DNA of 64,000 nt from Acidobacteriota bacterium. GTDB lineage: Bacteria > Acidobacteriota > Terriglobia > Terriglobales > Acidobacteriaceae. The DNA is taken from assembly GCA_021780075.1 (NCBI GenBank), contig JAJXZL010000005.1:248001-312000 (forward strand). The letters run 5' to 3'. A program made the position numbers and the translations under genes. A model generated the notes under the pieces. The model did not search any database and was not told where the DNA came from. It saw nothing but the letters and a program-made list of their open reading frames with translations. Positions 1-64,000 of the stretch are shown here, piece by piece (the first letter of the stretch is position 1; each line of letters opens with the position of its first letter).

Positions 1-140
1 CGAGCAGGCGAGAAGGATTCGCGGAGTTCTTTCAGAACTCGCAGCGCAGCAGGACGGCGCACGGGAGGTTTGAACGAGTTTGCATCATGAAGAATGGATC
101 GGGAGCAAGAGACCAACATCATGGAGGATTGGGAGGTACC

Positions 141-710
141 GTGAGAGCGCGCCTGAAAGAGCTTGCTCTGTATCTTCTGTTCGCAGCTGGCACACTGGTT
201 TTTGCGCAAGCGGGAAACACCGCTACGCATGCCAACGTAAAGAGTGGCCTGCATGATGAGCCGGCCAAGGTCCCGGCGCAAAGTCTTTTGACAAATGCCA
301 CAGATGAACAGCGCATGTCATTTGCCTATTGCATGTCGGCGACGGACGTTGTGCGCAAGCTGGCTGGCAGGATGGCCAGTCGCAACAGACGTTGGTTGTA
401 CAATCACCAAGTCTTTGCCATCCAGAAGGAGCAACTCCAATCCTCCATCGCGGACATGATCGAGGACCATCAGCAGTTCCGTGAAACTTTGAGCCATGCG
501 CAGGCACGAGCCCTGAACAAGAACCTGACGAGGATAGGTCACCTGCAGTCCGCACTGAAGGAGCGGATGGCCCAGATCGATAAAGAATGGGCTTCGACCA
601 GGCCCGATGCACAGAGCATTGCCGTGAGTGTTTACGCAATTCGAAAGATAGCCGGGGAATGGCGTTCCGCGCATAAACAGATGGCGAGGGCCATGAATCT
701 CCCTCAGTAG
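141..710 (+). CDS. exported helical protein, tandem paralog 1
   Basis: Unknown function. The reading frame is open from 87, but GTG at 141 is preferred: GGAGGT lies just upstream, and the protein then begins VRARLKELALYLLFAAG, which aligns position by position with the start of the paralog at 1146. The N-terminus is a signal peptide or membrane anchor ending near FAQA. The rest is predicted mostly helical and charged, with one Cys (AYCMSATDVVRKLAG) and a C-terminal EWRSAHKQMARAMNLPQ that matches the paralog. It could be a periplasmic metal or stress protein (Spy/CpxP-like shape), but that is only a guess from size and helicity. Confidence 0.7.
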   Translation: MRARLKELALYLLFAAGTLVFAQAGNTATHANVKSGLHDEPAKVPAQSLLTNATDEQRMSFAYCMSATDVVRKLAGRMASRNRRWLYNHQVFAIQKEQLQSSIADMIEDHQQFRETLSHAQARALNKNLTRIGHLQSALKERMAQIDKEWASTRPDAQSIAVSVYAIRKIAGEWRSAHKQMARAMNLPQ

Positions 711-1145
711 CCGCATGACACGAAGGAAGTGTTGCGGCATCGAAAACACGTCGGGAAGATATTCGCTCAAATCACAGCGATCAGGGTTGTCAACTCGCGA
801 CGTCCTCTCGATCCACTCGCGGCTCTCTTGATCGCTCGGTCTTGCATGTTTGCTGGCCGCTTTCCGGTCCTCACTGGCCGATTTAAGGCAACGGGTACGA
901 GGCTGCTTGACTTTTGCCGGTAAGCTCTCGCTCAGATCCCCGCCAAAATAAAGCACTTCCACAAAGATCACCCCTGCATAGGTCCTGGCACGGGATTTGC
1001 ATGAAGAACAGGTGGGGCTAGGGTCTCTTTCACAAGACATCCGCGACGGCGACATCGCGCATAACGCGAGGAGGAGCAACTGGCCGGACGTCAGCGTGGG
1101 ACGAGTGTGAAGCCATCCTCGTCGCTATGTAGGAGGTAGGCCAAA
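711..1145. other. intergenic region between tandem paralogs
   Basis: This stretch of about 435 bases lies between two similar genes and has no convincing gene. Short open frames on both strands lack ribosome binding sites and recognisable protein sequence. It ends with a strong AGGAGG-type ribosome binding site for the gene at 1146, so it probably carries that gene's promoter. No clear -35/-10 pair was identified. Confidence 0.5.
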
Positions 1146-1718
1146 GTGAAGACTACCATTCGTGAGATCGCGTTGCTCTTGCTATTCGTAGCTGCGCATC
1201 TCGGCTTTGCGCAGCGCGGGGGCATCGGCCAAGTCGGCTATCCCCATGATCGGTTGCGCGATCAGATCTTGGATGCCACGGTCGGCCAACGCGCGGCGAT
1301 CGCCAAGTGCTTGGAGGCAACGGAACAGGTTCGCCAGACCGCTGGCAAGATGCCACGGATTGGGAGTCCTTGGAGTCGCAGCCGTCGGACCTATTCCGCA
1401 CGTGATCTGAGCACCCTTTTGGTTCTTTCCGAACAGTTTGAGGCTGCCGTTGCCAACTTGGCGGCAACTCACCAAGAGTTCCTCGAAAAGTTAACCGATC
1501 GTCAGGCAAGTGAACTCAAGCGGCAACTGAAGAAATTGGACCAACTCGAGGCCAGAATGAATTCCGGCGATTCCCAGCTTAACCGGGATCTGGCTGCTGC
1601 AAAGCCGGGGCCGTTTTCACCGAATATTTCCTGGGATGTCGACTCGATCAAGCGAGCCACCGACAAATGGCGCTCCGAACACAGAAAGATCGCGAAAGAG
1701 CTAGGCATTCCACAATAA
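1146..1718 (+). CDS. exported helical protein, tandem paralog 2
   Basis: Unknown function. GTG start with AGGAGG seven to twelve bases upstream. Residues 1-23 form a signal peptide (IREIALLLLFVAAHLGFAQ). The mature part is about 165 residues, helical and highly charged. It shares with the upstream gene a conserved Cys (IAKCLEATEQVRQTAGKM) and the C-terminal pattern DKWRSEHRKIAKELGIPQ, so the pair arose by tandem duplication. Exported to the periplasm by inference; no enzymatic motif is seen. Confidence 0.75.
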   Translation: MKTTIREIALLLLFVAAHLGFAQRGGIGQVGYPHDRLRDQILDATVGQRAAIAKCLEATEQVRQTAGKMPRIGSPWSRSRRTYSARDLSTLLVLSEQFEAAVANLAATHQEFLEKLTDRQASELKRQLKKLDQLEARMNSGDSQLNRDLAAAKPGPFSPNISWDVDSIKRATDKWRSEHRKIAKELGIPQ

Positions 1719-1746
1719 CTGCACGGCAGCGAGGAGGGCTTTGACT

Positions 1747-2313
1747 GTGGTGATGGAGGACATCATGAAATCAAGCGAAAAGCATTTGCTTCCATTGGGC
1801 GAAACCGTACCCAAGTATCACATCACGTTCCGAATAAAACCAGCCAACGCTACAGCTGTCTCGGGCCGGATCGTGCACATGGTCTTTCGTCTGGAATTGA
1901 GCGGGCGGCATGATCACGCCTTCAGATCCGACCGAGGTTCGTGTCCGGCCTGCATTCTTGTTTTGCAAAGCTTGTTTGACGTTACCGACACACTCCGCTC
2001 CGTTGAACGCGCGACTCTCGACCGAGTGGGAGGCGCCTGCGAAATAGGCGCATACTATGCCTCGACTGCCGGGCCCAGACACGAGGTGACTCTCGGTCTC
2101 GAAATGAAAGTCAGACCGCCGTTGGGGGCGACATCGGATAGCTGGGCATGGATCTTCATGCAAAGTATCCGAGATGCGCTTAGGGAGTTAGGTTGCCGGA
2201 GCCGCGCACTTTTGGAGCCGGTTGGTTGCCGACCTGTATACCCATCGAAGCTGAGTGGCCAGGTTCTTCATGGCGAGGCAAGTGCAGATCGCTCGATGGC
2301 GGGTTGCGCCTGA
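1747..2313 (+). CDS. hypothetical protein
   Basis: Not recognised. A strong GAGGAGGG at 1731-1738 serves GTG 1747, which is preferred; TTG 1741 and ATG 1753 are in-frame alternatives. The protein has no signal peptide. It contains a SCPACIL motif (possible metal or redox CxxC) followed by a helical segment, and a C-terminal region with cysteines near the end. It lies 28 bases after the second paralog and ends 17 bases before the protease gene, so it may be part of the same transcript. Composition is ordinary for the region. Moderate confidence that it is a real gene. Confidence 0.55.
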   Translation: MVMEDIMKSSEKHLLPLGETVPKYHITFRIKPANATAVSGRIVHMVFRLELSGRHDHAFRSDRGSCPACILVLQSLFDVTDTLRSVERATLDRVGGACEIGAYYASTAGPRHEVTLGLEMKVRPPLGATSDSWAWIFMQSIRDALRELGCRSRALLEPVGCRPVYPSKLSGQVLHGEASADRSMAGCA

Positions 2314-2330
2314 GAGCCAGAGGACAGAAC

Positions 2331-3413
2331 ATGAAGCGAATTCTGGGTTGGATGCAAATTGGAATTGCGGTATTGGCGACTGCCGTTGTGGGACGGGCGC
2401 AGGACGTCAAGTTGACAGCGGATGAGCAGAACACGGTTGCAATCTTCCGTCAAGCGAGCCGCGGTGTCGTGTACATCACTGCCCGCACTACCTCGGGTCC
2501 GGACTCCGAAACACAATCGGTGGACACGTCAAGCGCGACTGCCGGAACCGGATTCATCATCGATCATGATGGGCGCGTGCTCACGGCTTTTCACATCATC
2601 CAGGGCCGGGACGAGATCACGGTCTCTTTGGGAACAAAGCAGATCCCTGCGCGCCTGATCGGTACAGCGCCTCAGCTAGACATCGCCTTACTCCAGGCCG
2701 ACCTACCCAAAGATGAGATCGTCCCCGTGCCGCTCGGAAGGTCGCAGAATCTTGAGGTTGGCCAGAAAGTGCTTGCCATTGGCAACGCCGAAGGAATGGG
2801 CGATAGTCTCACTGTGGGCGTGGTCAGTGCCGTCAAGAGGGGCCTGGATGGAAGCACCGTTGAATTGGAGGACGCGTTTATCCAGACCGATGCCGCGATC
2901 AACCCCGGTAACAGCGGTGGACCACTCCTCAATTCTGCTGGTCAGGTTGTCGGGATCAACGATGCCATACTCAAGGACGCCCAAAACATGGGGTTTGCGA
3001 TCCCGATCGATCTGGTTCGAAGCGTCCTTCCCGATTTGGTCGCCATGGGGCATCCCTACAAACCCATGCTGGGCTTCACCGGAAGCGAAGTGACAGCGGG
3101 CATGGCAAGACTCTTCGGATTGCCGGTGAAGCGAGGCTTTCTGGTCGAGGAAGTGCTGCCTGGTTCGTCCGCGGAGGTCGCTGGTCTGAAAGGCGGTTCC
3201 CGCATGGTAGCCCTGACAGTTGGCGACAAGCCGTATATGCTTGGTGGCGACATCATCGTTGGCATCGACGGCCAGCCATTTACTTCTGCCGCACAACTGG
3301 CGAGAATCCTCTTGGGTTCGAGGCCGGGACAGAAGTTGCGGCTTACGGTCTACCGGAACGGCCAGACGATCGAGGTTGAACTGCCGCTCGAAAAGATGCG
3401 GATGGAGTTTTAA
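2331..3413 (+). CDS. HtrA/DegQ-like trypsin-type serine protease with PDZ domain
   Basis: Periplasmic quality-control protease of the HtrA family. The start at ATG 2331 has AGAGGA upstream and gives a signal peptide (MKRILGWMQIGIAVLAT..VVGRAQ); the frame is open further upstream but without signal. The catalytic triad is visible: His in LTAFHIIQG, Asp in LDIALLQAD and Ser in NPGNSGGPL. A single PDZ domain follows (GFLVEEVLPGSSAEVAGL to the C-terminus). About 360 residues, the usual length for one-PDZ HtrA proteins. It probably degrades or refolds damaged exported proteins, which fits the neighbouring envelope and metal genes. Confidence 0.9.
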   Translation: MKRILGWMQIGIAVLATAVVGRAQDVKLTADEQNTVAIFRQASRGVVYITARTTSGPDSETQSVDTSSATAGTGFIIDHDGRVLTAFHIIQGRDEITVSLGTKQIPARLIGTAPQLDIALLQADLPKDEIVPVPLGRSQNLEVGQKVLAIGNAEGMGDSLTVGVVSAVKRGLDGSTVELEDAFIQTDAAINPGNSGGPLLNSAGQVVGINDAILKDAQNMGFAIPIDLVRSVLPDLVAMGHPYKPMLGFTGSEVTAGMARLFGLPVKRGFLVEEVLPGSSAEVAGLKGGSRMVALTVGDKPYMLGGDIIVGIDGQPFTSAAQLARILLGSRPGQKLRLTVYRNGQTIEVELPLEKMRMEF

Positions 3414-3741
3414 GGCGCCTGCGGTGGGTGCTTGTTTCGTCGGAGTCCCCACGCCCGTTCCAGCGCTGTACGCGCCCGGAAGCTTGTGACCCACCCACTA
3501 TGCTTCATAATTCCCACCCTTTGACTGGGAATCCGAACCTCGGAATTCTTCATGGGATCTTTACGCCGATTGTGCCAATACTGAGATCAGGACCACAGAG
3601 CTGTAGTATCTCAGGAAGGTCATAACGGATGCGCACTTCGTGTCCTGAAAGCACACTCTTGCCGCAATCGCGGCGCCTGACACAGTAGCATTGCGCGAGA
3701 TAGCATTGCAATTCCAATAATGCTTCGCTGGGAGGATTCAG
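3414..3741. other. intergenic region
   Basis: About 330 bases without a supported gene. It ends in TGGGAGGATTCAG, the ribosome binding site of the gene at 3742. No clear terminator hairpin with a T-run, or other repeat, was seen. Confidence 0.4.
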
Positions 3742-4131
3742 ATGAAACGCACTTTCGGTATTCTTGTAGTTGCTCTCGTGCTCGTGATCTCAGTTGCCGG
3801 ATTGATCTCGGCTGCTCAGCAGAAAGCACCGGAAAAACTCACCAAACAACAGTTGCTCTCTTTGATCGCCACGGCAAAGACGCCTGCGGAGCATCGGCGT
3901 ATCGCCGAATATTACCACGCGAAGGCGCAAGATTACCTCGCCCAGGCCAAAGAACATGAGGAAATGGCTGAGGCGTACAAAAAGAACCCCATGACCAGCT
4001 CATCGAAGTTCGCCATGGGCACGGTCAATCACTGCGAGTACTTCGAGCAGTCGTTCAAGGAGATGGCCGCCAAGATGCAAGAGCTCGCCGATATGCACGA
4101 CAAGATGGCCAAAGAAGCTGAATCAAAATGA
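3742..4131 (+). CDS. small exported hypothetical protein
   Basis: A 129-residue protein with a clear signal peptide (MKRTFGILVVALVLVISVAG..SAAQ) and a GGGAGGATTCAG ribosome binding site. The mature part is helical and rich in Lys, Glu, Met and Ala, with one Cys and one His close together (GTVNHCEYFEQSF) and a Met-rich tail (FKEMAAKMQELADMHDKMAKEA). The Met and His content and the efflux operon just downstream suggest periplasmic copper or silver handling. That is inference from context; no named family was recognised. Confidence 0.7.
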   Translation: MKRTFGILVVALVLVISVAGLISAAQQKAPEKLTKQQLLSLIATAKTPAEHRRIAEYYHAKAQDYLAQAKEHEEMAEAYKKNPMTSSSKFAMGTVNHCEYFEQSFKEMAAKMQELADMHDKMAKEAESK

Positions 4132-4333
4132 GGAAGCTGGTGGGCCTGCGAAATTCGGGCCCACGTCTCGCTCCTCCAAGAGCGGCCTTATTCAAGGCAT
4201 GCGTGGGCGTAACGCAAAAGGCGATTTGGTCCAATCCTGCCAAAGACGGATTCATGCAGAGAGTGTGGGTCTGCTGTCTGAGCAGCCGGCATAGTCTTGA
4301 GGCTGTCATTTCCGTTATGCTGTAATTTAAGGT

Positions 4334-4705
4334 ATGAAGGGTGCCCTCCAATTCGGAGTGGTCGTTGTCGTCCTGCTGTCGTGGCTCGCTCCGGCGATGG
4401 TCTGTATGACGCCCGGAACCGGGCTCAGCCCGCAGGAGCGGGCCTGCTGCCGCATGATGAAGGATCAATGCGGACGCATGGGATTGCCTTCATCTCACGG
4501 GTGCTGCCAGAAGAACTTTCAATCTTCTCACCAAAATGCGCTCCAGACAAAACCGTCAGATATTCATCCTGGAGCTGATGCAACAACGTATGCGTCGGCG
4601 GTGGACCTTTGGAATCCCGTTCTGAAGTTCACTGGATCGATCGCGCGTCCGGAGTCGTCCCCTCCCCAGTCTCCTCCCGGTTCTATTCCCATTCTCAGAA
4701 TCTGA
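4334..4705 (+). CDS. Cys/Met-rich exported protein upstream of RND operon
   Basis: A 123-residue protein with a signal peptide (MKGALQFGVVVVVLLSWLAPAM) followed by a compact Cys-rich segment (ACCRMMKDQCGRMG, then HGCCQKN) that looks like a metal-binding module. The C-terminal half is low-complexity and Pro/Ser-rich. A similar small Cys-rich exported protein begins the second efflux operon (24681-25076, minus strand), so this type of gene goes with Cus-like pumps here. Possible periplasmic copper chaperone or sensor; the function is inferred only from position and cysteines. Confidence 0.7.
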   Translation: MKGALQFGVVVVVLLSWLAPAMVCMTPGTGLSPQERACCRMMKDQCGRMGLPSSHGCCQKNFQSSHQNALQTKPSDIHPGADATTYASAVDLWNPVLKFTGSIARPESSPPQSPPGSIPILRI

Positions 4706-4806
4706 GGCAGTTCCCCTTCTCGGCACTCCGCTTTCGCCGAGCGCACCGTCACGTCTGTGCCGCTGGCAAAGTTCCATGAACTGCATTTTGAGAATGGAGC
4801 CTCCGT

Positions 4807-6069
4807 ATGTCTGCAGCCTCTTCGGCTGCGGTCGCGGTTGTACTGGCCACTGCACTCGCTGCATTCGGCCAGGTATCTGCGCCGACCGCGCCCACCCCGT
4901 TGTCTCAGCTCCTGGCCGAAGCCAGTGAAAATAACTCGCAGATTGCCGCTGCCCGCGACGCCTGGCAGGCGGCGAAGCAAGTGCCGCGTCAAGTGAGCAC
5001 ACTGCCCGATCCAACTTTTACCTATCAGAATTTCAGCGTTGGCAGCCCGAAGCCATTCGCAGGCTACACAACCAGCAATTTCGCCTACATCGGCATCGGC
5101 GCCTCCCAGGAGATCCCGTATCCGGGCAAGCTGAGACTGCGGGGTGAGGCAGCCGAACGGCAGGCGGGTGTAAAAAACACTGCGATTCAAGCTACCTCGG
5201 CGAGCGTTGCGGATGCGGTCAAAATCGATTACATCCAACTCGCGTACCTGCAGCAGGTGCTCAAGATTCTTGGCGAGGACGAACGCGTTCTCGATCAACT
5301 GATCAAAGATGCGACCGCGCACTATGAGGTTGGTCAGGGATCACAGGCCGATGTACTCCAGGCAGAGGTGGAGCGCACAAAGATCGTTCGTGAAATCACG
5401 GCGGCCAAACAGCAGATGGGAGATACCGAAGCTGATCTGAAAGCCCAGCTGCATCGGGATCAGGATTCTCCGGACATCGTGGCTGAAGCTCTCCGCGAGA
5501 ATCCTCTGCAGGACACTTCAGACCAGCTCCTGGGCAGGGTGCGGAAGCAGAACCCGCAGATTCAGGTGGACGCCAGCGCTGTGCGTGCGGAGAACGCGGC
5601 CCTGGCTTCGGCGAAGCGGGACGGCAAGCCGGACTTCGGTCTCTCCTACATGTGGCAGCAGAATGACCGCAAGTACCCCGACTACTACATGTTCACCTTC
5701 AATCTTCGCCTGCCGCGCAGGGCCCGTGTCCGCGCTGAGGTCCAGGAAGCCGCGGAGAAACTGGCTCTGTCGCGGGAAACTCTGGACGCGCATTTGCAGG
5801 AGCAGCTCGCTCAGGTCAGGCGAGGATATGTCGAGGTAAAAAGCGACGAGGAACTGCTCACTGAATACCAGCAGGGTCTGATTCCCCAGTCGGATGCCGC
5901 CTATCGCTCCACACTGAACTCCTATGCGAGCAATCGCGATGTCCTGACGCACGTCCTCCTCTATTTCGTGAATGTTCTGAACATGAAGCTCGACGAAGCC
6001 AAAGTGCTGGCCGATCACGAAACAACAATGGCTCATCTGGAAACCCTAACAGGAGCGGCACTGCGATGA
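4807..6069 (+). CDS. TolC-family outer-membrane channel of a Cus/Czc-type efflux pump
   Basis: Outer-membrane factor of a tripartite heavy-metal pump. It has an N-terminal signal sequence, then the paired long helical repeats typical of TolC proteins (LSQLLAEASENNSQIAAAR is the family's opening helix) and the conserved turn EIPYPGKLRLRGE. At 420 residues it matches CusC/CzcC length. ATG with GGAGCCTCC upstream. The stop overlaps the adaptor start by ATGA (6066-6069), so the genes are translationally coupled. With the next two genes it should form a channel exporting Cu(I)/Ag(I) or divalent metals; the metal cannot be fixed from sequence. Confidence 0.9.
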   Translation: MSAASSAAVAVVLATALAAFGQVSAPTAPTPLSQLLAEASENNSQIAAARDAWQAAKQVPRQVSTLPDPTFTYQNFSVGSPKPFAGYTTSNFAYIGIGASQEIPYPGKLRLRGEAAERQAGVKNTAIQATSASVADAVKIDYIQLAYLQQVLKILGEDERVLDQLIKDATAHYEVGQGSQADVLQAEVERTKIVREITAAKQQMGDTEADLKAQLHRDQDSPDIVAEALRENPLQDTSDQLLGRVRKQNPQIQVDASAVRAENAALASAKRDGKPDFGLSYMWQQNDRKYPDYYMFTFNLRLPRRARVRAEVQEAAEKLALSRETLDAHLQEQLAQVRRGYVEVKSDEELLTEYQQGLIPQSDAAYRSTLNSYASNRDVLTHVLLYFVNVLNMKLDEAKVLADHETTMAHLETLTGAALR

Positions 6070-7652
6070 ATAAATATGTCTTGAGAACTTCTCTGGTATG
6101 GCTCGCTCTTATTGTGGTTGTTGCAACAGTATGGTTCTACCGCAGCCAGCCAGCAAAGTCGTCGAATTCCGTACAAGAGCCAGCATCCAGCAGCCTACAG
6201 CCGGCGGCGGTCGGGCCAACCGCAGATGCCAACGGACCGGCATCGTCTACGGCGCCCGCCGGTCAGACAGACGCACCAAAGACGCCCGTACAGCTCTCGC
6301 CGGAGCGTATGCAAAGCATCGGGGTAACGACCGGCACAGCGGAGTATAAGCAGCTCAGCGATGACGTTCGCGCCACGGGAACGGTAGACATCGATGAGCA
6401 ACGGCTCTCATACGTGCAGGTGCGGTTTCCCGGATACATCCGGAAGGTATTCGTGAATGCGACGTATCTCTATGTTCGCAAGGGCGAGCCGCTCTTCACC
6501 GTCTACAGCCCCGACCTGGTCGCCACGGAGCAGGAGTATCTCCTGGCGCAACAGGACCAGAAGATATTGGGGGCGAGCACCGTGGACGGGGTTGCATCCG
6601 GTGCGGCTTCCCTTTCATCCGCGGCAGAACAACGGCTCGCGCAGTGGGAGGTCCCGCCGAGCGAAGTTGATAAGCTTCGCAGAACTGGAAAACCCATTAC
6701 TGATCTCACCATCAACTCTCCTGTTTCCGGTTACGTGACGGAATACAATGCGCTGCCCAATATGTACGTCGAGCCCTCGACTCGTCTTTACACCGTTGCC
6801 GATCTGTCGCGGGTGTGGGTATACGCGCAGGTGTTTCAGGATGACGTAGGCCGGCTCAGGCCCGGCGCCCCGGTTGACATTACCGTCGATTCTTATCCCG
6901 GCACGACGTTCTACGGCCGAATCGATCAGATTCTGCCCCAGGTCGATCTGGCGACGCGCACGGTCCGCGTCCGGCTGGTCATTCAGAATCCTGGACTGAA
7001 ACTCAAGCCCGGTATGTATGTGAACTGCGATCTCAAATCGCCCCTCGGACGACAGTTGGTCATCCCGGCGTCGGCTGTGTTTGAGACGGGGACAAGGCAG
7101 ATGGCCTTCCTCTACGAAGGCAACGGCATGATCCAGCCGAAGGAGATTGTCGCCGGTCCGCAAAACGGCGATGAAGTGATTGTCATCAAGGGGCTGAAGC
7201 CGCACCAGAAAATCGTCACCTCGGCCAATTTCCTTATCGACTCGGAAAGCCAGCTCCAGGCCGCCGCGGGGTCCTTCATGCCTCCTCCACCTGGCGCGGG
7301 CGCGAACTCTTCCTCTCCGGGCGCGGCCCTTCAGGGGACCATCGACTTCACCACCGATCCGAGTCCGCCCAGGAAAGGCCAGAACATCTTCCGTGTGCGG
7401 CTGACAGACAGCAAGGGTACGCCTGTTGCCGGGGCGCAAGTTTCAGTGCGCTTCTACATGGCGGCTATGCCGGCCATGGGAATGGCGGCGATGAATACTA
7501 CCGCGACGTTGACGGACAAGGGCAACGGACTTTATGAAGGCACCGGCTCTCTTGGTTCAGGCGGCACCTGGCAAGTCACCGTCGTGGCGCAGAAGAACGG
7601 CCAGACGATCGCCAGCGAGCAACTCAGCGCAAATGCAACGGGAGGCATGTGA
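6066..7652 (+). CDS. RND efflux periplasmic adaptor (CusB-like) with extra C-terminal domain
   Basis: Membrane fusion protein linking pump and channel. It has an N-terminal membrane anchor (YVLRTSLVWLALIVVVATVW), a low-complexity linker, then the CusB-type lipoyl and barrel region (ISPV..NALPNMYVEPSTRLYTVADLSRVWVY is the diagnostic segment, split here). Residues from about 425 to the end form an additional beta-rich domain (PSPPRKGQNIFRVRLTDSKG, FYMAAMPAMGMAAM, GSGGTWQVTVVAQ) resembling FixH/YtkA-like domains, with a Met cluster that could bind Cu(I). Overlaps both neighbours. Confidence 0.88.
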   Translation: MNKYVLRTSLVWLALIVVVATVWFYRSQPAKSSNSVQEPASSSLQPAAVGPTADANGPASSTAPAGQTDAPKTPVQLSPERMQSIGVTTGTAEYKQLSDDVRATGTVDIDEQRLSYVQVRFPGYIRKVFVNATYLYVRKGEPLFTVYSPDLVATEQEYLLAQQDQKILGASTVDGVASGAASLSSAAEQRLAQWEVPPSEVDKLRRTGKPITDLTINSPVSGYVTEYNALPNMYVEPSTRLYTVADLSRVWVYAQVFQDDVGRLRPGAPVDITVDSYPGTTFYGRIDQILPQVDLATRTVRVRLVIQNPGLKLKPGMYVNCDLKSPLGRQLVIPASAVFETGTRQMAFLYEGNGMIQPKEIVAGPQNGDEVIVIKGLKPHQKIVTSANFLIDSESQLQAAAGSFMPPPPGAGANSSSPGAALQGTIDFTTDPSPPRKGQNIFRVRLTDSKGTPVAGAQVSVRFYMAAMPAMGMAAMNTTATLTDKGNGLYEGTGSLGSGGTWQVTVVAQKNGQTIASEQLSANATGGM

Positions 7653-10600
7653 TGCTATCCCGAATCATCGAAGTCTGCGCCCGCAACCGGTTCCTTGTCT
7701 TCACCGCTGTCCTTCTTCTGACTCTCGGCGGTATCTGGTCGCTCGAACATATTCCTCTTGATGCATTGCCGGACATCTCCGACGTGCAGGTGATCGTACA
7801 TACAGAATGGGCCGGAGAACCGCCCGACGTGATTGAAGATCAGGTGACCTATCCGATTGTGACCAGCATGCTGGCAGCTCCGCATGTGAAAGCTGTCCGC
7901 GCACAAACAATGTTTGGCGACTCCTACGTATATGTTGTATTCGAGGACGGCACCGACCTCTACTGGGCGCGGTCTCGCGTGCTCGAGTATCTCGATGAGA
8001 TCAGCGGGCAACTACCCGCGGGCGTTCATCCTGTGCTTGGCCCGGACGCGACCGGAGCTGGCTGGGTCTATGAGTACGCCATCGTGGACAAGAGCCACCG
8101 GCACAGCCTTGCCGATCTGCGGACGCTCGAGGACTGGCATCTGCGCTACGCGCTCGAAACGGTTCCGGGCGTGGCGGAAGTCGCCAGTATTGGCGGCTAC
8201 GTCAAGCAATACCAGGTGCAGCTTGACCCTAACAAGCTGCTCGCGTATCGCATTCCGCTCTCCACTGTCATCGACCGGGTAAAAGCGAGCACCAACGAAG
8301 TCGGTGGGCGGGTTCTCGACCTGAGTGGCGCCCAGTATATGATTCGGGGCCTTGGTTACCTGCACTCGCTCAGCGACCTTGCCAACGTCGTTGTCGGAAG
8401 CAAAGACGGAACCCCCGTGCTGCTCCGCGATCTCGGCACGGTGAGCTTTGGCCCGGATATTCGGGAGGGCGTTGCCGAATGGAACGGTGACGGTGAGACC
8501 GCAGGCGGCATTGTTGTCATGCGCCAGGGCATGAACGCACTCGACGTGATCAATGGGGTGAAGGCGAAGCTGCGCGAAATCGCGCCGTCTTTGCCGGCAG
8601 GCGTTGAGATTATGCCTGCCTATGACCGGTCCGGGCTCATCCATGCTTCCATTCAAACCCTGCAGCGCGACCTCCTCGAAGAGGCGATCATCGTCAGCCT
8701 GGTCATTATCGTTTTTCTGTTTCATTTCCGCTCGGCTCTTATCGCCATTCTGGCCCTGCCCATTGCGGTCATCGTCTCGTTCATCCCGATGTATTTGCTG
8801 GGCGTCTCTTCAAACATCATGTCTCTGGGTGGACTGGCTCTGGCCATTGGCGTCTTGGTCGATGCGTCCATTGTCATGGTGGAGAACGGCTACCGACATC
8901 TCTCCGAGCGTCAGGAGCATGATCCGGCGCCGGTCAAGGAAGGGGAACGGCGAAGGATACTCATCAGCGCCGCGAAGCAAGTGGGGCCGGCGCTCTTCTT
9001 CTCGCTCCTGATCATCGTGGTCTCATTCCTTCCTGTCTTTCTGCTGCAAGCGCAGGAAGGCCGCATGTTCCGGCCCCTCGCCTGGACGAAGACACTGGCA
9101 GTCGGATCGTCGTCGATCCTGGCCATCACATTGGTGCCGGTTCTCATGGTGATGTTGATTCGGGGGCGGCTTCGCCCGGAGAACGCAAATCCCATCTCCC
9201 GGATCACACAGGCGATTTATTTGCCAGTGCTGAGATTCTGCCTGCGTCACCGATGGCTGACGATCGCCCTGAATCTCATCTTCCTTGCCGTGACACTGCC
9301 TCTGGCGTTCCATCTGGGGAGCCAGTTCATGCCGCCGTTGTACGAAGGCTCGGCGCTATATATGCCGACTGCGCTCCCTGGCATCTCGATTGGACAGGCG
9401 AAGGTGCTCCTGCAGGAACAGGATCGGATCATCCGTAGCTTTCCCGAGGTGATCAGCGTGTTCGGCACCGCGGGGCGCTCCGACAGCGCAACCGACAATG
9501 CGCCCCTCGACATGTATGACACGACCATCATGTTGAAACCGCGCGAGCAGTGGCCTGCAGGAATGACCTACGACAAGCTCATTCAGCAGATGGACGCGAA
9601 GCTCCAGCTTCCTGGCCTTTCGAACACCTGGACTATGCCGGTCGAGAACCGCCTGGACATGGAACTGACCGGCATCAAGACCCCCGTCGGGATCAAGGTG
9701 CAGGGCCCGAGCATAGACGGAATCCAGCAGGTGGGCGCGCAGATTCAAAGCATCCTTTCCGGCATGCCGCAGGTGAGATCCATCTTTGCGGAAAAAGTGG
9801 CCCAGGGCTTTTACGTCAACGTGGAGCCGAATCGCCCCGAGATAGCGAAGTACGGCCTGACTCTTGCTGACGTACAAAATGCTGTCGCGTCCGGAATTGG
9901 CGGCAAAAACATTGCAGAAAATGTTGAGGGTCGCGACCGGTTTCCCATCAACGTTCGTTACGAGCGGGATTTCCGAAACAATATAGGTGCAATGCGCGGC
10001 GTTCTGATTGGCACGCCTTCGGGAGCCCAGATCCCATTAAGCCAGGTCGCGCGTATTTCCTTCTCGAAAGGTCCTGCCATGATCCGCGACGAGGATGGGG
10101 CTCTGACCGGCTACATTTATGTCGATCTCAACAACACCAACTATGGAGGCTTCGTAACCCTCGCCAGTCAACAATTACAGCAAAAACTCCGGCTCCCAGC
10201 CGGATATACCTACCAGTGGTCGGGAGAATATCAGTTCGAGCAGCGGGCGAAGCAAAGACTAAAGCTCATTCTGCCCATCGTGATGTGCATCATCCTGATC
10301 CTGCTCTATCTCGTATTCCGTTCCCTTGCGGAAGCGCTGATGCTGATGCTTCCCACCGCCTATGCGCTGACCGGAGGCCTCCTGCTGCAGTGGCTCCTTC
10401 ACTACAACTTCAGTGTCGCTGTCGCAGTCGGCTACATCGCTCTGTTTGGCATCGCGGTCGAAACCGGAGTGGTCATGGTTGTTTATCTGCACGAGGCCCT
10501 GGAGAAACGAATCGAGGCGGGGCAAGCGAACACGCGAGATGACCTTGACGCTGCCGCGATCGAAGGTGCGGTTCTCCGTCTTCGTCCGAAGCTGATGACC

Positions 10601-10813
10601 GTGGTGGCGGTACTGGCCAGCCTTGCGCCGATTCTGTGGGAGTCCGGAATCGGTTCCGATGTGATGAAGCCGATTGCTGCTCCTATTGTCGGCGGCATGA
10701 TCACGTCCAGCATCAATGTCCTCATTCTCGTCCCCGTCTTTTTCGTCATGCTGAAGGAACGGGCCTTGAAGCGCGGACAGCTTGAGCCGCATGGCGGGCA
10801 AGAGGCCCTCTAA
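7652..10813 (+). CDS. heavy-metal RND efflux pump (CusA/CzcA family)
   Basis: Proton-driven inner-membrane pump, about 1053 residues, matching CusA/CzcA. GGGAGG six bases upstream favours ATG 7652 over the overlapping GTG 7649. Family hallmarks include IIEVCARNRFLVF at the N-terminus, DALPDISDVQVIV, TM4 with the proton-relay Asp (GVLVDASIVMVENG), FMPPLYEGSALYMPT in the porter domain, and GIAVETGVVMVVYLHEAL in TM10. It is the last gene of the plus-strand operon. Likely substrate Cu(I)/Ag(I) or a divalent metal; CusA-like by resemblance, and metal specificity is not proven by sequence. Confidence 0.92.
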   Translation: MLSRIIEVCARNRFLVFTAVLLLTLGGIWSLEHIPLDALPDISDVQVIVHTEWAGEPPDVIEDQVTYPIVTSMLAAPHVKAVRAQTMFGDSYVYVVFEDGTDLYWARSRVLEYLDEISGQLPAGVHPVLGPDATGAGWVYEYAIVDKSHRHSLADLRTLEDWHLRYALETVPGVAEVASIGGYVKQYQVQLDPNKLLAYRIPLSTVIDRVKASTNEVGGRVLDLSGAQYMIRGLGYLHSLSDLANVVVGSKDGTPVLLRDLGTVSFGPDIREGVAEWNGDGETAGGIVVMRQGMNALDVINGVKAKLREIAPSLPAGVEIMPAYDRSGLIHASIQTLQRDLLEEAIIVSLVIIVFLFHFRSALIAILALPIAVIVSFIPMYLLGVSSNIMSLGGLALAIGVLVDASIVMVENGYRHLSERQEHDPAPVKEGERRRILISAAKQVGPALFFSLLIIVVSFLPVFLLQAQEGRMFRPLAWTKTLAVGSSSILAITLVPVLMVMLIRGRLRPENANPISRITQAIYLPVLRFCLRHRWLTIALNLIFLAVTLPLAFHLGSQFMPPLYEGSALYMPTALPGISIGQAKVLLQEQDRIIRSFPEVISVFGTAGRSDSATDNAPLDMYDTTIMLKPREQWPAGMTYDKLIQQMDAKLQLPGLSNTWTMPVENRLDMELTGIKTPVGIKVQGPSIDGIQQVGAQIQSILSGMPQVRSIFAEKVAQGFYVNVEPNRPEIAKYGLTLADVQNAVASGIGGKNIAENVEGRDRFPINVRYERDFRNNIGAMRGVLIGTPSGAQIPLSQVARISFSKGPAMIRDEDGALTGYIYVDLNNTNYGGFVTLASQQLQQKLRLPAGYTYQWSGEYQFEQRAKQRLKLILPIVMCIILILLYLVFRSLAEALMLMLPTAYALTGGLLLQWLLHYNFSVAVAVGYIALFGIAVETGVVMVVYLHEALEKRIEAGQANTRDDLDAAAIEGAVLRLRPKLMTVVAVLASLAPILWESGIGSDVMKPIAAPIVGGMITSSINVLILVPVFFVMLKERALKRGQLEPHGGQEAL

Positions 10814-11180
10814 CAACCGGGGGATCTAATGCAATGAAACTCACCGATTCGGGTCATAGCTGTCGTGTTCAATCGTCACAATAACACAGAAGCACTCTGT
10901 AGGCCTCTGTCCTCAGTTTCTTGGTGTGCAGTTGCGTTCACGATCTGGTGTGGAAGGTCTGATAGTTTGCCTGAGACTCCTCCTTGGGGGCGTCCTCCAA
11001 GATGGTTTGCGTAATCCGAACTCTTTCGCCACGCCCAAAGATTGTGGAGATAGAGAGCCATACAAGGCACGTTGGCTGGAATGAATCTGAACTGATCGGT
11101 CCGCGAGCCAATGACACAGATCAATACGCTGTTCACACCCGAAGCCGACTTTGATCGGATCCGACGGCAATGCGCTGCGC
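10814..11180. other. intergenic region between convergent genes
   Basis: About 365 bases separating the pump gene from a converging minus-strand gene. No gene is supported on either strand, and no hairpin followed by a T-run was found, though both genes must terminate here. Confidence 0.4.
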
Positions 11181-11867
11181 TCAGTCCTGCGATTCGTCAT
11201 CGACGAACGACAGTTCCCAGTCCTGTTCGGTGTTGAGGTCTCGCACTACGGTCAGGCCCCGATCTCCTAGCAGGAACAGAGTCCCCGTCTCCGGTCGGAA
11301 AGCCTGGCGAGTCACATGGGTAACAATAGCAATGAGCTGCGGCACAGTTCCGGGTTCGATAATCTGCAGGTCCTGTCCGTCATCGGAACGAGTAACGACG
11401 CGAAGCTCAATACCTGGATACTCCGGTGGAATATCGAGGAGGGCTGGGCTATAAGACATTGCCGGCATGGCTGTCAGACGGGGAGCACGCGGGTGAGACA
11501 AATTCAGCAGCATCTCACCTGAACCATCGCGAAAACGCGCAATGGCGTAATGCTTATGTGCTGCCTGGATTAAATCGTAGGGCTTCTCTACGCCGGTGCG
11601 AACGGTGGCTACAAGCCGAATTCTAGAGGGCTCTGACACATCAAACACCGACAGTAGCGATCCCTGTTCCTGCTCCAGGTAGAGCCACGCATGGGTGAAG
11701 TGATTCGAATAGAGCAGCATGCCCTGACTCGCAAGTTGCGCAGGCTCCGGAAGTGCGGTGGGCGGTTCTACAAGGACGTTTGACTGCTGCAGGTGCGTTG
11801 CGGCCCGAACCAGTGGTACACCAACGATCAAGCTAGCGCCGAGGACGAGATTGCCGACGAACTTCAT
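11181..11867 (-). CDS. exported protein with propeller-like (LVIVD-type) repeats, paralog of 35171-35812
   Basis: A 228-residue exported protein. ATG 11867 is chosen because GGAGGAAA lies upstream and the signal peptide begins there (MKFVGNLVLGASLIVGVPLV); the frame is open further but without these signals. The mature protein carries repeats of the form SVFDVSEPSRIRLVATV and LLNLSHPRAPRLT, the 'thing is a function of event' pattern of LVIVD-like beta-propeller proteins. A shorter paralog with the same motif (AVFDVSRPARIKTVAEI) lies at 35171-35812. Function unknown; an extracytoplasmic binding role is likely. Confidence 0.65.
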   Translation of the reverse strand: MKFVGNLVLGASLIVGVPLVRAATHLQQSNVLVEPPTALPEPAQLASQGMLLYSNHFTHAWLYLEQEQGSLLSVFDVSEPSRIRLVATVRTGVEKPYDLIQAAHKHYAIARFRDGSGEMLLNLSHPRAPRLTAMPAMSYSPALLDIPPEYPGIELRVVTRSDDGQDLQIIEPGTVPQLIAIVTHVTRQAFRPETGTLFLLGDRGLTVVRDLNTEQDWELSFVDDESQD

Positions 11868-12313
11868 AGCGCGTTTCCTCCCGCCAAATGGAGTGTTCTC
11901 TTTTCCTGCCGGCAAAAGATTGCACGCGAGTCGCCAAGCTCTCCGGACATCGCAGAAGCTGTACAACTCGCTGCGATACATGGGTCTTGCGATCCCAGCT
12001 TGACTCCGCAGCAAGACGGCTGAATTGGAGTTCAATAGCCTACGCGAGATCTCTCCTGCCCTTTTGCGGCATTTGCCGCGCCTTTTCGGACAGCGATGAT
12101 GTGAATTTCCGTTCAAGCGATGTGCTGGTCATCACACCCGCTGTTTTCGCGATCAGGGCGGTCGAAGCGATGAAATCTCTTAAGTCACGCATGATGCGCG
12201 GCTTCCAATCGCGCGAATCCATCCAGCGCGATCGACAGCGGATTGGCATATTTGACGCGGACAAGTATGGCACCCAACATGCAAAACAAAGAGCGGAGAG
12301 GAGATTTGGAAAC
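11868..12313. other. divergent intergenic region
   Basis: About 445 bases between two divergently transcribed exported-protein genes, so it should contain both promoters. Long open frames run through it on both strands but lack ribosome binding sites and sensible protein sequence. It ends with GAGAGGAGATTTGG, the ribosome binding site for 12314. Confidence 0.45.
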
Positions 12314-12718
12314 ATGAAACCAAAGACGTACCTGTTGCTTTCGTCGCTGTTGGCGGGAGCATTGCTTTTCACTGGCTTTGCCTGGGCAAAAGGGAAAGAA
12401 GCGACTCGAGTCGGGAAAGCCGCCACCATCAGTTTTGCGCACGAAACTCAGGTCGGCAATGTGATGTTCAAGCCCGGCGATTACACCATTCGCCACCGTG
12501 CCATCGGAGCGAATCAGTTCATGGTTTTCCAACGCACGGAGGAGGACCCATACGACGGCACTTACGAAGATGTCGGCAGACCGCAGCGCGTCGCATGCCG
12601 GATGGAACCGCTCAACGCGAAGGTATCGGATACGACGGCCGCCTTTGAGCCCGAAGGCAGCGTCGATAAGCTCACGAAACTCGATATTGCCGGGGAGAAC
12701 GTCGAGCATCTCTTTTGA
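12314..12718 (+). CDS. small exported hypothetical protein
   Basis: A 134-residue protein with a clean signal peptide (MKPKTYLLLSSLLAGALLFTG..AWA). ATG 12314 is preferred over upstream in-frame starts because of GGAGATTTGGAAAC just before it. The mature domain is beta-rich (ATISFAHETQVGNVMFKPGDY, IRHRAIGANQFMVFQ) with a single Cys, of a type often seen in Acidobacteria near metal genes (from memory, not searched). Function unknown. Confidence 0.7.
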   Translation: MKPKTYLLLSSLLAGALLFTGFAWAKGKEATRVGKAATISFAHETQVGNVMFKPGDYTIRHRAIGANQFMVFQRTEEDPYDGTYEDVGRPQRVACRMEPLNAKVSDTTAAFEPEGSVDKLTKLDIAGENVEHLF

Positions 12719-12918
12719 GGAGTCAGAGGTGAGACGGCGCCAAAGGGCCGCGAGAGATCTGCGTGAAGCTTTGGACAAACCAGTCCAACTCGCGGCCTGC
12801 CGTCATACGAAGAGCAAGAGGCGGCTCGCTTTGCAGTTGCGAAGCGTGTCAGAAGAAATCAGTCGAACAACAGTTATCCCAAATAGCGGCAGGACGCGAA
12901 AAGCGAGGAGGGAGTGAA

Positions 12919-13140
12919 ATGAACATTCTTCTGTGGTTTGTAGTTCTCGGAGTAGCTTGCGGCATTGGCTATATTTTGCTGATTCGTCGGCTCGGGACAG
13001 CAACTCCATTCAATTCGATTTACCATAGCACAGCGGACCGTTCTCCCGAGGAGGCAGCCGACACGGGCGGTCAGACGCAACACTCTCCCAATGCGCATGG
13101 TTCCCGCGCTCATGGAAGATGTTGCGGAATCACGAGATAA
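12919..13140 (+). CDS. small single-pass membrane protein
   Basis: A 73-residue protein with GAGGAGGGAGTGAA immediately upstream, one of the best ribosome binding sites in the window. It has one N-terminal transmembrane segment (MNILLWFVVLGVACGIGYIL) and a short, soluble, Ser/His-rich tail ending in RCCGITR, which could bind metal. In-frame sequence upstream to 12763 is probably not translated. Function unknown. Confidence 0.6.
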   Translation: MNILLWFVVLGVACGIGYILLIRRLGTATPFNSIYHSTADRSPEEAADTGGQTQHSPNAHGSRAHGRCCGITR

Positions 13141-13503
13141 CGATGCGGCAATGGCCTGGAGGACTTTGCTAGCTGAGGCGAGTATGGCGGCTTGGCGTTC
13201 CTTGAAAACAGCGAATGCCATCATTGACGCCGATGTTTCGCGCCGAGCTGCCCTGGCGAGGGGATGTCGGCTATGCGCCACCCGCAGTGGGGCCGGTAAC
13301 GGATATGTACCGCACCGGGGTGGCGCCAACCGTCATTTTGTCATTCTGCGATGGTAATGTAATTTACCCAGCCGGCGAGTTCCTGGTAGTTTGTGCCAAA
13401 TTAAAGTCATCGCGATAAGTCATCGCGGCGTATAGCTGGGTACACCAATCGATGCTCCGAACAGGCGAATGCCACCAAGCAGGGGTGATTGAACGGTGCC
13501 CGG
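13141..13503. other. intergenic region
   Basis: About 360 bases with no supported gene. The short frames present lack ribosome binding sites and do not resemble proteins. Confidence 0.4.
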
Positions 13504-13956
13504 TCACTGCTTTTCTAGATCGATGCTCTCGTACTCGTGCCGCGCAATTGCAGCCCGAATCTGGGCCGGCGTCTTTCCCCGCTTGGTTTGCTGGTAGGCG
13601 AAAAAGCCCTCTTTGGCGCAGATATCGCATGCCGTTCCATGCAATGTCTCAAAGCAACTGCGCAAACTGGTGTGACCCACGGAACGGTCGCAACGGCAGT
13701 TGCAAGGCAGTTGATACAGCACGTTCCCAACTTTAGCCGCTTCCTGGTAGACGTGAACTTGCCACGGATATCGGAAATTTGGGCCGGTCAGATCCTTCCC
13801 CGACTTGATGGGTGGCAAGGCGCTGACCTTGAGCGGAGCGTTTGGATGGTAAGCGGGAACATCGTCCGCAGGGTTATACCATTGCGCATAACTGGCCGCA
13901 GTCACAACCAAAGCAGCCAGAGCCACGAAAGAGCGATACATCGGAACCTTTTTCAT
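13504..13956 (-). CDS. CYCXC-like exported metal/redox protein
   Basis: A 150-residue exported protein: signal peptide MKKVPMYRSFVALAALVVTA, and GAGGAG upstream of the ATG. The diagnostic region is LPCNCRCDRSVGHTSLRSC followed by HGTACDICAKEGFFAY and QTKRGKTPAQIRAAI, which matches the layout of CYCXC (PCYCxC) family proteins, with Asn at the usual Tyr. Six cysteines are clustered, suggesting metal binding or thiol redox chemistry in the periplasm. Some members of this family contain selenocysteine; here every position reads as Cys. It stands alone between other small exported genes. Confidence 0.7.
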   Translation of the reverse strand: MKKVPMYRSFVALAALVVTAASYAQWYNPADDVPAYHPNAPLKVSALPPIKSGKDLTGPNFRYPWQVHVYQEAAKVGNVLYQLPCNCRCDRSVGHTSLRSCFETLHGTACDICAKEGFFAYQQTKRGKTPAQIRAAIARHEYESIDLEKQ

Positions 13957-14046
13957 CTTTTACTCTCCTCACACGAGAACCTTAAAGGCCAGCTCACGCC
14001 CAGATGCACCAGATCTATCGCGGCCACTCTCTTAAAGCCAACAGGG

Positions 14047-14388
14047 CTACGACGTAGGCCGGTCGTCAAATGGAGCATGAGCGCGTGCCCGCACTGGCTC
14101 TGATTCCAGCCGGAATGCGTGCTCGCCCTCAGGAATCATCGCTAACCGAACCGGAGTTCGATTGCGGGTCCTGTTCATATGCTTTGTTTCAAGCCAAGCG
14201 CAAAGCCGCGAATCGCAGATCTCCGGCTTGCCCAGCCAGAAGTCGGGTGTCAACTCGCACTGGATCCGGAGATCATCCAACTGCAGCTCTACGACGGCAG
14301 CGCTTCTCGGGAAATGACGCCGCACATTCCCAGGACCGATGTAGAGCCCACTAAGACCGCGGCCCGTGCTTTGCGCTTTGACCACCAT
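14047..14388 (-). CDS. conserved-looking hypothetical protein
   Basis: About 113 residues. The frame is open to ATG 14406, but ATG 14388 has GAAGG at proper spacing. The sequence ([57 protein letters not shown]) has the amino-acid texture of a real protein and resembles small Acidobacterial proteins of unknown function (from memory). It has no signal peptide. The opposite strand is also open here, so confidence is moderate. Confidence 0.5.
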
Positions 14389-14498
14389 AGGCACCGCCTT
14401 CGGCATCGGTTACGAGGTTGGCAAGACGAGCCGACCGCCGTCTCAACATACGGCTCTTCTGTCCGCCGCGCGACGACGGCGGACAGTGTCGAGCTCCC

Positions 14499-14858
14499 TT
14501 ACATCGGCATCCCAGCCGGCATATTGGCCATTGCCTCATGCACCGAGGTGACCGTGATCGTATCGCCCTTCACACTTCCCTCGACTCGGACATGTTTGCC
14601 TGCGAAGGGCGCAAGAACCGAGGTTTTTCCGGCAAGGGTGTAAATCTTGTCCTTCGTCACCAGCGCATAGCTGGCTCCCTGTTTGACGCACATGCGGGTG
14701 CACTCAGCATCGGTTTTCGCCGACGTCATGTGTTTTCTGCCGCACATGGAGTCGCTGATGACTCCGTCCATGGGTAGGGCCGCCGCACGCGCCTGCTGGA
14801 TTGCAGGAATCGCGAAGGCGGAGAGAAGAGCGATGGCAAGGATCGATGTTCTTTTCAT
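14499..14858 (-). CDS. small exported protein with CGRKH motif
   Basis: A 119-residue exported protein. ATG 14858 with CGGAGAAACC upstream gives a signal peptide (MKRTSILAIALLSAFAIPA). The mature part has ISDSMCGRKHM, ECTRMCVKQGASYALVT and a small beta domain (GKHVRVEGSVKGDTITVTSV) resembling OB-fold-like domains. Three Cys and several Met plus the copper-efflux setting suggest metal or redox function, but this is inferred. No paralog elsewhere in the window. Confidence 0.7.
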   Translation of the reverse strand: MKRTSILAIALLSAFAIPAIQQARAAALPMDGVISDSMCGRKHMTSAKTDAECTRMCVKQGASYALVTKDKIYTLAGKTSVLAPFAGKHVRVEGSVKGDTITVTSVHEAMANMPAGMPM

Positions 14859-14979
14859 GGTTTCTCCGTTGAATTGGTAGGTTCCCTGAGCCATAGTCCT
14901 GAATCGAACTCTTTGGCCAGAGGGCGGAATTCGTTAAGTTCTCGGGCCGAAAGTGACGCCCGTTTCCTCGCACTTTTCT

Positions 14980-15630
14980 TTACCGTCCGGTAGGCGTTCC
15001 AGCCGATTGCCCTATTTCGGCTTGGATCTGCTGCATCAGTTGCTCCACCTTCTGACGATCTGGGTAGGCCGGGTCTTCTGCGAGAAGCTTCTGCCACCAT
15101 TGAAGCGCGGCTCTGTCGTCATGCTTGCCTTGCCACTCCACAATGCCCATGTTGAAGAGCGTCTGAGCATGGTTCGGCTGGTATTGAAGCGACGTTTGAT
15201 ATTCGCGAATCGCTCCATCCGCGTTGCCCGAGTACCAGATCGCCGTTCCCATGTCGGTTCTGACGTTCACGTTCTCAGGTTGAATCTTCAGCGACCTTTG
15301 GTAGTACTCAACCGCCCTGTCATAGTCGTGGTTGTCGTAGTACGCGTTGCCAATGTTGGCCAGCAACGCGGGATCGTTTGGACTGACCTTGAGACGATCC
15401 AGCAGCGGCTGGACCGTGGTCTCCATGGAAGAGCTAGATCCAGATGATGAAGCTGATCCGGTTGTTTGGTTGCTATTGAACGAGCCAGCCGATGCTGTCG
15501 ATGAAGAGGTGCCCCGGAATAAATATCCAAGGAAGGCACCCAACAACAGAATAGCAATTGCAAACATCCAAGCCGGGCGTTTCGGCTTGTCGGATGAGTT
15601 GCGAGAAGTATTGCGAGATGAAGATTTCAT
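14980..15630 (-). CDS. membrane-anchored TPR protein
   Basis: A 216-residue protein with a short cytoplasmic N-terminus, one transmembrane segment (WMFAIAILLLGAFLGYLF), a Ser/Thr-rich linker and three to four tetratricopeptide repeats (DPALLANIGNAYYDNHDYDR, NVRTDMGTAIWYSGNADGA, HAQTLFNMGIVEWQGKHDD). The layout resembles the CcmH/NrfG-type TPR proteins of cytochrome c maturation. The protein probably displays the TPRs in the periplasm as a docking platform. Neighbouring genes are small metal/redox proteins on the same strand. Confidence 0.75.
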   Translation of the reverse strand: MKSSSRNTSRNSSDKPKRPAWMFAIAILLLGAFLGYLFRGTSSSTASAGSFNSNQTTGSASSSGSSSSMETTVQPLLDRLKVSPNDPALLANIGNAYYDNHDYDRAVEYYQRSLKIQPENVNVRTDMGTAIWYSGNADGAIREYQTSLQYQPNHAQTLFNMGIVEWQGKHDDRAALQWWQKLLAEDPAYPDRQKVEQLMQQIQAEIGQSAGTPTGR

Positions 15631-15802
15631 TTCTACCTCGGTTGACCGGAAGGGCCTACGCGGCCTTCCGGTTCAGTTGGATTGTCGGAGTCGTATCCGT
15701 TAGCGAGTTTTTGCGATTCACCACTTTCCGCATATCAGGCCAGTGGCAGCTGCATAATCGTTAAGTAAATTGCATTCGCATGACGAGCGAGCCGTTCCTT
15801 CG

Positions 15803-16339
15803 TCATCGCTGAATGCCCTCCGTTTGTTTGATCACATCGCGTGCCGAGACAAAGAGATCGTGCCCAATTTCCTTGTGCGGTATCTCGGCAAGAGCGCAGG
15901 TATTGGTTGAAGTTTTCTGATTTTTCGTTTCGAACGGCATGGGGCCGTTGCACTCTCCGCAGATCATTTGCCCTCTCTGCGCATAATGGCGGTCCCTCGA
16001 TCGATAACAGACTCTGCAACTCGCAAGTGAGACGTGGATGGCGCTGTCCTGAGTCCGTTCGACAACAAAGCGAACTTTCTTTCCCGAAATGTTGGCTTCA
16101 AACAAATGCAACTGCATCGGTTTCAAAATGTCTGTGTCAACGTGAAGATCCTGGCCTGGCCTAAGGGTGCTGACAATAACGTCGCTTTTCTGCGGCCCAT
16201 AGACGCGATATTCCTGGATCAGACAAACTGCAATGACGAGGACAAAGAACCCTGCTATTGCCCATACAGGCCAGGTCTCATGCCAGCCGTAGCGACGCGG
16301 TGCCTTTGAGGGCTTTAGCTTGATGTATTGATGGCCCAT
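15803..16339 (-). CDS. DUF2318-like membrane protein with Fe-S/metal-type cysteines
   Basis: A 178-residue protein: one N-terminal transmembrane segment (PVWAIAGFFVLVIAVCLIQE), a beta-rich domain (PMQLHLFEANISGKKVRFVV), then the DUF2318 signature SCRVC, a tyrosine-containing spacer, QMICGECNGPM and a final NTCALAEI. GGAGG lies ahead of ATG. DUF2318 proteins usually accompany iron or copper uptake and redox genes and have been suggested to bind Fe-S or metal. Periplasmic domain, by topology. Confidence 0.75.
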   Translation of the reverse strand: MGHQYIKLKPSKAPRRYGWHETWPVWAIAGFFVLVIAVCLIQEYRVYGPQKSDVIVSTLRPGQDLHVDTDILKPMQLHLFEANISGKKVRFVVERTQDSAIHVSLASCRVCYRSRDRHYAQRGQMICGECNGPMPFETKNQKTSTNTCALAEIPHKEIGHDLFVSARDVIKQTEGIQR

Positions 16340-16445
16340 CTAGCAGCCTCCGTTTCCGGCAAAATTCATCGCCTCATCTACACCATCGTGGTGGTGAGAT
16401 GTTAGCTGCTTCCGAAAATTGACGAGCCTCGTCATATTCTTCGAT

Positions 16446-17255
16446 CTACCTGCCCGTCGTTGCGTACACAGCCGGCAACAAGCGGGCATTGCCCATCAAG
16501 CGCTTCTGCATACGCCCGTCAAACTGGGTCAATACAGCCAGCACCGCCGGGACATAGTTCTGTGTTTCGGCTGGCAGCACGGGCGCTGCAACCGAAAACC
16601 CGGCGCCGCCCGTTCGTGCCAAAGCCTGTTGGACAGCCTGCTCCCCGGCGTTATAAGCAGCCAAAGCCAATTGCCAGTCGTGAAACTGGGAATAGAGGTC
16701 CCGCAAATACTGTGCGGCGGCTCTTGTCGACTTCAGAACATCCAGTCGCTCATCCTTATCCGCATTCACCGTAAGTCCGTAGCGCCGCGCAGTGTCCGGC
16801 ATGAGCTGCCATAGGCCACGGGCTCCCTTCGGAGACAAAGCGGCAGGGTTTCCTCCGCTTTCGACAACGACAATGGCTGCGAGTTCCGTTGGAATGCCCA
16901 CCTGGCTCAGAATCGGATCCAGCAGCGGCCGCAATCGAGCGACTCGTTGCAAACTGCTCTGCGTGTCACGTGGCAGCAGAGCAGTTAACTTCTCTCCGGT
17001 CGCCACCTCATGGAGTGGTTGCTTTGTGGCGGTTCCGGGTTGGGTCTGAACGACGCGGTCCAGCGTTCGGGAAGCCGCGTCGTTCAGGGTGGCCTCGTAC
17101 ACCGCGAACGGGTCGCTGGGTGCCGAGGGCTGGTTGCGAGCAGTGCGGTCCGCCGCAAGCGCGGGCTGGGATGCCAGAAGCGCGAACAACATCCCACACC
17201 AGGCTGCGGCAACAGCCGACTTCTCGCTAGCCGAAGTTGCAGGCATCCTTGTCAT
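16446..17255 (-). CDS. SLT-family lytic transglycosylase
   Basis: Cleaves peptidoglycan glycan strands in the periplasm. ATG 17255 overlaps the pump stop codon by ATGA, so it is translationally coupled to it. A signal peptide (AWCGMLFALLASQPALA) is followed by a linker and a Slt-type domain with the catalytic Glu in AAIVVVESGGNP, then SPKGARGLWQLMPDTARRYG and LALAAYNAGEQAV, all hallmark motifs. About 270 residues. Its place at the end of a metal efflux operon suggests it opens the cell wall for the tripartite pump (inference). Confidence 0.88.
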   Translation of the reverse strand: MTRMPATSASEKSAVAAAWCGMLFALLASQPALAADRTARNQPSAPSDPFAVYEATLNDAASRTLDRVVQTQPGTATKQPLHEVATGEKLTALLPRDTQSSLQRVARLRPLLDPILSQVGIPTELAAIVVVESGGNPAALSPKGARGLWQLMPDTARRYGLTVNADKDERLDVLKSTRAAAQYLRDLYSQFHDWQLALAAYNAGEQAVQQALARTGGAGFSVAAPVLPAETQNYVPAVLAVLTQFDGRMQKRLMGNARLLPAVYATTGR

Positions 17256-20200
17256 CGGCCTGCCTCCGCAGGAGCAGGCAGGGGCTCCGGTTCCGGGTGC
17301 GGCATGGGCGCGCCGCCTGAGCCGTGGCGCATCTCCCACCCACGCCACATCTCATAGACAACTGGGATCACGATCAGGGTCAGGATGGTTGATGTGACCA
17401 TGCCGCCCACCATGGGAGCCGCAATGCGCTTCATCACATCGGAGCCTGTACCGTGACTCCACATGATGGGAAGCAGGCCGGCGATGATGGCGGTCACGGT
17501 CATCATCTTGGGCCGCACGCGCATCACCGCCCCTTCGATGATGCCGTCGTAGAGATCCTTGCCGGTGTTCATCGTTCCTTCCGCTCGGCGGCGGTCGTAG
17601 ACTTCGTCGAGGTAAACAATCATGACTACGCCGGTTTCTGCCGCAACACCGCCAAGCGCAATGAATCCGACCCAGACAGCCACACTGGTGTTGTAGTGCA
17701 AGAAATAGAGCAGCCAAAAGCCTCCCGCCAGCGCAAAAGGCAGGGAAAGCATCACGATTATGGTCTTGGCAACAGAGGCGAAATTGGTATATAGAAGCAC
17801 GAAGATAATGAGAAGCGTCAGTGGAATTACGTATCTCAGAGTTTGCGCGGCACGCTGCATGTATTCCCACTGACCGCTCCATTGGAGGTAATAGCCCGTG
17901 GGCATCTTCACTTTTTGGTTGACCACCTGCATGGCGTTCTTCACGTAACTGCCAAGGTCGACGCCGGCCACATCCACATACACATAGCCCAGCGGTACGG
18001 CGCCTTCCGTTTTGACGACGGGCGGTCCCATGGTGAGGCTGATTTTGGCGAGTTGGGTAATGGGCACCTGCGCGCCACTAGGCGTCGCAACCAGCACGCG
18101 ATCAAGCGCCTGCGGATCGGTGCGATAGTCCCTCATATAACGCACATCGATCGGAAAACGCTCACGGCCTTCGACCGTTGTCGAGATGTTCTTACCGCCG
18201 ACAGCGGTTTCGATGACATCTTCAACAGCTCCGACTGTCAGACCGTATCTGGCAATGGCATCCCGATCGATCTTGAAGTCCAGGTAGTATCCGCTGACAG
18301 CCCGCTCGGCGTAGACGTTGCGCGTGCCGGGCAAATTGCGGAGAGCGTCTTCAATCTGTTCTCCGATTCCCTGGATCACACTCAAGTCGGGACCAAAGAC
18401 CTTGATACCGATGGGAGTGCGGATGCCGGTCGAGAGCATATCGATGCGGCCCTTGATCGGCATGGTCCAGGAGTTCGAGACGCCAGGAATTTTAAGCGCC
18501 GCATCCATCTGGTTCACGAGCTTCTCTTCCGTCATTCCTTTCGGCCACTGATCCTCGGGCTTAAGAGTAATCGTGGCCTCGCCCATTTCGAGCGGGGCCG
18601 GATCGGTCGAAGTGCGCGCTCGCCCGCCTTTGCCGAAGACAGAAACAACCTCGGGAAACTGCTTGATGATCCTGTCCTCAAGCTGCGTCACATTGGCGGT
18701 CTCGGTGATGGACTGGCCGGGAAGTCCCGTCGGCATATAAAGCAGACTGCCTTCGTAGAGTGGCGGCATGAACTCCGATCCAAGTTTCATGGCCGCTGGC
18801 ACCGTCAGAGCTAATACGACAGCCGCCAGCAGCAAAACGATCTTCGGGAAACGCAGCGCCCGGTGAACTATCGGCTCGTACACCCAGATGAGAAAGCGGT
18901 TGACGGGGTTCTTGTGTTCGGGGGCGATCTTGCCGCGGATGAAGATCAGCATCAGCACCGGCACCAGGGTGACAGATAGCATCGAGGCAAACATCATGGA
19001 AAACGTTTTGGTGTAGGCGAGGGGCTTGAAGAGCCGACCTTCCTGGGCCTCAAGCGAGAAGACGGGAATGAAGGAGACGGCAATAATCAGCAGGGAGAAG
19101 AACAGCGGTTTGCCGACCTCCTTTGCCGCGGCAATGACGATGTTGTTGCGATTTCCCTGGCGGCCATGGGCCTCCCATTTTTCAAGATGCTTGTGAGCGT
19201 TCTCGATCATCACGATAGCGCCATCGACCATGGCGCCGATGGCAATGGCAATGCCGCTGAGCGACATGATGTTCGCATTCAGGTGCATGTAGTACATCGC
19301 GATGAACATCATGAGGATGGCAACAGGCAAGGTCAGAATCGCAACCAGCGCGCTGCGGAAGTGAAAGAGGAAAAGCATGCACACCAGACTGACGATGATC
19401 ATTTCCTCGACCAGCTTTTCCCTGAGAGTTGCGACGGCGCGCAGGATCAGGTCGGAGCGGTCGTACACCGGAACAAGTTCTACCCCTTTTGGCAGCGCAC
19501 TCTTGAACTGCTCGATTTTCGCCTTCACGCGGTTGATAACCGCCAGCGCATTCTCGCCGTATCGAGTGACCACGATGCCCCCGGCCACGTTACCCTGTCC
19601 GTTCAGGTCCGCCGTGCCGCGCCGGATGTCCGGGCCGAGATGAACGTCCGCCACATTGCGGAGGTAAATCGGTGTCCCATCTCCGTTGGTGCCCACCACG
19701 ACCTTTTGCAGTTCGGGTACCGACTGTATGTAACCTAGGCCTCGCACCATATATTCCCGGCCCGTATACTCGACGACTCGTCCGCCGACATCGTTGTTAC
19801 TTCGACGGATGGCGTCGATCACTTTATTGATGGGCAGATGGTAGGCAAGCAAAGTGTCTGGGTTGATGTCTACCTGATACTGCTTAACGAAGCCGCCGAC
19901 GCTGGCCACCTCGGATACACCAGGCACGGCTTCCAGCCAGTAACGGACGTACCAGTCCTGCAGGGTACGCAGTTGCGCCAGATCGTGGTTTCCGCTCTTA
20001 TCTACCAGGGCGTACATGAAAGACCAGCCGACGCCGGTGGCGTCCGGTCCGAGCGTAGGCGTAACGCCTTCAGGCAGGTTGCCCTGCACGCCTTGCATGT
20101 ACTCAACAACGCGGGACCGATCCCAATAAAGATCTGTCTGGTCGTCGAAAATGATATAGACAAAGGAAAGACCGAAGAACGAGTAGCCACGCACGACCTG

Positions 20201-20437
20201 GACGTGAGGTGCGTTGATCAGAGAGGTTACGATGGGGTACGTCACCTGGTCTTCCACGAGTTGCGGGTTGCGACCCTGCCATTCCGTAAAGACGATGACC
20301 TGCCTGTCGGAAAGGTCCGGGATGGCATCGAGCGGGGTGTGCATCATCGCCCAAATACCCCATGCAATGGCGAAGAACACCCCCAAAAAGATGAAGAACT
20401 TGTTTCTTGCACTCCACTCGATAATCTTTTCAATCAT
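17252..20437 (-). CDS. heavy-metal RND efflux pump (CusA/CzcA family), second copy
   Basis: Inner-membrane proton antiporter of 1061 residues, full length. Hallmarks: IIEWSARNKFFIFLGVF, DAIPDLSDRQVIVFTEW, TM4 Asp in GAMVDGAIVMIENAHK, FMPPLYEGSLLYMPTGLPGQ in the porter domain and GGVAAETGVVMIVYLDEVYD in TM10. The C-terminal tail is Pro-rich. Its start overlaps the NosL-like gene (ATGA at 20434-20437) and its end overlaps the transglycosylase. With the Met-rich adaptor at 20964, Cu(I)/Ag(I) is the most likely substrate. It is clearly diverged from the pump at 7652, so this is not a recent duplication. Confidence 0.92.
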   Translation of the reverse strand: MIEKIIEWSARNKFFIFLGVFFAIAWGIWAMMHTPLDAIPDLSDRQVIVFTEWQGRNPQLVEDQVTYPIVTSLINAPHVQVVRGYSFFGLSFVYIIFDDQTDLYWDRSRVVEYMQGVQGNLPEGVTPTLGPDATGVGWSFMYALVDKSGNHDLAQLRTLQDWYVRYWLEAVPGVSEVASVGGFVKQYQVDINPDTLLAYHLPINKVIDAIRRSNNDVGGRVVEYTGREYMVRGLGYIQSVPELQKVVVGTNGDGTPIYLRNVADVHLGPDIRRGTADLNGQGNVAGGIVVTRYGENALAVINRVKAKIEQFKSALPKGVELVPVYDRSDLILRAVATLREKLVEEMIIVSLVCMLFLFHFRSALVAILTLPVAILMMFIAMYYMHLNANIMSLSGIAIAIGAMVDGAIVMIENAHKHLEKWEAHGRQGNRNNIVIAAAKEVGKPLFFSLLIIAVSFIPVFSLEAQEGRLFKPLAYTKTFSMMFASMLSVTLVPVLMLIFIRGKIAPEHKNPVNRFLIWVYEPIVHRALRFPKIVLLLAAVVLALTVPAAMKLGSEFMPPLYEGSLLYMPTGLPGQSITETANVTQLEDRIIKQFPEVVSVFGKGGRARTSTDPAPLEMGEATITLKPEDQWPKGMTEEKLVNQMDAALKIPGVSNSWTMPIKGRIDMLSTGIRTPIGIKVFGPDLSVIQGIGEQIEDALRNLPGTRNVYAERAVSGYYLDFKIDRDAIARYGLTVGAVEDVIETAVGGKNISTTVEGRERFPIDVRYMRDYRTDPQALDRVLVATPSGAQVPITQLAKISLTMGPPVVKTEGAVPLGYVYVDVAGVDLGSYVKNAMQVVNQKVKMPTGYYLQWSGQWEYMQRAAQTLRYVIPLTLLIIFVLLYTNFASVAKTIIVMLSLPFALAGGFWLLYFLHYNTSVAVWVGFIALGGVAAETGVVMIVYLDEVYDRRRAEGTMNTGKDLYDGIIEGAVMRVRPKMMTVTAIIAGLLPIMWSHGTGSDVMKRIAAPMVGGMVTSTILTLIVIPVVYEMWRGWEMRHGSGGAPMPHPEPEPLPAPAEAGR

Positions 20438-20967
20438 GGCTTCTGCACCTTCCCGGTTGTAGATGTCTCTTCGCTTTCAAGGTCATTGAGGCGCTTCAGC
20501 ACGCCGCCGTGCTGCACAATAAAATCGCGCGCGCGTTGCTCATTCGAAAACGCCATAACGCTCGGCGAGCAGCGGTCGAAACCGCGCAGATAGACGCTCT
20601 CCCGGCCCTGGCTTTCCGCGACCGGCGACATGCGCATACACATATTCACGGCGCTAGCTTCCACGAACCACGCGTTGTTTGGGTCCATGGGCCTGCTGGT
20701 TTCAAAATCAGCAACTTCCAGAATCTTCAGCGGTTTGCCTGTCTGCCGCGCCTCGATGATGGCGCACCGTACACAGCAGGTCTCATAATTCTTCCCACCG
20801 ATCGTCACTACTGCCCGGGTCTGCGGATGGATATCGCGGCCTGAAAATGGACAGATCTTGACGCTTCTATGGCTCACGAAATACCAAGCTCCGCCCAGAA
20901 GGGCCAGGACTGCAATGAGCCCGATCGTGCCTGCGACGAATATTCTTGTTCGCATGACGTTCCTCAT
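20434..20967 (-). CDS. NosL-like periplasmic copper-binding protein
   Basis: A 177-residue protein with an N-terminal anchor (IFVAGTIGLIAVLALLGGAWY), a Cys cluster (VKICPFSG, YETCCVRCA) and a C-terminal half typical of NosL-like copper chaperones (VNMCMRMSPVAES, VYLRGFDRCSPSVMAF, RARDFIVQHGG). It is embedded between adaptor and pump with ATGA overlaps on both sides, so it is very likely made in step with them. Probable role: delivering or sensing copper at the pump. The lipobox of classical NosL is not evident. Confidence 0.7.
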   Translation of the reverse strand: MRNVMRTRIFVAGTIGLIAVLALLGGAWYFVSHRSVKICPFSGRDIHPQTRAVVTIGGKNYETCCVRCAIIEARQTGKPLKILEVADFETSRPMDPNNAWFVEASAVNMCMRMSPVAESQGRESVYLRGFDRCSPSVMAFSNEQRARDFIVQHGGVLKRLNDLESEETSTTGKVQKP

Positions 20968-22385
20968 TTCTTCTTGCCCATGTCCATTCCTGGCATCGAA
21001 GCCATCATTTGCTGCATGGCGGCGCCGAGGCGGCTCTCCGAATCGATCAGGAAGTTTCCGGAGGAGACGATCTTTTCACCGGGATTGAGACCAGCCAATA
21101 CAACCGTTTGACCGTCGAACTGTTCGCCAATCTTGATTTCTCGCGGTTCAAAATAGCCATTCGGCTTGGCGATGAAGACCACTTGCCGCGTCCCGGAATT
21201 CAAAACAGCGTCGCTGGGCACTAGAGTTTGCGTCCCGTATTCGATGTTCAGCTTCACGTCGGCATACATATCAGGCTTCAACTCGTAACCGGGATTTGGA
21301 AACTCGAGACGAACCTTGATCGTCCGCGTCTTTGGGTCGAGCGTGGGGTAAACGTAGGTCACTTTTCCGCGCCATGTCTTTCCTGGCTGATAGCTCAACT
21401 GCATCTGAGCTGTCTGGCCCACATGAACAAACGGCGCCTCGTACTCGAAGATGTCCACGTAAACCCAGATCGTGGAGAGGTCTGCGATATCGTAGAGGTC
21501 GGTCTCCGGCGTCACGTAGGTTTGTTCGTATGCGTTACGCGTCATCACAAAGCCGTCGATCGGCGAATAGAGCGTCATGTCGTGCTGGGCCTTCCCGCTG
21601 GATTCAAGGCTATGAATCTGATCGTCGCTGATGTCCCAGAGCCGCAGACGGTCACGGGTTGCGCTCAGAAGAGAGTCCGCGCCGGCGGATACATCGGTAT
21701 AAGGCGTCTTCGCGAGATACTCCTGGCCTTTGCGGGCAATCAGGTACTCCTCTTCGGTTGACACCAGATCAGGACTGTAAAGAGTAAAGAGGGGTTGGCC
21801 CTTCTTAACCAGCTTGCCAACGTAATTGAGATAAACCTGATTGATCCAACCGGCGACTTTAACATGGACACGGGAAATTTTCTCCTCGTCCATCTGAATC
21901 AGTCCCACCGTATCGATGGTTCTCTGCAAGCGCGCGCGACGTACGGTAGTGTACGTGACGCCGATCTTCTGCTGCGTGGCGGCGTCCAGCACGACCGTTC
22001 CAGGCGCCATGTTCTGCATCCCCTGCATATCCATGCCCGCCATCTGTCCGCCTGAGTTATTTCCCGAGGACGATGAGGATTGGCCCATGCCGGGCATATT
22101 GGACATATCCATCCCCGGCATGTTGCCCGATTTCTGTTCTGAGCCAGCCGTCTTCTCCTTGTCTTGGCTGTTCGACATATCCATGCCCTGCATACCGGAC
22201 ATGTCCATTCCTGGCATATCGTTGGATTTCGCGGATGCCTGCTGCGCCGCTGCCGCCGCGGACCTATCTCGAGCCGCCTCTTTGTGCGCCGCGTACCAGT
22301 AAGCCGATCCGCCTCCGAGCAGAATTCCGATCACCAGCAGGGTGATTCCAAAGACCAGCGCGCGTTTTGTCAAAATTACTCTCAT
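20964..22385 (-). CDS. Met-rich CusB-like efflux adaptor
   Basis: Membrane fusion protein of the second pump, 473 residues. An N-terminal transmembrane anchor is followed (about residues 50-135) by repeated MPGMDMSGMQGMDMS-type Met/Asp motifs, and the C-terminus again ends MPGMDMGKKK. Such Met clusters bind Cu(I)/Ag(I) in the CusB/CusF world. The core (ISRVHVKVAGWINQVYLNYV, YSPDLVSTEEEYLIARKG, DLYDIADLSTIWVYVDIFEY) is standard CusB. GGAAGGAATAGCC precedes ATG, 12 bases after the channel gene. Confidence 0.9.
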   Translation of the reverse strand: MRVILTKRALVFGITLLVIGILLGGGSAYWYAAHKEAARDRSAAAAAQQASAKSNDMPGMDMSGMQGMDMSNSQDKEKTAGSEQKSGNMPGMDMSNMPGMGQSSSSSGNNSGGQMAGMDMQGMQNMAPGTVVLDAATQQKIGVTYTTVRRARLQRTIDTVGLIQMDEEKISRVHVKVAGWINQVYLNYVGKLVKKGQPLFTLYSPDLVSTEEEYLIARKGQEYLAKTPYTDVSAGADSLLSATRDRLRLWDISDDQIHSLESSGKAQHDMTLYSPIDGFVMTRNAYEQTYVTPETDLYDIADLSTIWVYVDIFEYEAPFVHVGQTAQMQLSYQPGKTWRGKVTYVYPTLDPKTRTIKVRLEFPNPGYELKPDMYADVKLNIEYGTQTLVPSDAVLNSGTRQVVFIAKPNGYFEPREIKIGEQFDGQTVVLAGLNPGEKIVSSGNFLIDSESRLGAAMQQMMASMPGMDMGKKK

Positions 22386-22397
22386 GGCTATTCCTTC

Positions 22398-23756
22398 CTA
22401 TTCCGTCAAGTCGGTATTGACCAGTGGCTCCAGGCGGGCCAGCGCGGTCTCGAAGTTACTGAGTTCCTGGTAGTAGTTCACCTCGTAGTCGAGGACGTAG
22501 ATGAAGTTGTCGAGCATGGAGAGAAAATCCACTTTCCCCACTTCGTACGAGGACATCGAAGATTCAAGGGCCAGCGACGATTGCGGCACAATGGCCTTTG
22601 AGTAGAGGTTCATGAGATCTCGCGATGCCGTCGCTGCCAGATACTGCTGTTTGATCTCAAAGTTGACGGTCGTAAGCCGGTCATCGAACTCGCGGCGAGC
22701 AGCATTCAGCCCGTGACTTGCTTCGATCACGCCCTCGCGTTGCTTGCTCCGGAAAAAAATTGGGATATTTACGCCGACCATAACGCCGTGCATATCCTGC
22801 ATATCCGGTCGCTGTTGGTAGCTGTACGCCACATCAAAGTTTGGTTCATAGGCTTTTTGCGCCAAGCTCACTGCGAATTGATTGCTCTCGATCATCCTCT
22901 TATCCCGTTCGAGGCCAGGATCGTTCTCGTGCGCCATCGTGTAGAGATCGTCAAGGGAGAGCTTGAAGTCCGCCGCCTTGACGGCCGCGGGTGGCGGCAA
23001 TGGGGACTCGGGATCCTGGTTGAGCAGGGTGTTCAGACGCACACGCACCGTGTGCTCTTCCTGGTGAAGAACGATCAGTTTCTGATCGATCCGGGAGACT
23101 TCGATCTGTGCCCTCAGGACGTCCTGCTGAATGCCCTTGCCCACTCGGTAGCGTGCCTCGGCGATACTCTCAAGCTTTAAAAGCAGATCCTTGTCCTTTT
23201 CGGTGATTTGAATCGCCTTGGTGTCGTAGAAATACGCGTAATAAGCCGCCTTTACTTCCGCCACGACCTGGCGCTCGGTTTGCTCATACTCCCACCGGCC
23301 GGCCTCCGCCTCGCGGTCGGCAATCTTTCCGCGCAGCGCCAACTTGCCCGGAGTGGGGAACGCCTGACTTACGGTAAGTCCTCGATAACTCGATGGGTCA
23401 CCCTTTTGCACGCTAAACGGAGTGATATTCCCCATCCAGCCTCCGGAAACCATCGGATCGGGGAGAGAGCGTGCCTGAGGTGCGCGGGCGCGCTGCGCCT
23501 GAAAACGTTCGGCCGCGCTTTTGATCGCCGGATTCTGAGCAAGCGCAACTCCAACCAGTTCCTGAAGGGTAATTTCAGAACCCTGCGATGCCTGACCGCT
23601 GGAGGTTGTGATCTGCTGCGGAACTGTGGGCACGGGCGCTGTCGGAATTTCCGACCCGGACGTCGTCGAACCGGTTTGCGCACTCGCAATGGCAGCGCAA
23701 GACGCGACAACTCCGGCGATGAGATACCACAGCTGCTTTTTCAAAGACTTGTTCAT
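22398..23756 (-). CDS. TolC-family outer-membrane channel, second pump
   Basis: A 452-residue outer-membrane factor with signal peptide (LWYLIAGVVASCAAIASAQ), the opening helix LQELVGVALAQNPAIKSAAE, the conserved turn AFPTPGKLALRGKIADREA and the second helical repeat. ATGA overlap with the upstream hypothetical gene (23753-23756). Forms the outer-membrane exit of the Met-rich efflux system encoded downstream. Confidence 0.9.
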   Translation of the reverse strand: MNKSLKKQLWYLIAGVVASCAAIASAQTGSTTSGSEIPTAPVPTVPQQITTSSGQASQGSEITLQELVGVALAQNPAIKSAAERFQAQRARAPQARSLPDPMVSGGWMGNITPFSVQKGDPSSYRGLTVSQAFPTPGKLALRGKIADREAEAGRWEYEQTERQVVAEVKAAYYAYFYDTKAIQITEKDKDLLLKLESIAEARYRVGKGIQQDVLRAQIEVSRIDQKLIVLHQEEHTVRVRLNTLLNQDPESPLPPPAAVKAADFKLSLDDLYTMAHENDPGLERDKRMIESNQFAVSLAQKAYEPNFDVAYSYQQRPDMQDMHGVMVGVNIPIFFRSKQREGVIEASHGLNAARREFDDRLTTVNFEIKQQYLAATASRDLMNLYSKAIVPQSSLALESSMSSYEVGKVDFLSMLDNFIYVLDYEVNYYQELSNFETALARLEPLVNTDLTE

Positions 23757-24559
23757 CGCTTCTCTCTCATCTCTGCGCCTTGCGGGGTCGGCTGGGTCGA
23801 GGTTCCCTGCGCGTACACGGGGATACTCTGGTTGTGCGCGTAGATTTCATCCGCCGCCCGGTCGAACAGACCGCGGGGAAGGGGCGTTTTCAAGTCGAAC
23901 GTGTAGGTGTCCCGATACCCGAAGATAAACAGGTGGTAGGGATCGGGGTCCGACAGAGTCTGAAGATCCGCCCAACGCCAGCTGCGGCTGTCCTCTTTTG
24001 AAGGAGTCACATAATCGATCCCGTCCTTGTGGAAGCGCAGTACTCCGTTTGTCCCACCAGAAAGCGCCCGATGATGCGCTGGAATGGCCGCAATGGCTGG
24101 CGTCCCAGAATCAGTGACGGCATCTTGCGATGGCCGTGCGATACCGGCAGCCAACTCGGCGGCGATTGATGGAGGTACTGCCTGCGTCAAGTCGAACTCG
24201 TATCTCTGTTCCCCCGGCCGGTGCAGGCTCCGGTTCATGTAGGTCTCAACGATCAGGCGGTGCGGGGCAATGAATGCAGTCCGAATCTCCGTGAGGCCCC
24301 ACTTCTGCGCGCGTCCACCTTCAGACCGGAACTCCACTCCGTTTTCATCGATTGCGATGGTACCGCGAACCTTCGTTCGTGGAAGAGTACGATGCTCTCG
24401 CGCCGGCGTCTCCCAACGTCCCGTAATGGCATTTGCGCCCTCGTTGGCGCTTCGTGGCTGCTGCGCAGCTCTTACAGTTACCGGTAGCCCGGCAAAAGCT
24501 ACGGTCGTGATCAACGCGAAGATGGCCCAGCCATTTCGCTTCCATTTTCTCGAAAGCAT
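23753..24559 (-). CDS. exported hypothetical protein of the efflux operon
   Basis: A 268-residue exported protein: signal peptide WAIFALITTVAFAGLPVTVRA. The body has two similar beta-rich segments (GTIAIDENGVEFRSEGG..KWGLTEIRTAFI and GVLRFHKDGIDYVTPSKEDS..WRWADLQTL), suggesting an internal duplication of a PH-like or lipid-binding-like beta domain. Last residues overlap the channel gene. No catalytic motif seen. Likely periplasmic; role in metal efflux inferred only from the operon. Confidence 0.65.
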   Translation of the reverse strand: MLSRKWKRNGWAIFALITTVAFAGLPVTVRAAQQPRSANEGANAITGRWETPAREHRTLPRTKVRGTIAIDENGVEFRSEGGRAQKWGLTEIRTAFIAPHRLIVETYMNRSLHRPGEQRYEFDLTQAVPPSIAAELAAGIARPSQDAVTDSGTPAIAAIPAHHRALSGGTNGVLRFHKDGIDYVTPSKEDSRSWRWADLQTLSDPDPYHLFIFGYRDTYTFDLKTPLPRGLFDRAADEIYAHNQSIPVYAQGTSTQPTPQGAEMREKR

Positions 24560-24680
24560 AGGTGTAGTCTCCAGTTTGTTGCTCTCCCTCTACTGGTCGG
24601 CAGACGGAGATCACTATCGATTGAATTTGAGCACTGGCGGCTCTGCAAATGGACGAGAAGCGTCAGCAGAGCGAGGAGCG

Positions 24681-25076
24681 TCAGATGAGAAACGTGCAAA
24701 GGTCGGATTGCGAGCGTCGGAGACTTCGCCGATCGATCTGGGACAACGCATCGTCCCAGCCCTGCATGATTGGCGTAAAGAAAACCGCGAAGCTCTCGCG
24801 CAGAACCGCGGAGTTAAGCAGGATCTCCGGGGCTCTCTGAGGAACGACGGCAACCAGGAAATGGGAGGTGACCTTGCAGCACGGCTGCGGAACATCCCTT
24901 GTCCCCCGGTGACTGCTGGCCCTGCTGGTCATTGTCTTCGCCATCATCGGGCATTCCGCCCCTCCGCAGCACGCCTTGGAATCGACGGCAGGCCGGCAGG
25001 GAACAGCAGCAAACATGGGGGTAGCCACGAGCACTCCCAGCAGGATGCCGGTAACGAGTTTGGCGAATGACTTCAC
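24681..25076 (-). CDS. Cys-rich exported protein heading the second efflux operon
   Basis: A 131-residue protein with signal peptide MKSFAKLVTGILLGVLVATP and a Cys/Met segment (VPCRPAVDSKACCGGAECPM, then VPQPCCKV). It is the positional and compositional counterpart of 4334-4705, which precedes the plus-strand efflux operon. Likely binds Cu(I) or another soft metal in the periplasm; no named family was recognised. Confidence 0.65.
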   Translation of the reverse strand: MKSFAKLVTGILLGVLVATPMFAAVPCRPAVDSKACCGGAECPMMAKTMTSRASSHRGTRDVPQPCCKVTSHFLVAVVPQRAPEILLNSAVLRESFAVFFTPIMQGWDDALSQIDRRSLRRSQSDLCTFLI

Positions 25077-25123
25077 TTTATCCCAATCTTCCTTTTGCGA
25101 TCTGCGCCGGTCGGTGACCTATA

Positions 25124-25447
25124 TCACACGGCCCGATCACCAACTGATACCCTTGCTAAATCAACTTCCCTTCCGCAAGGTTTATTGCAATTCTCGGGCC
25201 ATTGAACCGTTGGTCTGCGAAACGCGGGCGCGGGGTTATGTGGCAACTCGCTCGCCGTTATCTCTCCGGCGATTGCACCATCGTCTGCCATAGTCGAATT
25301 GGAGAGAAGCAAGAGAACATCATTGAGCGTGTCTTGAATACGGTTCTTCCGTGTGTGCAGCTTGCGGCCTGCTTTGGCCGTCAGCCGGCAGAGCCGGTAA
25401 CGGCCCGGTGCAGGACCCAGTGCACTGAATACCAACTCAGAACGCAT
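25124..25447 (-). CDS. small protein resembling RNA polymerase omega subunit
   Basis: ATG 25447 has GAAGGAGAGAA immediately upstream, a strong ribosome binding site. The first 50 residues (MRSELVFSALGPAPGRYRLC, LTAKAGRKLHTRKNRIQDTL) follow the omega-subunit pattern NRFxLxxLAxKAxRxLH. The remaining half has no family resemblance and may be a diverged or frameshifted tail. If omega-like, it is probably an extra, non-housekeeping copy. Moderate confidence in the gene, low in the name. Confidence 0.5.
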   Translation of the reverse strand: MRSELVFSALGPAPGRYRLCRLTAKAGRKLHTRKNRIQDTLNDVLLLLSNSTMADDGAIAGEITASELPHNPAPAFRRPTVQWPENCNKPCGREVDLARVSVGDRAV

Positions 25448-25580
25448 TTCTCTCCTTCATTCAGCCTTTGATAATGACCACAATTCCTGTGGAGGGGCGG
25501 GTGCGCCGGTCCGCCCTGTTAAGACCCGTCAGTGTCATTCCGTTGCTGCGCCGGTTGACGCTCCCGACGACGCAAGTGGG

Positions 25581-25594
25581 GTCAGGTGCCTGAC
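25581..25594. repeat. inverted repeat TCAGG/CCTGA (copy 1)
   Basis: GTCAGGTGCCTGAC: six-base arms GTCAGG and CCTGAC around a central TG. It shares the GTGCCTGA core with the perfect palindrome at 25961, so the two may be sites for one DNA-binding protein or fragments of a dispersed repeat. Confidence 0.35.
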
Positions 25595-25960
25595 AATCTT
25601 GAAATAGCACGTTGGATGCCATCTTCGCTCCGAATTTGCCATTTCGCTAACGCATTGATGAGCAAAACACTTATCCGGAGAACGACATGGGAATGGCAGC
25701 AGCCTGCGCCAAATCTGCCGCAAATGAGGCACTCACTGGCTGATACCGGACAGCAAACGCCTGGTCCACGCCCGATGTTAGAAAAGCGAACGAGCCGCAC
25801 ACGATGACAGATCTGGCTGTTTCAGCCACCGGATTGTCGATGCGTTGAGCGGTAGCCCTTGAGTCGCGCTCTTTCATGCCTTGAGGCACCGCGTCCCTTT
25901 CGTGGATTTGTTGGGATCGGGCACGACCTTCCCGTATGAGTGTCTCTTCTCGCGCAGGAA

Positions 25961-25978
25961 GTGCCTGATATCAGGCAC
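25961..25978. repeat. perfect 18-bp palindrome
   Basis: GTGCCTGATATCAGGCAC is identical to its reverse complement over 18 bases. It lies about 210 bases upstream of the pseudo-receiver gene at 26188 and shares its core with the element at 25581. Candidate operator; regulator unknown. Confidence 0.4.
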
Positions 25979-26187
25979 GCGAAACGATCAAATACGTTGC
26001 GTTAAACTTCTATCGCTCTGATTTCGCGTCGCGTGAGTGGGCCTCGAGATGGCACTCCAAATGCATGTAAGCAGGGTAACAACGAACGCACATCCTGACG
26101 CCGCTACTTACCAGAGCCAGGTTGAGGTGCAAGAAGCCGCTGCAGGTCAACGAATGGCCGTTGTCGCTGAAGGGAGAAGAGATTGAG

Positions 26188-26946
26188 ATGCCATCGTCTG
26201 CGCCGACAGTGATCGAGAACAACCTTCGTGACCGCCGCGAAGAGTCGACCCGCAAGCCTCGCAAGAATCCGCTGAATGGCAACTTGCAGGCTATTTTGGG
26301 GAGATCGTCCTCACACGAGCCCAGCAGACTACGTGTTTCATCAGCCTTGACAGGTCCAACAGATGAGAGCAACCGCAACGCAGTCGAAAACCGTGCGGAT
26401 ACGCCGTCCTCTTCGATTGCATGGGACTCCAGAATTCACAACGAAAGCTGGGGAGATGGTTACGGCACTGGGCGCAACACCCCTGGCGCTTCCGAATCGG
26501 GGCCGCCACGGGCCAAGGCCAATCAAGCCGTGTCTTCGCAGGTCTGGTTCGTCATCAGGGATGTTTACTATCGGGCGTGGATCTCTGAGTCGGCACGGAG
26601 GCTCAGTGTCCGAGTCCGGTTCGAAAACGGCGACCTCGACCTGCCGGCAGAACTGGCTGCTATGCCTGCAGCGGTGCGTCCTGCGCTGATCGTGGTGGAC
26701 CTGAACCATGCGAGCGCGAAGCCGCTCACTTTAATCACGCAGTTGCGCGCCAGACTGAAGAATTCGACGTCGATTATCGGATTTGTTTCGCGGGTCCAGG
26801 GCGATCTGAAAGTGCGCGGCGCCAAAGCCGGATGCGATGTCGTCGTATCTCGTCCGGCGTTCTCGCGGAACCTTTCAAAGGTTCTTCACCGTTACGGTGT
26901 CCGGGGAGGATCGCGTACTCCCGAGATGCCACGCCCGAGCGAATAA
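26188..26946 (+). CDS. protein with degenerate receiver-like domain
   Basis: A 252-residue protein; ATG 26188 has GGGAGAAGAG upstream. Residues 1-135 are low-complexity and probably disordered. The C-terminal 120 residues have the alternating pattern of a response-regulator receiver: VWFVIRDVYY, PALIVVDLNHAS (phospho-Asp position kept), STSIIGFVSRVQ, AGCDVVVSRPAF. The acidic pair normally near the N-terminus is absent, and the conserved Lys reads Arg, so it is likely a pseudo-receiver that does not take part in normal phosphotransfer. Partner unknown. Confidence 0.55.
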   Translation: MPSSAPTVIENNLRDRREESTRKPRKNPLNGNLQAILGRSSSHEPSRLRVSSALTGPTDESNRNAVENRADTPSSSIAWDSRIHNESWGDGYGTGRNTPGASESGPPRAKANQAVSSQVWFVIRDVYYRAWISESARRLSVRVRFENGDLDLPAELAAMPAAVRPALIVVDLNHASAKPLTLITQLRARLKNSTSIIGFVSRVQGDLKVRGAKAGCDVVVSRPAFSRNLSKVLHRYGVRGGSRTPEMPRPSE

Positions 26947-27040
26947 TGGCGAGCCGTGGCCATTGTTCGATAAGAATCGAAACCTGAATGCTTGAGCACG
27001 CCGGCAAGCAGATAGATCTTGAAGCAGAAAAGGAGTGGAC

Positions 27041-27475
27041 ATGGAAGGGACGACATTGCGGAAATTCAGGGAGATTGTCTACGGCGGCCTGTTTGGACTA
27101 GGTGCTGCCGCAATCGATATCGTGATGCACGCCAGAATGCATGGTCAGGAGCTCGTCGACGAAATCCTGCATCCAGGACCGGGAATGGCATTCTATCGGG
27201 TGCTCTACGTTGCCTTCGGCTTTATTCTTGGCTGGGCGCTGTGGCGGAGGAATAGGACAGAACGCAGATTCCGCCAACTCCTGAAAAGGTTGTGCGACAC
27301 AATCGATCTGTTTGAAGGACATGCGACCGTGGTCTATGCAAATGCACAGAGCCTGCTCATGCAGGAGACTTCGAAACCGCCAGAGAATGCGACGGCGAGC
27401 GCCGGAAACCTCTACGAGCACATGCAAAAGATTCGTACCTTGACGAACAGCTTGTCAGAACTCGCTCATTCATGA
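27041..27475 (+). CDS. small membrane protein with coiled-coil tail
   Basis: A 144-residue protein. AGGAG six bases before ATG 27041 decides the start over GTG 27035. Two hydrophobic segments (IVYGGLFGLGAAAIDIV, FYRVLYVAFGFILGWALW) are joined by a short loop, followed by a basic stretch and a helical cytoplasmic tail (RFRQLLKRLCDTIDLFEG to the end). Unknown function; it ends about 400 bases before the repeat array on the other strand. Confidence 0.6.
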   Translation: MEGTTLRKFREIVYGGLFGLGAAAIDIVMHARMHGQELVDEILHPGPGMAFYRVLYVAFGFILGWALWRRNRTERRFRQLLKRLCDTIDLFEGHATVVYANAQSLLMQETSKPPENATASAGNLYEHMQKIRTLTNSLSELAHS

Positions 27476-27744
27476 TCCCGGAGGCACCCACGTAAGAGCC
27501 GCTCTGAAAGGTTGCCAGCTGCGCACCTAGTGAGGATGCCGTCAAAACGCGGGCCGATGAAAGCGAATTGCGATGATTGGGAATGTTCTTGCCAAGAGAT
27601 TCGATGCGAGGTGCCGAGGCTTGCCATAAACGCTCGTTTGTCCAGCGAGACCGTGCTTCTCGACACTTCCCTGAGACGCCAGGGTGACCTGCCACAACGT
27701 GCTCTTTATCCACTTACCACTTCATTCGGGCTGGCTGTGGATTC
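27476..27744. other. intergenic region left of the repeat array
   Basis: About 270 bases without a supported gene, followed by two hairpins (27745-27789) and the degenerate repeat array. Part of it may be the trailer side of a minus-strand array transcript. Confidence 0.35.
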
Positions 27745-27789
27745 GAAGCTCGTGAAGAGCTTCTTTAGATCGGGAACATGATTCCCGAT
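27745..27789 (-). ncRNA. two consecutive hairpins beside the repeat array
   Basis: First hairpin: GAAGCTC (27745-27751), five-base loop, GAGCTTC (27757-27763). Second: ATCGGGAA (27769-27776), loop CATGA, TTCCCGAT (27782-27789). Both stems are perfect and only five bases apart. They lie beyond the array as read from the nuclease gene, so they could be the 3' structure of an array transcript, a small structured RNA, or a terminator without a T-run. Strand assignment is inferred from the nuclease gene. Confidence 0.3.
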
Positions 27790-27872
27790 TTGGAGAGGAC
27801 GAGGATAGAATGCCGCTAGCATGACATCCTCACGACCTGCGCCTCTTCCAAAAGTTCCGTCGAGTTGGCGGT

Positions 27873-28036
27873 TTCCGCAACAGGACATCCTGTTGACTCT
27901 ATTCGAGCCACTATTTCTGTGGATGTTACCCCTTCTGCTTATGTTTTCTCGTTGACTCTGCGCGAGCCACTCCCTGAAGATGCGTGCAAGTGAGGATTCC
28001 GCAACAGGATCTGCTGTTGACTCTGTGCGAGCCACT
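27873..28036 (-). CRISPR. short degenerate CRISPR-like repeat array next to the Cas12-like gene
   Basis: Three related units. Units at 27873-27912 and 27997-28036 are 40 bases long and match at 35 of 40 positions (TTCCGCAACAGGA, five variable bases, TGTTGACTCT, three variable bases, CGAGCCACT). The middle unit (27932-27971) keeps the 21-base right half with 20 of 21 matches to the last unit, but its left half has diverged. Unit-to-unit spacing is 59 and 65 bases, CRISPR-like. The outer units can fold (CAACAGGA/TCCTGTTG in one, CAACAG/CTGTTG in the other). A weaker fourth unit may lie near 27811-27847. Orientation minus is inferred from the effector gene, whose stop codon is 134 bases away. 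Decayed array, or non-CRISPR guide/scaffold repeats, remain possible. Confidence 0.45.
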
Positions 28037-28058
28037 CTTCTCAAAGCCCTACGTCCTC

Positions 28059-28096
28059 GCCCATCATTGGGCTTGAAGTTGCCAGTTGCAAAAAAA
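28059..28096 (-). terminator. hairpin and T-run downstream of the nuclease gene
   Basis: On the minus strand a run of seven T (28096-28090) lies about 75 bases after the nuclease stop codon, and a GCCCA/TGGGC hairpin (28059-28072) follows it. The order (T-run before the hairpin) is not that of a classical terminator for the nuclease. The stretch between gene and array may instead be the array leader or contain a small RNA. Weak call. Confidence 0.2.
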
Positions 28097-28170
28097 GATC
28101 TACAACCGGAAAACCTAACCTGCCCGCACCCGGAGTTTCGATCGTAGGCTCACGGTGCGACCGGGCTGGA

Positions 28171-30351
28171 TCACTGTCCTCCTTTCACTGGCCTTTCGGA
28201 GGCCTCCGAAGACAGACTCAAGCCTGCAAGATTCACTGCAGCATTCATATCGACGCTGACATGGCGCTCGCAGCCCTTGCAAATGTAGAACTCTTTTTCG
28301 GTGGCCGGATTGAGCGTACCGCAGTAGTGACAGCGGCGAGTGGTGTTGATCGAGCTCACTTCATCGACAGCGATCCTGTATTTTGTCGCCACATTCCGAA
28401 GGATCGAGGCGAATTTCCCAACGGCCACAAACTGACGGTACTTCTGCGAACGTTTGAGACTGACTGGGTCGTCGTTGTCGATAGAGTGAGAGACCTTTGC
28501 AAGGAAACTGGACTCAACGGCCAATCGATGCACGCCGACCTGCTGCAAGTGCCGACAGACGTCATGCGCGACCTGCATTTGCCCGTATTCCCGATGCCTG
28601 GTTGAGCGTGCGAAATACTGTCTAATCAGTTCAGCTAATTCTTCCTCTTCCTTAAGCCAATCCGCAAGAATTCTGCCGACTTGAGGATCATTCTGGAGCT
28701 CTTCTCTCAGTCTGAGCATGCCTTTCTTCCCCGCTTTGTCAAACCATGCGGGAAGTTTCTCTCCGAGGTGTGCCCGGAGCAACGATTTGACTCTTTCCGT
28801 TTGCCGGTCCCGTCGCGAGTGCAGGGCCCCGCGCGTTTCGAATGAAGACGGCAGAGGGTCGCCAGGCTTCCAGTCCGGGAGCAGCCGCGTGACGTTGCGC
28901 TTCTCCCAGCGGGTAGGACCAAGATCGATACGGAACGGAACCCTGTTCACGTGATCGGTGGATTTCAGGAGATTCATGGTTAGTTCCCGGAAGGTCTTGC
29001 GTGCCGGTTCGTAGAGTGTGCCGAAGCGAATCCCGTCCTCGGTTCTCCTCCAGCCGATGTCTAGCCCAGCGGTAAGTTCGCTGGGCTTGGCAAGCGGGCG
29101 CTGGAGCTCGACCACGAGAAACACCCAAAGGGCGCCATCGAGATAAATGAGTTTCCATTCTTTCAGGTGCGACCCTTCGGGAAGAGGTCGGTGTTGCAGA
29201 ACAGCGAAATGATAGACCCATCGTTCATTTTCTCCACCTGGAATGGAGATAGTCGCCTGGCGCAGCTTGCTCCTTGTGCGAATGCCGACTTTCAGGGGAT
29301 GACCAGTTTGTCGAGGTAACAGCGGTGGACCAAAGACGAGACCAGGAACGCCGCGTCCGGAATCGAGATCTGCCGAACTGACGCCTGCTTGATTGAAGTA
29401 GTAGTGAAGGCCCCAGTCTTGAGCCTTGGGCGATTCAGGATACCTGATTCTTGGCCAGCCTTCACTAAACCCCGCCTTTGACGTATCCCGCGCCGCAAGC
29501 GTCGCTTTGAATGCGCTCAATGCTGGCCGCGATTCCCAGTGGCGAAGCCCGAGACTCTTGGCTTCCTGGGCTGCAATTGCACCGAAGTCGCGAAGGTACT
29601 CGTTCAGGGCAGTGTAGTCGGGCTTGTACTTCTCCGCAAAGGCGATGACTTGGTCAAGCAGTCCTGCTGGAACTGGTCTATCAAGATGGATGCGTCTTTG
29701 CAAATCGCGAACAAAGTGCCAGAGACCGTCGATTCCGGGTTCTTCAATCTTGAGTTTCTCCGGATGCTTCATCCTGTCCTTCGGCCGGCCTATCGAGTTG
29801 TTCATCGCGTCGATGGACGGAAGAATCGTTCCCTGGACAAATCCCTTAATCTGTTCCACCGGCGCCGGTGAACATTTTCGACGAGCTTCTCTGCAAAGGT
29901 AGGCCAGCCGGTTCCAGAAGGCTCTTTGACGCTGGATTGAAGCTTTGAGCCAGTCGGGAATTTCCGGGTCCGTGCGAACACCGGGATGATCGAAGTAGGC
30001 GCGAAACTTGTAGATCTCCACTCGCCAGCCATCCTCCGCGCGAAACTTCTTCGGTGTCCTGGAGAGGCCCGGTACCCGATAACAGCCCGGTTCGAGCGGA
30101 ATTTCCACCAAAACTGCGGAACGGGTCTGTTTGCGAAGAGCCCCATCAGGCCCGACGAGTTGCATCTTGACAGACAGATGATCCGAGAGAGCAAAACCCT
30201 CCGGCAATTGAACTGGAGGCAGTTTTGCAAATGTGACACCGTTGCCGTCGAACCGTAAAGAGCCATGCGTAAAGGCCTTCGTCGTTTTGAGCGCGAGCTC
30301 GGACAGATGCACTTGCAGAACTTGTCCGTCAAAGGTGAGATGGCTAATCAC
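28171..30351 (-). CDS. Cas12/TnpB-superfamily RuvC nuclease, type V-like effector of unassigned subtype
   Basis: A predicted RNA-guided DNA-binding protein of 726 residues. GTG start with GAGGAAA eight bases upstream. The RuvC domain is in the C-terminal half and complete: Asp431 (TAGLDIGWRR), Glu613 (HRLAVESSFLAKVSH) and Asp701 (SVDMNAAVNLAG). Between the last two lies a four-Cys zinc ribbon, C674/C677 (RRCHYCGTLNP) and C691/C694 (YICKGCERH). The N-terminal 420 residues are a long lobe with no recognised enzyme motif, as expected of recognition and OB-like wedge domains. At 726 residues it is much longer than transposon TnpB (about 400) and shorter than Cas12a/b; the size fits compact Cas12 groups (c-, g-, m- or n-like). 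No cas1/cas2/cas4 or TnpA is nearby, and a degenerate repeat array sits just downstream. Confidence 0.8.
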   Translation of the reverse strand: MISHLTFDGQVLQVHLSELALKTTKAFTHGSLRFDGNGVTFAKLPPVQLPEGFALSDHLSVKMQLVGPDGALRKQTRSAVLVEIPLEPGCYRVPGLSRTPKKFRAEDGWRVEIYKFRAYFDHPGVRTDPEIPDWLKASIQRQRAFWNRLAYLCREARRKCSPAPVEQIKGFVQGTILPSIDAMNNSIGRPKDRMKHPEKLKIEEPGIDGLWHFVRDLQRRIHLDRPVPAGLLDQVIAFAEKYKPDYTALNEYLRDFGAIAAQEAKSLGLRHWESRPALSAFKATLAARDTSKAGFSEGWPRIRYPESPKAQDWGLHYYFNQAGVSSADLDSGRGVPGLVFGPPLLPRQTGHPLKVGIRTRSKLRQATISIPGGENERWVYHFAVLQHRPLPEGSHLKEWKLIYLDGALWVFLVVELQRPLAKPSELTAGLDIGWRRTEDGIRFGTLYEPARKTFRELTMNLLKSTDHVNRVPFRIDLGPTRWEKRNVTRLLPDWKPGDPLPSSFETRGALHSRRDRQTERVKSLLRAHLGEKLPAWFDKAGKKGMLRLREELQNDPQVGRILADWLKEEEELAELIRQYFARSTRHREYGQMQVAHDVCRHLQQVGVHRLAVESSFLAKVSHSIDNDDPVSLKRSQKYRQFVAVGKFASILRNVATKYRIAVDEVSSINTTRRCHYCGTLNPATEKEFYICKGCERHVSVDMNAAVNLAGLSLSSEASERPVKGGQ

Positions 30352-30478
30352 AATCTGGTTTCCTCAGCGGCACCGCTCAATGGGCATCGAATTATCCTTA
30401 ACTGGACCAAATTTGCCTCTACAATGAATCCCTTGTGGTTTTGAGCGACGATGTCCTTCTTTCTCGAAATGCATCCTT

Positions 30479-31753
30479 TCACTTTTCGCGTTTGGCTGGC
30501 GCGTTCAAGCGTTCCTTCAGCGCCGTCTCCAGCGCCGCTTTCCGCTCAGCGTATTCCTCGCGAGTAACGGTGCCAGACAGCTTCTCGCTTTCCAGCGCGA
30601 ACAACTCTTCTTTTAGTGCGCTCAGTAGAGCGGCATTCTTGGTCACAGTCGACGTACCGTTCGGCGTGGATTCCGCACCGGCATTTACCGCGTGGCCTGC
30701 AACGGCCGCCGATGGTGTACCGGCTGGTTTGCGCAACAAAAATGCTGAGAGAGCTGTAAGGGCAATCGCCAGACCACTCAGGATCCACCACTTGTACTTG
30801 CTCAAAGGGTCTGGGGTGTTGATGGGTTCGCCGATACCGCCACCTGGCTGGCCTTCGGCAGTGCTGGCGGCCTGCCTGTCGCCGCTTTCCTCTTCGTGCG
30901 GCATCGAACCGGCACCGGAGACGGTGAAGGCCAGGAATTTGCCTGGAAGCAGGTTCCGAGCCAAAAAGGTCTGGACATTGGCGTCTCCCTGAACGGATTG
31001 AAACGCCGAATTCGAGCCAGCCGCAAAGCTCATGCTTTTCGGCAACAGTACGCCGACGGCTTGCGTGGGCAACGACGCCTGAGGATGGAACGTGAAACTG
31101 TTGCTGTACGGAACTGTATACTCGACCGCGAAGAGCGTGTCCTTGTTGCCTTCATCGGGTTGAATGGGGAAGTTGAAGGCATAGTGCCCCTTTGGGCCGT
31201 TGGCGTCGAGTGTGATATTTGTGGGCATGCCGTTGGGCCGCTGGGCTGCTGCGCCTTCGATGGTCGCTTCAGGGGGAAGAACAATTGCAAAGGTGCGCCG
31301 GCTCCACTGGGTGCGTGGCGGCGAACTCGTGTTGTGCACAAAGTAGCGCTCAGTAACGTGAAGACGACCGTTGTCGGATTCAAGCTCGAAAACGTCGGCT
31401 TCGATGGCAACGCCCTTGACCTTGGCCGCCACGTCGTAAACGGCAATATCGCCAGGCGCGTTAGCCTTGGGCGCGGCAATGAAATAGCTCGCACCCTGAT
31501 GTGTGACGCGAATCAGGTAGGGGCTGTTGGCCGGCTCATTCAGAGAATAATGGCCCTGAGCATCCGTCGTCGCATGAGCTACCTCGCTCATGCCCGCTTG
31601 TATGTCCACGAGTACAACCGCATCGCCCGAGGCCGGTCTTCCGGTGGTCTTGTCGGTGACCGTGCCGGCCACGGAAGCTGTCTGCGCCGCTGCCCCAGCA
31701 ACCAGGAGACTCAGGGTTGCACAGCTTACGAAAAGTGACTTGATCGGTTTCAT
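30479..31753 (-). CDS. exported carboxypeptidase-regulatory-like domain protein with C-terminal membrane helix
   Basis: A 424-residue protein. ATG 31753 starts a signal peptide (MKPIKSLFVSCATLSLLVAG). A carboxypeptidase-regulatory-like beta sandwich follows (SVAGTVTDKTTGRPASGD, TTDAQGHYSLNEPAN), then a beta-rich region, a Gly/Pro linker, one transmembrane helix (WWILSGLAIALTALSAFLL) and a charged coiled-coil tail (LKEELFALESEKLSGTVTRE) resembling the CcmI-like coiled coil next door. It shares strand and spacing with the Ccm genes, suggesting a role in cytochrome c maturation or its membrane assembly. Confidence 0.7.
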   Translation of the reverse strand: MKPIKSLFVSCATLSLLVAGAAAQTASVAGTVTDKTTGRPASGDAVVLVDIQAGMSEVAHATTDAQGHYSLNEPANSPYLIRVTHQGASYFIAAPKANAPGDIAVYDVAAKVKGVAIEADVFELESDNGRLHVTERYFVHNTSSPPRTQWSRRTFAIVLPPEATIEGAAAQRPNGMPTNITLDANGPKGHYAFNFPIQPDEGNKDTLFAVEYTVPYSNSFTFHPQASLPTQAVGVLLPKSMSFAAGSNSAFQSVQGDANVQTFLARNLLPGKFLAFTVSGAGSMPHEEESGDRQAASTAEGQPGGGIGEPINTPDPLSKYKWWILSGLAIALTALSAFLLRKPAGTPSAAVAGHAVNAGAESTPNGTSTVTKNAALLSALKEELFALESEKLSGTVTREEYAERKAALETALKERLNAPAKREK

Positions 31754-31769
31754 GGTTGCGATGGAATCC

Positions 31770-32078
31770 TTATCGGGCACGCAATGCGATGCGCCCTGGT
31801 CTGGTTCTCTCGACGCGTTCAATCTCTGTGATCAACAGCGCGGTTTCGTTTTCGAGCAGCGACCGCTGCGCGACAAAATCTTCCTCCGGATATTTGCCCG
31901 CGCGGTACTCGAAGGTCAGATCGCGCAGGTTCTCATAAAGCTGCTCCTTGCGCTCCAGCAGATAATCCAAGCGGCTCTTTTCGGATTGGTTCGCCGGAGC
32001 GTTCTCTGGCCAAAAGATGTAGATTCCGAGCGCCAACGTCAACATCGCTCCGGCGATAATTCCTTGCATCTCGGTCAT
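31770..32078 (-). CDS. CcmI-like small membrane protein
   Basis: A 102-residue protein with one N-terminal transmembrane segment (IIAGAMLTLALGIYIFWPE) followed by a coiled coil (LDYLLERKEQLYENLRDLTF, YRAGKYPEEDFVAQRSLLE), the pattern of the N-terminal part of CcmI and similar cytochrome c biogenesis proteins. GGAGG precedes ATG. It begins three bases after ccmH, so it belongs to the same operon. Confidence 0.65.
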   Translation of the reverse strand: MTEMQGIIAGAMLTLALGIYIFWPENAPANQSEKSRLDYLLERKEQLYENLRDLTFEYRAGKYPEEDFVAQRSLLENETALLITEIERVERTRPGRIALRAR

Positions 32079-32081
32079 CGG

Positions 32082-32582
32082 TCAAAAGCCTCCTTCGATC
32101 CCCGCTTCCGTCTCTCGACGAATCTGCTCACGCAGGACGTCGATTTCCGGGTTGGCTGGCTCTGCCGGAAGTTGCGTTCTGCCCGCCGACCAGCGCCTTA
32201 CGAGCAGGATGGTTCCCATCAACGCCGCAGCAAAGACCGCGATGGGTGCGATCCACGCCACCAGATCGAATCCCTTCGTGGTGGGCGCAGCGAGCACCGT
32301 GGCGCCGTACTTGGCGGCAAACGTGTCCAGAATCTGCCGGTCAGTTTTCCCTGAGGTAATGGCGGTGGTTAACTCGGCTTTGGCCCGCGCAGACTCAGCA
32401 CAGCCCATCTGATTACATTCGCCAAGCATTTGTGCGCAGCCGCAGGTGCACATCAGGCGGTGGCTGAGGTCTTGGAAGCGAGCACTATCATTGCCGGCGC
32501 CCATCGACAGAGTGACTGCAACAACCAGCGCAATGGCTTGCAATGCCTTCGTCCAAGAGGTAAAACGCAAAGGAGTTGCCAC
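32082..32582 (-). CDS. ccmH: cytochrome c-type biogenesis protein CcmH-like thiol reductase
   Basis: Reduces apocytochrome c cysteines for heme attachment. GTG 32582, with AAAGGAGG seven bases upstream, overlaps the ccmF stop by one base; the frame is open to 32723 but that part lies within ccmF. An N-terminal signal or anchor is followed by the Cys motif (HRLMCTCGCAQMLGECNQMG) in place of the usual LRCLVC, a three-helix domain (GKTDRQILDTFAAKYG) and a second membrane segment (WIAPIAVFAAALMGTILLV). About 166 residues, the normal CcmH size. Confidence 0.85.
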   Translation of the reverse strand: MATPLRFTSWTKALQAIALVVAVTLSMGAGNDSARFQDLSHRLMCTCGCAQMLGECNQMGCAESARAKAELTTAITSGKTDRQILDTFAAKYGATVLAAPTTKGFDLVAWIAPIAVFAAALMGTILLVRRWSAGRTQLPAEPANPEIDVLREQIRRETEAGIEGGF

Positions 32583-34645
32583 TAGTCGCCTCCTTTCAGC
32601 GCAGCTTCCGCAGGCGCCGTTCGCGCGGCTGGCATGCGGACGGTGGCCGCAACCGGCATCAGGCTTGGCGTCAGTGCCACGAGGGTTCCGAAGACGATGA
32701 AGACAAGCCCGGCCCAGATCCAACCGACAAGCGGGTTGAGGAGAGCTTTGATGATGGGATGTCCGGTGTCCGAATCCGTGCCTTCATAGATCACGTATAA
32801 GTCCCCGCCGGGCCCGGAATGGATTGCAGCCATCGTTTGGGGCTGATCGCTTGCCAGGTAGGTGCGCCTTTCCGGTGCAACTTGAAAGACCCTCTTACCG
32901 CCTCGATAGATGTCGAGCAAGACAGACTCGGAGTTGTAGTTGGTATTCGTGTCCTGAGAACCCCCGGCGTTTTCCAAGATATAGGGACCGATGCCCATCC
33001 GGTCGTGCAGAGCGAGTTCGCTCTCCACATTGCGGTTGAACGCTGCACCCGCCAAGCCGATCATCGCAACAACAACTCCGATATGCACGACATAACCGCC
33101 ATAGCGGCGGGTATTACGGCGAATTAACAGGTAGATGGCAGCAAAGAGATTGCGGCTGGTTTGACGGGCGATAACGCCAGCCCCGCGTAGGAATTCCGAC
33201 AGAATGGCGGTGAGCACGCCCGCCGCGAGCGCAAAAGCGACCAGCGCGTAGAAACGGCCAATGTCGAACGTGCTATCTTGCCAGGGCCGTATACCCGCGG
33301 CAATGCCTCCGATCACGGTTGCCCAAACAGCGAGCGCGGGAAGAAGAAAGTTGCGTCGAATCGCCTGCAGCGAAGCTGCTCGCCATGGCAGCAACGGGCC
33401 GACGCCTGTGAGGAAGAGCAGAAAGATCCCAATAGGAATGGCCACGCGGTCAAAGAATGGCGCGCCAACGGTGATCTTGCTGCCTTCGACGAACTCCGAC
33501 AAGATCGGAAAGAGAGTTCCCCATAGGATGACGAAACACGCTGTCAGCAGCACGAGGTTATTAAAGAGGAAGCTCGATTCGCGGCTCACCAAGGACTCAA
33601 TGCGCTGCTCGCTTTTGAGGTGGTTTCTCTTGAAGATGTAGGTAAGAACGCAAACTGCGAGCACGATCGCCAGAAAGACCATAAACCAGGTGCCGAGCGA
33701 CGACTGCGCGAAGGCATGCACCGAACTGACGAGGCCGCCGCGTGTCAGCAGCGTGCCCAGAATGGAAAGCATGAAGGTTGCAAAGATCAGCCAGATGTTC
33801 CAACTTTTCATCATGCCTTTGCGCTCCTGCATCATCACGGAGTGCAGGAACGCGGTCCCGGTAAGCCATGGCATCAAGCTCGCGTTCTCGACCGGATCCC
33901 ATCCCCAATAGCCTCCCCAGCCGAGTACGCCGTAGGCCCAGTGCATGCCCACCACAATGCCAAGCGTCAAAAACAACCAGCTGACCAGGGTCCATCTGCG
34001 TGTAACCTTGATCCAAGTCTCACCGGGATAACGCATCATCAGAGCGCCCAGCGCAAATGCGAAGGGAATGGTAAAGCCCACGTAGCCGAGATAGAGCAAG
34101 GGCGGATGGATGACCATCTCGGGGTATTGAAGGAGCGGGTTCAGGCCGTTGCCATCATTGGGAATCGCGCCTTTTAGAAGCGAGAAGGGAGGCGCGGCAA
34201 AGTTGACGATCGCGAGAAAGAAAACCTCCACCCCAGCCAAGATCGTTCCGGCGTAGGCATGGAGTTTGACTTCGGTCTTATGCGTGAGCCGAAGGATGAA
34301 GCCATAGCCTCCGAGCAGCCACGCCCACAGAAGCAGCGAACCCTCCTGTCCGCTCCACAACGCCGCGAACTTGTACGGCGCGGGCAAGGCACGGTTGGAG
34401 TGCTCCGCGATGTAGGTGATCGTGAAGTCGTTCGTTAACGCGGACCAGACCAGCGCGACCGCGGCTGCGGTGACCGCCACAAAACTGGCGATGCCTGCGC
34501 GGCGCGCCGTATCCGCCAGCCGGTCGGACGAGATGCGCGCCGGCCGGCCGTTCGCGAGCAGCCTGAGAGCTGCCGTACCTGCAAACAGGTTATATGTAGC
34601 CAACGCCAGTGCAAGAAGAAGGGCGAAACTACCAAATGCTGCCAT
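32582..34645 (-). CDS. ccmF: cytochrome c heme lyase subunit CcmF
   Basis: Multi-pass membrane protein of 687 residues that attaches heme to apocytochrome c. ATG 34645 has GGAG upstream. It shows the WWD-type heme-handling segment (GWGGYWGWDPVENASLMPWL), the conserved histidines in this family (SNRALPAPYKFAALWSGQEG, PPLLYLGYVGFTIPFA), about fourteen hydrophobic segments and a C-terminal periplasmic domain. It is followed directly by ccmH, the normal system I order. ccmE and ccmA-D are not in the window. Confidence 0.9.
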   Translation of the reverse strand: MAAFGSFALLLALALATYNLFAGTAALRLLANGRPARISSDRLADTARRAGIASFVAVTAAAVALVWSALTNDFTITYIAEHSNRALPAPYKFAALWSGQEGSLLLWAWLLGGYGFILRLTHKTEVKLHAYAGTILAGVEVFFLAIVNFAAPPFSLLKGAIPNDGNGLNPLLQYPEMVIHPPLLYLGYVGFTIPFAFALGALMMRYPGETWIKVTRRWTLVSWLFLTLGIVVGMHWAYGVLGWGGYWGWDPVENASLMPWLTGTAFLHSVMMQERKGMMKSWNIWLIFATFMLSILGTLLTRGGLVSSVHAFAQSSLGTWFMVFLAIVLAVCVLTYIFKRNHLKSEQRIESLVSRESSFLFNNLVLLTACFVILWGTLFPILSEFVEGSKITVGAPFFDRVAIPIGIFLLFLTGVGPLLPWRAASLQAIRRNFLLPALAVWATVIGGIAAGIRPWQDSTFDIGRFYALVAFALAAGVLTAILSEFLRGAGVIARQTSRNLFAAIYLLIRRNTRRYGGYVVHIGVVVAMIGLAGAAFNRNVESELALHDRMGIGPYILENAGGSQDTNTNYNSESVLLDIYRGGKRVFQVAPERRTYLASDQPQTMAAIHSGPGGDLYVIYEGTDSDTGHPIIKALLNPLVGWIWAGLVFIVFGTLVALTPSLMPVAATVRMPAARTAPAEAALKGGD

Positions 34646-34668
34646 CAAGTCTCCAAAACAAATCCTGC

Positions 34669-34791
34669 TTACGAGCCAACATCCTCAACGTGCGATGCTG
34701 GCGTGAATGCCTGTGCGCGTCCAACTGCCGGAGCGATACCTATGGCGAGGACAAGGAGAACAACGATCATGCGCAAGCGTGACCAAGACAT
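34669..34791 (-). CDS. 40-residue secreted peptide upstream of ccmF
   Basis: A very short reading frame, MSWSRLRMIVVLLVLAIG.. to ..HVEDVGS, with AAGGAGG five bases before ATG 34791, the best ribosome binding site in this neighbourhood. The sequence is a classic signal peptide (RMIVVLLVLAIGIAPAVGRA) with only about 14 residues left after cleavage. It ends 23 bases before ccmF. It could be a leader peptide controlling ccmF translation, a small secreted product or a remnant of a longer exported gene. Confidence 0.45.
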   Translation of the reverse strand: MSWSRLRMIVVLLVLAIGIAPAVGRAQAFTPASHVEDVGS

Positions 34792-35170
34792 AGATGCCTC
34801 CTTGCCGGCTCCTTGTGGCACGCGGCGTACCAAAGGGTTGGATCGATGCGCAGGCTAAGAAGACCACGCAAATCAAGGCAATACGGAAACTCGTGCCGGT
34901 CGCGAACTGGACCCATTTGCCGCAAATCGGGCATCTCCTGCCGCATTTGGGGCAGAGGCCGTATTGGCTTTATGCGCCTGGCGATGTGTCGCCCGCCTCT
35001 CCACATTCGCCATCACTGCTTGGGGGTTCCAGGTGATACTGGCCACAATTGTTCGCGGAAGATACTCAACCAATGTGCACGTGAGTTGAACGCTCGCTGG
35101 ATCGCAATGCACATTGGGGAGATTTTGCACTTCGAGGACAGGTGGCGACTCACGGCATCTGTGAGAGGAG
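34792..35170. other. intergenic region with a start-less zinc-ribbon-like frame
   Basis: About 380 bases. On the minus strand a frame reads YGLCPKCGRRCPICGKW followed by a hydrophobic stretch, a zinc-ribbon plus membrane helix layout, but a stop lies just upstream and no start codon precedes the cysteines. It may be the tail of a decayed gene. No other gene is supported. Confidence 0.3.
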
Positions 35171-35812
35171 CTAACCTGCGTAAGATTCAAACTCCTTCTC
35201 CTCAAATGCTTTTTCAATCGCCGGGTGCCGGATGATCCACAACCCACCGGCCGACAGCACAAAACAGCTGCCCAATTCCTTGTCGGATATCTCTTGTTGG
35301 ATGTCCCGAATCTCTATTCCCGGCTCCGGAGTTAGCACATGCGCAGGCGTTTCGCGGGGTACGAATCCAAATTCAGCATCACCCAGAACACGGAGAACGG
35401 GTCTTTTCGGGTGCTGGAGATCCAATACACCTAGCTTGATCGAGCCGTGTAGATCTCTGATCCCCACGAGCACCAGGTAGCTGTTCACCGCCTGGAGAAA
35501 ATCGAAGCGAGGCGCATTCAACTCAATTTCGGCAACGGTCTTGATGCGTGCAGGGCGGGAAACGTCGAAAACGGCCAGGCGCCTCCCATTATCTTGTTCA
35601 ACGTACAAATACCGGCTGAAGTTAAGCGCGCGCAGATACATTGCTTGACCGGGGACCTGCGCGGCGGGCGGCAAGTCTGCCGGCCGTATGACGACGACCT
35701 CGGGCAACCGGTTCTTCTTGGACGCATGCGCTGAGCTGTTCCAGAACAGAGGGATGCCTATCAGAAGAAGTGCGATTACCGCGAATAGTGGCCTCGCAGT
35801 TGTATGTGGCAT
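35171..35812 (-). CDS. exported LVIVD-like propeller protein, paralog of 11181-11867
   Basis: A 213-residue protein with signal peptide (LFAVIALLLIGIPLFWNSSA) and GGGAGAAAG upstream of ATG. Contains AVFDVSRPARIKTVAEIEL and LGVLDLQHPKRPVLRVLGD, the same repeat type as the protein at 11181-11867, and the two have a similar C-terminal arrangement. Probably extracytoplasmic. No link to cytochrome c maturation is visible beyond position. Confidence 0.65.
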   Translation of the reverse strand: MPHTTARPLFAVIALLLIGIPLFWNSSAHASKKNRLPEVVVIRPADLPPAAQVPGQAMYLRALNFSRYLYVEQDNGRRLAVFDVSRPARIKTVAEIELNAPRFDFLQAVNSYLVLVGIRDLHGSIKLGVLDLQHPKRPVLRVLGDAEFGFVPRETPAHVLTPEPGIEIRDIQQEISDKELGSCFVLSAGGLWIIRHPAIEKAFEEKEFESYAG

Positions 35813-36168
35813 GATTTGTCTTTCTCCCTATGCGTCACCACACTGGGGCAAAGCTGGATTGCCAGTTGCGGTCGTGCATGTGGCTCATTGAATTCTTGCT
35901 TTGTGAGCGCCCATCGTTGGGGATGCACGTTGGTTGCCAAATACCCAAGATTGCACTGCCCGTTTCATCCCCCCCCCTTCTTTGGACGCTCCTGGTGATT
36001 CTGGTGCTCTTCTCCAGCCATGGTGTCACCATGGAGGCATGCCTCAAATGCGTCACTCATCATCGGATCCTCAACTACACGTGAACTGACGTGACTTTGC
36101 TCTCTCAGAGATCAGAGATTCGTGCGGCGGAATGGCGTCGTTGAGATGTGCATTGTGGCTTTTGCAAA
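35813..36168. other. intergenic region upstream of csoR
   Basis: About 355 bases between a minus-strand gene and the plus-strand csoR gene, containing both promoters, a run of nine C near 35970 and a 17-base palindrome at 36018. Open frames of 70-84 codons here lack ribosome binding sites. Confidence 0.4.
36018..36034. promoter_or_regulatory. 17-base palindrome, possible operator
   Basis: CCATGGTG, one base, CACCATGG: eight-base perfect arms. It lies about 180 bases upstream of csoR and 206 bases upstream of the divergent exported-protein gene. It differs from the CsoR site, so if functional it binds another protein. Confidence 0.3.
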
Positions 36169-36188
36169 ATACCCCTAAGGGGTATATT
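36161..36188 (+). promoter_or_regulatory. csoR promoter with embedded CsoR operator
   Basis: The palindrome ATACCCCTAAGGGGTAT (36169-36185) is the canonical CsoR/Cu-sensing operator type. A plausible promoter surrounds it: TTTGCA at 36161-36166 and TATATT at 36183-36188 with a 16-base spacer. The operator fills the spacer, so bound apo-repressor would block RNA polymerase, and Cu(I) would release it. The -10 box ends only eight bases before the csoR ATG and no Shine-Dalgarno is visible, suggesting a leaderless mRNA. Confidence 0.75.
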
Positions 36189-36196
36189 TTGGATTT

Positions 36197-36559
36197 ATGG
36201 CAAAACCTGTCCGATCGAAGTCGACGGTCCATATTGCTCGCGGCTGTACTCCGGAAGCAGAGCACGAGGGCAGGAAAGCGCTTGCCGTCGATCCCAAGAT
36301 TCGCACAGCAAATCTGAACCGTTTGCGCCGGATCGAGGGCCAGGTGCGCGGCTTGCAGCGTATGGTCGCAGAAGGGCGCTATTGTGCGGACATCATGGTG
36401 CAACTTTCAGCAGTAAATGAAGCGCTACGGATTGTAGGGCGGGAGCTGTTGCGCAACCACCTGCGCCACTGCGCCACTGCCGCAATCAAGAGCTCTCCAG
36501 AACGTGCTGAGGCAATGTACGACGAACTGATTGAACTGTTTTCGCGGTATTCGAGGTGA
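36197..36559 (+). CDS. csoR: CsoR-family copper-sensing repressor
   Basis: A DUF156/CsoR all-helical repressor of 120 residues. The Cu(I)-binding triad is intact: Cys63 (GRYCADIM), His88 and Cys92 (RNHLRHCAT) with the exact C-x24-H-x3-C spacing. The core [19 protein letters not shown] is the family signature. An extra N-terminal 35 residues are basic. Apo-CsoR should bind the palindrome in its own promoter and repress both itself and the ATPase gene, which starts immediately after it. Confidence 0.92.
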
Positions 36560-36561
36560 AC

Positions 36562-39231
36562 ATGAGCGCATTCAAAATCGTGGGTCACGATACTCCTCTT
36601 TCGAGCCAAGCGATCGATCCCGTTTGCGGAATGAAAGTTGAAGCTGCGTCAGCCAAAGCAAAGGTTGATTACCGCGGAAGCACCTACTATTTCTGTTGCG
36701 CGGGGTGCGCGAGCAAGTTCCAGGCCGATCCCGAAAAGTACCTGGGCCATGTGGCCGGATCCCAATCTGTTCCTACCATGCATGGGATTTCCACGACAGC
36801 AGCAACTCCGGCGCCCATTCCGCCTGCCAAAGATCCGGTGTGCGGAATGACGGTAGATCCCGCGCATGCGGCCGGCTCAGTTGAGCACGCAGACAAGACC
36901 TATTTCTTCTGTTCGCAGCACTGCAAACAGAGATTTAGCGCCAATCCCAACGATTATTTGAAGCCACCCTCCACAAAGAACCAAGCAGCTATAGCCGGTT
37001 CATCGCAGGCCGTTTGGGTTTGCCCGATGGATCCCGAAGTCCACCAGTTCCGTCCCGGTCCGTGCCCCAAGTGCGGCATGGCGCTTGAGCGGGAAACCCC
37101 ACTCGACCATACGCGCACCGAGTACACGTGTCCGATGCACCCGGAGATCGTTAGAACGGCTCCTGGCACCTGCCCCATTTGCGGGATGGCTCTTGAACCC
37201 AGGACGGCAAGCGCTGAGGAAGAAGAGAATCCTGAGCTTAAGGATATGAGACGTCGGTTTTGGACTAGCCTGGCGCTGACTACTCCCTTGCTCATTGCAG
37301 CCATGGGAGAAATGATCCCTGGATGGCCGCTCAAGCGCATTCTCTCCGCCCAACTCCTTTCCTGGATAGAACTGGCGATCGCCACGCCTGTCGTACTCTG
37401 GGGCGGATGGCCTTTCTTTGTGCGCGGTTGGCAATCCATTGTGAATCGCAGTCTGAACATGTTCACACTCATTGCACTCGGCACGGGCGTGGCCTATGCC
37501 TACAGCGTCGTAGCCACGGTGTTTCCCCAGATCTTTCCACCATCTTTCCGGCAGGAGGGTGGCGCAGTGGCGGTATATTTTGAAGCCGCCGCAGTCATCG
37601 TAACCCTGGTCCTGCTCGGCCAGGTTCTTGAGTTGAGGGCACGCGGACAGACAGGAGCAGCCATCAAGGCTCTCCTCGGTCTCGCGCCAAAAACTGCTCG
37701 TCTGATCCAGGCTGACGGTTCTGAGATCGACGTGCCGCTCGATCAGGTTCAACCTGGAAACCACCTGCGCGTCCGGCCCGGAGAAAAGGTTCCTGTCGAT
37801 GGCATTGTTCTCGAAGGCAGCAGCAGCGTCGATGAGTCGATGATCTCTGGAGAACCCATCCCGGTGGAGAAGCAGCCCGGCGCCAAGGTTACCGGCGCAA
37901 CCGTAAACGGCACCGGGGCATTCGTCATGGAAGCGCAGCGAGTCGGCTCCGAAACGCTGATGGCGCAAATTGTGCGAATGGTCTCCGATGCGCAGCGCAG
38001 CCGCGCTCCCATCCAGAAGCTGGCCGATATTGTCGCTGGCTATTTCGTGCCTGCGGTGGTGGGTATTTCAGTCCTCACGTTCATTGCGTGGAGTCTCTTG
38101 GGGCCCGATCCTCGACTCGCTCACGCTCTTGTAAACGCCGTAGCGGTGCTCATCATTGCGTGCCCCTGTGCACTCGGTCTGGCTACCCCCATGTCCATCA
38201 TGGTCGCGACCGGCAAAGGAGCAACGATGGGCGTTCTGTTCAAGAATGCCGAGACAATCGAAACGCTGCGCAAGGTTGATACGCTGGTTGTGGACAAGAC
38301 CGGAACCCTGACCGAAGGTAAGCCCAAACTGGTTGCTGTGGAGTCGGTTCCAGGCTTTGAATCGCGAGAAGTCCTGCGGCTCGCAGCGAGTCTCGAACGC
38401 GCCAGTGAGCATCCCCTTGCTGCTGCCATCGTCGCCGGGGCCGAAGGTCAGGGAGTCAAGCTTTCTCCAGCCGAAGACTTCCAATCCATCACTGGAAAGG
38501 GAGTGAAGGCACGTGTCGATGGTCTCCAGGTCGCGCTTGGCAATCGTAAAATGCTCGATGATCTTGGCATCAGCGTAGGCTCGCTCACGAGCAAAGCCGA
38601 GGCAATGCGCACAGACGGGCAGACGGTGATGTTTGTTGCGGTCGAAGGCCATCCGGCTGGTTTGATTGGCGTCGCTGACCCCGTCAAGACCACGACCCCC
38701 GAAGCAATTCGCCAATTGCACAAGGAGGGGCTCCGGGTCGTCATGCTCACGGGCGACAGCCGCACCACGGCGCAGGCCGTAGCCGCCAAGCTCGGCATCG
38801 ACGAGGTTATTGCCGAAGTGCTTCCTGAAGACAAATCCACTCAGGTGAAGAGGCTCCAAAACGAGGGTCGCTTTGTCGCCATGGCGGGGGACGGCATCAA
38901 CGATGCGCCAGCCCTGGCTCAGGCGCAGATTGGAATCGCCATGGGCACAGGCACCGACGTGGCCATGGAAAGCGCCGGAGTCACCCTCGTCAAAGGAGAC
39001 CTCCGGGGCATCGTGCGGGCATTGCAGCTGAGCCGCGCGACCATGCGCAACATCAAGCAGAATCTCTTTTTCGCGTTCTTCTACAATGCGTTCGGAGTCC
39101 CGATCGCAGCGGGAATACTATATCCGTTTTTCGGAATTTTGCTGAGCCCAATCATTGCTGCGGCGGCGATGAGCTTCAGCTCGGTGTCTGTGGTGAGTAA
39201 TGCTTTGCGACTGCGCAGCGCACGCCTTTGA
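36562..39231 (+). CDS. copA: Cu(I)-translocating P1B-type ATPase with two YHS-like and two further metal-binding domains
   Basis: ATP-driven exporter of Cu(I)/Ag(I), 889 residues. GAGGT five bases upstream favours ATG 36562 over GTG 36556, which overlaps the csoR stop. N-terminal domains in order: two YHS-type domains ([21 protein letters not shown] and [22 protein letters not shown]), then two short [16 protein letters not shown] and [17 protein letters not shown] metal-binding motifs. The ATPase core follows, with CPC at about residue 532 ([12 protein letters not shown]), the phosphorylated Asp in DKTGTLTEG (about 577) and [10 protein letters not shown] (about 775). Classical HMA GxMCxxC domains are not evident. 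Co-transcribed with csoR. Confidence 0.93.
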
Positions 39232-39294
39232 AAGTCTGGACGGTCAACAGCCAGCCGTCGCTGGATTGACGATCGCCTCGCATGGAGGTTTCCG

Positions 39295-39534
39295 ATGCGC
39301 GGACTTCTCTTCGGCTTCCTTGTGGGAGTCGTTGTGATCGCCCTGGGCGGATTTCCCTGCGCTGATTCCAGCAGGCGCATCCAGACACATTTGCTCATCC
39401 TGCCATCTTACGGTGTTTCTCTACGAGTAGTTCCCTTTCGTGCGCGCATTCTCAAAAGGTGCTGTCGGCCAAAGCGCTCCCTAAGCGGATCTCAAAGAGC
39501 CGCGCGGGATGCTATCCGAACGGGGTTCATTTAA
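39295..39534 (+). pseudogene. possible remnant of a small exported or cytochrome gene
   Basis: GGAGG precedes ATG and the first 20 residues (MRGLLFGFLVGVVVIALGGF) are a strong membrane anchor of the kind that starts small Acidobacterial c-type cytochromes. After about residue 25 the sequence becomes basic and shapeless with no CxxCH, so the gene is probably frameshifted or truncated. It could also be a genuine short membrane peptide. Confidence 0.3.
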
Positions 39535-39571
39535 CCAATCTGCCGCTCTCAACGAGTGCATCGTCGACGCC

Positions 39572-40891
39572 TCATTGACGCGGAGTGTTCAAACCCACTT
39601 TCGCCGCAGCATTATTTCGAAGCGATTCGATCGCGTAATCAAGTTGCCGGTCCGCGCCAAGCCGCCGGTCTTGCCAGTCGAATTCGATGGTTTGATCGGG
39701 CTCAATGGGTGTTCCTTCGAGAACTGTGCCTTTCCATGTGTAATATGCGCCTGTTGGCAGCGCGAGACGAAATCCGTTACCCACTTTCACGGACGTGGCA
39801 GAAAGCAATCGGCCAGCGGTCTTTTCGCCAATAATCGTCGCCAGGTTGTTCTCGCGTGCAAATGCCACGATCATCTCCGCGGCACTCGCGGTGTGCCGAT
39901 TGACGAGCAAAACGGTCTTTCCGTGGAACGGCTTTTTTCCCAGTCCCTCGGTTTGAAGCACGATAGGCTTCTTCGTCATCATCGTGGGAGCGAATTTGAG
40001 CGCGAGACGCCAGAGCGTCTTCGTCGAGGAAGGAATTCGTGAGAATCGCCGGAAATCCTGTTTCTCCGAATCGAGATTCGTCGTAACGCGCCGCCTGTCG
40101 AGAGCGAACCCGACCGGCACCTGGCTAGGCGTGAGCAGGCTCAAGACTCGGAGGGCGCCGATTCCTCCTCCGGTATTGCCGCGCAGATCGATTATCAGGC
40201 TCTCAACCGGCCCCAACTGTTCGACAGCTTTCGAGATTTCATTCGCCACCACGACGCCCACCATGCCGGGGAACATCGCCACTTTCAGATAGCCAAGCCC
40301 ATCCCTGATCCTGCGCGACTGAACAAGTGTTGGTTCGATGAAGTGGAGTTTCTTCCCTTTAGGACGCGCCACATCGACCGAGAGGGTTTGCTGCCTGCCG
40401 TGGTTGTCGATGAACTCTACCCTGGTTTGCTGGCCCATTGGGAAGACTGGATGTTCAGGAGGGACGATGTCACGGTCATCGACGCGCAGCAGGATATTCC
40501 CCGGTTCAATGCCGACAATCGCAGCCGCGCCGCCAGAGTGGACATCCTGAAAGATCCACCGCTTTCCGTAGTCTGTGTCGTCGGCCAAGTAGGTCGCACT
40601 GAGAGCTGCGCGGCTCGACGCTCTGCGAGCGTTTCGATGAAAGAACCCCAAATGCGAGGTGTGCAGTTCTGCCAGGAGATCACTCACCGTCTGCTCAAAG
40701 GCGTCCGTGCTTCCGGCTGACTCAATCAATGGTCTATGCTTGTCCACAGCCGCCAGCCAATCGCCGTTCAGCTTCTCTGGCGAGTAAAACCTCTTGCGTA
40801 GCGCTTCGAGAACATTTTCAAGGATGGTGTGCTTGTCTTTTGCCGAGAGCTCAATCGGCAACTGCGCAACCGCAGCTACAGTGGGTGTCAT
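39572..40891 (-). CDS. S41-family (C-terminal processing-like) peptidase
   Basis: A 439-residue serine peptidase. The order is a helical N-terminal region (LENVLEALRKRFYSPEKL), a PDZ-like segment (IFQDVHSGGAAAIVGIEPGN), then the S41 core (GPVESLIIDLRGNTGGG, LLVNRHTASAAEMIVAF with the catalytic Ser near 336, TIIGEKTAGRLLS with Lys near 357). No signal peptide is visible, unusual for this family and consistent with a cytoplasmic enzyme. Its ATG overlaps the stop of the CHAT-protein gene (ATGA, 40888-40891), so the two are translationally coupled. Confidence 0.85.
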   Translation of the reverse strand: MTPTVAAVAQLPIELSAKDKHTILENVLEALRKRFYSPEKLNGDWLAAVDKHRPLIESAGSTDAFEQTVSDLLAELHTSHLGFFHRNARRASSRAALSATYLADDTDYGKRWIFQDVHSGGAAAIVGIEPGNILLRVDDRDIVPPEHPVFPMGQQTRVEFIDNHGRQQTLSVDVARPKGKKLHFIEPTLVQSRRIRDGLGYLKVAMFPGMVGVVVANEISKAVEQLGPVESLIIDLRGNTGGGIGALRVLSLLTPSQVPVGFALDRRRVTTNLDSEKQDFRRFSRIPSSTKTLWRLALKFAPTMMTKKPIVLQTEGLGKKPFHGKTVLLVNRHTASAAEMIVAFARENNLATIIGEKTAGRLLSATSVKVGNGFRLALPTGAYYTWKGTVLEGTPIEPDQTIEFDWQDRRLGADRQLDYAIESLRNNAAAKVGLNTPRQ

Positions 40892-43518
40892 TGACCGCTC
40901 CTGAAAGAGGAAGTTGCTTTCGAGTTTTCAAAGAGTGCTGCGTTTGGTTCGCCATCAAGTTCGAATCCGGCCCAGAAGTAAGGCGGGTCCCCTGACTTCA
41001 ACAGGTCAAGCTGCGCTTCCCGCAGTGCTTCTGCTTTCCCTTCACCTCGGCCGAGGCGTTGATAGAAGTCGATCATCAATTGTGCGGTGGAGTGGTCTTC
41101 GAGTTCCCAGAGCGTTGAGACAACGCTTTGCGCCCCCGCTTCAATGAATGCATTCACGATGTTCGCAACTCCCTCCTCGCCGACTGGACCGACGCCCGTA
41201 TCGCACGCGGAGAGCGTCACCAGGCTAGCGTCGATCGGCAGCTTTCTGATTTCCCGAACCTGAAGAAGGCCATCGTCCGCTGGTGCGTCTCGTGGTGCAA
41301 AAACCAGAGCGGACCGATCCGGAAACTCGGGATCGGCATAACCGTGCAGGGCAAGGTGAATGACGCTGTACCGATTGAGCGGGAGTTGCATGAAGGCGGA
41401 TTTCGTCGCCCGCTTACCGAGAAGAATTGTGCTGGGCTTGGGAAGATCGCCGGCAATCGTCTCTACTTCGTTGCGGCTCTCAGGCAGAGCGACAAGATCT
41501 CGTCTCTCCGGCCCATCCACGGCGCGGCGAATGGTGGCAAGCAACGTCGTCGGTGGCGGTTTTGATATCCATGCTGCAACACCCACGTACGGGAGGTCAT
41601 CGCTCATCTTCTGATTGGCGCGACGCCTGAGCATATGGAATACGGTTCCGGAGGGCGCCACTGTCACCAGATGAGAAGTCAAGATGTATTGGCCGGAATC
41701 GGACAGTGCAGAGAACGGGAGAAGATGAAGCTTCCCATCGGGGATGACAATCACCTTAGCTTTGTCCTTATATTCAGGGACACCGCGAAGCAATTCCTCG
41801 AAAAGTCTTTGTGCCAGCGGAACGTCCGTCTTCTTCTGTTCGATTTCGGATCGATATTGTGTAGCCTCCTCTTCCAACTGATCCTTCCCTGGCAGTTCGT
41901 AGTCGTGAACTGCCGTTCGGGTGATCGCCAGTACAGAAGAATGCGGATTGTCCAGAACGTACTCGACGATGAGTTCAGACGGATCCAAATCGCGCTGCAG
42001 TTTTTCGAGTGCAACCGGCGCCGGAACGCTCTCCGGAGGATCGTCCTTGAGCTGCTGCTCTGCTGTGTAGATTTCACCGAGAATGCCGCTGCGCTTGGTG
42101 GGACCGTCTGTATCCAGCAACTGCAGATTGAGCGTCGTCAAATGCAATTCGGCGGGAGTGGGCTGGTGCGGCGCGACAATCTCGTGATGCGAAAGCCCCT
42201 GCGCCTCGACGCGCCCCCGCGCGCGTTCAATTACACGGAATGCATCGGCCATTCTGCCCTGGTTGCACAGTGACGCAAAGTAACCGGCATAGACGACGCT
42301 CAGGTCGCTTAGGAGTTGGCGCTCGATCATTGGCGTCGGAACCTTGCTCAAGAGCGCGTCCAACAGATCGGTGCTCTTCTCGTATAGATCGTTCGACGAC
42401 TTCACGTCGCCGAGCCGGGCAAGAATTTCCGCCTTGATTCCCAGATTCCTGGGAGCGAAATACATCTCGTCGGGAATGTTCCTGTTCGCCGCAATGGCGT
42501 CGTTGATCGCATTTAACGCCGGCTGCAATGACCCCTGATGGAGATACGCTTCCGCCAGCGATCCATTCGCCTGCGTCAGTCCGCGCCAATAGGAGAGTTG
42601 CTTCGCATACTGAACCGCCTGGGTCAAGTCCGACACAGCTTGGTTCCATTTCCCCATCCGCTCGTAGATCTCGGCCCTGGTTTGGTGAAGCTGGTAAAGA
42701 TGCCCGGCAAGATGGTAGGTTGAAACCTTCTGCATCTCCTCGGCAGCCAGAGCCAGCGCCTCGTTGTTTTGTCCCAGGCCGCTCAGAGCCTCGATCTTTG
42801 CGTCGATGGCAATCGATGGATAGGCAGCCCCCGGGGTCTTTGCCGCAACCCTGATCGCCTCATTGAGCGGTCCGAGAGCCTCTTTGAATTTATGAAATTC
42901 GACCAAACCCGCGCCGTACATGCTGGCATATCGGATATGGGCGGCTGGGTCAGCTACCCTTGCCACTGTCCATGCCCTGACCACATCCTTCTTTGCGGTT
43001 GCGATATCGCCCAGGAGAAACGCCGTGAACCCCTGCTCGCCGATCGCTCGCGAGGCAAGCAGATAATGATGCCGTTGCATCGCCAAGGACTCCACTTCGG
43101 ACCAGGTCTCGCGCGCCATTGCGGCGTCGTAGTTTGCTTCGAGCATTCCAAGAATGGTCAAGATGCGAAGGCGCGCCTCCGGTTCCCTGGCCTCCGGGAG
43201 ATTGAGGTCGCTTCGGAGAAGGGCAATCTGGGCGGGAATGGAAATTGAAGATTCGCTGTGCGCTGGCATCTGGCTCACTCTTGCGTAGAGAGCCCTTGAA
43301 AGCTGATGCCGTTGGGTGAACTCCAGTTCGGCCTGCCGATACAGGGGTTCCGCCTGAATCCAGCTATTGAGCCATGAGAGATCGTCGGCTCGCCTCAGCA
43401 GCGCCTCTGGACCATGAGAACTCAGCCGCCGGGCAACTTGGTACCCGACAACACTCAGCAGGACGGCGAAGAGCAAACCGGCAGCGATGCGAAGGGTGGG
43501 GGAAGACGCAATTCGCAT
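40888..43518 (-). CDS. membrane-anchored TPR protein with C-terminal CHAT (caspase-like) protease domain
   Basis: An 876-residue protein. ATG 43518 gives an N-terminal membrane segment (LRIAAGLLFAVLLSVVGYQV); the upstream frame lacks a signal. Residues 40-480 contain about eight tetratricopeptide repeats. The C-terminal 330 residues are a CHAT domain: the catalytic His is in YSVIHLALHGYADPEF (H725) and the Cys in VTLSACDTGVGP (C772), followed by SVVSTLWELED. CHAT proteases cleave partner proteins, in known cases during antiviral or stress-induced death. The substrate here is unknown; the coupled S41 peptidase is the nearest candidate partner. Confidence 0.85.
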   Translation of the reverse strand: MRIASSPTLRIAAGLLFAVLLSVVGYQVARRLSSHGPEALLRRADDLSWLNSWIQAEPLYRQAELEFTQRHQLSRALYARVSQMPAHSESSISIPAQIALLRSDLNLPEAREPEARLRILTILGMLEANYDAAMARETWSEVESLAMQRHHYLLASRAIGEQGFTAFLLGDIATAKKDVVRAWTVARVADPAAHIRYASMYGAGLVEFHKFKEALGPLNEAIRVAAKTPGAAYPSIAIDAKIEALSGLGQNNEALALAAEEMQKVSTYHLAGHLYQLHQTRAEIYERMGKWNQAVSDLTQAVQYAKQLSYWRGLTQANGSLAEAYLHQGSLQPALNAINDAIAANRNIPDEMYFAPRNLGIKAEILARLGDVKSSNDLYEKSTDLLDALLSKVPTPMIERQLLSDLSVVYAGYFASLCNQGRMADAFRVIERARGRVEAQGLSHHEIVAPHQPTPAELHLTTLNLQLLDTDGPTKRSGILGEIYTAEQQLKDDPPESVPAPVALEKLQRDLDPSELIVEYVLDNPHSSVLAITRTAVHDYELPGKDQLEEEATQYRSEIEQKKTDVPLAQRLFEELLRGVPEYKDKAKVIVIPDGKLHLLPFSALSDSGQYILTSHLVTVAPSGTVFHMLRRRANQKMSDDLPYVGVAAWISKPPPTTLLATIRRAVDGPERRDLVALPESRNEVETIAGDLPKPSTILLGKRATKSAFMQLPLNRYSVIHLALHGYADPEFPDRSALVFAPRDAPADDGLLQVREIRKLPIDASLVTLSACDTGVGPVGEEGVANIVNAFIEAGAQSVVSTLWELEDHSTAQLMIDFYQRLGRGEGKAEALREAQLDLLKSGDPPYFWAGFELDGEPNAALFENSKATSSFRSGQ

Positions 43519-43653
43519 GGCAGACCGTTCACTTTGGAATCCATACTGCCAGAACCTATATATTGATGCAACAGGTCCCAAGTTAATTCATTGAAATAAA
43601 ATTGCTTAAACGACTCAAAGACCCAGCGCGAAGGATTTCCGCGATTCGCACTC

Positions 43654-43683
43654 TTGAATGTTCGTCTTTTGTTCTCCTATACT
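43654..43683 (+). promoter_or_regulatory. putative promoter of a leaderless zinc-ribbon gene
   Basis: TTGAAT at 43654-43659 and TATACT at 43678-43683 with an 18-base spacer. The -10 box ends seven bases before the GTG at 43691, and no ribosome binding site is present, which suggests a leaderless transcript. Moderate match to the sigma-70 consensus. Confidence 0.35.
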
Positions 43684-43690
43684 CGCCCTT

Positions 43691-43909
43691 GTGTTCAATA
43701 TCCCGGCATCCCGTCAGTGCGACTTCACAATTCGCTGCAAGAAGTGCAGTGAGAATGTCCCAGCACCGGTCGGCACCGTGCCGGACTCCTGGATTGTGGC
43801 CCGTTGTCCGCTCTGCGGAGAGATAAGACACTACCTCCCATCCGAAATCTTTCGCGGCGAACTGTCCTACAAACTCGGCTCTGGAAGGCCGCGTCAGGTG
43901 GTGTCGTAA
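43691..43909 (+). CDS. small zinc-ribbon protein
   Basis: A 72-residue protein with two CxxC knuckles (FTIRCKKCSENVP and VARCPLCGEIRHY) forming a zinc ribbon, followed by a short helical tail. GTG 43691 is preferred because a promoter ends just upstream; ATG 43658 is an alternative but would lie inside the promoter. Probable nucleic-acid or protein-binding role. The stop overlaps the next ATG (TAATG). Confidence 0.5.
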   Translation: MFNIPASRQCDFTIRCKKCSENVPAPVGTVPDSWIVARCPLCGEIRHYLPSEIFRGELSYKLGSGRPRQVVS

Positions 43910-44133
43910 TGGGAGAAATGAAGCGGGCGATTGCTCGCGAGCAGGCCGCCTGGTCTCAGAGCATGCAGGATGAGAAGCGAATGAGATCGACACTAGATAT
44001 TGCCGCTGCAATCATTGCGGCTGTTCGATTAGCCCGCGATCTGCGCCAGTTCGTAGCCCACAGGGGCGAACCATCCATGGCCTTGTTTGTTTTTTCTGCT
44101 AAGGCCAGTTTTTCTGTACCGTCGTCGGCGTAA
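43909..44133 (+). CDS. small hypothetical protein, possibly truncated at its 3' end
   Basis: A 74-residue protein. ATG 43909 overlaps the preceding stop. The N-terminal 50 residues (MGEMKRAIAREQAAWSQSMQ, STLDIAAAIIAAVRLARDL) are a charged amphipathic helix of conserved appearance. The last 25 residues are unlike the rest, and the gene ends overlapping a convergent accessory gene by 35 bases. This may be the point where an accessory island joined the chromosome. Confidence 0.5.
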   Translation: MGEMKRAIAREQAAWSQSMQDEKRMRSTLDIAAAIIAAVRLARDLRQFVAHRGEPSMALFVFSAKASFSVPSSA

Positions 44134-45097
44134 GTTTCGCTCGGGTCAACGCTGCTGAGGTCCACAGCCGTTGGGCAGAGCGCACGATGATGGATGCCGT
44201 CTCCCGGAGGTTTTCCGTTTCCTTATCTTCTCTCCCGGAATGGGCGCCGCTGTTGCGCACCGTTCGGACGTATTCCAACAGCGTCTTGGTTTCCTTCGAG
44301 AGCAGGTGTGCTCCTGTCACCTTCCATCGGACCTGCGACATCGTTTCAATGAGATCGTGAAGATTAGCCTCGCTTGCCGGCTCGCTTTTCTTCCCGTTGA
44401 TTAAAGTGATCTTCCTATGATGCGCGATTCTCCGTAACACCTTTTCGAGGCCGCGGGCCGCGACAAACAGGCCGACCTCATCAAAACCCAAAGAGAAGAG
44501 GTTCCGCGAGAGGCGGAAGTCCTCCTCAAGCGGGTCAGGCAGATCAAGATTATCGACTAGGAACCACTCGTCCTCTCGTGCCAAGCGCTCATATCCCTCC
44601 AGCAACTCCGTCACGGCATCGGCAAATTCCCAGACCTCGTGCACGATGCGGGAACCGGTCGCATACCGTTCCCAGTGATCCAGCAGATCATTTTCGTGGA
44701 GGAAACTGGAGGATGCCTCATCGAGTGCGAGGCGTTTGTGGTACAGAAGCAAAGTCTCTCCTGCATGCACGGCGTGGATGACTGCTTCGCGCGCTTTCCC
44801 GACTAACGCCGTGTCGAGCTTGGGAAGAGCAGAGTCCTTTCCTTTGAAGCCTAGGGCGCGTAATGCATGGGACGCTTCGCGGAGCCTGTTGACCGATTCA
44901 AGGAGGAGTTGGGCGGACGCAAGCCCGGTGCTCGTGCGACTAAGATTAAATGACCCGCTGTGAATCTCGGCAGGATTACACCGTCGAACATATTCTTCCC
45001 ATGACTCCCACAACCATGCCATCGCTTCGTCAATCTCCCAGAACCAATCCTCCGACCGGACCACGCTCGCGGTAAAGCCGACCGTACCGGGCTCCAA
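44099..45097 (-). CDS. DUF4145-like helical protein
   Basis: A 332-residue predicted cytoplasmic protein. The C-terminal third has the DUF4145 pattern: GLFVAARGLEKVLRRIAHHR, LHDLIETMSQVRWKVTGA, LLEYVRTVRNSGAHSGRED. DUF4145 domains are common in restriction and other defence operons. The N-terminal 200 residues are helical with no recognised family. It shares strand and a short gap with the ImmA-like gene upstream (22 bases between them), suggesting one transcript. Function unknown. Confidence 0.6.
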   Translation of the reverse strand: MEPGTVGFTASVVRSEDWFWEIDEAMAWLWESWEEYVRRCNPAEIHSGSFNLSRTSTGLASAQLLLESVNRLREASHALRALGFKGKDSALPKLDTALVGKAREAVIHAVHAGETLLLYHKRLALDEASSSFLHENDLLDHWERYATGSRIVHEVWEFADAVTELLEGYERLAREDEWFLVDNLDLPDPLEEDFRLSRNLFSLGFDEVGLFVAARGLEKVLRRIAHHRKITLINGKKSEPASEANLHDLIETMSQVRWKVTGAHLLSKETKTLLEYVRTVRNSGAHSGREDKETENLRETASIIVRSAQRLWTSAALTRAKLTPTTVQKNWP

Positions 45098-45119
45098 TCT
45101 CCGGCGCTAACGCGGCGAC

Positions 45120-46010
45120 TTATCGGCGGCGGCGCTTACCCGGCCAGCGCAATTGGCCATCTAGTTCCTTCAAGAGCGCATCGTCTTCGTTCTCTTCCTC
45201 CGCGTAGACCGCTCCACGTTCATCGCGGAACTTCCGCCCGGGCACTTCGCCGTTTTCAAACCATAGCAGCGACAGCGTCTGATCCCACTGTGGGAGGTGC
45301 CGGGCTTCTTCCAGCAAGGTCCCGCCGCGCTCCCAATCATTGAACCAAACATCGGCGTCCACCGCATCTCGGCTCTCAAAGGAAGTACCTGCGCGCACCT
45401 TCTTCGCGAGCGAACCCTCTGGGATGTCAAGGCGGGGCGGAATCCAAGCCGGTGCATCCTTGAGTGGCTTCGATCTCGATGCGTACCTCACCTTGCCTTG
45501 TTCAGAAAGCACAAAGGCCACCGGCTCGCTGACGACAGCTGCATACCGCGAGCCCGTTGCCGTCACCGATGCCTGGAAACGCTCTGCCAAATCATCGATG
45601 GACGACAAACCAATGCTTGCCCTTTCCACTTCCGGCTGGAAGAGGTTGTAGGGCAGGAGCAGTTCCGCAGCAAAGACGTCACAGAGGATTTCGGCCAACG
45701 GCCGTTTCGCATAGCTCCACCACAGCAGGCTCTCGTGCTGGGAAGGCAATCCCAGCCAGAGATGAGCGATCTCGTGACAAACGGTGAACCTTTGGCGTTC
45801 CGGCCTGTCGTTCGCATTCGTGCAGATGAAGCGCTTCCCATTCATCTCGAAACAGGATCCGGCTTCGTCGGGTCCCATATCGGCCTGGGGCCGGATGACG
45901 GCTCCGACCTCCTTGGCGTACAGTTCGACCGGCAGAGGGATTGCTGTGGGATTCACCTTCCTCACCAGCTCCCGAGCCTTGAGGACAGCTTGGAATTCAT
46001 CCATTCCCAT
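45120..46010 (-). CDS. ImmA/IrrE-family metallopeptidase
   Basis: A zinc peptidase of about 296 residues. ATG 46010 has AAGGAAG upstream; ATG 46004 is an alternative. The active site is FTVCHEIAHLWLGL (HEXXH) with LAEILCDVFAAELLLP providing the third ligand region, the IrrE/ImmA arrangement. A C-terminal extension (about 130 residues) is unassigned. The gene overlaps the XRE repressor gene by 14 bases. In known pairs ImmA cleaves the repressor to switch on the target genes; here the target is plausibly the divergent ubiquitin-like operon. Confidence 0.85.
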   Translation of the reverse strand: MGMDEFQAVLKARELVRKVNPTAIPLPVELYAKEVGAVIRPQADMGPDEAGSCFEMNGKRFICTNANDRPERQRFTVCHEIAHLWLGLPSQHESLLWWSYAKRPLAEILCDVFAAELLLPYNLFQPEVERASIGLSSIDDLAERFQASVTATGSRYAAVVSEPVAFVLSEQGKVRYASRSKPLKDAPAWIPPRLDIPEGSLAKKVRAGTSFESRDAVDADVWFNDWERGGTLLEEARHLPQWDQTLSLLWFENGEVPGRKFRDERGAVYAEEENEDDALLKELDGQLRWPGKRRRR

Positions 46011-46389
46011 TCTCTTCCTTGAGGATTCTTCGAATTCTCTCAATTAACTTTGCGTGTTCCGGTCTTCCTGCGCCGCGGAAGGCCATGCCCGCTGCGGCGC
46101 TGAACTCTTCGATCGTCACGGTCGGGTCGGTGAGAACATGCTCTACAAGTCCGGTGTCGACCTGCGGATGCGCGGCGAGATAGCGCAGCATTTCTGCCTC
46201 CCGCCTGGGAGCCTTCAGGGCCCGGATCAGCTTGGTCAAAGCCTCGTCCGAGGGGGATTCCTTCTTTCCGTTTTCCAAACGGTAGACGTAAGCATGGTCG
46301 ATTTCGGCAAGTTGCCCCAATTCGCGTAGAGAGAGACGGCGCTCCTCGCGCAGACTTTGAAGCAGCAACCCAAATGCGGGCTGAGCCAT
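45997..46389 (-). CDS. XRE-family helix-turn-helix repressor
   Basis: A 130-residue regulator. ATG 46389 has AGGAGGTGCA directly upstream; the longer frame to 46794 crosses the opposite gene and is rejected. Residues 8-65 are a Cro/C1-type HTH (LLQSLREERRLSLRELGQLA, DHAYVYRLENGKKESPSDE). The rest is helical. It is divergent from the ubiquitin-like operon and overlaps the ImmA peptidase gene, the classic repressor/antirepressor pair. A perfect 7+7 inverted repeat lies in its upstream region. Confidence 0.85.
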   Translation of the reverse strand: MAQPAFGLLLQSLREERRLSLRELGQLAEIDHAYVYRLENGKKESPSDEALTKLIRALKAPRREAEMLRYLAAHPQVDTGLVEHVLTDPTVTIEEFSAAAGMAFRGAGRPEHAKLIERIRRILKEENGNG

Positions 46390-46400
46390 TGCACCTCCTA

Positions 46401-46446
46401 TTGACATGGGTTGGGGTTCTGATATTCTGTTGTCTGTATAGACAAC
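46401..46446 (+). promoter_or_regulatory. promoter of the ubiquitin-like operon with XRE operator
   Basis: TTGACA (46401-46406) and TATTCT (46423-46428) with a 16-base spacer form a strong sigma-70-type promoter pointing to the operon. Immediately after the -10 box is GTTGTCTGTATAGACAAC (46429-46446), seven-base perfect arms around GTAT. The palindrome covers the expected transcription start, so a bound XRE protein would repress. It also lies just upstream of the divergent XRE gene, so autoregulation is likely. Confidence 0.6.
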
Positions 46447-46587
46447 ACACCTTGCGGTTCCGCTGTGCGGTATAGATCGGTTAAGAAAGCGCGGGGGCGA
46501 AAGATGTTGCCCATGCAGACACCAATCATGGCACTTTCCCGCCACCGAACGCAAGTGGCCGGCGAGAAGCGCCCATAGGAGATGGCA

Positions 46588-47127
46588 ATGACCGGTGAAG
46601 CAATCGAGCTGTTCATCCACAGCCAGGGCGCGAAGCCCAAGGCGGCTGTGGCGGGCTCGCACGAAGTCCTCCGGGACGTGCTGGTGCGAGCGGAAGTCAT
46701 AACCGAAGGCCAGCAGGAGCTGCTGGTCTTTGTCGGCGAGTGGGAGGAGGCTCTGAGCGAGGTCGCCGAAATCGAGAACGGAGAAGACAGTCACGCTCCA
46801 GTCGATGTCTCACTCACTATCGAAGCTTTGGAACTCGACCGTCACCACCATTTGCACGTGCATCGGTGCAAGCGGGTCGCTGTAGAGGTTCGCTTCAACG
46901 GCGTTACTAAGCGGCACCGTTTCTCTCCTGCCACGACCATCGCCGTCGTGACCCAGTGGGCTCGGAAGAAGTTCAACCTCGATCCCGCCGCGGGAGCTGA
47001 CTACGTTCTCGAGATCTGCGACACCACGAAGCATCCCCGGCCGAACGAGCATCTCGGCGAGTTGGTGGAGCCACCTATGTGCGCCATCTGCTTCAAGCTC
47101 GTCAGGGAGATCACGCCGCAAGGATAG
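46588..47127 (+). CDS. ubiquitin-like protein with probable tandem beta-grasp domains
   Basis: A 179-residue protein, first gene of a ubiquitin-like conjugation operon. AGGAG six bases upstream favours ATG 46588 over ATG 46582. The second half (VAVEVRFNGVTKRHRFSPAT, VVTQWARKKFNLDPAAG, DYVLEICDTTKHPRPNEHLG) has beta-grasp features, and the first half (AIELFIHSQGAKPKAAVAGS, LRDVLVRAEVI) may be another copy. The protein ends ...ITPQG, a C-terminal Gly that could be conjugated without trimming. Resembles bacterial ISG15-like/multiubiquitin proteins of the Bil/Bub type. Confidence 0.7.
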   Translation: MTGEAIELFIHSQGAKPKAAVAGSHEVLRDVLVRAEVITEGQQELLVFVGEWEEALSEVAEIENGEDSHAPVDVSLTIEALELDRHHHLHVHRCKRVAVEVRFNGVTKRHRFSPATTIAVVTQWARKKFNLDPAAGADYVLEICDTTKHPRPNEHLGELVEPPMCAICFKLVREITPQG

Positions 47128-47131
47128 TCCG

Positions 47132-47626
47132 ATGGAGAAACCCGATCAGCGGCTCTTCGAATCCGACCTCGCCTCAGCAGAGTTCCGCGCCGGCGCCCTG
47201 AAGGGACTCTGGGGTCTTGCCGGCGAGAAGGTTCTGCCGGAGCAGCCGGCATGGCCTCTGCGGATCCTCTGGGTCGAAGCAGCGCCGCGGGCGGGAGCCC
47301 CGGACCGCTTTTATCTCAGGCTGGACCTCGACGGCTATAGAACCGTGCCTCCCACCGGAACTTTCTGGGATCCGAGCACCCAAGCAGCGCTCGGGTCAGA
47401 GAAGCGACCGAAAGGGAAAAAGGACAGCCGATTCGCCAAGGTATTCAGAACGGACTGGAAGGACGGACTGGCTTTCTACCACCCCTACGACCGGGTCGCG
47501 GTCGAAGGGCATGACAGATGGCTGACAGAACAGCCGAGCCTGGTCTGGGACAGCAGCCACACCATCGTCGACCATCTCGAAGAGATTCACTCGCTCTTGC
47601 ACTCGGGAGACTACGTTGGCCTCTGA
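47132..47626 (+). CDS. E2-fold protein lacking a catalytic cysteine
   Basis: A 164-residue protein, second gene of the operon. The middle (DRFYLRLDLDGYRTVPPTGT, DGLAFYHPYDRVAVEGHDRW) and C-terminus (HLEEIHSLLHSGDYVGL) follow the prokaryotic E2 pattern, in which the Cys normally sits where LAFYHPYDR reads Phe/Tyr. There is no Cys anywhere in the protein. It may be a non-catalytic E2 fold that holds the Ubl, as RWD/UEV proteins do in eukaryotes. Overlaps the next gene. Confidence 0.6.
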   Translation: MEKPDQRLFESDLASAEFRAGALKGLWGLAGEKVLPEQPAWPLRILWVEAAPRAGAPDRFYLRLDLDGYRTVPPTGTFWDPSTQAALGSEKRPKGKKDSRFAKVFRTDWKDGLAFYHPYDRVAVEGHDRWLTEQPSLVWDSSHTIVDHLEEIHSLLHSGDYVGL

Positions 47627-48116
47627 CTCCATGCGCGCACGCGTAAGAAGAATAGCCGTCTATCTCTGGAAGAAACTGGTCCTCGACCTGCGCCGCCGCG
47701 GGCGGCGACGCAGCGAGAGCGGAGCCTTTCTGCTGGCTTCCGTGAGTAGCACATCGAGTCAAGTGACCTCTTATGTTTGTTATGACGATCTCGATCCTGA
47801 TGCCTACCATGGAGGCGCCATCGCCTTTCACGCTGTCGGGCACGCCGCGCTTTGGGAGCATTGTGAGACGAAAGGGCTGCGCGTGCTTGCCGACGTCCAC
47901 ACACATCCCGGCAGCTATGTCCGGCAGAGCCCGATCGATCAGCGCAATCCGATGATCCCCCTGCAAGGCCATCTGGCTCTTATTCTGCCGAACTTCGCCC
48001 ATACGCCCTGGTGGACCCTCGATACCGCAGGAATCTACGAGTATCTCGGCAACTTCGCATGGCGCAGCTACTCCCCGGCGGATGGGAAGCGGCCGGTGCG
48101 ACTAACTCTCTGGTGA
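47616..48116 (+). CDS. JAMM/Mov34-type (JAB) metallopeptidase, likely deconjugase
   Basis: A 166-residue peptidase, third gene of the operon. TTG 47616 with GGGAG at suitable spacing is preferred; ATG 47631 is an alternative with poor spacing. The zinc site is complete: Glu35 (SESGAFLLA), His95 and His97 followed by P-x7-S-x2-D (VHTHPGSYVRQSPIDQ; Ser105, Asp108). JAMM enzymes cleave isopeptide bonds of ubiquitin-like tags. In Bil/Bub-type systems this role is processing or removal of the Ubl. Confidence 0.85.
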   Translation: MASDSMRARVRRIAVYLWKKLVLDLRRRGRRRSESGAFLLASVSSTSSQVTSYVCYDDLDPDAYHGGAIAFHAVGHAALWEHCETKGLRVLADVHTHPGSYVRQSPIDQRNPMIPLQGHLALILPNFAHTPWWTLDTAGIYEYLGNFAWRSYSPADGKRPVRLTLW

Positions 48117-48124
48117 AGGTCGAT

Positions 48125-49570
48125 ATGAGCCGACGTGAGATGACACTTTCCCGTATTTCGAAACTGCTGGTCGATAGCGAGGAGCTGTCTCTCGAGGAAG
48201 CACTGGCACGGCGCGAGCGCTTCCAGATCACGCTTCGATGCGGCCCGGATGTCGCCGGCTCCCGTACCTTGCAACTGGCGGCGCTGACGGCCGCGGGCAT
48301 TGCCGCGAGGTGTTTTCCTGGCGCGGTGAGGGTCGTATTGGACAAAGCACTCGCCGGCGCAAACCTCGTCGTTCCGCCGCTCACTGAGGGGAGCTTTGCA
48401 GCGGCGTTGGAAAATCTCGTCGGAGCACGGAATCTCCATTTATCGATCCCGGCTGAGACGGGCGGAAGGGTTCTTTTGTTTGGCAACGCATCTCCAGTGC
48501 CCGGTTCACTTCGCGCTACCTTCGATGGCTGGATAGCGCAGGTTGGGCCGGCAGGGTTCGTCCCCCGGCTCGCGGAGCGGCCTTTCTGCCCTCTCGCCGG
48601 TGTGCTGGCAGGATCACTTGCCGTTTCCGAAATCTTTCTGTCGTTTGCTGAACTGAATATCGCTGCCACCCGAAGACAGACTGGGCTTTCGCTGTGGCGT
48701 CCGGATCTCCCGCATTTTGATTCCGAGGCGCAGGGACCGCAGGTTCAGTTCCTACCCCGGGATCTCTGGGTCCTGGGCCTCGGGCACCTCGGCAACGCGT
48801 ACCTCTGGAGCCTAGCGGCCCTGCCGTATCTGGAGCCTGAGGCTGTACGGGTCTATCTCAATGATTTCGATTCGGTCGAAGCCGAGAATTATGAGACAGG
48901 CTTGATCTTCACACCTGCCGACAAGGGCGATCTCAAAACGCGAGTCTGCAGTGATTGGCTGGAGAAGCGCGGGTTTTGCACACGTTTACTGGAGCGACCT
49001 TTCGACGCGCATTTTCGCCGCCGCGCTGTCGAACCGATCGAACCTGGCTTAGCGCTCTGCGGATTTGATTCCAATCCGGCACGGCAGCTACTTCCCGGCG
49101 CCAACTTCGTGCGCGTGATGGAAAGCGGCCTCGGTGGCACCAAGCACAACTTCGACACGATCAGCTTTCATTCGTTGCCCAATCCGAGGCCCGCCGCTGA
49201 TCTCTGGCCCGACCTTGGCCCAGAAGAGCGGGACAGGCAGAGAGAGGAGTGGGAGCGAATTGCACGGGAGAACCCCGGCTACGCGGGACTCGGCGAGGAC
49301 ATCTGCGGGCGCACGGAACTTGCCGGAAAGTCCGTTGCAGTCCCTTTCGTTGGTGCTACCGCAGCCACCCTGGTAGTGGCCGAAACGCTGCGGGTGCTGC
49401 ACGGCGGGCCCGCCTACTTGGGCATCAAGTTGTCCCTTTCGGACCCGAACAGCGTATCGGCAATCCGCAATGGAAACTATACGGCCCAAGACTCGGCCGG
49501 TATCGCATTCTGCGAAGCGGAGACAGAAGGTGAGGAATTGATCGCGTTGGCCGACGGATCTGACCAATAG
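48125..49570 (+). CDS. E1-like ThiF-family adenylyltransferase with long N-terminal domain
   Basis: A 481-residue activating enzyme, last gene of the operon. GAAGG upstream of ATG 48125 decides this start; the overlapping GTG 48113 is an alternative. Residues 1-200 form an N-terminal domain that may be a second, inactive adenylation-like module. The ThiF core begins with the Rossmann motif WVLGLGHLGNAYLWSLA (about residue 215), YLNDFDSVEAENYETG (ribose/metal site), and has a candidate catalytic Cys in GEDICGRTELAGKSV (about 392). It would activate the C-terminal Gly of the Ubl. Confidence 0.85.
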   Translation: MSRREMTLSRISKLLVDSEELSLEEALARRERFQITLRCGPDVAGSRTLQLAALTAAGIAARCFPGAVRVVLDKALAGANLVVPPLTEGSFAAALENLVGARNLHLSIPAETGGRVLLFGNASPVPGSLRATFDGWIAQVGPAGFVPRLAERPFCPLAGVLAGSLAVSEIFLSFAELNIAATRRQTGLSLWRPDLPHFDSEAQGPQVQFLPRDLWVLGLGHLGNAYLWSLAALPYLEPEAVRVYLNDFDSVEAENYETGLIFTPADKGDLKTRVCSDWLEKRGFCTRLLERPFDAHFRRRAVEPIEPGLALCGFDSNPARQLLPGANFVRVMESGLGGTKHNFDTISFHSLPNPRPAADLWPDLGPEERDRQREEWERIARENPGYAGLGEDICGRTELAGKSVAVPFVGATAATLVVAETLRVLHGGPAYLGIKLSLSDPNSVSAIRNGNYTAQDSAGIAFCEAETEGEELIALADGSDQ

Positions 49571-49624
49571 CGGCAGGGAGCCGAGAACTCGTACTGGTTG
49601 CCTTGGTACCAGTAAACTGGCAGC

Positions 49625-51721
49625 GTGAAATTCTTCTCTTTTGCGAGAGCAGTTCGTACTCCAGAAAAGAAGCGCCCCTACGAGGTAATCGCCGATGCGC
49701 TTCAGGCCTGGGAAGATGGCGATGTCGCGCGCGCCGATCAGTTGTTCAGAGGGGGCATCGCAGCCTACCAAATCAGTGAACCAGATGGGGTCGATTTTGC
49801 CCTCGGACGTTATGGTGCCTTCTTGCTGGATCAGAACCGTCCGGCGGACGCAGAACGCGTGCTCGAACAAGCAATCGATCTCAAGACTGATATTCCAGCG
49901 ATATGGTCCGACTATCTCAGCATTCCTGCAAGCCGGTATGACATCGACGCGTTCAAGCGCGCGGTATTAAAGCTCGACTCCCGCAGGACAGGCGGGCAAG
50001 CCCCAGAATTCCTTCTGTCGCATGCACGGTCCGCGGACCGCGAAGGCGCAACAGCCTTCGCAGAGGAACTCGCACGTTGGGTTATAGAACGATGTGCGCG
50101 TGTACAGGATAACGAAGGGAGATGGGCGGGTATTGGCGACCTCGGCCGCATTCTGGAGCGAAGTGGGCGGCTCGAAGAAGCGATGAAGCACTGGCGCGCC
50201 GCTTTCAACGAAGGAAGCCGTGACCCCGAGACAATTACCCGGCTGTCAATGCACCTTGAGCGGGCGAAGAATTATGGCGCCGCCGCAGAGGTAATTCGGG
50301 AAGCGTTGACCCGGCGATTGCCCGCGAATACAGAGGAAGCTCTGCAGAAGCGGCTCGCACGCTGCGAGGAAAAGGGCGAGCCGGCCGGTAAGAAGCCCAA
50401 AAGACGTGCACAGATACCTGCCTACTCTATTCGTCAGGATTCGGCTCGCTTCGAGCCGCTATTCCAGGTTCGCTTGAAGTCATCGGTTGCAGATCTCACT
50501 GTGGTGAATAATGCCGTTCGGTGCGTTCTAACCTCTAAGGAATTCTCCACCCTCGTTGATCTCGATTGCCGGAGCGGTCTTGAGATCCACTGGGTCGACA
50601 ATTTGCCGCGCTTCACTCACGTGCTCAATGCGCCCGATGGCCGGTCGATTGGCATCTGCCGAACGGCAGCGGTCGGCCGGGGACCGACACTGCTGCGATT
50701 CTTGAGTGCCGACGGCCAGTTGACCACCGAAACATCCGTGCCCGACGCAACCTCTGAGGTCGCCTTAGGCCCCGACCTTTGGTATGTCGGGTGCCGGAAC
50801 GGCTTCCTTTATGGATTCGGATTCGAAGGGCGCCAGCGATGGGCCTGGGAGACACCGGGCGCAAGTCAGTCCACCGATAACGTCTATTTCCGGTCGTGTC
50901 CATACTATGTTTCATCTCGGGGGTTGTTTGCCGTAGTTGCCAGCATGGGGAATATATACGCCGTCAGTCCGACCGGCAGGACATTGTGGCATGCAGCGAT
51001 TCCGAACGAACATCAGACCAAGTGGAATTTTACGGTTCCTGTTCCCGGCGCGGCACCTCTCCAGCAGCCGTACAAAGTTTTTGGTCTTCCTACTGGTGCG
51101 CCGCGAGATCAAGTCAAATCGGCATACCGGCGTCTGGCACTTGCGACCCATCCAGATCGTAATCCAAACAATTCCGAGGCAACCGCCAACTTTCGTCGAA
51201 TTCAAGAGGCATACGAGCGAATCCTTGCCGGACAAGGAGATAGCGCTTCGGCCGCAGGCGCGGGAATCACAATCAGTTTTGAGCTTCAGGGTATGGGGCC
51301 GACTGCGAGCTTCGTCACCGCCACGGGTGCAGGCGCGGTGATTGGATCATCGCAAGGTAGGGTCTACACGTTTGACGGAACGGGCAGCTTGCGGGACGCT
51401 CGAGTGCTTGGCGATGGTACTGTACGCGTCGCATTGCGCTCGGACGGCACTCTCGGCGCAACATGGTGCGATAACACGCTCCTCTTCTTCCGTGATGGAA
51501 AGGTGATCAACGCCGCGGAATCCGTTGCATGGCCCCGAGATCTGGCAATGTGGGGTGAACACGTTGTCCTGTGGCAGCGCGATGAGCTTACAGTATTCGA
51601 CCTCTTCGGACGCGCCCTGTACGCACTGGAATTCTCAAAGAGCATCGCGGGAGTCGCGATGCACGATGACGTACTGTACTGTGCTGCTGGAGCTCTAGTT
51701 GCATTCAGGAATCGCGAGTAG
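49625..51721 (+). CDS. TPR and beta-propeller protein with an inserted J-domain
   Basis: A 698-residue cytoplasmic protein starting at GTG 49625; no ribosome binding site is obvious. Residues 20-240 are tetratricopeptide-like repeats (RPADAERVLEQAIDLKTDIP, ERSGRLEEAMKHWRAAFNEG). Residues 280-690 resemble a propeller with PQQ/WD-like blades (VASMGNIYAVSPTGRTLWHA, VIGSSQGRVYTFDGTGS). Within it, about 482-538, is a complete J-domain (VKSAYRRLALATHPDRNPN with the HPD motif near 508). It follows the Ubl operon by 54 bases and may be co-transcribed. Probably recruits Hsp70; clients unknown. Confidence 0.75.
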   Translation: MKFFSFARAVRTPEKKRPYEVIADALQAWEDGDVARADQLFRGGIAAYQISEPDGVDFALGRYGAFLLDQNRPADAERVLEQAIDLKTDIPAIWSDYLSIPASRYDIDAFKRAVLKLDSRRTGGQAPEFLLSHARSADREGATAFAEELARWVIERCARVQDNEGRWAGIGDLGRILERSGRLEEAMKHWRAAFNEGSRDPETITRLSMHLERAKNYGAAAEVIREALTRRLPANTEEALQKRLARCEEKGEPAGKKPKRRAQIPAYSIRQDSARFEPLFQVRLKSSVADLTVVNNAVRCVLTSKEFSTLVDLDCRSGLEIHWVDNLPRFTHVLNAPDGRSIGICRTAAVGRGPTLLRFLSADGQLTTETSVPDATSEVALGPDLWYVGCRNGFLYGFGFEGRQRWAWETPGASQSTDNVYFRSCPYYVSSRGLFAVVASMGNIYAVSPTGRTLWHAAIPNEHQTKWNFTVPVPGAAPLQQPYKVFGLPTGAPRDQVKSAYRRLALATHPDRNPNNSEATANFRRIQEAYERILAGQGDSASAAGAGITISFELQGMGPTASFVTATGAGAVIGSSQGRVYTFDGTGSLRDARVLGDGTVRVALRSDGTLGATWCDNTLLFFRDGKVINAAESVAWPRDLAMWGEHVVLWQRDELTVFDLFGRALYALEFSKSIAGVAMHDDVLYCAAGALVAFRNRE

Positions 51722-52047
51722 TTCAGACTCGACGGCGCGATCGGATTAGGCGGCCCTGGAGTTCTTTTGTCCCGCGTCGACGCTCGGTGCGTCCTCAACG
51801 GGCGCTCGCCATATGCGTCTTTCCACCATTGCGCTCGTGTGTTCCAGCGCGCCGAGTGGCTCAATTCCCATCATGTTCGAACGCTGCAGAGCTCATAGAG
51901 CACTTCGACCTGCCGCAGCGTCCAGGTCGATGCAAAGCAGCGCCAGGAAACCCAGCCCGCTCTTTCGAGAATGCGCTGGCGGTGGTAAATCTTGAGAGTT
52001 ATCGTGATAGTAAGATACTCCGATTGGAGGGTTAACGTAGATCATGC
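51722..52047. other. intergenic region
   Basis: About 325 bases with no supported gene. The plus-strand frame 51787-52035 lacks a ribosome binding site. No repeats or terminator were identified. Confidence 0.35.
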
Positions 52048-52179
52048 TCATCTGGTTGCGGACGTAGGCGTCTGGGCTATCGCGTCCGTTCGATTAGCCT
52101 GCTCTTCGATCTCGTCAAGAAGGCTATCCAGTTCGGCGTCGATCTCAAATAGTGAATTCGATTCAGCTATCGCTGACAT
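52048..52179 (-). CDS. 43-residue protein, possible truncated phage Gp157-like
   Basis: MSAIAESNSLFEIDAELDSL.. to a stop after 43 residues. AGAAGGAGAA lies upstream of ATG 52179. The acidic helix LFEIDAELDSLLDEIEEQAN resembles the N-terminus of siphovirus Gp157-family proteins (from memory), which are normally about 160-200 residues, so this is likely a truncated or frameshifted copy. It follows RNase HI by 39 bases on the same strand. Confidence 0.4.
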   Translation of the reverse strand: MSAIAESNSLFEIDAELDSLLDEIEEQANRTDAIAQTPTSATR

Positions 52180-52218
52180 GGTTGTTCTCCTTCTGTGCGT
52201 GCGCGCCTGCGGGAACGT

Positions 52219-52677
52219 TCAGGCGGCAATTCGTTCCTGAACGGCAACTGCCCTGGCAGCTTCGTAGGCAAGCGCGTCGGCGCGTGATTGAATCGGATGG
52301 CCGGTGTGGCCTTTGACCCATAACCAACGAATTGTTCGATCTGTACTGAGCAGCAACAGTTCACGCCACAGTTCCTGGTGCTGCAACTCGAAGCCACGGC
52401 TGTTGCGCCAACCAAAACGCATCCAGCGGAAAACGCGAAAGCGCATTCCGTGGATCAGGAGTTCCGAGTCCGAGCGCAGTTCGATTCGTGCGCCGGCTGG
52501 CGTCAGGCGCAATGCCTCGACCGCGGCGCGGAGTTCCATTTCGGAGACGGTGGACCATGGAACCGATCCAGTGGTCTCTCGTCGTTTTGCACCTTGAATC
52601 ACGATCGCTGCCCAGCCGGCAGGACCAGGGTTGCCGATGGACGATCCATCGGTAAAGATGAAGAAAGATTTGTTCAC
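52219..52677 (-). CDS. ribonuclease HI
   Basis: Cleaves RNA in RNA-DNA hybrids. GTG 52677 with GGAG upstream is preferred; the frame is open to 52767 but adds no conserved sequence. All four catalytic acids are visible: Asp (FFIFTDGSSIGNPGPAGW), Glu (SEMELRAAVEAL), Asp (RIELRSDSELLI) and Asp (QSRADALAYEAA), with WVKGHTGHP. About 152 residues, the normal RNase HI length. Likely an accessory copy carried with the island. Confidence 0.85.
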   Translation of the reverse strand: MNKSFFIFTDGSSIGNPGPAGWAAIVIQGAKRRETTGSVPWSTVSEMELRAAVEALRLTPAGARIELRSDSELLIHGMRFRVFRWMRFGWRNSRGFELQHQELWRELLLLSTDRTIRWLWVKGHTGHPIQSRADALAYEAARAVAVQERIAA

Positions 52678-52850
52678 GGGGATGCTCCATCGAGCCTCGA
52701 TGAGCCGCTTGCGGTCAAACCTGGACAAAGAACATCTCGCCTCGCTCACCGAGTTCGGCGGATTCACGCAGAATGATCTCTGGAATCTTAGGACATCCCG
52801 AGGGATCGCAATGGCGTTCCAGAAGTACTATCGACTCGTAGTTCGCTCAC

Positions 52851-55800
52851 TCACTCGCTACCTTTGAGCTCGGGTGGCCAGAAAAAACCAGCCTCCATCT
52901 TCGGGCTGCGGGGCTCACCATCCGGTCTTCCATGCCACATGCGCCATTTTTCGATTTCGTTGAGCAATGCGAATGCCGATCTTCTGCGTAGCGGGTCGTT
53001 CTGCATCATCTCAAGGAGCCGGCTTCGGACTGCGTTGGAACTGCGCGGCACCATCGTGACCGCATTCGATGAACCGGGATAGGGCCGATGCTCTACGAAG
53101 GCCTCCTCGATGTTCTTGTGCAATTCGTACGTGGCGCCTCCCGCGCCGTCGTCTCGAAGCAGTTGTAGAGACGCCAGCAACGCATCGGTAGTGCCGAGAT
53201 TCGCCAACACCTTTCCGAGCACGAGCGCATGCGCGGCTGGAATATTCTCTTGAGCCAAGTTAAACATTCGCTGCCGCACTGCCGCATCACGCTGCGCCAG
53301 CTCCGTGAGTCTGCGCACGAGTCTGCCATCGTGTTGGCGGATCAGCTCGTTCGATAAGGGCGGCAGGGTGGGATCAACAAAGCTCAGAAGCAAGTTGCGA
53401 GCTTCCTGAGAATCAAATTGAGCGACGGCGTCTACCCACTCATTTCCCAAATATCGAACGCGCACGGTATCGCTGGCCAGCTCTCGCAGTAGCGCCACGG
53501 CATCGGGACAGCGGCTGTACCCTAATGCCTTTACCAACGCCCGCGTCCCTTCCATCGACAGGAGCTTTTCCTCGATCAGCTGTCGCACTCGTTGAATGCT
53601 CGCACTCGGATCGTCAGTGAAAAGAACAATACCAACAACGTGCGACATGGGGCTTGATTCCTGGGTGTTCCAGCGATGCCCTCGGACGTGTTCGATGATC
53701 AGTTCGACGATCTCCCAGGTCTTCGCCGACGGCAAAACGGCTCCCTGCATTAACAGAGCTTCGAGTCCGTGGATGCGGGGCCAAGCATCGTACAAGTAAA
53801 AAGGTTGTGTGGATGCGAGATGTGTTCTCGGCCTTGAACGCTCGATCTGTGGGTAACCCAGAATCTCTAAAACCAACTCCGCGGAAGCTCGCCCATCCAG
53901 TTCCGCCAAGACAATGGCAAGGTGCTTCAACCGCCAGTTGAGTCCAGCGGACTGGGGTTCTGTAGCTCGCTCAGCGACCAATGTTTCGATATGTTGTCTT
54001 AACACGGCTGCGAGTTCGGTTCTTTGCGGCTCCTGAAAAATAGACTCTGCCTGACCTTCTCTGGCTCTCCAGATTTCGCTGGAGTCTTTGCTTCGCATCG
54101 GCCACGCCCTCGCACGGAAGAGCGGTGAAGAACGTTCACTTCGGGCCAGTTGGAAGAGACCCCAGGCAGCATCGTGTTCGTAGTCTGGAGCCGTCAAAAG
54201 CCGAATCAATAAATCTTTGGCGGCGTCGGAAGCCAGATGGATCATCGCCTGGACATACCATGATGTCCAGCTCATCACAGCTCCGTTGCCTTGCTTGCTA
54301 CGGTGATCTGCAGCTCGTGCCAGCCGGCCGGTTCGGACTCGCTCGATATCGGCCTCGACCAAGCGCTCGATTGTAGTCAGGTCGGAGAGTTCGCCGACCT
54401 GAGCCAAGACCGTGGCGAAATACCCTTTCAACTGTCCACTGAAATCATCCTGGGCGAGTACAGTCGGAACTGCCGCGTCGAGATAATTGCGCAACGCCTT
54501 ACGCGCTTCTGCTGATAACCCCTCCCAGGGCGGCGTATCGTCTCCTCCGGTTATATGAAAAATCTCGGTAACGGCCTCGATCTCGACTGCATCAGTCTTG
54601 CCACCGATTTCTTGCAAAATGCCATTGACGACCTCGTTTGCTGGCATCCCTCGCAGCAGGTCCTCCAACTGTCTTGAAAGCTTTGCTTCTGCCTGCTTGT
54701 CATCACCGGGCTTGCTGGTGGCGATGATCGGAGCCAGCTCGCAGATATGGCGAAACAGACGTTGCACGATTTCGCGGTCCGCGAACTTGCGGAGCAGCGG
54801 GATAACCCCCGTTACTCTCATTTCAGCGAGATTATCGCTGGTGACTCGATTCAGAAAGTCGTCTCGCTGGGCCGCGGTTAGCCCGTCGACAAGGTCGATC
54901 CAACCCTCCGAGCGAAGTGCTCCTGCCAGTAGGTTCTGGACGATCCATGTGGTTACCCATTGCGAGTCCGACCTCTTCAGCATCTCTATTGCGGCCCGGA
55001 GTTCCCGGCCCTGAAAATCACGGCTCTCCAGTTCTCTGACTTGGTCGGCCTCCAGCTGGGAGAGCGACTCTTTAATTTCTTTGACGAAGCTCTCAGGGCC
55101 GAAGCTCGCGGCCTGCCTCCACGCCAGAAACCTGTCGAGAGGTGCAGTCGCACCTCTTGCCGCGGTGACATAACTTTTCAAGGCTCGTGGATGCATCGAC
55201 GGTGGCAACTCGCTAGCATGCATCCCGGCGATCAACTCTTTGAAGTTGGCGTCGTCCAGCGTCTGGGAGAAACGGGATATCTCTTCTGGTGACATCCCCC
55301 ACCAGACAAACGACAACAGACTCTTTCGGACGCCGACGCTTGGGTCGTTCATGGCAAAGGTGACCACTTCAGCGGGAGCTCGACTTCTTTGCATCATCTC
55401 TGCGACGAAGCTCGCTCTGGCACCTTCAGGCCACCGGCTTACCGTTTCCTCCCATACCGCGCCGAGGCTAGTAACCTCAAATGGTTCACCCGTTCGATAT
55501 GGCTCAAGCTGAAGATTGGTATCTTCCGACGACAAAAGCGGCTCCAAAATGTCCTTGAAGTCCTCTGACCCGCTTGCCACCATGCCCGCTACTGCGATGT
55601 CTCTGTGCTGGCTGATGGTGCTCTGCCACAACTGGCGAAGACGAGCGCCCAATGCTTCTCGTGTCACTCTCCAGACTTCCGGGCCGCACAGGCGAGCGAG
55701 TTTGGCAGCGAAGGCCGCGTCCAGCGGCAGCGCCATCTCCACGAGCGCCTGCCCCATTGGTACCGCATTGGGAAGCGGTTCGTCTTCGGTATGCCGCCCG

Positions 55801-57482
55801 ATGAACTCTGCCAGCATTTCAATTGGCTGAGTCCAAGCGGGCTCGTTGACATATCGAGCAGCGAACTCGTCTCGCCCCGTTCCCGTCGTCACGATCTCGA
55901 AGAGTTCGCGTTTCAGGTGAAGCGCTGCGAACGACTCTTGGAATTGTTGGTGCAAGAACGTGTAGGTGATATCCGGATAGGTGGACCGCTCAAGCACATG
56001 GTGGGAGCACAAGGCCGTCAAAACGCTGCCGGGATCTGGCAGTGCACCCAACTGTCCAGCATCTTGCAGGAGACGCGAACACGCATTAATCTCTTGGCGG
56101 GCCGTCGCTTCGGGAAGTTGAACGCCGCTGCGTGTCACCAGAGAACTCCCGAGCCTCTCCAGGAATGCACGGCCCAGACCCGAAAGAGGAGCATTTTCGA
56201 GAGCAGTCTGATGTGTTTCCGAATTCTCCATCATCTGCGTCACAGCGTCCAGAACACCCAAGCGGCTGGTGGGAATTTTCTTGCCGGCCTGAAACAGGGA
56301 GATCACCTCGGCCAAAATCATAGGCGTTCGGGTCAGGTCGTCTAAGACACGGTCTGCACGGAGCTGCTCAATCAGAGGTTGAGCCCTGTCGCCGAGGCGA
56401 GTCCGGACGTAGTCGCCCCGCTCCTGTCGTGTCAGCGGTTGAATCCTGAAACGTGAGCTTCCAGGAAGAGGAGGAGCGATCGGGTGCGCGCGGGTGGCGA
56501 CCGCAATCCCTGCACCTGCGAACGAGCGTTCCAGGTCGCGAATCATGCCTGCCGCAGTGGCTGATTCTGAAACCGCAAGCTCATTCCATCCGTTGAGAAG
56601 AAAAGCGATGTGCCCGGCTTGGTGAACACGGGCGAGGTCTCCGGCCGTCAAACCGCGCGCCTGGAACTCGGGCGTTCCCGCGATGAACTCGAAGACTCCA
56701 ACATTCCGACGCACCCACGCTGGTAGGTCGATCAGAAAGGCGATCTTGCCCTGAGCATGCTCCTCACGGGCCAATTGGATGAGAGTGGTAGTCTTTCCGC
56801 GACCGGCAGGCGCCTCGAACACGACACGATGGCTTCGCGAGAGGAGTTCTCGCAACCCGGCCCGTTGTTGCATCTCCTGAGTCTCCGCTCCCTTGTCGTC
56901 CAAACGGAGCAGCCGCAGATCGATGATGGGATTGTCTCCCAGCCTTCGCGACCAGTTCGCGACGATCTGAGCATTGGCGGCAAGAATGCTTTGGATGACA
57001 GATTCGACCGTCGGCTCGGGCGGAGGGACCGCAATGCCGAGATGTTCGGCGCACAGGCCTACGTTGCTCGGCACCTGAAGGGTCGTAATGATCTCTTCGC
57101 GCGACATTACGATAAGGTCCCAGCCGTATTCCTTCTTTATCTCCGCTTGCCACTGCTCCACGGTGTAATTGGTCACTTTGCCGGATGTGACGAAGATTAG
57201 TATCTGCAGATCAGTGAAATGCGGCTCCGCGCGCGCCGCGTCGTCCTGAATTTTTTCCAGCTCCGGCGTGATCGATGAGGAAAGACCCATGCCCTTGTGC
57301 AACGGAGACAGAATCGCCGGCGCGTATGCGTCCAGCCCAAGATCCTTCTTCCTCTCGCACGCGATCAGCTCAGGCCACCTGAGCTTTGCTAGGACAACGG
57401 CGAGGCCTTGAAACCGCATACCCCCTTCGTCAGAGGCAATTGCATCGAGCGCATGGTCGATCGCGACACGGGAAACAGGCAC
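52851..57482 (-). CDS. giant NACHT-like NTPase with N-terminal nuclease-like and helical-repeat domains
   Basis: A 1543-residue protein, GTG start; no strong ribosome binding site. Residues 1-135 resemble a restriction-type or TIR-unrelated effector domain (LIACERKKDLGLDAYAPA, LQILIFVTSGKVTNYTVEQW, DLIVMSREEIITTL), but no complete D..ExK core is seen. Walker A is EAPAGRGKTTTLIQLA (about 223-237) and the Walker B region is HIAFLLNGWNELAVSE (about 291-306), where the usual Asp is Asn. From about 600 to the end it is a long array of HEAT-like helical repeats. Proteins of this design (STAND/NACHT with sensor repeats) act in antiphage defence and similar conflicts. Confidence 0.75.
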   Translation of the reverse strand: MPVSRVAIDHALDAIASDEGGMRFQGLAVVLAKLRWPELIACERKKDLGLDAYAPAILSPLHKGMGLSSSITPELEKIQDDAARAEPHFTDLQILIFVTSGKVTNYTVEQWQAEIKKEYGWDLIVMSREEIITTLQVPSNVGLCAEHLGIAVPPPEPTVESVIQSILAANAQIVANWSRRLGDNPIIDLRLLRLDDKGAETQEMQQRAGLRELLSRSHRVVFEAPAGRGKTTTLIQLAREEHAQGKIAFLIDLPAWVRRNVGVFEFIAGTPEFQARGLTAGDLARVHQAGHIAFLLNGWNELAVSESATAAGMIRDLERSFAGAGIAVATRAHPIAPPLPGSSRFRIQPLTRQERGDYVRTRLGDRAQPLIEQLRADRVLDDLTRTPMILAEVISLFQAGKKIPTSRLGVLDAVTQMMENSETHQTALENAPLSGLGRAFLERLGSSLVTRSGVQLPEATARQEINACSRLLQDAGQLGALPDPGSVLTALCSHHVLERSTYPDITYTFLHQQFQESFAALHLKRELFEIVTTGTGRDEFAARYVNEPAWTQPIEMLAEFIGRHTEDEPLPNAVPMGQALVEMALPLDAAFAAKLARLCGPEVWRVTREALGARLRQLWQSTISQHRDIAVAGMVASGSEDFKDILEPLLSSEDTNLQLEPYRTGEPFEVTSLGAVWEETVSRWPEGARASFVAEMMQRSRAPAEVVTFAMNDPSVGVRKSLLSFVWWGMSPEEISRFSQTLDDANFKELIAGMHASELPPSMHPRALKSYVTAARGATAPLDRFLAWRQAASFGPESFVKEIKESLSQLEADQVRELESRDFQGRELRAAIEMLKRSDSQWVTTWIVQNLLAGALRSEGWIDLVDGLTAAQRDDFLNRVTSDNLAEMRVTGVIPLLRKFADREIVQRLFRHICELAPIIATSKPGDDKQAEAKLSRQLEDLLRGMPANEVVNGILQEIGGKTDAVEIEAVTEIFHITGGDDTPPWEGLSAEARKALRNYLDAAVPTVLAQDDFSGQLKGYFATVLAQVGELSDLTTIERLVEADIERVRTGRLARAADHRSKQGNGAVMSWTSWYVQAMIHLASDAAKDLLIRLLTAPDYEHDAAWGLFQLARSERSSPLFRARAWPMRSKDSSEIWRAREGQAESIFQEPQRTELAAVLRQHIETLVAERATEPQSAGLNWRLKHLAIVLAELDGRASAELVLEILGYPQIERSRPRTHLASTQPFYLYDAWPRIHGLEALLMQGAVLPSAKTWEIVELIIEHVRGHRWNTQESSPMSHVVGIVLFTDDPSASIQRVRQLIEEKLLSMEGTRALVKALGYSRCPDAVALLRELASDTVRVRYLGNEWVDAVAQFDSQEARNLLLSFVDPTLPPLSNELIRQHDGRLVRRLTELAQRDAAVRQRMFNLAQENIPAAHALVLGKVLANLGTTDALLASLQLLRDDGAGGATYELHKNIEEAFVEHRPYPGSSNAVTMVPRSSNAVRSRLLEMMQNDPLRRRSAFALLNEIEKWRMWHGRPDGEPRSPKMEAGFFWPPELKGSE

Positions 57483-57906
57483 AGAAGTATCTCGGCTCCA
57501 TTATCAATAAGATACGCCGGAACGTCGGGCCCGATCTTGTGGCGAGGTGTAGGAGGTTGACCAAGACTACGACCGATGAGCCGCGAATCGATCTTACGAG
57601 GACTAGAGTGATTAGGGCTCTAGCACTCGATGACGGTGGCCAGAGTACTCGTTGACATGCCTTGCACGCGTTTTCAGCATTCGTCCCCGGAAGAAAGCTC
57701 TGCTTGGCGAATCTTCTGGTCACGACGGCAGAATCTCGGTTTGCTACAAATCGTCAACCGACTCATTGATCGCGGATTAGCACTAACGAAGTCGGCCAGG
57801 GTTCAGCGATCCTCGACCCCAAGAGTCAACCGGAACACTACGGCGCGTCCGCCGGCTCCTTCTTCAAGAAGTCCCGGTTTGAGGTGTGGATTTCTTCGCG
57901 CGATTT
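57483..57906. other. intergenic region
   Basis: About 425 bases with no gene supported on either strand. It separates the NTPase gene from the vWA operon, both on the minus strand. No repeats were noticed. Confidence 0.35.
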
Positions 57907-59127
57907 CTACGCCGTGTGCATAGGGATAACGCTGCCGAAGGGCGCCTGGCGGCCTCCGGTTGAAGCCCAGAGGACAGGATAATCGGGTACAGACTCGGGA
58001 AATGTCCCACAGAGATCGGTCAGAAACACCAGCGTCTGCGGGTGGATTCCGCGCGTGCTGAGCCAGTCGAAGCAGGGACCAAATTCGGTGCCGCCTCCGC
58101 CTACCGGGTCGAGATGAAGGGTCTCGCCGGCAGTGTAGGTGTCCACCTTTTGAACCTCCGCGTCAAAATAGAGGACGTGCACACGTTCGGGCTGCTGGCC
58201 TTCGAGGATCGAACGAATCTCGGCCTCGAAGAGCCGCAACTGCCGCGCGTTGATGGAACCTGAGCAATCGACGGCGATTGCGATCTCGCCGAAGCCTTCG
58301 CGCACGACGCCGGGCAGATAGAGACCGGACCAGATATGGCGGCGATTGGGGCGCATCCAACTGGAATCGGCCGGGATGGTGTCTGACCAGAGACGGCGCA
58401 ACAGTTCCCGCCAGTCGACTTTGGCTTCCGCCGCGCCTTCCAGGGTTCGCTTGAGACCGGCAGGAACCTTGCCTGCCTGTTGAGCGAGCGTCACCGCCTG
58501 GTTGACGGCGATTTCCCATTCGCGCGCCTGCTCTTCGTTGCCCGATTCGTCCTCGACGGCCTCCGGCGCGTCGATCACCTGGCCGATGCCGCCCTGGCTC
58601 TCTGGAACAGACGGCGATCCGTCATCGTTGCCGCTGCCAGTCGAATCGCTCGATTCGGAGCCTTGGCTGTCATTCAAGTCTTGGGCCGAATCGCTTCCAC
58701 TGTCGGATTCGGGTTGCGCCTCGGCCTCACGCAGGTTGTAGATCTGCTCGGCGCTCATGCCGCGAAAGCGCGGATCGACGAGCACGTCGTCCGGCAAGCT
58801 CAGGCCGGCATCGAGTAGCAGTGGGTTGATGGCGTAGTCGCACGCTTCGTTCCAACGTCTTGGATCGCGCTTGGCACGCCGCGTGTGGTGCTGGAGCGCG
58901 GGGTGCAGGACCTCGTGCGCCATCACGCCGGCCAGCGTGGCCGCGTTCAGCGTATAGACGAATGCCGGGTTGTAGAGGAGCACCAAGCCATTGGTCGCCA
59001 TGGTCGGAATCGAGCGGCACTCTTCGCTCCGAAGCCGGAACAAGAGCGAGCCAAAGAAAGGATGATCGAGTAGTAGAGCCGTGCGTGCCTTCCGGATGCG
59101 CTCGGCCGCAGGAGTTTCGTGTCTCAT
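57907..59127 (-). CDS. DUF2201-type vWA/metallopeptidase-like protein
   Basis: A 406-residue protein with a zinc-peptidase-like motif near residue 70 (AGVMAHEVLHPALQHHTR, HEXXH), an acidic Ser/Asp-rich linker (residues 140-190) and a C-terminal von Willebrand A-like fold with a MIDAS (EIAIAVDCSGSINARQ; FLTDLCGTF). Its ATG overlaps the upstream gene by ATGA. Family members pair with MoxR-type ATPases, as here. Possible role: adaptor or peptidase delivering substrates to the ATPase; targets unknown. Confidence 0.75.
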   Translation of the reverse strand: MRHETPAAERIRKARTALLLDHPFFGSLLFRLRSEECRSIPTMATNGLVLLYNPAFVYTLNAATLAGVMAHEVLHPALQHHTRRAKRDPRRWNEACDYAINPLLLDAGLSLPDDVLVDPRFRGMSAEQIYNLREAEAQPESDSGSDSAQDLNDSQGSESSDSTGSGNDDGSPSVPESQGGIGQVIDAPEAVEDESGNEEQAREWEIAVNQAVTLAQQAGKVPAGLKRTLEGAAEAKVDWRELLRRLWSDTIPADSSWMRPNRRHIWSGLYLPGVVREGFGEIAIAVDCSGSINARQLRLFEAEIRSILEGQQPERVHVLYFDAEVQKVDTYTAGETLHLDPVGGGGTEFGPCFDWLSTRGIHPQTLVFLTDLCGTFPESVPDYPVLWASTGGRQAPFGSVIPMHTA

Positions 59128-60062
59128 GCCGCCGCGGGCGCCTCCATGTACGCCGACATGTGGTCGAGGATGCTCTCGACCGACGGAATCATCTCCTCTG
59201 TTTGCTCTACTTCGCGGCTGCGGATCGCCTCATCCATGCGGGAGACGATTCCCGCGGCATCACTTGCCGTCGCCAGGCGCAGCAACTCGTGCTTCTTGAG
59301 GTCCTGGGCCGTGTAGGTGCATAGCTTCTGGCGAGCCTCCTCGGCAAAGCGGTTCAACTCGGGATCGCCCGTTACATTCAGCTTGGGCAGCAGTTCCACC
59401 AGGTCGAATATGTTCGTCACCAGCGTGGCGTGAAAGCGGAACTCGGGCTCATTCAGCCGGTCGACCATGTGCGAGACGACGTCGCGCAGCCGCTTCCACA
59501 GATCCTCTGTTCCGCGCACCAGTGACTGCCGAACATTCGAGTCGATCTCGCGGGCGACGCGCGCCTGCTCCTCGGCCGACATCTGGACACGGAAATCATT
59601 GCCGCTGGGGATGGGTAGGACTTCGAGCTTGACTCCGAACTTGCGGCGCAATCGCTCGGCCGTCGGATAATCCTCCTCGCGGAAGAGCCCGTTCAGCTCC
59701 GGCCGCACCTGCTCGATGTACTGCGGATAGACTTGGAGGAACGCATCGACGCCCTGCTCGAACTGGGCCTCGAACTCGCGCATCCGCGCCGTGAGATCGA
59801 AGTAGAGATTGCCGGGCAGCAGGCGATAGCCCTCGTCGGTCCACGGCAGCGTGATCTTGTAGAAATACTGGCGGACCTGGCCGGCCAGCGTGCGCAGCTG
59901 GTCGAGCTTGTCGGCGCCGCGCAGCAGTTGCTTGTTGTAGCGGCCGGCGCTCTGGTGGGCGCCGTTCCGTTCGGCTACGTCGCGGCTGACGCCGCGGTCG
60001 TGTTTGACGGCCGTCCAGATGCTGATGTGGACGGCGGCGAGCATGGCGCGTTCTTGAATCAT
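59124..60062 (-). CDS. DUF3150-like protein in a MoxR/vWA operon
   Basis: A 312-residue helical protein. ATG 60062 has GGAGGTGG upstream; the frame is open upstream to 60470 but that is the ATPase gene's space. It has long helices (NKQLLRGADKLDQLRTLAGQ, YRLLPGNLYFDLTARMREFE, AEEQARVAREIDSNVRQSLV). It resembles DUF3150-family proteins (from memory) which sit between MoxR-like ATPase and vWA genes. Function unknown; likely a coupling or substrate protein. Confidence 0.6.
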   Translation of the reverse strand: MIQERAMLAAVHISIWTAVKHDRGVSRDVAERNGAHQSAGRYNKQLLRGADKLDQLRTLAGQVRQYFYKITLPWTDEGYRLLPGNLYFDLTARMREFEAQFEQGVDAFLQVYPQYIEQVRPELNGLFREEDYPTAERLRRKFGVKLEVLPIPSGNDFRVQMSAEEQARVAREIDSNVRQSLVRGTEDLWKRLRDVVSHMVDRLNEPEFRFHATLVTNIFDLVELLPKLNVTGDPELNRFAEEARQKLCTYTAQDLKKHELLRLATASDAAGIVSRMDEAIRSREVEQTEEMIPSVESILDHMSAYMEAPAAA

Positions 60063-60076
60063 CGGACCACCTCCTT

Positions 60077-61087
60077 TTATGTGGTGAACTCCTGGTGCTC
60101 GACGCCGAAGCGGATGAACTCCGGCGTGTGGGTGATGGCGCGATCCCGTGCCGCCGCGTCGCGCATGGCCATGACGCGCATCTCGGTGGGCATCCGTTCG
60201 AGGTACTTGAGGCCGCGCGGCAGCGAGCTGTCGGTCATCACGCGGCCCAGCGCGGTCGAGATGGCGATCTGGGCAGATGTTTCCGCCGGCAGCGGAGCGG
60301 TTTCGGGATTGAGCAGGATCTCGTCGATCGACGGCAACTGGCGGAAGAGGCGCAGAAAGGCCAGTAACTCGCCCGATGCCGCCTGCCCCACGGTTCCGTC
60401 GAGCAACTGCGCCTCGAACTCGCCGGCGCCGGTCAGCAGAGCCGTGTTCTGCCGGCGCGCCACGCCACAAAGAACGTGCGAGGCCATCTCCCAGGAGCGG
60501 GGAGTGGGCCAGGCATTGGCGTCGGAGGTTGCGTCGGCCGCGTGCAGCAGGTCCGGCTTAAAGCGCAGGAAGGCAATGATCTCCGGCCGCACGCCCGCGC
60601 CCACGGCCCATCGGCACCAGTCGTTCAGGTCGGCTTCGAGTTCCAGATGGACAAAACGGTTGCGCAGCGGCCGCGGCATGGCGAAGTGCACGCCGCGCTC
60701 CGATGCCGGGTTGCCGGCGGCGATGACGACCCACCCTTCGGGGAGGACGTATTCGCCCAGTTTGCGGTCAAGGACGAGTTGATAACAGCCGGCCTGCGTC
60801 ATCTGCGGCGCCGAGGTCAACTCGTCGAGAAAGAGAATGCCTTTGCCTTCTGTGGGCAGAAACTTGGGCGGAACCCACTCGGTCTGGTCCGACGCGATGC
60901 GCGGAAGTCCTCGCAGATCGACCGGATCGAGTTGCACGGCGCGCACGTCGAGGAAGTCGATGCCGAGATCGCGCGCCACTTGGGCAACGATCTGCGATTT
61001 GCCCACGCCGCACGCGCCCCAGATGTGCAAAGGCACACGTTCGCCGATCAGCGCATGAAGCGCCTCGTAGAGCTTGGATGGTTTCAT
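60077..61087 (-). CDS. MoxR-type AAA ATPase
   Basis: A 336-residue AAA+ ATPase, first gene of the three-gene operon. ATG 61087 with GAGGAA upstream starts the conserved protein; the frame is open to 61204 without a ribosome binding site. Walker A is HIWGACGVGKSQIVAQVAR, Walker B is GILFLDELTSAPQMTQAG, and sensor-like residues follow (VVIAAGNPASERGVHFAMP). MoxR ATPases act as chaperones working with vWA proteins; here the partner is at 57907. Confidence 0.85.
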   Translation of the reverse strand: MKPSKLYEALHALIGERVPLHIWGACGVGKSQIVAQVARDLGIDFLDVRAVQLDPVDLRGLPRIASDQTEWVPPKFLPTEGKGILFLDELTSAPQMTQAGCYQLVLDRKLGEYVLPEGWVVIAAGNPASERGVHFAMPRPLRNRFVHLELEADLNDWCRWAVGAGVRPEIIAFLRFKPDLLHAADATSDANAWPTPRSWEMASHVLCGVARRQNTALLTGAGEFEAQLLDGTVGQAASGELLAFLRLFRQLPSIDEILLNPETAPLPAETSAQIAISTALGRVMTDSSLPRGLKYLERMPTEMRVMAMRDAAARDRAITHTPEFIRFGVEHQEFTT

Positions 61088-61249
61088 GGGATTTCCTCGG
61101 AAGGGTAGGGTGATAGACCGGACGGAAAGCTCTTGCAGCGATTTCAGGAGTGAGTTATAGCTGCCAGGAGTTTCAGACCGATGTGCCTGCGGTCCGTCGC
61201 TCAAGCAGTCCTTGAGTCGATCTCCGCTCAGTGCCAGAATGAAGACAGT

Positions 61250-62080
61250 ATGTCAAACAGCAGGGCCCATCAAAACTCGATACTCCAACTCGTGATCGAT
61301 CGCTACAACGTGGCATCGGACACCAGGTTCGTTATCACGAGGCATCCTGACGAGGAGGAGCGCAATGGGCGCGCGTGCGATGCATATGCAGAGGCGTCTG
61401 GTGGGACCTCGATCGCTCTTGAGCATACGCTGGTGCAGACTTATGCCGCCCAGAAGAAGACCGACGCAGAATTTACGCGCGTGATTGGCGTGCTGGAGGC
61501 AGAGCTGAAGGATCAGTTTCCGTTCCGACTCACGCTTACGGTTCCGCAGTTTGCGATCCAGAAAGGCCAGAGCTGGAAGAAGATCACTCAGGTGATTAAG
61601 GCGTGGCTGCTCAGAGGTCCTGCAATTCCGCCGGGGCGGAGCGAGGTGAACATGCCCGGCGTGCCCTTCCGGGTACGGCTCTGGCGAGATAACATTCTCG
61701 CGCCCAAATTCTCAGTAGGGCGGTGGGAGGATTCCTCGCTTGATGTCGAAAAGGAGTTGGTCAAAATGATGGCCGCGGCGCTCGCCGACAAAGACGAGCA
61801 ACTCGCCCAATACAAGCAGGCTGGCGACCTCACATTCCTGTTGCTGGAATCAGATGACATCGTGTTTACGAATCGCGTGGACCTCTACCGTGCATTCCTC
61901 GAAGCGTGGGACCGCTGCGCGCCGACGTTCATTGATCAGGTGTGGCTTGCTATGACGATTCCTCAGGAATGCGTTATCGAGACCTACTGCCTGCACGCCG
62001 ATCAGGATCTGCTGGATAAGGTGAATCCTGAGAACGCGCGCTTTGGTCCCAGGTACCGCGAAGAGTGGATGGCGTCGTAG
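61250..62080 (+). CDS. hypothetical protein, possible nuclease-like fold
   Basis: A 276-residue protein. ATG 61250 is preferred over the longer frame at 61181, but the ribosome binding site (GAAG) is weak. The segment RACDAYAEASGGTSIALEHT, with a conserved Asp and Glu-His-Thr, has the alternating pattern of PD-(D/E)xK-like nucleases, although a clear Lys is not identified. It has an acidic middle and ends in a soluble C-terminal region. No family was recognised. Confidence 0.55.
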   Translation: MSNSRAHQNSILQLVIDRYNVASDTRFVITRHPDEEERNGRACDAYAEASGGTSIALEHTLVQTYAAQKKTDAEFTRVIGVLEAELKDQFPFRLTLTVPQFAIQKGQSWKKITQVIKAWLLRGPAIPPGRSEVNMPGVPFRVRLWRDNILAPKFSVGRWEDSSLDVEKELVKMMAAALADKDEQLAQYKQAGDLTFLLLESDDIVFTNRVDLYRAFLEAWDRCAPTFIDQVWLAMTIPQECVIETYCLHADQDLLDKVNPENARFGPRYREEWMAS

Positions 62081-62128
62081 TTGAACGGCGCCGCGCGATA
62101 AAGCAGTGATTCAATTAGGAGGTGATTT

Positions 62129-62335
62129 ATGAAAGAACCTGGTCTCGACAATCGCTGGAGAGACGAAGATGGCGAAATCCGCAAGAAGCGCAACGATACC
62201 CATGCCGGTACGCTGAGTAAAGACTATCCAGAATTCGACCAGTTTCGAGTGGATAAGAAACTGGGGAATATCAAGAGAGACCTCGGCTTGCCACCAGACG
62301 CGTCGTTAAAGGAGGTCCGGAGAAAACTAAGGTAG
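62129..62335 (+). CDS. small basic hypothetical protein
   Basis: A 68-residue protein with TAGGAGGTGATTT before ATG, an ideal ribosome binding site. Charged and rich in Lys, Arg and Asp (NRWRDEDGEIRKKRNDTHAG, FDQFRVDKKLGNIKRDLG); probably nucleic-acid or protein binding. It follows the preceding gene by 48 bases on the same strand. Unknown function. Confidence 0.6.
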   Translation: MKEPGLDNRWRDEDGEIRKKRNDTHAGTLSKDYPEFDQFRVDKKLGNIKRDLGLPPDASLKEVRRKLR

Positions 62336-62466
62336 CCTACTTCGGCGCGATTACATTGGGCGCGAGCGTGGAAAGCCTACGGATCACTCCCAAAATAGGG
62401 CTCGGCTCTGCGATCTTTTGCGGATCGCTTGCCCGGACCGTGCGGTCGAGATTCGGGATAGCCTCG

Positions 62467-63114
62467 TTACTTGAGCAGCACTCTCAAATCAGTCGCCAAT
62501 TCCAGGACAAATTCCTCCGGTACGCCCTTCTTGATGAGTGGACGGGAGAAGCTGCCATCAACAATGTCTAATTCCTTTACGCGGTTGCCGAACAACACGA
62601 CCGCCAGCGCACGGTCATCCTGCCGCGAAGACCAGAGAAAGCCTTGAAGGCGGGGATGAGTAGTGTAGACCTGCTCCGCCCACGCCCGTGTCACCGGGTA
62701 GTGTGCCTTGGTCGTGTCGATGAGTTGGCGAGGTTGAATACCGAGTCCGCGCAGCGCAACTTTGCTCAAATCGAGCAGCTGAAAGTCCGTCCGGAATTGG
62801 AGAGTCGAACAGAGTTTGCCTTCTAACCTTTTCGGGGCGACATTCTTGAATCCGGCGCGGTACGGAACGTCACGAAAGACGCTCTCCATCAGTGCGCCGC
62901 GAGGTGTAGTCGCAGCATAGAGAGTTGGAATCACGTTCCCAGGTCGATCATGAATCGGACTGAAGCGTGCATTGCCCTTGGGGCTCGGGTTGAATTGGTC
63001 GGCGGCGTAGATCGTCTCATGAACGCGATACATCGTCGCGCCCGCGCCCCAAGGGGTTAGCTTGATATTCGTGGGAACGACCGGCGGAACGTAGCGTGTA
63101 GTCCGCTTAGCCAT
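62467..63114 (-). CDS. RES-domain toxin (NAD-degrading type)
   Basis: A 215-residue protein. ATG 63114 overlaps the upstream antitoxin gene by eight bases (ATGGCTAA); the longer frame to 63135 lies inside that gene. RES hallmarks: MYRVHETIY, GNARFSPIHDRPG, TLYAATTPRGALMESVF with the conserved Arg, Tyr and Glu, and LQGFLWSSRQDDRALAVVLF near the C-terminus. RES toxins degrade NAD+ and stop growth when the antitoxin is lost. Confidence 0.8.
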   Translation of the reverse strand: MAKRTTRYVPPVVPTNIKLTPWGAGATMYRVHETIYAADQFNPSPKGNARFSPIHDRPGNVIPTLYAATTPRGALMESVFRDVPYRAGFKNVAPKRLEGKLCSTLQFRTDFQLLDLSKVALRGLGIQPRQLIDTTKAHYPVTRAWAEQVYTTHPRLQGFLWSSRQDDRALAVVLFGNRVKELDIVDGSFSRPLIKKGVPEEFVLELATDLRVLLK

Positions 63115-63772
63115 GGCCCATCTCGGCCATTTCATCCTTGGCCGCGGCGATCACGCGCTCGGGATCTGTTGCCAGCACGTCCTGCGGGCGTTCGTCGTCA
63201 AGGAAGCTGTTCAGCCCGGCGAACCAGAAGGCCAAGCCCCAGCCATCCTTTGCGTCGCCAAAGACTTTGAGAATCTCCGCCATTTCTTTGCGCGGCCGAT
63301 GGTCTGGAGTCAGTGCATAGACCGGCAGGTAATCCTCTCTGCCGTGCTGAATAGCGAAGATCTCCCGATTACGTTTCCATTTGTTCGGCTGCACACTCAG
63401 GTTGCTGGCGCTGAAGCCGGCGAGCCGTGCGACTTCAGTCGCGGGCAGAAAGTCGCCGCTGTTCAGGATGGCAGTCTTCGCTTCGATGAGCATCCGCGCC
63501 TGCTCGCGCGCCGCCTTCGATGGCGCCACATCCGTCAGAAGCACATTGACGACTTTCTTCAGGGTGTCTTCCTGCCGCACCTCGATCAGCTGCGGCAAAA
63601 ACTCGACCACCTGGTGGATGACCCGCTCGGCCGCCGCGCCCTGTTCGTCGTCGGCAAAGGTGACAGCCACGGTCCTCTGCTTCCCGGAACCGTGAAGAAG
63701 CCGGATGACCTCGTTGCCCGTGCCGCTCAGTACAGCCGATGTAACACTCTGAATTTGCTTGGCTTCTGACAT
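63107..63772 (-). CDS. Xre/MbcA/ParS-type antitoxin partner of the RES toxin
   Basis: A 221-residue protein, upstream of the toxin gene. The last 40 residues (GWGLAFWFAGLNSFLDDERP, QDVLATDPERVIAAAKDE) match the toxin-neutralising domain of these antitoxins. A central DNA-binding segment (LPATEVARLAGFSASNLSVQ) is a helix-turn-helix. The N-terminal 90 residues are an extra domain, longer than in usual antitoxins. It should bind its promoter (63808-63835) and repress the pair. Confidence 0.75.
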   Translation of the reverse strand: MSEAKQIQSVTSAVLSGTGNEVIRLLHGSGKQRTVAVTFADDEQGAAAERVIHQVVEFLPQLIEVRQEDTLKKVVNVLLTDVAPSKAAREQARMLIEAKTAILNSGDFLPATEVARLAGFSASNLSVQPNKWKRNREIFAIQHGREDYLPVYALTPDHRPRKEMAEILKVFGDAKDGWGLAFWFAGLNSFLDDERPQDVLATDPERVIAAAKDEMAEMGHG

Positions 63773-63807
63773 ACAATCTCTCTTCGGAGGATCGCTACTA
63801 GGTTGAG

Positions 63808-63835
63808 ATTATCATAGAATTCATACTTACCGCAA
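63808..63835 (-). promoter_or_regulatory. putative promoter of the antitoxin-toxin pair
   Basis: On the minus strand TTGCGG (63835-63830) and GATAAT (63813-63808) are separated by 16 bases, a good sigma-70-like match. The antitoxin ATG is about 35 bases downstream, preceded by a weak GAAGAGAG ribosome binding site. Confidence 0.45.
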
Positions 63836-63905
63836 TAATCTAACCTACTGTTCGATGCGAACCATCGCGAAGGAGCCCAGCCGGCCAGGCGGCGCAGCAT
63901 CCACG

Positions 63906-64000
63906 TCACGCAGCGTCGTCCAGTTCTTCCTCGTCCTCGCCGATCTGCTCGGACTTGCCGGCTTCTGCGAGAATCTCCTCTTCTTCGTCCACATCCGAGG
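63906..64000 (-). CDS. partial gene with acidic C-terminus, runs off the right edge
   Basis: The minus-strand frame ending at 63906 reads SDVDEEEEILAEAGKSEQIG then EDEEELDDAA and stop. This is the C-terminal tail of a protein whose start lies outside the window. The strongly acidic tail suggests a disordered protein-interaction region. Product unknown. Confidence 0.4.
   Translation of the reverse strand, partial: SDVDEEEEILAEAGKSEQIGEDEEELDDAA

Follow-up and report, generated by a model that had tools for sequence, protein, structure and literature searches.

What is the 726-residue protein encoded on the minus strand of the 64-kb window (the whole stretch of DNA analysed here), just ahead of three small repeats, and what would such a pair do in a bacterial chromosome? 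The first-pass annotation had seen in it a compact Cas12-like nuclease with a degenerate repeat array and no adaptation genes. The reading that we consider probable is that the gene belongs to a type V lineage sister to Cas12m, in which the effector works by binding and the system is used by phages, and that the window copy is a chromosomal stray.

The gene is an uninterrupted open reading frame (30351..28171, minus strand) that begins with GTG and has no internal stops. Its parts are the following.

28171..30351, minus strand: Cas12m-sister effector gene, 726 aa, GTG start
30360..30365, minus strand: GAGGAA as read from the sequence, a likely ribosome-binding site 8 nt before the GTG
30037..30351, minus strand: beta-rich region at the N-terminus (residues 1-105), beyond the range matched by solved Cas12m
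28198..30030, minus strand: Cas12m-like core (WED/REC/RuvC/zinc ribbon), residues 108-718, domains named by homology
29059..29061, minus strand: codon of RuvC-I Asp431, by family alignment
28513..28515, minus strand: codon of RuvC-II Glu613, by family alignment
28249..28251, minus strand: codon of RuvC-III Asp701, by family alignment
28270..28332, minus strand: zinc ribbon with C674, C677, C691 and C694, by Pfam and family alignment

In the family alignment, D431, E613 and D701 fall on the RuvC positions and C674/C677/C691/C694 on those of the zinc ribbon, and the sole Pfam match above cut-off in the protein is the Cas12f1-like zinc-ribbon domain (PF07282, residues 645-708). A Foldseek search of the PDB with the N-terminal region (residues 1-105) gave no significant match (best E 0.43), which does not show that this region has a new fold. 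Compared with seven relatives, the window gene differs at 0.64-0.68 of third and 0.27-0.32 of second codon positions, as would be expected for a gene long under purifying selection; the third-position excess would speak for long-term selection, not for the recent past.

Over the effector core (residues 103-718), the fold and the domain order of Cas12m were found, and among the families listed in a structural ranking Cas12f came after four Cas12m entries. The effector fell outside all Cas12m-type rows in both trees (29 rows in tree 1, 28 in tree 2), which are quick trees with long branches, few outgroup rows and no other Cas12 subtypes, a subtype border being a convention; tree 2 was built without 2 TnpB-like rows and 12 others present in tree 1. 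The rows called Cas12m-type are relatives of a Pelobacter protein plus plasmid matches, and those known by name among them are MsCas12m (recognised by D274) and four PDB chains only. The fold over the core and the sister position in both trees bear out the type V-like branch that had been proposed, and the lineage is a sister to Cas12m made up of little-described, compact RNA-guided CRISPR proteins. An intermediate between TnpB and Cas12, also suggested at first, is unsupported, since the lineage joins Cas12m in both trees (which hold no other Cas12 subtype). Family scores speak against TnpB identity, all three TnpB family models staying below cut-off: NF040570 gave 35.3 bits against a cut-off of 100, in agreement with the early distinction from TnpB, and the IS607 and IS200 models gave 21.7 and 16.7 against 350 and 425. 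Among PADLOC models, a Cas12f-named one gave it 99.3 bits and Cas12u1 99.9 bits; the same pair gave 312 and 309.1 bits on a Pelobacter Cas12m-type protein.

Cas12m effectors are compact, at about 600 aa, whereas the window protein has 726, residues 1-102 of which fall outside its Cas12m match. Five Cas12m-type rows are also long (661-725 aa), and the long Cas12m-type extensions do not align with the N-terminal region of the effector (hhalign probability 0.6%). The Cas12m-type gene of Pelobacter propionicus pPRO1, annotated as a zinc ribbon protein, has a 4-copy array (L020, 5122-5380), and its product carries Asn at the RuvC-I site.

A protein search with the window effector returned 115 homologs at E <= 0.001, with identity down to 31%, subsets of 35 and 94 of which were aligned. 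Seven relatives come from IMG/VR contigs. A contig scan of the genome collection found 2 loci with the effector, both in Acidobacteriaceae MAGs, and among 200 genomes of the window's family the gene occurs in one, the window's own. INPHARED phages gave no match in the protein search, and the plasmid collection gave 2 weak ones, namely the Pelobacter pPRO1 gene and one annotated transposase. The effector of one relative, L002, has a frameshift near its 5' end.

The catalytic triad of the family is variable. Among the 94 aligned homologs it is DED in 56, EED in 17, HQD in 5, DEG in 4 and DKD in 2, with six further triads seen once each, and the RuvC-I Asp is replaced in 27 (E in 18, H in 6, Q, A and R once each); all four zinc cysteines (CCCC) are kept in 84. 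Because four rows have no letter at the last triad site, 90 are readable at all three sites, and 34 of these are not DED. Close relatives differ among themselves: P0003 (79% identical to the window protein) is DAD, P0004 (74%) is DED, P0005 is DQD and P0008 is DPD. The statement that the protein has every catalytic part of a nuclease therefore holds for the DED residues and the zinc cysteines, and the nuclease it implies is too strong for a family in which 34 of 90 depart from DED.

The alternative that survives best, although we judge it unlikely, is that the lineage is an active RNA-guided nuclease whose DED members, the window copy included, cut double-stranded DNA, the altered triads being side branches. 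The prevalence of DED agrees with it, as do the three residues and four zinc cysteines of the window protein, and by the accessible part of one study Cas12m clades 3 and 4, DED included, may hydrolyse DNA (PMC10442227). Against this stand the non-DED triads, near relatives included, even if single RuvC-II departures may be alignment errors because that site lies in a less conserved stretch, and the EED triad of L008, one of two systems with adaptation genes. Moreover, Cas12m binds crRNA-matched DNA and silences it without cutting, and the DED Cas12m proteins tested do not cut dsDNA, as the available portion of another study reports (PMC11013384); silencing by binding without cutting, even with DED, is likewise described in the accessible part of PMC10442227. 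Because many triads are altered and Cas12m silences without cutting, binding seems distinctly likelier than cutting for the lineage; as the window protein is DED, it may itself still cut.

Downstream of the effector, on the same strand and separated from its ORF by 134 bases, are three repeats at 27892, 27951 and 28016, spaced by 59 and 65. Their conserved unit is 21 nt long and reads, on the minus strand, AGTGGCTC-NNNNN-GAGTCAAC.

28016..28036, minus strand: repeat unit 1, AGTGGCTCGCACAGAGTCAAC, 37-nt register to 28052
27988..28015, minus strand: putative spacer 1, 28 nt
27951..27971, minus strand: repeat unit 2, AGTGGCTCGCGCAGAGTCAAC, 37-nt register to 27987
27929..27950, minus strand: putative spacer 2, 22 nt
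27892..27912, minus strand: repeat unit 3, AGTGGCTCGAATAGAGTCAAC, 37-nt register to 27928
27857..27891, minus strand: putative spacer 3, given a length of 35 nt by script

With up to 2 mismatches, AGTGGCTCGNNNAGAGTCAAC occurs at only these three places in the whole 3.88 Mb genome (reversed control, 0), and a strict hairpin frame (AGTG, 6-bp stem, 5-nt loop, CAAC), chosen after the virus and window repeats had been seen, occurs 3 times on both strands of the 64 kb, all here. The degenerate mini-array that had been noted 134 bases after the gene is thus confirmed, its hairpin pattern being confined to this spot genome-wide. The 5' halves of the window repeats are unconserved, as in L002. Putative spacer 3 lies partly beyond position 27873, where the first-pass annotation had ended the locus. 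Spacers 1 and 3 share TCCTGTTGCGGAA (27994-28015 and 27870-27891), the first 22 nt of spacer 3 resembling spacer 1, and part of each is complementary to the CAAC with which its own repeat ends. In the genome, the joint spacer 1/3 pattern has a single extra site, at 3 mismatches, and so do the first 20 nt of spacer 2.

The surroundings of the gene are chromosomal in kind where they can be named, with CusB/HlyD and outer-membrane efflux genes on one side and CcmH/CcmF on the other. A Pfam scan of ten neighbouring ORFs found no cas gene and no transposase (5 had no Pfam match), in keeping with the earlier report of no TnpA nearby. In the window's genome, the sole Cas1 match is weak and partial (26.4 bits, on another contig) and the sole TnpB-model match is the effector gene itself. 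For a neighbouring gene region (30479-31822), the window's genome holds a 69% paralog on a second contig (G000:C44).

Since three hairpin-only units are left, the window copy is a remnant in decay or else a regulator with fixed guides. The latter, in which the chromosome would have adopted the system and the three units would serve as stable guide RNAs for host genes, we regard as somewhat less likely still than the nuclease reading. It would fit the intact effector, the likeness of spacers 1 and 3, and hairpins kept in all three units though the 5' halves drifted; the third-position excess also agrees with it, as a mark of long-term rather than recent selection. The spacers themselves speak against it, since each pattern has a single further place in the genome, and that with 3 mismatches. 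For the window copy we favour a stray in which the effector persists and the array does not, a fixed-guide regulator being a possible second reading.

The relatives place the window repeats in context. Repeats lie downstream of the effector, on the same strand, in eight of nine fetched relatives (L002 and L004-L010); seven of these eight arrays are independent, because L005 and L006 have one in common. L002 has 3 units, and by script count the virus loci have 10 to 25 downstream. The virus repeats are 37 nt long with a period near 71, above the 59 and 65 of the window, and spacers are 33-37 nt long in 112 of the 116 outside the window, the last of each array being set to 35 by script. L003 lacks an array within the 1.3 kb before and the 2.3 kb after it that were searched; upstream of it is one marginal hairpin-like match (E 0.099). 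Extra units lie off the main arrays of L004 (1997-2165 and 9940-9977) and L005 (11500-11536), and L007 has a seven-unit array upstream of its effector (1681-2142). A GTAGCAA[CT]G start is common to the repeats of L004, L005 and MsCas12m; two other Cas12m-type arrays examined (L020 and L025) lack the GTAGCAA start.

The hairpin was assessed on 19 of 119 repeats, hand-chosen and including the window's three. The 6-bp hairpin is paired in every one of its 114 cells, and the number of paired cells, the number of cells with double changes and the covariation score all exceed those of 500 shuffles. The number of pairs with double changes (4) was reached by 51 of the 500 shuffles and that of further pair types (5) by 410, so neither is above shuffles. 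The window supplies changes at two hairpin pairs, C-G to G-U and A-U to C-G. Covariance model R2, built from 16 repeats with those of the window left out, found no match in the 64 kb; when run without filters over 5 kb, it scored 8.4 bits at most (E 0.26). From the repeats themselves, we conclude that the window array is best read as a true but degenerate relative of the arrays of the lineage. That the downstream repeats are chance or unrelated and the protein an orphan TnpB-like one is very improbable: the covariance model built without window rows misses them and they are three units only, unevenly spaced, but their hairpin frame is confined to this spot in 64 kb, their strand and gene side are as in the relatives, two pairs changed on both sides are particular to the window (one to G-U), and the TnpB model stays at 35.3 bits against 100.

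In two virus relatives, cas4, cas1 and cas2 stand directly behind the effector, followed by the array (L008, 12263-14207; L010, 12293-14237). The matches, given for L008 and L010 in turn, are to PF01930 for cas4 (E 1.5e-24 and 6.5e-23), PF01867 for cas1 (8e-93 and 2e-95) and PF09827 for cas2, 96 aa (9e-23 and 2e-23), and both Cas1 proteins, at 473 and 466 bits, exceed the type I-C model's cut-off of 385. The absence of adaptation genes claimed at first therefore applies to the window, as far as tested, and not to the lineage. The other five of the seven virus records, which may be fragments, gave no Cas1 match; in the genome of L002, Cas1 matches lie on contigs other than that of the effector. 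To our knowledge, adaptation genes are typically absent from type V-M, which is regarded as a minimal system that lacks spacer acquisition of its own and blocks rather than cuts. None are annotated in 8 Cas12m-type plasmid stretches.

The virus records that carry effector relatives look like phages or prophages, because terminase, recombination, integrase, replication and methyltransferase genes are present. Four of the seven match phrog_2. The three ORFs scanned, which come from the L005, L008 and L009 records, hit profiles of the terminase large subunit, and a PAPS reductase gene adjoins two of these ORFs. Close to the arrays, L004 and L006-L009 have RecT or Erf annealing proteins; L004 and L007 encode integrases, and other stretches of the records contain primase-helicases and DNA methyltransferases. 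None of the seven gave a match to Terminase_6N or Phage_portal, and L004 also holds a TPP enzyme of cellular kind. The 913-aa primase/helicase of the L010 virus record (L050, 4595-7336) seems to contain an intein: its primase matches break off and resume on either side of residues 307-676, a segment that resembles terminase profiles.

The spacer set comprised 119 units, 116 of them outside the window; 106 of these were left, 3 of them from L002, after the L006 array was dropped as a duplicate of that of L005. Against the related loci, the 119 spacers gave matches of 11-17 nt only (limit E 1), the best with E 0.005 over 15 nt. An exact scan of IMG/VR with pieces of six spacers (L010_s3, L010_s1, L007_s8, L008_s4, L005_s2 and window s1) matched, for five, nothing beyond the source array or a further record carrying that array, and for window s1 nothing at all; the L007 array had no match in INPHARED. 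No DNA protospacer was found in the searches run on the loci, IMG/VR, INPHARED and the window's genome. The first 13-14 nt of L010 spacer 11 match a region just past the array in five related loci (L004 13900-13913, L005 6145-6157, L006 12483-12495, L007 6552-6564 and L008 15520-15533), which could be a diverged protospacer or chance. At the protein level, the complement of L010 spacer 3 (14602-14635) encodes CEKCGKMYDQD, 10 of 11 residues of which recur in the zinc ribbon of the HQD sister clade (E 4e-5 in a search confined to proteins of the family, a small database). When translated spacers were compared with virus ORFs, the matches were L010_s3 (E 0.026), L009_s7 (E 0.049) and self-matches from the unmasked L007 upstream array; the reversed control gave one match at E 0.037. 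The target of the L010_s3 motif could be any Cas12/TnpB-like gene.

For the lineage sister to Cas12m, we propose the following course. In the virus-borne relatives, the downstream array would be transcribed, and trimming of the pre-crRNA inside its 37-nt repeats would leave the conserved 3' hairpin to serve as a handle. The effector-crRNA complex would then bind matching DNA and block its transcription or replication, cutting being unneeded, and phages would deploy the system against competing elements. Two relatives could gain new spacers through cas4-cas1-cas2. The window copy would be a chromosomal stray, its effector intact and its array reduced to three hairpin-only units. A bolder version, which we offer tentatively and hold somewhat less probable than its opposite, is a phage-carried sister subtype of V-M with binding-only silencing, in which RuvC decayed many times and a cas4-cas1-cas2 module of the I-C kind was captured, so that the lineage would learn new targets and phages would use it against one another, perhaps against the Cas12/TnpB-like genes of rivals. 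The idea of phage rivalry rests on one protein-level match, and that to a zinc-ribbon motif that is common. If the proposal is true, a lineage sister to V-M, borne on phage contigs with as many as 25 units per array and with cas4-cas1-cas2 in two members, would place a binding effector in adaptive immunity. The lineage would offer natural, predicted DNA-binding effectors with an extra domain, and the window copy a test case for such an effector stranded in a chromosome.

Several known systems invite comparison. Cas12l (CasLambda) and Cas12j (CasPhi), both encoded by phages, are compact virus-borne type V effectors of a size similar to that of the lineage. Cas12f (type V-F) and TnpB have, like the effector, a RuvC domain and a zinc-ribbon C-terminus (PF07282). 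In the Cas12m-Cas3 (I-C-like) hybrid of Altae-Tran et al. 2023, according to the available part of that report (PMC10910872), a Cas12m-type effector is joined to I-C-like genes; the partner there is Cas3, whereas here it is cas4-cas1-cas2 with a Cas1 that passes the I-C model. From the accessible portions of their reports, a phage survey has one phage Cas12, a Cas12a (PMC12676247), 24 virus-encoded landfill proteins were grouped with Cas12m (PMC12607003), plasmids and some prophages carry V-M systems (PMC11656645), and the 2025 classification lists at least five more subtype candidates (PMC12669027). In the open literature, supplements and subscription papers aside, we found neither a V-M-like effector with cas4-cas1-cas2 nor the present clade. 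The closest system is Cas12m itself (V-M/V-U1; MmCas12m2, GoCas12m and MsCas12m), which has in common with the lineage the fold (over residues 103-715 of the window protein), the GWR RuvC-I motif, a variable triad, repeats of ~37 nt with a 3' hairpin, an array downstream of the gene and a presence on mobile elements, the repeat start being common to MsCas12m only. In contrast to Cas12m, the lineage forms a separate sister clade in two trees, shows EED and other triads, possesses an extra N-terminal region of ~105 residues that differs from the extensions found in some long Cas12m-type rows, and, in two virus relatives, carries cas4-cas1-cas2.
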